This document shows, piece by piece, positions 1 through 21,323 of a stretch of 21,323 nt of DNA. Under the pieces are notes generated by a model. That model did not search any database. It saw nothing but the letters and a program-made list of their open reading frames with translations, and was not told the DNA's origin. The DNA comes from a virus. The stretch spans positions 1 through 21,323 of IMG/VR virus record IMGVR_UViG_3300006128_001005. One strand, 5' to 3'. The number at the start of each line of letters is the position of its first letter. The first letter of the stretch is position 1. The position numbers and the translations under genes were made by a program.

Positions 1-66
1 GGTTATAGCGGACTAAGTAAATTGTCACTCAACGAATTACAGGAAAGAAAACATGCTAATCTCTAA
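1..66 (+). CDS. C-terminal end of an upstream gene (partial)
   Basis: Frame 1 is open from the first base to a TAA at 64-66 and encodes the last 21 residues of a protein (GYSGLSKLSLNELQERKHAN plus a final L). The other two forward frames close within 16 bases. The short charged helix followed by a 14-nt overlap with the next start fits the compact layout seen across the window. By position it is likely another virion protein, but there is too little sequence to name it. Confidence 0.55.
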   Translation, partial: GYSGLSKLSLNELQERKHANL

Positions 67-352
67 AACGGATAAAAATACTGTATATACATTTAAGACT
101 GTTACTGGCGAAGAAATCATTAGCCGTGTAAGTGAAGAAAACGCAACCACTTATACACTTTTGAAGCCATTGGTTATGATCGCGACACCCAACGGTGGTT
201 TTGGATTAGCGCCTGCAATCTTTAGCGTTGCGCCCACCGATCCTGTAGTGTTAAATAAGAGAGCAGTTGCACTTTCTGGCAAAACAGAAAGTGACATCGC
301 CACTCAGTATCTGCAGAAAACAACAGGACTGACGTTGGCGACCTCTGTATAA
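53..352 (+). CDS. Small Sm-like candidate protein of the virion cluster
   Basis: A 99-aa protein starting at ATG 53, preceded by AGGAAAG at 41-47. The first half has the strand pattern and the phrase TGEEIISRVSEE...LLKPLVM that resemble small Sm-like (LSM-fold) proteins found among structural genes of T4-like marine phages. That is family resemblance judged by eye, not a computed match. There is no signal peptide, membrane segment or catalytic motif. It overlaps the preceding gene by 14 nt and is followed 10 nt later by the PAAR gene, so it is probably co-transcribed with baseplate genes. A small assembly or structural role is an inference from position. Confidence 0.5.
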   Translation: MLISKTDKNTVYTFKTVTGEEIISRVSEENATTYTLLKPLVMIATPNGGFGLAPAIFSVAPTDPVVLNKRAVALSGKTESDIATQYLQKTTGLTLATSV

Positions 353-362
353 AGGAGAGTCA

Positions 363-647
363 ATGCCAATTCCAACAAAAATCGGAAGTCTTAATACTGC
401 TGGTGGCGTAGCTATGATGGGCGATTATAGTGTGCTTATTAATGGCAGACCCGCTAGTAGAATCGGCGATTTTGTTACAGGTCATCCTGGTTTTGATCCA
501 CGTCATCCCCACCCACCTAATCCTATTATACAAGGCGCTCGCAGCGTAATTGTTGGTGGCAGACCGTTAGGGTATCTTAGTGTGTTTGATTCTTGTAAGC
601 ACAATATGATACCACACGAATCAGATGTATTGATAGGTCCGCTGTAA
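363..647 (+). CDS. PAAR-domain tail spike tip protein
   Basis: A 94-aa protein with a good ribosome binding site (AAGGAG at 353-358). It has the PAAR layout: an early Gly-rich strand (GSLNTAGG), then VLINGRPASRIGDFVTGHPG (residues about 24-43), a His/Pro-rich stretch with HPHPP, and a second turn IVGGRP followed by Cys and His residues. PAAR proteins form a small metal-binding cone that caps the trimeric spike of contractile tails and sharpens it for outer-membrane puncture. The His and Cys residues here are plausible metal ligands. Its TAA overlaps the ATG of the next gene (TAATG), and the GH24 tail protein follows one gene later, which supports a place at the baseplate hub. Confidence 0.85.
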   Translation: MPIPTKIGSLNTAGGVAMMGDYSVLINGRPASRIGDFVTGHPGFDPRHPHPPNPIIQGARSVIVGGRPLGYLSVFDSCKHNMIPHESDVLIGPL

Positions 648-1858
648 TGGCACTAGGCAGTTATACTAATGGAACTGGAACAATAAGTGTTTATACTGCC
701 AATGGCAATGTTTATGGAAGTGGCACAACTTTTCTTACTCAATTAAAACCTGGCGCAGTTATTGGAAATTCAAACAGCAATTTTGCTGGTTACATATCTA
801 CAGTAGTCAGCGATACTTTTGCAACTTTTAATACAAATAGTGTAATTAATATATCTAATGCTGCATTTAAATATCGTCCTATAACTTCAAATTCTTTTTC
901 TTATACCTATTATACCAGTGGAAATATTACAGCTAATACAAGTAGTAAAATAATGAGTGGCAATAGCACCCATTTTATTACCGAATTAAACTATGGCGAT
1001 AGTATTTGGATTGCTAATAGCGTTGCGGGACCAAATACTTTTGTAGGCGTGGTTGATTTAATTATTAGCAATACACAAGCTTATTTTACTGCAAACGGTT
1101 TAGCAAATATCTCTAATCTACAATTTTATAATACACCGCTAACATATTCTACTACTACTTTTGGTAGCGGACAAGCATTTAGCGAACCTAATCTATTCCA
1201 AGGTTTGACTACCATTAATACACAAATGTTTAATTGGGTACGCACTGGCTTGATACCTAATGTATCCGTAGTTAATAACTATCATCCACCAATTCGTGAT
1301 AGTGTAACAGGCGTTTTAGTTAATTTGCCAGCCAGCATTTATACTAAAATAGGCAATAGTGCAAGCAATAATTACACGTTAGGCAGCACACTGACTGCAA
1401 GTGGTTTAGGATATAAAGTATCAGATTTTGATGTTAATCAAAATGTATTTGGTACCGATGCTTCATATGTACTTGATGTTTTACATAATAGCAGCGAGTT
1501 AAAAAATGCTGCGCTTAATAGTACAGCAGATGTTAATAATCTTGTTCCACTCACTGCTGCTGATCAAGCTGCAAGCAGATTAGGAGCCACAGTACATAGA
1601 GTTACAGATAACCCAACGCTAGCTAAACAATATTTTAGCAAAGATACTCCGCTAACGCAGCTACAACAAACTAGCGAAATTAATCTAAGTAGCAATCAAG
1701 ATAAGAATTTACGCAAAGAACCAACAGGTTTGCGCAAATTAGTAACTACAGGTGCGCCTATTGCAATACCAGGTTTATTAAATGCAGTCGCAGATACATA
1801 TATACCTGGCAATATTGCTTGGACACCACCGACATATAGCAGAACAAATGTGAGTTAA
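647..1858 (+). CDS. Tail/baseplate structural protein with two tandem beta repeats
   Basis: A 403-aa protein rich in Asn, Ser, Thr and Ile, as is common in phage fibers and baseplate parts. Residues about 8-75 and 90-160 are diverged copies of one module. Compare the pattern G-T-I...N-G-x-V-x-G-x-G-T-x-F-x-T-x-L-x-x-G in the first with the matching G-N-I...S-G-N-S-T-H-F-I-T-E-L-x-x-G in the second. The remainder (about 170-403) looks like a mixed domain ending in a Pro-rich tail. There are no catalytic motifs and no signal peptide. It starts inside the PAAR stop codon and ends one base before the GH24 gene, so the three genes are translationally linked. It is likely a virion protein, but the exact baseplate role cannot be read from the sequence. 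Confidence 0.65.
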   Translation: MALGSYTNGTGTISVYTANGNVYGSGTTFLTQLKPGAVIGNSNSNFAGYISTVVSDTFATFNTNSVINISNAAFKYRPITSNSFSYTYYTSGNITANTSSKIMSGNSTHFITELNYGDSIWIANSVAGPNTFVGVVDLIISNTQAYFTANGLANISNLQFYNTPLTYSTTTFGSGQAFSEPNLFQGLTTINTQMFNWVRTGLIPNVSVVNNYHPPIRDSVTGVLVNLPASIYTKIGNSASNNYTLGSTLTASGLGYKVSDFDVNQNVFGTDASYVLDVLHNSSELKNAALNSTADVNNLVPLTAADQAASRLGATVHRVTDNPTLAKQYFSKDTPLTQLQQTSEINLSSNQDKNLRKEPTGLRKLVTTGAPIAIPGLLNAVADTYIPGNIAWTPPTYSRTNVS

Positions 1859-1859
1859 A

Positions 1860-4800
1860 ATGGCAACACTTAAAGACCCTACACTTACCGCTAGTTTTAT
1901 TGCCTCACACGAAGGTTTTCGTTCAACTCCATATTATGATGTTAATGGTTATGCTATTGGTTATGGCAATCATTATAACTTAGATGGCAGTCCTGTTACA
2001 CCAGGTCAATCAATAAGTCAAAGCGATGCGCAAGCATTGATGCAAAATCAGATTCAAAACACTTATGCGCCAGCTATTGCAAATCGTATTGGACCAGCAT
2101 GGGACAATATGACACCTGAACAGCAGGCAGCTTATGTTGATGCAGCTTATAATTATGGACCCAACAGTCCTTGTTTAAGTGATGCTGTTGCTGCTGCTCA
2201 AACAGGCGATGGCAATCAAATGGCTGGCCAACTTGGTGCGCTAAGCAGTAACCCTGCTCGTCGTGCAGATGAAGCTGCTCTTATTAATGGAACATATAAT
2301 GGAAAAGTAAGCAAAGGTGGTGCTGCTGCTAATTTGCCAGCTAATGCTAAGGGTGCAGCGCCTGGCACGGGAGCAGGTTGTGCTGGCGGTGGTCTAGGTA
2401 TCTTAGGTGCAATTGCTGGCGCTGGTTTGTTTGGTGGATTAGGTTTAGGATTAAACGGTATTTTAGGTGGTTTAACAAGTGCATTGGGCGCTACAGGAAT
2501 AACTGGTGCGATGAGCGGAGCATTAGGCTCATTGGGAAATGTTTTAGGTGGTGGTTTGGCTGGTGCATTGGGACAAATTGCAGGTCCGCTTAATCAACTT
2601 ACTGGCGGCGCTATGCAAGCACTTAGTAGCATTGGCAGTAATATTTTACCAAGTTTAACTGGTGTTTTGCCTAGCAGTCTTACTAATATTGTTGGCGGTT
2701 CAGTTAATGGTGCCATCGGCGGTTTAATGGGATCACTTAGTGGTGTATTAGGCAACAGCGGTGTCTCAGGAATTTTACCTAATGCAATACAGCAATTTGC
2801 TGGTGGTGGCGGTTTAAATGGCGTCATTAATCGAGTTGCAAACAATATGATCGGTGGTGCTGCATTTGGCGGCGCAAGTGCATTTATGCAAAATATTGGT
2901 ATTAGCAGTGCGTATGGTGGTATCAGCAACAGTATGATTGGTGCAGTATCAGAAGCTGCTGGTTTGCGTTTTGGTGCCAATGGACCTGGCGCACTTGGTG
3001 CTAATTTTGCAAATAATAACGGATTAGTTAGTTTTGGTATGAGTGCGCTAAGCAGCAACATTCCAGCAGCCGCTGCAAATATGAGTAATCTTGGAATTTT
3101 TAGCACAGCAAATCCACTGCGACTTCAACAACCTGCAAGCGTAGCAAATCAAATTATTAACGCAGGGTTAGGCAAAGTTACAGGTTTAACTAATAGTATA
3201 GTTAATGCAGGATTGCCAGTTGCGGGCATTGATAATCCTGCACATGATACTGCTGTACAAAATATATTGAATAAAGTTACCGATCAAGCAGCTATTGGTG
3301 CAGTAAGCGCACAATTTAATATAGGTGTGCCATTAGACAATCTAGGGCAACTAACAGATATAAATCATATGTGTCCTGATCTCGCTGCAACTGGACCAAG
3401 CAAAACCTTTACAGACTTAGGTCAGCATATGCTTAGTTTGGGCATAACTCGTTCTAAAACATTCCAAGATGTTGGCACTGCACTATCTAAAACTGATGCT
3501 GGCATTGACTTAAATCATTTAAGTCAAATGAGCACTCCAATGTATAGTGGTGCAACAGATAAACTATATCAAACATATGGTTATGGTGGTGGCAGCATCG
3601 GTGAATTAACTATGGCTGATTTTGTTGGAACGCCTGCGGGTTATGTTCATAATGACACACTTCCTTATATTATTGATGCTAACAATAAAGTTATGGCAAC
3701 TGCGGACGGTCAAACATTAAATGCATTAATTGTGCAGTTACAAACTCTATTAAGTGGCGGTTATCATGTGCCAGGCAGTGGTGCAAGTGGTGATCAACCT
3801 GCATCTGCTGATAGTATTAATATAAATGGTACTGTTTATACAAGTCTTGATGCTGCAGTTTATGCTATGATTGCTGCAATTGAATCACAACTTACTGTAA
3901 TCAAAAACAGCACTGATCCTACGATACAAGCAGCATTGCAAGCAAGTGAAGCTGGTCATGCAGCAAGTTGTTCGCAAATACTTAAAGAAAATCATCATAT
4001 TAGCAATTGGGGCATTGATCTTTTTGCTACTGTAAGTAATAGTCCTGTAAATGCTTATGTGTTTGCTGATAGTTTGCCATATCATGGTTTGCAAACAGGT
4101 TATGGTCAAATTGGTGATTACCTAGAACGAGTGGCAAGTGATAATATATATGGCGATGCTATCAAGGGAGCCATGCGCATGGGACGCAATGCTGCCGCCC
4201 TCGAACCACTTGGCGTTAATGTAGAGAGATTTAGATTGCCACATAGTCAATACTATCGTGATCCTGCTGCATTTTATTTGGATGCATACACTGGAAATGT
4301 ACCTTATGTTCCACAAAATTTAACAGATCAGATTATTCCACAAACACCTGGCGATACATATGTTGAATTGCGCAATCAAATGCTTATAAACAATGGATAT
4401 AACCCTGCAGAAATGTTGCCAGCGCAGGCAGATGAAACGTATTATGATTTGCAATGGGCTAACACCTCACCAGAAGTTCGTGAAAATATTGGATTGAATA
4501 TATTGCAACAAGCAATTAATAGAAATACAATAGTAGTAGGTGATAAAGCTTATATTATAGGTCTTAATGGTGTGCAGAATCAATTTGCAACCATAGATCA
4601 ACGTGGTTTATCACTGACAAATAATGATATGTTTGTTGCTACTCTCTTTTCAATTATAAACAAAATGTTATATGGTAACATAGGTACAACAAAATACAAT
4701 ACTCCATTCTTTACTGATCAAATGGTATATGGTGTGCTTGAAATGTTAGCACAGATTACGCCAAGTAATATAGATGGTCTTGCCTCAACCTTGTTAGGTA

Positions 4801-4931
4801 GTGCAGTATTGCCACAATTCATGGATAAGTTACGAACAGCATTCAATTCAATCCTCAATATTACTAATACAGGACTGGATCGTAATATTAATAATTCATG
4901 GGGTGCCGCTGGTCCTGACGGTCAGAAATAA
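1860..4931 (+). CDS. Large tail protein with N-terminal GH24 lysozyme domain
   Basis: A 1023-aa protein. Residues about 10-150 form a GH24 (T4 lysozyme-type) peptidoglycan hydrolase domain with HEGFRSTPYYDVNGYAIGYG. Glu18 and Asp27 keep the nine-residue spacing of T4 lysozyme Glu11/Asp20, but the usual catalytic Thr position reads Ala32. Residues about 160-420 are a long Gly/Ala/Leu/Ser-rich low-complexity region with repeated L-G-G-x-L and G-A-x-G elements. The rest (about 430-1023) looks globular. The position, directly after PAAR and tail genes, suggests a baseplate or tail-associated lysozyme that locally opens the wall, as gp5 does in T4, although the domain order differs from T4 gp5. 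A role as free endolysin is less likely because of its size and gene context. Confidence 0.8.
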   Translation: MATLKDPTLTASFIASHEGFRSTPYYDVNGYAIGYGNHYNLDGSPVTPGQSISQSDAQALMQNQIQNTYAPAIANRIGPAWDNMTPEQQAAYVDAAYNYGPNSPCLSDAVAAAQTGDGNQMAGQLGALSSNPARRADEAALINGTYNGKVSKGGAAANLPANAKGAAPGTGAGCAGGGLGILGAIAGAGLFGGLGLGLNGILGGLTSALGATGITGAMSGALGSLGNVLGGGLAGALGQIAGPLNQLTGGAMQALSSIGSNILPSLTGVLPSSLTNIVGGSVNGAIGGLMGSLSGVLGNSGVSGILPNAIQQFAGGGGLNGVINRVANNMIGGAAFGGASAFMQNIGISSAYGGISNSMIGAVSEAAGLRFGANGPGALGANFANNNGLVSFGMSALSSNIPAAAANMSNLGIFSTANPLRLQQPASVANQIINAGLGKVTGLTNSIVNAGLPVAGIDNPAHDTAVQNILNKVTDQAAIGAVSAQFNIGVPLDNLGQLTDINHMCPDLAATGPSKTFTDLGQHMLSLGITRSKTFQDVGTALSKTDAGIDLNHLSQMSTPMYSGATDKLYQTYGYGGGSIGELTMADFVGTPAGYVHNDTLPYIIDANNKVMATADGQTLNALIVQLQTLLSGGYHVPGSGASGDQPASADSININGTVYTSLDAAVYAMIAAIESQLTVIKNSTDPTIQAALQASEAGHAASCSQILKENHHISNWGIDLFATVSNSPVNAYVFADSLPYHGLQTGYGQIGDYLERVASDNIYGDAIKGAMRMGRNAAALEPLGVNVERFRLPHSQYYRDPAAFYLDAYTGNVPYVPQNLTDQIIPQTPGDTYVELRNQMLINNGYNPAEMLPAQADETYYDLQWANTSPEVRENIGLNILQQAINRNTIVVGDKAYIIGLNGVQNQFATIDQRGLSLTNNDMFVATLFSIINKMLYGNIGTTKYNTPFFTDQMVYGVLEMLAQITPSNIDGLASTLLGSAVLPQFMDKLRTAFNSILNITNTGLDRNINNSWGAAGPDGQK

Positions 4932-4937
4932 AAACTC

Positions 4938-4966
4938 TTGACATAACCCTTTCCCTATGCTATAAA
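4938..4966 (+). promoter_or_regulatory. Sigma70-type promoter of the tmRNA gene
   Basis: TTGACA (4938-4943), a 17-nt spacer, then TATAAA (4961-4966), close to the bacterial consensus. Transcription would start near 4973, just before the first tmRNA hairpin. The -10 box is also part of TATAAATA (4961-4968), which equals the T4 late promoter consensus, so late transcription from the same place is possible. Confidence 0.8.
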
Positions 4967-5035
4967 TAATATACTATCGTTGATAGCAATTAATAGGCGG
5001 GCAAGACGAGGCTTCGACTGCCTCCTGGTCCACCA

Positions 5036-5109
5036 CAGATACATTGGTTTCCATAGTCGGAACAAATATGGTGTAATAGGTTTTTCCGAACACCCAATGT
5101 ATCTTTGAT
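5036..5109 (+). other. Intervening segment removed from the tmRNA precursor
   Basis: Joins the acceptor end (ACCA to 5035) to the start of the coding piece (GGGCCAG from 5110). It contains a perfect 11-bp inverted repeat, AGATACATTGG (5037-5047) with CCAATGTATCT (5094-5104), and an inner TCGGAA/TTCCGA pair. The segment thus folds as a long hairpin stacked on the acceptor stem. In two-piece tmRNAs such a loop is cut out during maturation; the cut sites here are inferred. Confidence 0.8.
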
Positions 5110-5189
5110 GGGCCAGCAAGGGATCGATTGACGTTGAAAGGGTTGAAGTAGATAGTAGGTTGGTTGCTTTATAGACCAAAAAAGTAAAT

Positions 5190-5234
5190 GCAGCGAATGA
5201 TAACGCTTCATTTGAAATGCGCCTAGCGGCGTAA
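5190..5234 (+). other. tmRNA proteolysis tag reading frame (AANDNASFEMRLAA)
   Basis: Starts at the resume codon GCA after AGTAAAT and reads 14 codons plus TAA: AANDNASFEMRLAA. The AANDN start is typical of alphaproteobacterial tags (Caulobacter: AANDNFAEEFAVAA), where it helps SspB binding. The LAA end is the ClpX/ClpA-type degron. The middle, ASFEMR, differs from the usual FAEEFA type. Confidence 0.9.
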
Positions 5235-5246
5235 TTCATTGGGTGG

Positions 5247-5285
5247 GCAACCAGCCTAGAAACAGAAATGGTTGCACTTTTTTAT
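5247..5285 (+). terminator. Rho-independent terminator after the tmRNA gene
   Basis: GCAACCA (5247-5253) pairs with TGGTTGC (5269-5275). The stem is followed closely by a run of six T (5278-5283) and ATT. The 15-nt loop is long. It would end the tmRNA transcript a few bases before the ribosome binding site of the hydrolase gene. Confidence 0.65.
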
Positions 5286-5293
5286 TGAGGGCG

Positions 5294-5764
5294 ATGAAAA
5301 AATTTATAATCTCTTTGGCGCTGCTCTTAACAGTGAGTTGTCCTGTTATAGCCAAAGACCCTAAACCCCAAAAATCTATTGTTGTGGAAAATCCCAGTGA
5401 GTGTGTCGCACAAGCCATGTATAACGAGGCTCGTGGCGAAGGCTATGAAGGACAAATTGCTATTGCTTGGGTAGTTCGTAATAGACTGCAAAGTGGTAAG
5501 TTTCCTAATTCACCATGTAAAATTGTTTATGAAAGACATGGACTTGATTGCCAATTTACTTTTATTTGTTTTCCTTTTAAACCAATAGATTCTGTCAGTG
5601 ACCGTAATGATTTTTACAGCATTGCAATGATGGTTCTGTATTCAACTTACATGATTGATCCAACCGATGGTGCGCTATACTTTAATAATAAACCTTTTAA
5701 GAATAAACACTTTAAGTTTATTAAAAAGATAGGACACCACTGGTTTTACACAGATAAAGATTAG
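5294..5764 (+). CDS. Exported SleB-type cell-wall hydrolase
   Basis: A 156-aa protein. The start is ATG 5294, preceded by GAGG (5287-5290). An in-frame ATG at 5243 would lie inside the tmRNA terminator and is rejected. Residues 1-20 are a signal peptide (MKKF, a hydrophobic core, then VIA just before KDP). The mature part has the SleB/Hydrolase_2 pattern: ECVAQAMYNEARGEGYEGQIAIAWVVRNR, shortened here to the key pieces NEARGE (with the expected catalytic Glu) and VVRNR, then FPNSPCKIVYE, CQFTF and ALYF. The family cleaves peptidoglycan, mostly as a lytic transglycosylase or amidase-like enzyme. Here it is probably the phage lysis enzyme or an entry aid, exported by the host Sec system. It overlaps the convergent lipase gene by 4 nt. 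Confidence 0.82.
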   Translation: MKKFIISLALLLTVSCPVIAKDPKPQKSIVVENPSECVAQAMYNEARGEGYEGQIAIAWVVRNRLQSGKFPNSPCKIVYERHGLDCQFTFICFPFKPIDSVSDRNDFYSIAMMVLYSTYMIDPTDGALYFNNKPFKNKHFKFIKKIGHHWFYTDKD

Positions 5765-6519
5765 TTAATACTTTGTCCTGTATCACGAATATTGGTTAGT
5801 TTTTCAATATAGTGATCCATTCCGTGGTCATATATGCCATCAAACAATTGACCTTTTTTCCAACAACGCCAATGCGCTCTCATGCTATCCTTAAAACGTT
5901 GATAACGACTTAACCGACGTATATTACCATAAAAGTTAATATAGCATAGTGTGCCATGATGCTTGAATAGCAACACTGGTGGTGGAACATGTGTCACCAT
6001 ATCATTACAATTTACAAAACGATAATGTTCGGTTTTAATATCAGCAACATAATCTGCATTACCAAGACGAGGTTGCCCAAAAGTCATAAGTTTTACTGGC
6101 GAATAACCAGCAAATTCTAGTTCTTGGGTGATATAAAGTGCCATTGCAGCACCAAGACTGTGACCAGTAACATATATATCTTTGCCCTTATTCTTCTTTG
6201 CCCAATCTAAAACTGCATCAAGAATCTTACGTGCTTCGCGGCGGAAACCTTCATGGACCCATCCTTTGCCGTGACGCTTTGGAATAGTATCAAGGTCAGC
6301 AAGTAAATCATTTGGTTGTGTAGGCTGTGTTCCACGACAAGCAACGATAACTTCGCTATCACTTGCTGCTACGTGTCCTTGTGCGCCTTCATTATCAAGG
6401 AACTTATACTTCTTAAATCCAAGATCACTATAAATTTGCTTATTATCATCTTGGTATGCAGCACTAGCAAGTTGTGCCATAGTTACTGCTAATTCGGGTA
6501 GGCTTTGGTCTTTTAACAT
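5761..6519 (-). CDS. Class 3 lipase (alpha/beta hydrolase)
   Basis: A 252-aa protein on the minus strand. The start at 6519 is chosen because TAAGGGAG lies just upstream (6526-6533); the longer frame to 6639 has no such signal and adds an unrelated leader. The sequence follows the class 3 lipase family: ACRGTQ near residue 60 (oxyanion region), the nucleophile elbow GHSLG with Ser121, MTFGQPRLGN, Asp173 in NCNDMVTHVPP, and a C-terminal DHGMDHY that supplies the catalytic His (232 or 236). No signal peptide is seen, so it is cytoplasmic or released at lysis. Likely substrates are acyl glycerols or membrane phospholipids; a role in membrane breakdown or lipid scavenging is an inference. It is transcribed opposite to its neighbours and needs its own promoter. 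Confidence 0.85.
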   Translation of the reverse strand: MLKDQSLPELAVTMAQLASAAYQDDNKQIYSDLGFKKYKFLDNEGAQGHVAASDSEVIVACRGTQPTQPNDLLADLDTIPKRHGKGWVHEGFRREARKILDAVLDWAKKNKGKDIYVTGHSLGAAMALYITQELEFAGYSPVKLMTFGQPRLGNADYVADIKTEHYRFVNCNDMVTHVPPPVLLFKHHGTLCYINFYGNIRRLSRYQRFKDSMRAHWRCWKKGQLFDGIYDHGMDHYIEKLTNIRDTGQSIN

Positions 6520-6525
6520 GGTTGA

Positions 6526-6549
6526 ATCTCCCTTATAATAATATTTATT
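6526..6549 (-). promoter_or_regulatory. Late-type promoter candidate and RBS of the lipase gene
   Basis: On the minus strand AATAAATA (6549-6542) matches the NATAAATA form of T4-like late promoters. It is followed by TTATTA and the ribosome binding site TAAGGGAG (6533-6526), 6 nt before the ATG. A start of transcription about six bases after the box would keep the ribosome binding site in a very short leader. Confidence 0.5.
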
Positions 6550-6604
6550 GGAATATTTTGTCATAAAAGTCAGCCTAAATATCATTACATTCAACGACAC
6601 ATAG

Positions 6605-7030
6605 TTTTTCAACGATTCAATTATATTCAGCAATCTCAAGGCTAAACAAACAAATGTGTATGGCGATGTTGCTTACTACTCACCAATCTTGTTTAACGGA
6701 TGGCAACCATTTGCTGGCGTTACGGTTAATAACAGCAGCGTAAGTGATGGTGGCAGCAGTGGCAGTGCGGTTCTTGCTCAAACAATAAGCACTGGCAGTA
6801 AGACAACTGCTATGCCTTATGGTGGTGTTCAATATACTGTTAGCAAGGTTGTGGCACTGCAAGCAAAGGTTTCACAGAGTCCAATCTATGGAACAGTGGC
6901 TAGTGGCAAAGCAATCATCAAGAAAGAGATTGCCAAGAACACTTACCTAAACGCAAGCATTGGATATGAAAGCAATGGCAAAGATTATAACAATGCAAAA
7001 GTTATGGTTGGTTTAACCATCGATTTCTAA
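6605..7030 (+). pseudogene. C-terminal fragment of an outer-membrane-barrel-like protein
   Basis: The frame is open from 6605 to a TAA at 7030, but contains no ATG near its beginning. The first possible start is GTG 6656, with no ribosome binding site. About 124 residues (from 6656) show alternating beta strands with Gly/Ser/Asn turns (YYSPILF, FAGVTV, YGGVQYTVSK, NTYLNASIGYES). The protein ends in VGLTIDF, a terminal Phe as in outer-membrane beta barrels and autotransporter domains. The lipase gene lies divergent just upstream. The simplest reading is a 5'-truncated gene remnant, possibly of host origin. A working small gene using GTG 6656 cannot be excluded. Bases 6520-6604 hold only the lipase promoter region. 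Confidence 0.5.
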
Positions 7031-7059
7031 TTGACAAGCAAATGCCCCTGTGCTAAATT
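7031..7059 (+). promoter_or_regulatory. Sigma70-type promoter before the AsnB-like gene
   Basis: TTGACA (7031-7036) begins directly after the stop of the barrel fragment. A 17-nt spacer leads to TAAATT (7054-7059). The -10 box falls in the loop of the hairpin at 7040-7076, so a transcript starting near 7066 would carry only the 3' arm of that hairpin. Confidence 0.6.
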
Positions 7060-7076
7060 ATAGTATAGGGGCATTT
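7040..7076 (+). promoter_or_regulatory. Hairpin that hides the ribosome binding site of the AsnB-like gene
   Basis: AAATGCCCCT (7040-7049) and AGGGGCATTT (7067-7076) are perfect 10-bp inverted repeats with a 17-nt loop. The 3' arm contains the GGGG ribosome binding site and ends at the base before ATG 7077. The loop holds CTAAATTATA, a promoter-like element. In read-through RNA the site would be closed; RNA started in the loop would be open. Followed by TTTTTT (7079-7084 region), the hairpin might also end transcription from upstream. Confidence 0.65.
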
Positions 7077-8240
7077 ATGTTTTTTACGGTAAGCACACGA
7101 GAAGATTCACGTTTTCCAGTTAATTATAAACTTACTGAGAAATATACGCTTAACTGCGATGAAGGGTGGCAGTTAATTACTAATGATAAATCTAAAATAG
7201 CCGTTTTCAAAGGCTATTCATTTGATGATTATAATAATTTGTTTGATGATCCTACTCCAAAACATAATGGAAATTTTTGTTTAATATATGTTAATCTAAA
7301 CGGTGAAATCATAATTACGCACGATGCAGAACGTTCTTTTCCGCTTTGGTTTAACGAAACATCATATGGCAATATAGATATTGAACAAGGTACTTTTATT
7401 GCAGCAAATTCTTATTTAAAAATTTCATCTAATAGTTTTGATAGTATTAACTTTAATATAAAAAATATAATTAATAACAATTTGTGTGAAGATGATGCAG
7501 TTGATATTATATACAATAATCTTGTTACTAAATTTACTTGGCTAAAGAATAATTGTCCAGTAACGCCAAATATTTTCTTTACTGGCGGAATAGATTCACT
7601 ACTATGCTTATCTATGTTGCGACATTTAGATATCAAACACAATTTGTTAATGCACGAATATATTGAATATGATCAATTTTCTTTAAATTTTTATAATATT
7701 TTTGAAGATTTAAATTATTATTGGGGATATTCTCAAATACACTATTGGAATACGCCATCGTGGTTAATAAGTGGAAGCATGGGCGATGAAAATTTTTTAC
7801 GTGGTCCATTAAACATACACCTATTATTACAAAATCGTGGATTAAAAATTCAAGATGTTTTACAAAAAAATGCTTATCACTACGAATATTTTACAAAACC
7901 AAGCAATATAAATTTGCAAATAGATTCTAAATTGAAATTTTATACAAAAAATAAAGCAATGCTATATGAAAAAATTATAGAAATTAATCTAAATGATCAT
8001 CAACATTGGCATATTGGCAATACGCTAACATTTACTCCGTTTAAAGATATTTCTATCCTTACTACAATTTTAAGTATGAGCGATGCTGATATTGAAAAAC
8101 AAATGATGGATGCAAGTTTGCAAAAGAAAATTATTGCAAAAGCAGCACCGCAACTGTTAAAGTACCTAAGCAAGCAAAAGAATACAAGTTATTCAACTGT
8201 ATGGGAATTGTATAAGGATTTATATAGTGGATCAACTTAA
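7077..8240 (+). CDS. Asparagine synthetase-like protein without the glutaminase Cys
   Basis: A 387-aa protein; ATG 7077 is chosen because GGGG (7068-7071) precedes it, and the longer GTG 7050 start would lie in the hairpin loop. Residues about 1-140 resemble a class II glutamine amidotransferase fold (HNGNFCLIYVNLNGEIII then DAERSFPLWF), but the N-terminus reads MFFT, so the catalytic Cys2 is missing. Residues 169-174, TGGIDS, form the ATP pyrophosphatase loop. GSMGDENF near 233-240 corresponds to the GDGGDE region of asparagine synthetases. At under 400 aa it is shorter than AsnB (about 550). It probably activates a carboxylate by adenylation and uses ammonia or another amine. The product cannot be told from sequence. 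It overlaps the next gene by 14 nt. Confidence 0.72.
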   Translation: MFFTVSTREDSRFPVNYKLTEKYTLNCDEGWQLITNDKSKIAVFKGYSFDDYNNLFDDPTPKHNGNFCLIYVNLNGEIIITHDAERSFPLWFNETSYGNIDIEQGTFIAANSYLKISSNSFDSINFNIKNIINNNLCEDDAVDIIYNNLVTKFTWLKNNCPVTPNIFFTGGIDSLLCLSMLRHLDIKHNLLMHEYIEYDQFSLNFYNIFEDLNYYWGYSQIHYWNTPSWLISGSMGDENFLRGPLNIHLLLQNRGLKIQDVLQKNAYHYEYFTKPSNINLQIDSKLKFYTKNKAMLYEKIIEINLNDHQHWHIGNTLTFTPFKDISILTTILSMSDADIEKQMMDASLQKKIIAKAAPQLLKYLSKQKNTSYSTVWELYKDLYSGST

Positions 8241-8589
8241 ACCAGACTTGGAAAAAGATTTGTTTGATAGTCAATATATCCGTGATAAAGCACGTGATAA
8301 TGACATATATTGTCAGCATCTTTATGCTACATTGTGCAATAATGAGTTTATTAAAGCAGAAGTGCTATCTATTCTTGCAGCAGAACATTGGAGTTGTAGT
8401 TGGCGATATGCTGGCGGCATTGCTGCTGGTTTATATGATGGCAGCTTTAACGGCGATTATATGCGATATTACACAGCAAGCTTTAGTGATGATACAAATT
8501 ATATTTCAGAAGGTATGATTGACGAAGAAGTACGTGAAGATTTAAAAAAACTTGGTTGGTACGTAGTTGAAAACAAGGTAAATATATAA
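8227..8589 (+). CDS. Conserved phage protein of unknown function
   Basis: A 120-aa acidic protein beginning at GTG 8227, supported by AAGGA at 8214-8218. It starts 14 nt inside the AsnB-like gene and ends on the TAATG junction with the following gene. The central part, LAAEHWSCSWRYAGGIAAGL, is the most distinctive stretch and looks like a small helical core. The ends are charged. No catalytic motif, signal peptide or membrane helix is visible. I do not recognise a named family. The tight coupling on both sides suggests it is made in a fixed ratio with its neighbours. Confidence 0.7.
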   Translation: MDQLKPDLEKDLFDSQYIRDKARDNDIYCQHLYATLCNNEFIKAEVLSILAAEHWSCSWRYAGGIAAGLYDGSFNGDYMRYYTASFSDDTNYISEGMIDEEVREDLKKLGWYVVENKVNI

Positions 8590-10097
8590 TGTTCTTAAAC
8601 ATTTTAGCACTACTAAGTGCCATAAGCATAAGCGGCGTTGCAGCATATTACAGTATTGCTGGTCTTACTGCTATATTCAGTGGTGCAGTTATTCCTATTA
8701 TCATTATGGGTGGCGTATTAGAATTTGGTAAGATTATTACCACAGTATGGCTGCATCAGAATTGGAACCGTGTAAATTTCATTGTTAAATGGTATCTTGC
8801 ACTTGCAGTACTTGTGTTGATGTTTGTAACAAGTATGGGTATCTTTGGATTCCTATCACGTGCGCACATTGAAACTACAAGCAGTGTAGGTGATAATACA
8901 CTACTCATTGAACAAATTGATCAAAATCTTAGCGTAGAACAGCAACGCATTAAAGATAATCAAAGTGTTATCAAGCAAATGGATGATGCTGTAAATGGTC
9001 TGCTAAGTGGCAGTGCATCGAATGCTACCAAAGATAACAACCGCACTGCTACGTTAGCTACACAAGCAACCAAGCTACGTGATAGTCAAAAGAAAGACCG
9101 CGAAGCAGCTAACAAAACTATTGATGAAACCAATAAACGTATTCAAGATTTGAATGCTCAAAAGCTAAAACTCAACCAAGCACAGCTAAAAGTTGAAGCC
9201 GAAGTTGGACCAATTAAATATATTGCACAATTAATATATGGAGATAATGTTGATAAATCACTTCTTGAACGAGCAGTTCGCTGGGTTATTATTTTTATTG
9301 TCGCGGTGTTTGATCCCCTTGCTGTCTCTTTGGTTTTGGGCGCAACTATGGGTATATCGTCTCGTCGCAAAGAACCCGAAGCAGCAGTAGAATATGTGGA
9401 AAAAATTGTTGAAGTTCCCGTTGAAAAGATTGTTACAGTTTATAATAATGATGCTATTCTTCGTGCTGATGCGCTTGAAGCACAAGTTGCAGAACTTCTT
9501 TCACGTGAGCCAGAAGTCGTAGAAACTGTAATTACACAACCTGTGCCTATCTATGAAGAACGTATTATAGAAAAAATAGTAGAAGTTCCAACTACAACTA
9601 TTGTTGAAAAGGTAGTTGAAATAGACAAGATTGTAGAAATTCCAGTTGAAAAAATAGTAGAAGTAGAAAAAATTGTTGATAATACAGACAATAAAACACT
9701 TATGGATTTAACTGCTGCATTAGATCAGTTGCTCAAAGAAGTAGAAAATAAAAATAATACTATTCATAAACTTAATGCTGAAATAGAAATATTACGTGAA
9801 GAAAGTAGCGGAGTAGATGAAAAAGCATATTTGTTAGATATAGATACTGATATTATAGGACCATCATACCCAATTAATCCTAATGTAGGTCAATTGTTTA
9901 TACTTGTGTCACAACCAAATAATCTTTATAAGTGGAATGGCGACATGTGGATTTTAGTTGACAAAAACCAAAACACTGGCTATACTGATAATATAAATTG
10001 GAAGCATTGGCAGTTAGGTCGCTTACAACGTGCTGAAATTGAATTTGATGATATGACTAACCAAGAACAAGCTGCATTAGAAACGTTAAGTGTATGA
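8589..10097 (+). CDS. Membrane-anchored coiled-coil protein with EKIVEVP repeats
   Basis: A 502-aa protein of unknown function. Residues about 2-55 hold two hydrophobic segments, and a third lies at about 75-100 (WYLALAVLVLMFVTSMGIFG). Residues about 110-215 are a long charged, Gln/Lys-rich coiled coil. Another membrane segment follows at about 228-255 (WVIIFIVAVFDPLAVSLVLG). Residues about 266-370 contain repeated E-K-I-V-E-V-P-V units predicted to form an extended rod. A second coiled coil is at about 375-400. The C-terminal part (NNLYKWNGDMWILVDKNQ) resembles a short domain seen in phage structural proteins. Start and stop overlap both neighbours (TAATG, ATGA). It could link the inner membrane to another structure during infection or lysis; this is a guess from architecture. 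Confidence 0.72.
   Translation: MFLNILALLSAISISGVAAYYSIAGLTAIFSGAVIPIIIMGGVLEFGKIITTVWLHQNWNRVNFIVKWYLALAVLVLMFVTSMGIFGFLSRAHIETTSSVGDNTLLIEQIDQNLSVEQQRIKDNQSVIKQMDDAVNGLLSGSASNATKDNNRTATLATQATKLRDSQKKDREAANKTIDETNKRIQDLNAQKLKLNQAQLKVEAEVGPIKYIAQLIYGDNVDKSLLERAVRWVIIFIVAVFDPLAVSLVLGATMGISSRRKEPEAAVEYVEKIVEVPVEKIVTVYNNDAILRADALEAQVAELLSREPEVVETVITQPVPIYEERIIEKIVEVPTTTIVEKVVEIDKIVEIPVEKIVEVEKIVDNTDNKTLMDLTAALDQLLKEVENKNNTIHKLNAEIEILREESSGVDEKAYLLDIDTDIIGPSYPINPNVGQLFILVSQPNNLYKWNGDMWILVDKNQNTGYTDNINWKHWQLGRLQRAEIEFDDMTNQEQAALETLSV
9389..9680 (+). repeat. EKIVEVPVEKIV-type protein repeat region
   Basis: Within the membrane coiled-coil gene, short units of the form (V)EKIVE(V/I)P(V/T) recur at 9389-9442 and again in a denser block at 9555-9680. 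Codons differ between units, so the repeat is kept at protein level more than at DNA level, which argues for selection on the rod-like structure and not for recent slippage. Confidence 0.7.
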
Positions 10098-10486
10098 ACG
10101 ATAGCAGAATAGTTACTGCTCCAGATATAGATTTGGATAATAGATTTAAAATATTGCTTGTGGATTGTGATTGGAGCGATATTCAAAAATTAAGCAGCAG
10201 TATAAATTCTTTAGGTATAGACATTACTGTATTTTTATACGGAAGCAACGATACCGATGATACATGGTGTATCAATACCAATAAGCATGCTTATGCTACA
10301 TTGGTTAATTGTAGATTTAGTGGCAACAAAGAATTACTAAAAGGGTTTTTGCTTGCTCAAAAAAATACGTGGGCGCTAGGACAAAGCGAAATTGGTGCAG
10401 CAACCCATAGAAATGTATTTGACATTTATTCGTGGATGCTGTTACAATACAATAATTATAATAAAGAGGAAAATAATGACTCATAG
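10094..10486 (+). CDS. Small alpha/beta protein of unknown function
   Basis: A 130-aa protein that starts inside the stop codon of the preceding gene (ATGA at 10094-10097) and overlaps the bS21 gene by 11 nt. A strand FKILLVDCDW is followed by a helix and a second strand (ITVFLYGSND), giving a Rossmann-like alternation. A further strand-helix unit, ATLVNCRFSGNKELLKGFLLAQ, follows. The C-terminus is Asn/Tyr-rich. The Asp-containing first strand might bind metal or nucleotide, but no complete motif is present. Not recognised. Its place directly before bS21 suggests co-expression with it. Confidence 0.65.
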   Translation: MNDSRIVTAPDIDLDNRFKILLVDCDWSDIQKLSSSINSLGIDITVFLYGSNDTDDTWCINTNKHAYATLVNCRFSGNKELLKGFLLAQKNTWALGQSEIGAATHRNVFDIYSWMLLQYNNYNKEENNDS

Positions 10487-10724
10487 ACCTGAAATAGAAA
10501 ATGTACGTCAGCGTGGTTTTTTCGTTGAAGTTCATAATAATGATGTTAATAAAGCACTTCGCAAAATGAAAAAGATGCTACAACAAGATGGAATTTTTCA
10601 AACATTGCGTGAGCGTGAAAGATTTGAACAACCGAGTATGACTCGCAAAAAAGCAAAGGCTCGTGCAGTCAAGCGTTGGCAGAAGAAGTTGAAAGAACTT
10701 CGCAATAGCGGCATCGCACGTTAA
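10476..10724 (+). CDS. rpsU: Ribosomal protein bS21 homologue
   Basis: An 82-aa basic protein. The start is ATG 10476, preceded by AGAGGA (10465-10470). The sequence follows bS21: a short strand FFVEVHNNDVNKAL, then RKMKKMLQQDG, an RERERFEQPSMTRKKAKARAV segment (key features: Arg/Glu-rich helix, E-x-P-S/T, R-K-K-A-K-A) and the basic end KRWQKKLKEL. In bacteria bS21 binds the 30S platform near the 3' end of 16S rRNA and helps mRNA selection. Phage copies are known from some marine and very large phages and may replace the host protein to favour phage mRNAs. Here it sits between an unknown gene and GMP reductase (14 nt apart). The acidic N-terminal addition MTHRPEIENV is a little longer than in host forms. 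Confidence 0.9.
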   Translation: MTHRPEIENVRQRGFFVEVHNNDVNKALRKMKKMLQQDGIFQTLRERERFEQPSMTRKKAKARAVKRWQKKLKELRNSGIAR

Positions 10725-10738
10725 TCAATAGGTGAATA

Positions 10739-11848
10739 ATGCGTATAATTAATGATACTAAATTGGATTTCTCCGACGTTTTAATCTTGCCTAAACGTTC
10801 CACCCTTACAAGTCGTGAAGAAGTATCACTAGAAAGAACATTCAAGTTTAGAAATAGTGGTGCATCTTGGACTGGCGTAGGAATTATGGCGGCAAATATG
10901 GATGGCGTTGGAACATTTGAAATGGCAGAAAAACTTGCCACCTATAAAATGTTTGCTTGTTTGCGCAAGAATTATACGCCCGAAGAACTTATCCTTTGGA
11001 TTGGTCGCACTGGCTACGCAATACAAGACTATTGGGCTTATGGTCTTGGCATTAAACAAGAAGAATACGAAAATTTCAAACTTGTTAAGAGAATGTTGCC
11101 AAAGGATAATATCAAGTTTGTTTGTATTGATGTTGCGAATGGTTATACAGAACGATTTGTAGAGTTTGTTAAAAAATTCCGTAGTGAAAATCCTGACCTA
11201 GTTATCATTGCTGGTAATGTAGTCACTGGTGAAATGTGTGAGGAGTTGCTTCTTGCAGGAGCAGATATTATTAAAGTTGGTATTGGTCCTGGTAGTGTCT
11301 GTACTACTCGCCTCAAAACGGGTGTGGGTTATCCACAGCTTAGTGCTATTATTGAGTGTGCTGATGCTGCTCATGGGCTTGGCGGACATATCATTAGTGA
11401 TGGTGGTTGCACTTGCCCTGGCGACGTGTCTAAGGCTTTTGGGGCTGGCGCAGACTTCGTAATGCTTGGCGGCATGTTGGCTGGTCACGATCAAGGTGGC
11501 GGTGATATTGTATCACAAACCACTCGTAGTAACCAAGTATGGATACAAGATGATGGTACGCCCGATGATATCTTTACTACTAAACAGTTTGTTAAGTTCT
11601 ATGGCATGAGTTCAAAATCTGCCAATGATAAACATAGCGGTGGATTGAAATCATATCGTGCCGCAGAAGGCAAGGAAGTGGCCGTGCCTTATCGTGGTGA
11701 TGTGGGCGAAACCCTACAAGATATTCTTGGTGGAGTTCGTTCTACCCTAACTTATGTCGGCGCAAAACGTCTTAAAGAACTATCTAAACGCACAACTTTT
11801 ATCCGTGTCAATAATCAAGTGAATAATATTTTTTCAAAAAACCCTTGA
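10739..11848 (+). CDS. guaC: GMP reductase
   Basis: A 369-aa TIM-barrel enzyme that converts GMP to IMP and ammonia with NADPH. The sequence follows GMP reductases and not IMP dehydrogenase. It has [16 protein letters not shown] at the start, [12 protein letters not shown], the active-site loop [11 protein letters not shown] with Cys188 and Thr189, then [22 protein letters not shown]. Further on come [27 protein letters not shown] (key parts ISDGG and GADFVMLGG), [19 protein letters not shown] and RTTFIRV. The CBS domains of IMPDH are absent, and the length fits the family (about 345). It follows bS21 with a 14-nt gap. A phage could use it to shift purines from G towards A for an AT-rich genome, or to recycle host GMP; that purpose is inferred. 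The stop TGA lies within the -35 box of the next promoter. Confidence 0.93.
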
Positions 11849-11873
11849 CAAATGATGTATGAATCACTAAATA
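11845..11873 (+). promoter_or_regulatory. Sigma70-type promoter of the Hsp20 gene
   Basis: TTGACA (11845-11850), which contains the guaC stop codon, a 17-nt spacer, then TAAATA (11868-11873) in CTAAATATATATAG. Transcription would start near 11880, at the end of the 5' arm of the leader hairpin. Confidence 0.7.
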
Positions 11874-11874
11874 T

Positions 11875-11907
11875 ATATAGACGATGCCAATGATGGGTCG
11901 TCTATAT
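11875..11907 (+). promoter_or_regulatory. Leader hairpin upstream of the Hsp20 gene
   Basis: ATATAGACGA (11875-11884) pairs perfectly with TCGTCTATAT (11898-11907) around a 13-nt loop. There is no T-run after it, so it is unlikely to be a simple terminator. Unlike the hairpins at 7040 and 16550 it leaves the ribosome binding site AAAGGAG (11922-11928) free. RNA started at the overlapping promoter would lack part of the 5' arm. Confidence 0.55.
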
Positions 11908-11935
11908 TATACTCGCTTAATAAAGGAGAAATAGC

Positions 11936-12376
11936 ATGAGTAACCTACTACAGGTCTTCGACCAAAAACTTTTTGATAACCTTCATCGCACCACTATTGG
12001 TTTTGATCGTTTATTTAATGATATGCTACGTGTGAATAGCATTAACGTTCAGCAAAATTATCCACCATACAATATCATCCGTAACGATGACACCAATTAT
12101 GAAATTCAGATTGCCATCAGTGGCTTTTCTGAAAAGGATATTGATATCACACTAACTGATAATCAATTGGTTATCACTGGCGAAAACACTGATGAGGATA
12201 CCCGTGATTGGGTATATCGTGGTATTGCTAGCCGCAAGTTTATCCGCACATTTGCACTAAGTGACGATGTTGTGGTAAATTCTGCAAAGGTTAAGAATGG
12301 CTTGCTTATTGTTTCATTGGAACATATTATTCCAGACGAAAAGAAGCCAAAGAAAATCCCAGTAATTGCGGATTAA
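11936..12376 (+). CDS. Hsp20-family small heat-shock protein
   Basis: A 146-aa protein with a strong ribosome binding site (AAAGGAG). An N-terminal region of about 40 residues (FDQKLFDNLHRTTIGFDRLF, an IbpA-like opening) leads into the alpha-crystallin domain, about residues 44-135. That domain includes YNIIRNDDTNYEIQIAISGF, cut here to its ends, the strand LTDNQLVITGE, a YRGIASRKFIRTFAL segment typical of IbpA and the closing NGLLIVSLEH. The C-terminal IPV is the I-x-I/V anchor for oligomer formation. Such ATP-independent holdases are common in T4-like marine phages and are thought to protect capsid or host proteins during infection. It has its own promoter and is separated from clpS by a GC-rich hairpin. 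Confidence 0.92.
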   Translation: MSNLLQVFDQKLFDNLHRTTIGFDRLFNDMLRVNSINVQQNYPPYNIIRNDDTNYEIQIAISGFSEKDIDITLTDNQLVITGENTDEDTRDWVYRGIASRKFIRTFALSDDVVVNSAKVKNGLLIVSLEHIIPDEKKPKKIPVIAD

Positions 12377-12390
12377 TATATAGCAATAAA

Positions 12391-12422
12391 CACGGCGGGA
12401 ATTGTCCCGCCGTGTAAATATA
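12391..12422 (+). promoter_or_regulatory. GC-rich hairpin and promoter-like element between hsp20 and clpS
   Basis: CACGGCGGGA (12391-12400), loop ATTG, and TCCCGCCGTG (12405-12414) form a perfect 10-bp stem of high GC in an AT-rich setting. No T-run follows; instead GTAAATATAATA begins at its edge, similar to elements at 11867 and 16561. It may block exonucleases at the 3' end of hsp20 mRNA, act as a terminator of an unusual type, and mark a new transcript start for clpS. Confidence 0.55.
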
Positions 12423-12428
12423 ATAGAG

Positions 12429-12752
12429 ATGAGTAAAATGAGCACAGACGCAGCCACAAAAACTCGTGTTAAGATTGCACCTAAAACTGACTTAGCACCA
12501 CCACCTAAGTTTCAAGTTATCTTTTTTAATGATAATGTAACTACTGTAGAATTTGTTATGCATGTTTTAACAGAAATATTTGAGCATGATGAAGATAATG
12601 CAATGACATTAACAGCTAAAATTCATGAGCAAGGTCAAGCAGTAGTAGCAGTATTTCCTTTTGAAATTGCTGAAAGCAAAGCAGTTGAAACAACATTGCT
12701 TGCAAGAACAAACAGCTTTCCACTTAATGTAAAGATTGAACCTGTATCCTAA
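12429..12752 (+). CDS. clpS: ClpS-like N-degron adaptor
   Basis: A 107-aa protein (start ATG 12429; ATG 12438 is also possible). A frame extension to TTG 12402 would lie in the hairpin and is rejected. The ClpS core spans residues 26-104: PKFQVIFFNDNVTTVEFVMH, the helix with His66 in KIHEQGQ, and the end FPFEIAESKA...LNVKIEP. ClpS delivers proteins with destabilising N-termini to ClpA-containing protease. Using E. coli numbering, which matches here, Asn34, Asp35 and His66 of the binding pocket are kept, but Asp36 is Asn and the gatekeeper Met40 is Val. The pocket may therefore accept a different residue set. The gene follows hsp20 and meets the phosphoesterase gene with a 4-nt convergent overlap. 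Some phages are known to carry clpS; the effect on the host is not known. Confidence 0.88.
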   Translation: MSKMSTDAATKTRVKIAPKTDLAPPPKFQVIFFNDNVTTVEFVMHVLTEIFEHDEDNAMTLTAKIHEQGQAVVAVFPFEIAESKAVETTLLARTNSFPLNVKIEPVS

Positions 12753-13525
12753 ACTTCAATTAATTTTGGAAAATAAGCGTGACCAATGTTTTCTTCTTCT
12801 CGCCCACGAGGATGACAAACATATCTAATGCCATCAATAATTTCATCATAGCGACGATGCACATGACCAAAGCACCATGTATCTATTTTTTTATTTGTGT
12901 TGGCATTTAGTACTAGTGACATTAAACTATTACCAGCACGACCCATATGGCAAAAATCCATGTTATCATTTATATACCTAAATTTTTGTAACGGACTTGT
13001 GTGAGTTACGACTACAATTTTACGAATACGTGGATCGATATCAAAGGTTTGCACTTGGTTTAATAAAGTTTGAGCATCTGCTTTTGCAGCTATAAAAATT
13101 TCACTCATTAGCTGTTCATTATATATTTCATTAACTAACGAGTTCCAACAATCTGCTGGACTTATTTCAGGCTGACAAAAATCAAAAGTCCACCAACCAT
13201 TGCATCCTACAAATGCAACATCATCTAACACAATAGCACTTTTATAAAGATAGGTTATATTTTTGATAGGTTTTAATTTTTCTTGAAATTTATGGCAGTT
13301 TTCAAAAATATTAAGTTGATGGTTATGTTCATGATTGCCCTCAACAAATATAACATGTCTATAATGTTTGCTGATTTCTAAAAGAGTTTGATAACTATAA
13401 TTCCAATTATTTGATATATCGCCTGCAACTACTGCTACAAGACTAGTTCCTAGTCCTTTATAATTCAGTAGTTTGTCAGATGACCACCAGTTGTCATGTA
13501 AGTCACTATATAAATCAAAATGCAT
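12749..13525 (-). CDS. Calcineurin-like metallophosphoesterase
   Basis: A 258-aa protein on the minus strand with all five metal-binding blocks of the family. They are SDLH (Asp8, His10), AGDIS (Asp36), EGNHEH (Asn64, His65), VVTHTSP (His175) and FGHVHRR (His221, His223). These residues bind two metal ions and cleave phosphomonoesters or phosphodiesters. The substrate could be nucleic acid ends, cyclic or dinucleotide signals, or nucleotides. No helper domain is seen that would decide. There is no signal peptide, so it is cytoplasmic. The start ATG follows CAGGTG at a suitable distance. It is divergent from the 119-aa gene, with 38 nt between starts, and converges on clpS. Confidence 0.88.
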   Translation of the reverse strand: MHFDLYSDLHDNWWSSDKLLNYKGLGTSLVAVVAGDISNNWNYSYQTLLEISKHYRHVIFVEGNHEHNHQLNIFENCHKFQEKLKPIKNITYLYKSAIVLDDVAFVGCNGWWTFDFCQPEISPADCWNSLVNEIYNEQLMSEIFIAAKADAQTLLNQVQTFDIDPRIRKIVVVTHTSPLQKFRYINDNMDFCHMGRAGNSLMSLVLNANTNKKIDTWCFGHVHRRYDEIIDGIRYVCHPRGREEENIGHAYFPKLIEV

Positions 13526-13563
13526 TTTTTGAACACCTGTAGTAATTATGAATATATAAGAGC

Positions 13564-13923
13564 ATGAACATAATTTTTGATAAAAGCAATATTGAATTAT
13601 TACGCGAAAGATATACTGTATTAGAACTTGATACAGTCATGCAACCAAAGATGGTAGAACCATTGACTCTTTATGCTGTCATTGAACTTACTAATATAGG
13701 TGATATTGCAACTTTAAATTTTTTTAAAGAGTTACACGAAGAGTTTATTGTAGAATATAAAAGCGGCAATTGGCAACGTGCCATTGAACTTGCTACATCG
13801 TTGCACGAACAATTTAATGGCGAACTTACAGAATTTTATGATTTAGTTATTGACTTTTGCCAGGAATCTGTTAAAGTAAATAGAAGTTGGGACGGTATTA
13901 GACACACTGTACCAAATGAATAA
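13564..13923 (+). CDS. Helical protein of unknown function
   Basis: A 119-aa acidic protein. The start ATG 13564 has only a weak AAGAG upstream. The second half is mostly helical, with NFFKELHEEFIVEYKSGNWQ (residues about 59-78) and RAIELATSLHEQFNGELTEF. No motif, signal peptide or membrane helix is visible, and no family is recognised. The tRNA-Thr gene begins one base after its stop codon, so the two are probably transcribed together and the tRNA cut from the message. Confidence 0.65.
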   Translation: MNIIFDKSNIELLRERYTVLELDTVMQPKMVEPLTLYAVIELTNIGDIATLNFFKELHEEFIVEYKSGNWQRAIELATSLHEQFNGELTEFYDLVIDFCQESVKVNRSWDGIRHTVPNE

Positions 13924-13924
13924 T

Positions 13925-13999
13925 GCCCAAATAGCACAGCGGTAGTGCAATCGCCTTGTAAGCGATAGGTCGGGAGTTCAATCCTCTCTTTGGGCACCA
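13925..13999 (+). tRNA. tRNA-Thr (anticodon UGU)
   Basis: A complete cloverleaf of 75 nt. The acceptor GCCCAAA pairs with TTTGGGC (7 bp). The D stem is GCAC/GTGC with AGCGGTA, and the anticodon stem is ATCGC/GCGAT with loop CTTGTAA and anticodon TGT (13957-13959). The variable loop is AGGTC, and the T stem is GGGAG/CTCTC (one G-T) with loop TTCAATC. The discriminator is A and CCA is encoded (13997-13999). It would read ACA, favoured by an AT-rich phage. Confidence 0.95.
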
Positions 14000-14000
14000 T

Positions 14001-14711
14001 TTATATCAGTTTATTTTGTTGCAAATATGGAAATATAACTTTTTCTACATATTCACCATGTTGTTCAGTGCTTGGATGAAAGTAGGGTAGTTTTTCAGTT
14101 TGTTTTGTACCGCAATTACGACACCATTCCATACATCCTATTGATGAAACAAATTTACTGAAATCAATTTGATTGTATAACCATCCTAACTGCGGATGAT
14201 GTTCTAATGGGGGCAGCACTTCATTTGTAAATGTCGCCATAAAATATTTTACATTTTTTCTTTCAAGATACCATTGAGTATGCAATATGTATTCTAATGT
14301 TTGCCATTGTGAATATATTGGATCATAAAAGGTATTATAATATTGTGCGCTAAATTTATCTTGCCAGTGATGATTCATTATAATCCAACCACCATTATCA
14401 CGAGGTTGAAAAGAAGTTGGATTTTCCATAGTGCCATCAGTTGAATCTATTGTAACACGTTCAGAAAGATAAAAATCTGATCGCGATGGTCCGCTCCACA
14501 TGACACCAACCAATAATTCACTGGCTGAATATGTTTGCAGTAATTCTTCACATTTATATAATAATCGCCGACTTATTAGTCCATTGCCTTGGCTACCTAT
14601 TGCACAGCTATAGTGTTCTACACTCAATGTTTTTGCTAAATGTCGAGGCCATGTATCAATATGTTTGCTTATACATTCACTAAAACTACACCCACTTGTT
14701 AATAAAATCAT
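14001..14711 (-). CDS. SGNH/GDSL-type hydrolase-like protein
   Basis: A 236-aa protein on the minus strand. Block I is SGCSFS (residues 6-11), with Ser9 as the expected nucleophile in place of the Ser of GDS. A Gly-Asn block follows in AIGSQGNGLISRR (Gly42, Asn43), and a C-terminal HPSTEQHGEYV supplies candidate catalytic His residues (212, 218). Proteins of this type are frequent in marine phages and are usually esterases or acetyl-modifying enzymes of glycans. The substrate here is unknown. There is no signal peptide and no ribosome binding site is obvious before the ATG at 14711. It ends two bases from the tRNA gene on the other strand. A second, distinct SGNH protein is encoded at 20055. 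Confidence 0.75.
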   Translation of the reverse strand: MILLTSGCSFSECISKHIDTWPRHLAKTLSVEHYSCAIGSQGNGLISRRLLYKCEELLQTYSASELLVGVMWSGPSRSDFYLSERVTIDSTDGTMENPTSFQPRDNGGWIIMNHHWQDKFSAQYYNTFYDPIYSQWQTLEYILHTQWYLERKNVKYFMATFTNEVLPPLEHHPQLGWLYNQIDFSKFVSSIGCMEWCRNCGTKQTEKLPYFHPSTEQHGEYVEKVIFPYLQQNKLI

Positions 14712-14723
14712 ATAATTATTTAC

Positions 14724-14752
14724 TTGACAATTTACTACTATTAAGATAAATT
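14724..14752 (+). promoter_or_regulatory. Sigma70-type promoter of the 269-aa gene
   Basis: TTGACA (14724-14729), a 17-nt spacer, then TAAATT (14747-14752). A transcript from about 14759 would retain the ribosome binding site CAGGAG (14762-14767) before ATG 14774. Confidence 0.75.
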
Positions 14753-14773
14753 AAATCATAACAGGAGATTGCA

Positions 14774-15583
14774 ATGAGTCGCTATTGGTCAGAAACTGCA
14801 CTATTCTATTGGCTTCGTGGGAAGTTTGGTATTGAAAAACCAACCGCTCTTGAATGGGGCGGTTGGTCAGTGTGGAATCGTGAAACAAAAGCTGCACATC
14901 CTATTGGCTATTGGGTAACTGAAACTCTTCCTCGCATTATTGATAAAATTGATAATAACACCATTGGTCATATTGACAACGTGCGTTATTATCTGCGCAA
15001 TCGTTTTTGGCGTCAGACGCATATTCTGCCAACAGGTTTATCAGTTGGACAATATCATGATTTAGATGAACGCATTCTTCATGGCATCATGCAAGGCATT
15101 GTTGATTATGTTGAAAAAGAACTTGCATGGAAAAGCCGTTGGTTGAGTACAGATGAAAGCAAGAAGGCTAAATGGAAAGGCGGTCGTTGCCCACAACTTG
15201 GATTGCAGTATCTTGAATGGGAAATGACTCTGCACTATGATGAATCATGGGGCATGGAGCCAACCGATTCAAAGTTTGGGCAACTTACTGAACAAGCACA
15301 ACGTGCTATTGATGTGTTGCAACTTTATAACTGGTGGAAAGTAGAACGCCCACAGCGCCCTGATCCAATGGATGCTGGTGGTTGGAGTCAATTTTGCGAT
15401 GATATGCGTGAAAAGTATGGTGAAGATCATATTTGGGATGCTCGTGAAAAAGAAACCCCAGAAGAACGTGAGCGTAGTCGTGAAACATTAGACAAAACTC
15501 ACGAAATTGAAGCGGCATATGATGCAGAAGATACTGCAATGTTGATGAAGGTAATTGAAATCCGTAAGGGTTTATGGACATAA
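14774..15583 (+). CDS. Trp-rich phage protein of unknown function
   Basis: A 269-aa protein with a clear promoter and ribosome binding site (CAGGAG). It is rich in Trp, Tyr, Arg and Glu, with distinctive stretches ALEWGGWSVWNRETKAAHP, YLRNRFWRQTHILPTGL, LQYLEWEMTLHYDESWG and LYNWWKVERPQRPDPMDAGG (each 20 residues or fewer). The C-terminal 60 residues are highly charged and helical. There is no signal peptide or membrane segment. I do not recognise a family. The own early-type promoter suggests a role in takeover of the host. Codon use resembles that of the neighbouring phage genes. Confidence 0.78.
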   Translation: MSRYWSETALFYWLRGKFGIEKPTALEWGGWSVWNRETKAAHPIGYWVTETLPRIIDKIDNNTIGHIDNVRYYLRNRFWRQTHILPTGLSVGQYHDLDERILHGIMQGIVDYVEKELAWKSRWLSTDESKKAKWKGGRCPQLGLQYLEWEMTLHYDESWGMEPTDSKFGQLTEQAQRAIDVLQLYNWWKVERPQRPDPMDAGGWSQFCDDMREKYGEDHIWDAREKETPEERERSRETLDKTHEIEAAYDAEDTAMLMKVIEIRKGLWT

Positions 15584-15594
15584 GGAAAAATATT

Positions 15595-16077
15595 ATGAAC
15601 AGTAAATTTATCGTAGATTTATACAAATCATGCAAGGCGTTGCAAGTAGTAACAACCCAAAATGAATTTTCTACAAACATATGTGGTAAAAGTCCTAGAT
15701 GGTTTTCAGTTGTATCTTCTAACGATAGAACAATATCAACTGACAGTTTAGTAAGGGCATACAAAAACATTGAGGCACTTGCTCAAAAACAAGAAAACTC
15801 ACATATTAAATTATTATTAATAGATTTGGTTACAGATATCAAAAATCATATTGATAATAAACTTGCCCCATCTTCTTTAGAAATACAAACTCAAGAGATA
15901 TCTACGGGTTTAGAAAATTACCAAAAAAAATATAGTAGTAATATAAAGAAAATAAAAAATATTTCACAACAAAATTCTGATAACAATAAAGAACTTTTAA
16001 AAACTATAAAAGAAATTATTAACTCAAACACAATGTTTATTCAAGAATTGAAAGAAAGTTTAAAAGAATTAGAATAA
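15595..16077 (+). CDS. Putative HTH-like plus coiled-coil protein, unknown
   Basis: A 160-aa protein. ATG 15595 is chosen because TAAGGA (15581-15586) is at good distance; the in-frame ATG 15574 has no such signal. Residues about 5-60 (LYKSCKALQVVTTQNEFS, then GKSPRWFSVVSSNDRTIS, then DSLVRAY) look like a small helix-turn-helix type domain: EFS is at the turn, GKSPRWFS could be the recognition part. Residues about 85-160 form a Lys/Glu/Asn-rich coiled coil. Its codons are more A-rich than those of the preceding gene. The structured RNA candidate starts about 20 nt after its stop, so protein and RNA may work together or have arrived together. The function is not known; a DNA- or RNA-binding regulator is a guess. 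Confidence 0.62.
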   Translation: MNSKFIVDLYKSCKALQVVTTQNEFSTNICGKSPRWFSVVSSNDRTISTDSLVRAYKNIEALAQKQENSHIKLLLIDLVTDIKNHIDNKLAPSSLEIQTQEISTGLENYQKKYSSNIKKIKNISQQNSDNNKELLKTIKEIINSNTMFIQELKESLKELE

Positions 16078-16095
16078 GCAACTATCAGATTTTTA

Positions 16096-16283
16096 ACGGT
16101 GGCACGGCTGTGCTAAAAGGTTGGAGCGAGTATAACTAAAAACCGAATGTGAGGGATGCATACCGAGATCAACGGGCTGGACAGGTGAGAGACCTGTGGA
16201 AGGTAATGGTGATTGCGTAAGGCAGTTGAAACCCGAAAACTATAAGCCAAACTAAAACCATCGTGGGGATAGCAACCCACACG
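16096..16283 (+). ncRNA. Structured RNA candidate of unknown family
   Basis: The 218 bases between genes are clearly richer in G and C than the flanking coding DNA and have no convincing reading frame. Several stems can be drawn. A closing helix is ACGGTGG (16096-16102) with CCATCGT (16258-16264). Others are GCAC/GTGC with loop GGCT (16102-16113), and CGGG (16173-16176) with CCCG (16232-16235). The last pair encloses two hairpins, ACAGGT/ACCTGT (16181-16197) and ATTGC/GCAGT with loop GTAAG (16212-16226). A final hairpin is CGTGGGG/CCCACACG with one bulge (16262-16283). The closing helix and final hairpin share bases and may be alternatives, as in a switch. It does not match tRNA, tmRNA, SRP RNA, RNase P RNA or a riboswitch I know. 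Confidence 0.6.
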
Positions 16284-16295
16284 TTAAAAAACTAC

Positions 16296-16324
16296 TTGAC
16301 AAAACAAAAACTATATAGTATTAT
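16296..16324 (+). promoter_or_regulatory. Sigma70-type promoter of the 65-aa gene
   Basis: TTGACA (16296-16301), a 17-nt spacer, then TATTAT (16319-16324). Transcription from about 16331 keeps the purine-rich site AGAGAG before ATG 16345. It lies directly after the last hairpin of the RNA candidate. Confidence 0.75.
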
Positions 16325-16344
16325 AATAAAATAAACAGAGAGAT

Positions 16345-16542
16345 ATGACAATGCTAATCATGGGATATAAAGATAAGCCAGAGTGGTCAAAGGTTCGTGC
16401 TGCGTTCAAACGTTGCACAGACTTGCCTGCCGCTGACATTGAGAAGATTGTCAAGAATGTCAAGGAAGGCAAAACTGAAACCATTCCTAATGACCATACG
16501 TTATATGAAGACCTAAAAGAGTTAGGTATTCTAATCAAGTAA
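16345..16542 (+). CDS. 65-aa protein resembling the C-terminal domain of bL12
   Basis: A small basic protein with its own promoter and an AGAGAG binding site. The order helix (SKVRAAFKRCTDL), helix (ADIEKIVKNVKEG), short turn, helix (HTLYEDLKELGI) and final strand (LIK) resembles the bL12 C-terminal domain, with K-x-V-R...T-x-L...IV in the first half and a closing L-x-x-L-K-E-L-G-x-x-I. The bL12 domain recruits translation factors on the ribosome, and ClpS has a related fold. The match is by eye and short, so another helical fold is possible. With bS21, tmRNA and tRNA in the same window, a role near the ribosome is plausible but inferred. Confidence 0.6.
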   Translation: MTMLIMGYKDKPEWSKVRAAFKRCTDLPAADIEKIVKNVKEGKTETIPNDHTLYEDLKELGILIK

Positions 16543-16549
16543 AAAAACA

Positions 16550-16587
16550 CCCACTTTTACCTAAATATTATAATAGGTAAAGGTGGG
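16550..16587 (+). promoter_or_regulatory. Stage-switch hairpin with promoter-like loop before the 232-aa gene
   Basis: CCCACTTTTACCTA (16550-16563) pairs with TAGGTAAAGGTGGG (16574-16587): 14 bp, one of them G-T. The 3' arm is the ribosome binding site (AAAGGTGGG), 5 nt before ATG 16593. The end of the 5' arm and the loop read CTAAATATTATAA, close to a T4-type late promoter. RNA started near 16574 would lose the 5' arm and be open for translation. Confidence 0.72.
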
Positions 16588-16592
16588 ATTCA

Positions 16593-17291
16593 ATGATTTC
16601 TGGTGATTATTGGGTAAAAATAAAACAAATTGCCGAACTTAATCGTTGGGTTGATCAAGCACAAGCTAAATTTGATATTTTTGATAAATTATTTCATACA
16701 CTCGACGGTTCAATTGAAACCATTTTATTGCCAAAATTCAATCCTGTTGTTTTATTACTTGAAAAACACTATAAATGTTATGTAGTTGAAGATCAAAGTA
16801 CAAAATATACTTGGCAAAGTAATAGCGAATTTATTGATAAAATAAGCGATGTTCCGCACAAAGTTGATGCAGTGCTTGCTATTGATGAATATTTCACATA
16901 TGCAAATAGTGAAATTGAACAACGAAATCTTGTATCAGAAATACAAGCAGTGACAAATGGTTATCTAATCACCACATTACAAGATTATAAAAATTCTGCG
17001 CCACATAAACGCAGTCAAGTTGATGCATTTGCAAATGAAGATAGTATTATACTTGAACAACACGCAGTAGATAAAATTAATCGTCAGAACTGGAAAACTC
17101 ATATATACTTTATAGAGAATAACAAGGATTTGACTGTTCTTGGTCCCGCAGACCGTCGTACAATGTATTTTAAACAACTGGCAAAATATACCAGTGATTT
17201 AAATGCAACTGAATATTCTGTACAAAAGAATATGTTATACCGTGGATTCTTTAAAAAAAATTATGAACACATAATTACTATAAAGTTCTGA
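16593..17291 (+). CDS. Unknown protein with weak methyltransferase-like features
   Basis: A 232-aa protein whose ribosome binding site lies in the hairpin just upstream. Residues about 50-60 (VVLLLEKHYKCYVVEDQ) look like the first strands of a Rossmann-like domain, with an acidic residue after the second strand. Residues about 92-100 (DAVLAIDEYF) followed by EIQAVTNGYLITTLQDY resemble the motif 4-5 region of SAM-dependent methyltransferases. The Gly-rich SAM-binding motif I is not visible, so activity is doubtful. The gene comes before the fiber-like gene with an 8-nt gap, and its late-type control fits a part in virion assembly. Function is not recognised. Confidence 0.55.
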   Translation: MISGDYWVKIKQIAELNRWVDQAQAKFDIFDKLFHTLDGSIETILLPKFNPVVLLLEKHYKCYVVEDQSTKYTWQSNSEFIDKISDVPHKVDAVLAIDEYFTYANSEIEQRNLVSEIQAVTNGYLITTLQDYKNSAPHKRSQVDAFANEDSIILEQHAVDKINRQNWKTHIYFIENNKDLTVLGPADRRTMYFKQLAKYTSDLNATEYSVQKNMLYRGFFKKNYEHIITIKF

Positions 17292-17299
17292 GGTGAAAT

Positions 17300-18478
17300 T
17301 TGGTTGAAATTAATTTAGAATCTACAATAGCTGCAACGGTTCGTGCCAATGTAGAACAATATCTACAACAAACGGATATGAATGCAATTATTTCTGATGC
17401 ACTTCAAAAAAGTGTATCTAATGTTGTTATGAATTTAACAAGCAAAATTTTTAATGATATCGTAAGTAAGCGAGATTTAGCTAGTGAAGTTAGCACACTT
17501 GTTAATAGTATTATGGCAGATCAACTGCTTACTGTTGGAACAAATCTTGTAAGTGATATTGTTCATAGTGCAAATATTAATAATTTAATCTCCGAAGGCG
17601 TTGATAAAAAAGTAGAAAATACGATACTTAATTACAATTTTCCTAGTAGTAGTATTCCATTTTCAAGTATTAATATGGATAATGCAATTATCGATGCTTC
17701 ACTAATTAATGATAAAATTATTAATAAATTTAATAGTCGTGGCATTAACGATGAAGCTACAAGAAATCAATTAACGATTACTGACGAAGGAATTATAACC
17801 ACAAATAATATTACTGCTGAAAATCTATTAATTTCAGATAACAGCTTCGTAAAGAATTTAAACATTGAAGGTGATTTATATATTAGTGGAAATATTATTC
17901 CAAGTAATAGTTTAACAGATTATGTAAAACAAATTGCTAATGATGTTGCTGAAAAAACAAATCAATTTTCAGATATTAACTTATCTACTCGTAAATTTTT
18001 AGATGGTGAAAAGGTTGTTATTTCAAATGATAGTTTGGGTCCGCATATTATCAACAGTAATTTGCGCAAAGTAGGAAATCTAACTGAATTAACTGTTAGC
18101 GGACAAGCAATAATGTGCGAAACGCTTGTTGTAACCAATAACAAAGTTGGTATTAATACCGAAAGTGCAAGTGGTGCGTTAAGTGTGTGGGATGAAGATA
18201 GCGAATTTACCTTAGTCAAGCATAGCCCAAAGACAATGTTTGCTGGCAGCACTAGAATTACTGATGTTATATTAGGTAGCAATAACCAAGAACAACTTAA
18301 ATTAAAAACTGATGGAACCATAGAATTAAATGGTCCAATCAGATTTGAAGGATTACTTATAAACATTGTGGATCGTATTCCAGAACATATTGGCGAACCT
18401 GGTGAAATTGCAATCATGCGAGATGGTACGGCTATATACAGATGCCAAGGTCAAAATAGTTGGGGGAAGATTCTATAA
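17300..18478 (+). CDS. Fiber-like virion protein
   Basis: A 392-aa protein starting at TTG 17300. The unusual start is supported by GAGGTG (17290-17295) and by the absence of an ATG nearby. Residues about 1-115 are helical with Asn/Ser/Val heptads, likely a trimeric coiled coil. Then come beta-rich repeats: ITDEGIITTNNITAENLLIS, NLNIEGDLYISGNIIPSN and LTVSGQAIMCETLVVTNNKV, a pattern typical of phage tail fibers (a G-D-L-x-I-x-G-N strand-turn unit). The C-terminal part (residues about 290-392) contains GAL-type strands and ends in a short GTAIYRCQGQNSWGKIL that resembles fiber tips. It likely forms a baseplate-attached fiber. The stop overlaps the ATG of a 35-aa ORF. Confidence 0.68.
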   Translation: MVEINLESTIAATVRANVEQYLQQTDMNAIISDALQKSVSNVVMNLTSKIFNDIVSKRDLASEVSTLVNSIMADQLLTVGTNLVSDIVHSANINNLISEGVDKKVENTILNYNFPSSSIPFSSINMDNAIIDASLINDKIINKFNSRGINDEATRNQLTITDEGIITTNNITAENLLISDNSFVKNLNIEGDLYISGNIIPSNSLTDYVKQIANDVAEKTNQFSDINLSTRKFLDGEKVVISNDSLGPHIINSNLRKVGNLTELTVSGQAIMCETLVVTNNKVGINTESASGALSVWDEDSEFTLVKHSPKTMFAGSTRITDVILGSNNQEQLKLKTDGTIELNGPIRFEGLLINIVDRIPEHIGEPGEIAIMRDGTAIYRCQGQNSWGKIL

Positions 18479-18585
18479 TGCGTATTTTTAAATGGATTTA
18501 TAATTTTTTTGATGATATAGTATACAAACATAAACGTCGCAAATTGCTCAAAGAATTGCGCAAACGCGATCCATTTGTATATTGA
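18478..18585 (+). CDS. 35-aa basic protein overlapping the fiber gene
   Basis: ATG 18478 shares its A with the TAA of the fiber-like gene (TAATG), and the frame closes at TGA 18583-18585. The product starts MRIFKWIYNFFDD, an amphipathic aromatic helix, and ends KRRKLLKELRKRDPFVY, a basic helix with a conserved-looking RDPFVY tail. The junction type matches that of several other genes here, and the carbamoyltransferase follows after 6 nt. Similar tiny proteins ending in RDPF(I/V)Y occur in T4-like marine phages, as I recall it. The function is unknown; binding to membrane or nucleic acid is possible. Confidence 0.65.
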   Translation: MRIFKWIYNFFDDIVYKHKRRKLLKELRKRDPFVY

Positions 18586-18591
18586 GAAAAG

Positions 18592-20055
18592 ATGATATTA
18601 GGTATTAATGCTAACAATCATGATGCAAGCATTGCTCTTGTTGATGGGTCTAATATTCTGTTTGCAGGTCACGCTGAACGGTATAGCAGAGTAAAAAACG
18701 ATTCACATCTTAATGAAGCCTTAATTGATGATGCGTTACAATATGGCATACCAGATAAAATAGTTTGGTACGAACAGCCATGGAAACGTAGCATTCGTAG
18801 TCTTGTTAGTGGGCAGCGTCCGCTATATTATAGTTTAAAATCTTATCTTAAAAAATATGGATTAGGTAAAATACCTGTTGAAACTACGCCACATCATGGC
18901 GCACATGCTGCAATGGGATATTATACCAGTGAATTTCCTGATGCTGCTATTGTGGTAATTGATGCTATTGGCGAACTAGATTGCACCTCTATATGGCGTG
19001 GTCGTGGCCATAAACTTTTTAAAATTTTTACCAAAGTATATCCACAAAGTATTGGGCTATTCTATAGTGCTATCACAGATTATCTTGGGTTTAAACCAAA
19101 TGAAGAAGAATATATTGTCATGGGCATGGCAGCATACGGCGAACCAAAGCATCTTAAAGAGATGCTCAATGAGTTCTTTGGTGCATGGTCGCCACCTCAC
19201 ATAGAGTTCAAACATAATTTACATCGTGGTATGCGTTGGTGGACTAAGCCCAAAGATGAAGGTTGGAAACCAGAAGATATTGCAGCCTCTGCACAAGCAT
19301 TGTATGAGCAATACTTGATGGCAATTTGTCGCTATGCTCGTGATGTGATTGGCAGTGATAATCTTGTATTGGTAGGTGGTTGCGCACTGAATTGTGTGGC
19401 AAACAGCCGATTAAAAACATTTACTGAATTTAATAAGATATGGGTGCCACCAAATCCTGGCGATAGTGGTTTAAGTTTGGGTGCGATTACCTATCATACT
19501 AAAAAACATGTGCATCTAAATCATGCTTTTCTTGGTTATGATATTCGTCGCACTGTAAATGTGCGTGATGTAGTCGATGCATTAGAAGCAGGTCAAGTAG
19601 TTGGGATTGCTAATGGTCGAGCAGAATTTGGTCCGCGTGCTTTGGGTAATCGTTCGTTGCTCGCTGATCCACGTGGGCCTGATGTTAAAGATCGAGTAAA
19701 TGCAATTAAAAAACGTGAGCCATTTCGTCCATTTGCTCCTATCATATTAAAAAGTTTCTATAACGATTATTTTTATAGTAAAATGCGAGTAAATCATGAT
19801 TATATGCAATGGGCAGATGATTGTTTAGACCCACAATCTTTTCCTGCAATTTGTCATGTTGATGGAACCGCTCGTGTGCAAACAATTGACCAACCTACGA
19901 CAAGTATCATATACAAAATATTAGAAGCATGGTATGCACGAACTCGTTGTCCAATTTTGCTCAATACAAGTTTAAACATAAAAGGCGAACCGCTGGTTAA
20001 TACATGGGGCGATGCCCAAAGATTTTCTGAGTTGAATAATGTAACGGTATTCTAA
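18592..20055 (+). CDS. NodU/CmcH-family carbamoyltransferase
   Basis: A 487-aa protein with two domains. The N-terminal ASKHA/Kae1-like domain begins GINANNHDASIALVDG and has the metal-binding HHGAH motif at residues 101-105, then VVIDAIGELDCTSIWRG. VGGCALNCVANSRL near residue 262 closes this part. The C-terminal domain holds GRAEFGPRALGNRSLLADPR (residues about 342-361), EPFRPFAP and LLNTSLNIKGEPLV, the last as in NodU and TobZ. The family transfers a carbamoyl group from carbamoyl phosphate, via carbamoyl-adenylate, to a hydroxyl of a sugar or antibiotic. It is shorter than TobZ (about 570 aa). In a phage it may modify a surface glycan or a DNA base; the substrate is unknown. It is coupled to the SGNH gene through TAATG. 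Confidence 0.92.
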   Translation: MILGINANNHDASIALVDGSNILFAGHAERYSRVKNDSHLNEALIDDALQYGIPDKIVWYEQPWKRSIRSLVSGQRPLYYSLKSYLKKYGLGKIPVETTPHHGAHAAMGYYTSEFPDAAIVVIDAIGELDCTSIWRGRGHKLFKIFTKVYPQSIGLFYSAITDYLGFKPNEEEYIVMGMAAYGEPKHLKEMLNEFFGAWSPPHIEFKHNLHRGMRWWTKPKDEGWKPEDIAASAQALYEQYLMAICRYARDVIGSDNLVLVGGCALNCVANSRLKTFTEFNKIWVPPNPGDSGLSLGAITYHTKKHVHLNHAFLGYDIRRTVNVRDVVDALEAGQVVGIANGRAEFGPRALGNRSLLADPRGPDVKDRVNAIKKREPFRPFAPIILKSFYNDYFYSKMRVNHDYMQWADDCLDPQSFPAICHVDGTARVQTIDQPTTSIIYKILEAWYARTRCPILLNTSLNIKGEPLVNTWGDAQRFSELNNVTVF

Positions 20056-20648
20056 TGCGTGTTGGTATTATTGGTGATAGTTTTTCACATAGTTACAAAA
20101 ATACATGGATAGAAAAAGTTTGCAATGAACTTAATCTTACAGTAATTCATCAATCTGGATTTCGTGGGCAAGCACAATACAGAATATATCTTGAATTTTT
20201 AGAAATTGTAAAAAATAATCCAGATGTTATTATTTGTTGTCATACAGAATATACTAGATTTTATAACAAAGATAGTAGCAGAGAATGGTTACTTGATGAT
20301 GAAAGTTTTGGCAAATATATTTTTAATTGCATTCTACGTGACATGCAAGAAATATGCAAACAACGTAATATAAAATTAATTCACATTCCATGTTTTGAAC
20401 ATGATTTTATAGATAAAACTTATGGTTTGTGGTTTTTATGTGATGGTGGATTAGTTAATTGCAGCAGAGCGGACTATAATCGAGAATATAATAAAAACTG
20501 GACTACTTTTGAAGACCCTAGATTGAACCATTTTAGCCAACATGGACACCAGATTTTGGCAAATAACATTATTTCACATATAAAAACGTATATTACTACC
20601 GCCCAAGAACTACACACAGTCCTATTATTTCCCGAATTATTTGCTTGA
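20055..20648 (+). CDS. SGNH-type hydrolase-like protein, coupled to the carbamoyltransferase
   Basis: A 197-aa protein. Block I is IIGDSFSHS with Ser8 or Ser10 near the start, GDS as in classic GDSL enzymes (G7-D8-S9 in MRVGIIGDS). A Gly in QSGFRGQAQYR and the segment DVIICCHTEYTRF follow as blocks II and III. The C-terminal NHFSQHGHQILAN supplies the His of block V. The family includes esterases and sugar O-acyl hydrolases. The start overlaps the stop of the carbamoyltransferase, so the two probably act on the same target, for example adding and trimming groups on a glycan. No signal peptide is present. The last codons read into the -35 box of the UvdE promoter. Confidence 0.72.
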   Translation: MRVGIIGDSFSHSYKNTWIEKVCNELNLTVIHQSGFRGQAQYRIYLEFLEIVKNNPDVIICCHTEYTRFYNKDSSREWLLDDESFGKYIFNCILRDMQEICKQRNIKLIHIPCFEHDFIDKTYGLWFLCDGGLVNCSRADYNREYNKNWTTFEDPRLNHFSQHGHQILANNIISHIKTYITTAQELHTVLLFPELFA

Positions 20649-20672
20649 CAAGTACTATTATTGTGATATATT
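20645..20672 (+). promoter_or_regulatory. Sigma70-type promoter of the UvdE gene
   Basis: TTGACA (20645-20650), which overlaps the TGA stop of the SGNH gene, a 16-nt spacer, then TATATT (20667-20672). The expected start of transcription, 6-8 nt downstream, falls on or next to the ATG at 20679, so the mRNA may be leaderless. No ribosome binding site is seen. Confidence 0.7.
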
Positions 20673-20678
20673 GTTAAT

Positions 20679-21323
20679 ATGACACAAAAACGTATCGGCT
20701 TTTGCTGCAAATGGATTGACACCGTGGATCAACTTGATGGCTTCAAACCTAAAGATGATGCACTCCGCTATAACAACAAGACCACCACGGTGGCTTGGCT
20801 GAACCGCCAGACTAGGGCAGTTGCTGAGCAACGTCTGTGGGATATTATGGAGCATAATACAGATGCCACATTACGATTGGTGGAGCGTGTGGGAACACTT
20901 GCACCAGAACTACGAATGGTACGCCTTAGTAGCGACATACTGCCTGTTTACACTGAGCCAACTTGGGGCTATTTCTGGACTGATCAACACATTCGTAAAA
21001 CCATTGCGCAGCGATTGGCCAAAGTTGGAGAGGCTGCTAAACGTCTTGATGTTAGGGTCTCTTTTCATCCTGGTCAATTTTGCGTCCTTGCTAGTGACAG
21101 AGACAGTGTTGTTTCAAGTTCAATTGCTGAATTTGAATATCATGCTGACTTGGCTCGTTGGATGGGTTTTGGTTCTAGTTGGCATGATCACGGTTTTAAA
21201 ATCAATGTGCATATTAGTGGTAAAGGTGGTCCATTGGCTATACGAGCCATACAATCCCGATTATCGCCAGAAGCCAGAAACCTTATCACAATAGAAAACG
21301 AGGAATATACATATGGACTTGAT
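20679..21323 (+). CDS. uvsE: UV damage endonuclease UvdE (partial, runs off the window)
   Basis: The first 215 residues of a UvdE-type enzyme; the frame is open to the last base. The start MTQKRIGFCCKW matches the first strand of the family. Then come ELRMVRLSSDILPVYTEP (Arg and Ser of the first active-site strand), LDVRVSFHPGQFCVLASDR (His130, Gln133), IAEFEYHADLARWMG, INVHISGKGG and TIENEEYTYGLD (Glu206, Asn207). UvdE is a TIM-barrel enzyme with metal ions that nicks DNA 5' of UV photoproducts and starts repair without UvrABC. In a phage of sunlit water it would protect or revive its own DNA. An insert with FGSSWHDHGF before the INVHI strand is slightly unusual. GC content appears higher than in neighbours, which may mean a separate origin. 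Confidence 0.9.
   Translation, partial: MTQKRIGFCCKWIDTVDQLDGFKPKDDALRYNNKTTTVAWLNRQTRAVAEQRLWDIMEHNTDATLRLVERVGTLAPELRMVRLSSDILPVYTEPTWGYFWTDQHIRKTIAQRLAKVGEAAKRLDVRVSFHPGQFCVLASDRDSVVSSSIAEFEYHADLARWMGFGSSWHDHGFKINVHISGKGGPLAIRAIQSRLSPEARNLITIENEEYTYGLD

Follow-up and report, generated by a model that had tools for sequence, protein, structure and literature searches.

The window analysed here is the whole of a 21.3 kb IMG/VR virus record (21,323 nucleotides), and the element that concerns us is a short GC-rich island on its plus strand (Table 1), flanked by the stop codon of a gene for a 167-aa protein (at 16077) and by a consensus promoter, beyond which lies a gene for a 65-aa protein. 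The GC content of the island is 46%, compared with 28-38% in its neighbourhood; it has stops in all six frames, and no open reading frame is shared with its relatives. An initial annotation of the window had described such a GC-rich island without a reading frame, with a gene upstream and a promoter downstream, which we confirmed at the same place, and had proposed that it encodes a structured RNA, about 190 nt long and assigned to no family, a proposal borne out by the homologues and compensatory changes described below. The window also contains metabolic and repair genes of the phage, coding for a carbamoyltransferase (18592-20055), the UvdE endonuclease (20679-21323) and an IMPDH/GMP reductase (10739-11848).

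Table 1. Features of the RNA locus, in coordinates of the window.
Feature	Position	Strand	Remarks
Whole RNA gene (predicted)	16082-16291; conserved core 16090-16290	+	From alignment of 16 distinct copies; ends inexact
Match of covariance model R1	16087-16291	+	241 bits
P1, closing helix, 5' strand	16090-16099	+	Partner strand 16281-16290; double change (A-U to G-C) in L052
P1, 3' strand	16281-16290	+	A-tract directly before the -35 box
P1 mismatch in the window	16099 vs 16281	+	Unpaired position in the closing helix
Hairpin P2	16101-16114 (16101-16105/16110-16114)	+	G-U to A-U in the two distant copies, otherwise invariant
P3 domain	16143-16175 (16143-16145/16173-16175)	+	G-C to A-U in 5 copies; C-G to A-U in L053
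P3 tip hairpin	16154-16164; palindrome AUGCAU 16156-16161	+	A-U to C-G in 5 copies
Hairpin P5	16181-16197 (16181-16186/16192-16197)	+	C-G to U-A in two copies
P6	16206-16210/16257-16261	+	Once shifted by one column, L052 and L053 show two double changes
Hairpin P7	16212-16226 (16212-16216/16222-16226)	+	Most variable stem; double changes in four pairs
P9, probable pseudoknot helix with P6	16202-16233 (16202-16204/16231-16233)	+	Paired in 16 sequences, with wobble changes
Hairpin P8	16263-16280 (16263-16267/16276-16280)	+	Three pairs in 16/16, little variation
Candidate RNA promoter, weak	16048-16075	+	TTGAAA-16-TAGAAT, inside the end of the 167-aa gene
Promoter of the 65-aa gene	16296-16324	+	TTGACA-17-TATTAT, directly after the RNA; conserved in relatives
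65-aa gene	16345-16542	+	Constant downstream neighbour; L12-CTD/ClpS-like predicted fold

Relatives were collected by searches with the downstream 65-aa gene and with an upstream 269-aa gene, and DNA patterns derived from the island recovered the same set of contigs plus three more. The island is present in 23 IMG/VR phage contigs besides the window, and in all 20 contigs that hold the 65-aa gene it lies directly upstream of the same promoter and that gene. Eight larger phage records, of up to 338 kb, have one copy apiece, and the island is absent from phage records with a divergent homologue of the 269-aa protein (32-37% identity). In the distant phages L097 (from position 1507) and L098 (from 4727), a consensus promoter comes after the homologue of the 269-aa gene, the small gene there is a different one and the RNA is missing, which represents a natural state without the element. 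Two pattern scans of bacterial genome contigs gave no match, as did searches of the INPHARED phages by blastn with the island and with the neighbouring proteins as queries; a loose pattern for the 5' part returned from viral contigs, beyond the known set, chance matches only. Judging from these searches, the RNA is conserved within one clade of uncultivated phages. The source samples of the relatives appear to be mainly freshwater, lake-type metagenomes, so the marine origin suggested for homologues by the initial annotation is probably not apt. Mean identity among relatives reaches 0.90 in the island and 0.64 at 4-fold sites of the neighbouring 65-aa gene; the former value is distorted by one poorly aligned copy (L052), so that the per-contig identities of 0.76-0.98 are more reliable. 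Alleles of P3 and P7 occur in mosaic combinations between contigs (L032, L003), which suggests that recombination may have taken place inside the RNA gene.

Sixteen distinct copies, namely 14 close sequences and two much more distant relatives (L052 and L053), were aligned with MAFFT over about 205 positions; their divergence is limited. The island of the window has a folding energy of -52.8 kcal/mol (z -1.03), and 37 of 200 shuffles fold equally well, hence the energy z-score was not significant and was dropped as evidence of structure; the RNA structure is evident from the comparative data and not from folding of a single sequence. In the alignment before any correction, a structure of 42 pairs has 95.1% of its cells paired; double changes occur in 9 of the pairs and in 26 cells, and the covariation score is 0.137. 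These four values are not reached in 500 shuffled controls, and a sliding-partner control leaves 36-46% of cells paired, both controls being biased in favour of the structure, which was drawn from the same, mutually related sequences. Helices P3, P6, P7 and P8 were off by about one column in L052 and L053 and were corrected by hand, a procedure that favours pairing; double changes are still found without it in P1, P3, the P3 tip, P5 and P7, while those in P6 depend on it. After correction they comprise pairs 9/223 (A-U to G-C) and 5/227 of P1, 60/103 and 58/105 of P3, 71/76 of the P3 tip, 113/127 of P5, 141/196 and 142/195 of P6, and pairs of P7. The helix P9 is paired in all 16 sequences, by way of wobble changes only, and is weaker evidence than the other helices; together with P6 it probably forms a pseudoknot. 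The P3 tip is a palindrome, AUGCAU in the window and CUGCAG in other copies, and could serve as a dimer contact.

Compensatory base changes in conserved helices, which we took as the mark of a structured non-coding RNA and which the initial annotation had advised looking for among homologues, were thus found in several helices, and the predicted fold is preserved by such changes in both divergent relatives. The individual stems proposed in that annotation fared unequally. Two of the four, 16181/16192 (P5) and 16212/16222 (P7), are right and exhibit double changes. A long-range closing helix does exist, as P1, but the pairing given for it (16096/16258) is wrong, one of its seven pairs being kept in 4 of the 16 sequences (11 of the 16 have C at column 14); the core stem 16173/16232 is not supported either, with 81% of cells paired and a last pair that fails. 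The covarying alternatives to these two stems are P1, P6 and P3, with the coordinates given in Table 1. It is very likely that we are dealing with a real and functional structured RNA.

Since G-U cells outnumber A-C cells by 25 to 1 (13 of the 25 being contributed by one conserved P2 pair), the RNA can be assigned to the plus strand. The same numbers bear on the alternative that the island acts at the level of DNA, as an UP element of the promoter, an origin or a packaging site, with inverted repeats that merely resemble RNA helices. The A-tract of P1 indeed lies directly upstream of the -35 box, at what we presume to be the position expected of an UP element, for which it is a candidate only. 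However, a DNA element does not require the excess of G-U cells, and helices far from the promoter also covary, which leaves a DNA-level role as a highly improbable explanation.

A comparison with the 4227 families of Rfam yielded no gathering-level match for the window copy or for four other copies searched, in agreement with the initial annotation, in which no RNA family had been recognised; the window copy has no match up to E 10. Hits of cmscan to PreQ1, raiA, 6S, SscA, DUF805b, pemK and GP20-b are below the cut-off and vary between copies, and were rejected. No published description of the RNA was found in a non-exhaustive search of the open-access literature. The RNA is therefore a new, orphan family among phage-encoded structured RNAs, a kind of element that is already known. 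GOLLD and ROOL are likewise orphan structured RNAs from phage or environmental sequences; they are much larger than the phage RNA and have no sequence or model match to it. These ornate RNAs form homo-oligomers (PMC12286853). The compact fold with its probable pseudoknot, located at the junction of two transcription units, might also be read as a ribozyme, self-cleaving or catalytic in another way, by which the transcript is cut at the border of the upstream and downstream operons, but no ribozyme family of Rfam is matched and we recognised no invariant core of the kind that known ribozymes have, so that we consider catalysis very unlikely. Nothing was found in support of the self-cleaving element, or of the ribosome or protease mimic, that had been put forward in the initial annotation.

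A further lead from Rfam is the match of L052 to HPnc0580 (RF02269), which extends along the model and scores 20.9 bits, below the gathering cut-off of 37. HPnc0580 is an RNA carried by the mini-IS605 of H. pylori (PMC6531487), and from this location we infer that it is itself a TnpB guide RNA of IS605. The phage RNA might accordingly be a TnpB/IS605 guide RNA that survives as a relic or decoy, descended from an omega-RNA but now immobile, and perhaps titrating a host TnpB or Cas12 enzyme by mimicry. The order of stem, enclosed hairpin and possible pseudoknot is the same in both RNAs, and L052 shares with HPnc0580 the collinear motifs GUGUGAGACCU, GG-A-G-GUU and GUAAAAUCC as well as a similar small pseudoknot and enclosed hairpin; when the profiles were compared, p lay between 1e-5 and 2e-4, a value for a single comparison with a lead picked from 4227 families. 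On the other hand, the match was obtained with one of the five copies searched, with none in the window or L053 and weak cmscan matches unrelated to HPnc0580 in L017 and L002; the H. pylori RNA has no P5 stem (the 5' half of P5 is missing), and our covariance model R1 finds nothing at the HPnc0580 site in Helicobacter plasmids. Neither PF07282 above the cut-off nor PF01385 was detected in 14 phage records (none known to be complete), and, unlike in the setting of HPnc0580, no transposon end, TnpB or guide is seen in them. The omega-RNA of ISDra2 has stems 2-4 inside its pseudoknot and the guide right after it (PMC10097598); the phage RNA resembles it in general type, with a stem followed by a pseudoknot strand, but lacks both stems 2-4 and a guide position, the 3' strand of P6 being followed instead by the conserved hairpin P8 and P1. 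Signs of mobility (several positions or copies) are also missing, as the single copy always precedes the same promoter and gene. With a score below the cut-off, no guide and no mobility, we treat kinship to TnpB guide RNAs as unproven, and descent from one, or imitation of one, as a marginal prospect.

As regards transcription, relatives of the L009 group have a promoter with 11 of 12 matches (TTGACA-17-TACAAT) that ends three bases before P1, and L052 has a homologous promoter, TTGACA-17-TATATA, in the same place, with the -35 and -10 boxes kept and the spacer changed; the chance of a promoter placement this good is about 4e-4. In these relatives a sigma-70 promoter would be expected to start transcription at P1. 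The corresponding candidate in the window is weaker. In most other relatives the RNA begins a few bases after a stop codon, with no recognisable promoter between the stop and P1, so there it must either belong to a longer transcript or be driven by a promoter that escaped recognition. No terminator was seen after P1 among the relatives, except for a T-run in L052, and the downstream -35 box begins a few bases after P1.

The gene upstream of the RNA differs between contigs (269-aa, 167-aa, 169/182-aa, 59-aa or others), hence no single upstream gene goes with the RNA, while the RNA, the downstream promoter and the 65-aa gene stay together. Small genes of various kinds are inserted after the 269-aa gene, ahead of the RNA (in L009, L014, L016, L019, L052 and the window); the 169/182-aa gene of L009 and L052 sits there and ends in the promoter for the RNA. 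The constant downstream partner, found in 20 of 20 contigs, favours the main rival to our preferred reading, according to which the RNA is a cis-acting leader, attenuator or processing signal of the downstream operon. Transcripts entering from upstream would then contain the RNA ahead of the 65-aa gene, and read-through, stability or translation would be controlled by the fold, with the internal promoter yielding a second, unregulated transcript. The lack of a visible RNA promoter in most relatives, where the RNA would be read with the upstream gene, agrees with such a role, and the fold could also act on decay of the upstream mRNA. A leader role is, however, disfavoured by the strong promoter that separates the RNA from the 65-aa gene; besides, upstream genes vary and no expression platform, terminator or start-site sequestration was seen. 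The L10/L12 leader (RF00557) offers a parallel, in that a structured RNA precedes a gene whose product has a predicted fold like the C-terminal domain of L12, but there is no cmscan match to it, and in the phage a promoter lies between RNA and gene. Altogether, we regard action in cis as somewhat unlikely, if far from negligible.

The model of the 65-aa protein (pLDDT 92.5) resembles the C-terminal domain of bL12 (Z 7.8 over 59 residues, rmsd 2.1) and ClpS (Z 7.3), and a Foldseek search with it gave E-values of 0.08 and worse. As such Z values can reflect a common arrangement only, the bL12 C-terminal/ClpS type is a description of the predicted fold and not of function. The protein has no match to a Pfam or PHROG family and no BLASTP similarity to the phage's own ClpS. 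The latter (PF02617, E 4e-24) is encoded at 12402-12752 (+), adjoining an Hsp20 gene (PF00011) at 11936-12376 (+), and a permuted (two-piece) tmRNA gene, not called by ARAGORN, lies at 4973-5234 (+), with 82 bits to RF04321. Two-piece tmRNAs are already known to be carried by aquatic phages (PMC9004378). Together, ClpS, Hsp20 and tmRNA look like a proteolysis or quality-control set, and their presence in the same genome hints at control of translation quality and proteolysis.

Promoters that start at P1 and the presence of a promoter after the RNA favour action in trans over action in cis, and if the RNA is trans-acting, its locus is simply stable. Our preferred reading, to which we give an even chance, is that of a trans-acting phage non-coding RNA, either transcribed on its own or processed from the upstream mRNA. 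The family comprises phage-encoded structured RNAs of about 200 nt, with a fold closed by P1 that includes several hairpins and probably the P9/P6 pseudoknot. The RNA would become a discrete molecule either by transcription from a host-type (sigma-70) promoter of its own at P1, for which L009 and L052 are the examples, or by being cut from the tail of whichever upstream mRNA precedes it. In the infected cell it would most likely bind a protein or ribonucleoprotein of the host or the phage, and may do so as a homodimer held by the palindromic P3 tip. More specific versions, with a mimic of the host guide-RNA scaffold (TnpB/Cas12) or of another ribonucleoprotein RNA titrating the enzyme, or with an RNA-only machine built as a homodimer through the P3 tip, have in our opinion a very slim probability.

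Catalogued structured phage RNAs are few, and the present one belongs to a clade without a close isolate in the phage collection; an alignment and a working covariance model of it are now available, together with a short list of candidate functions. If trans-acting, this RNA would be a new phage tool to take over host machinery.
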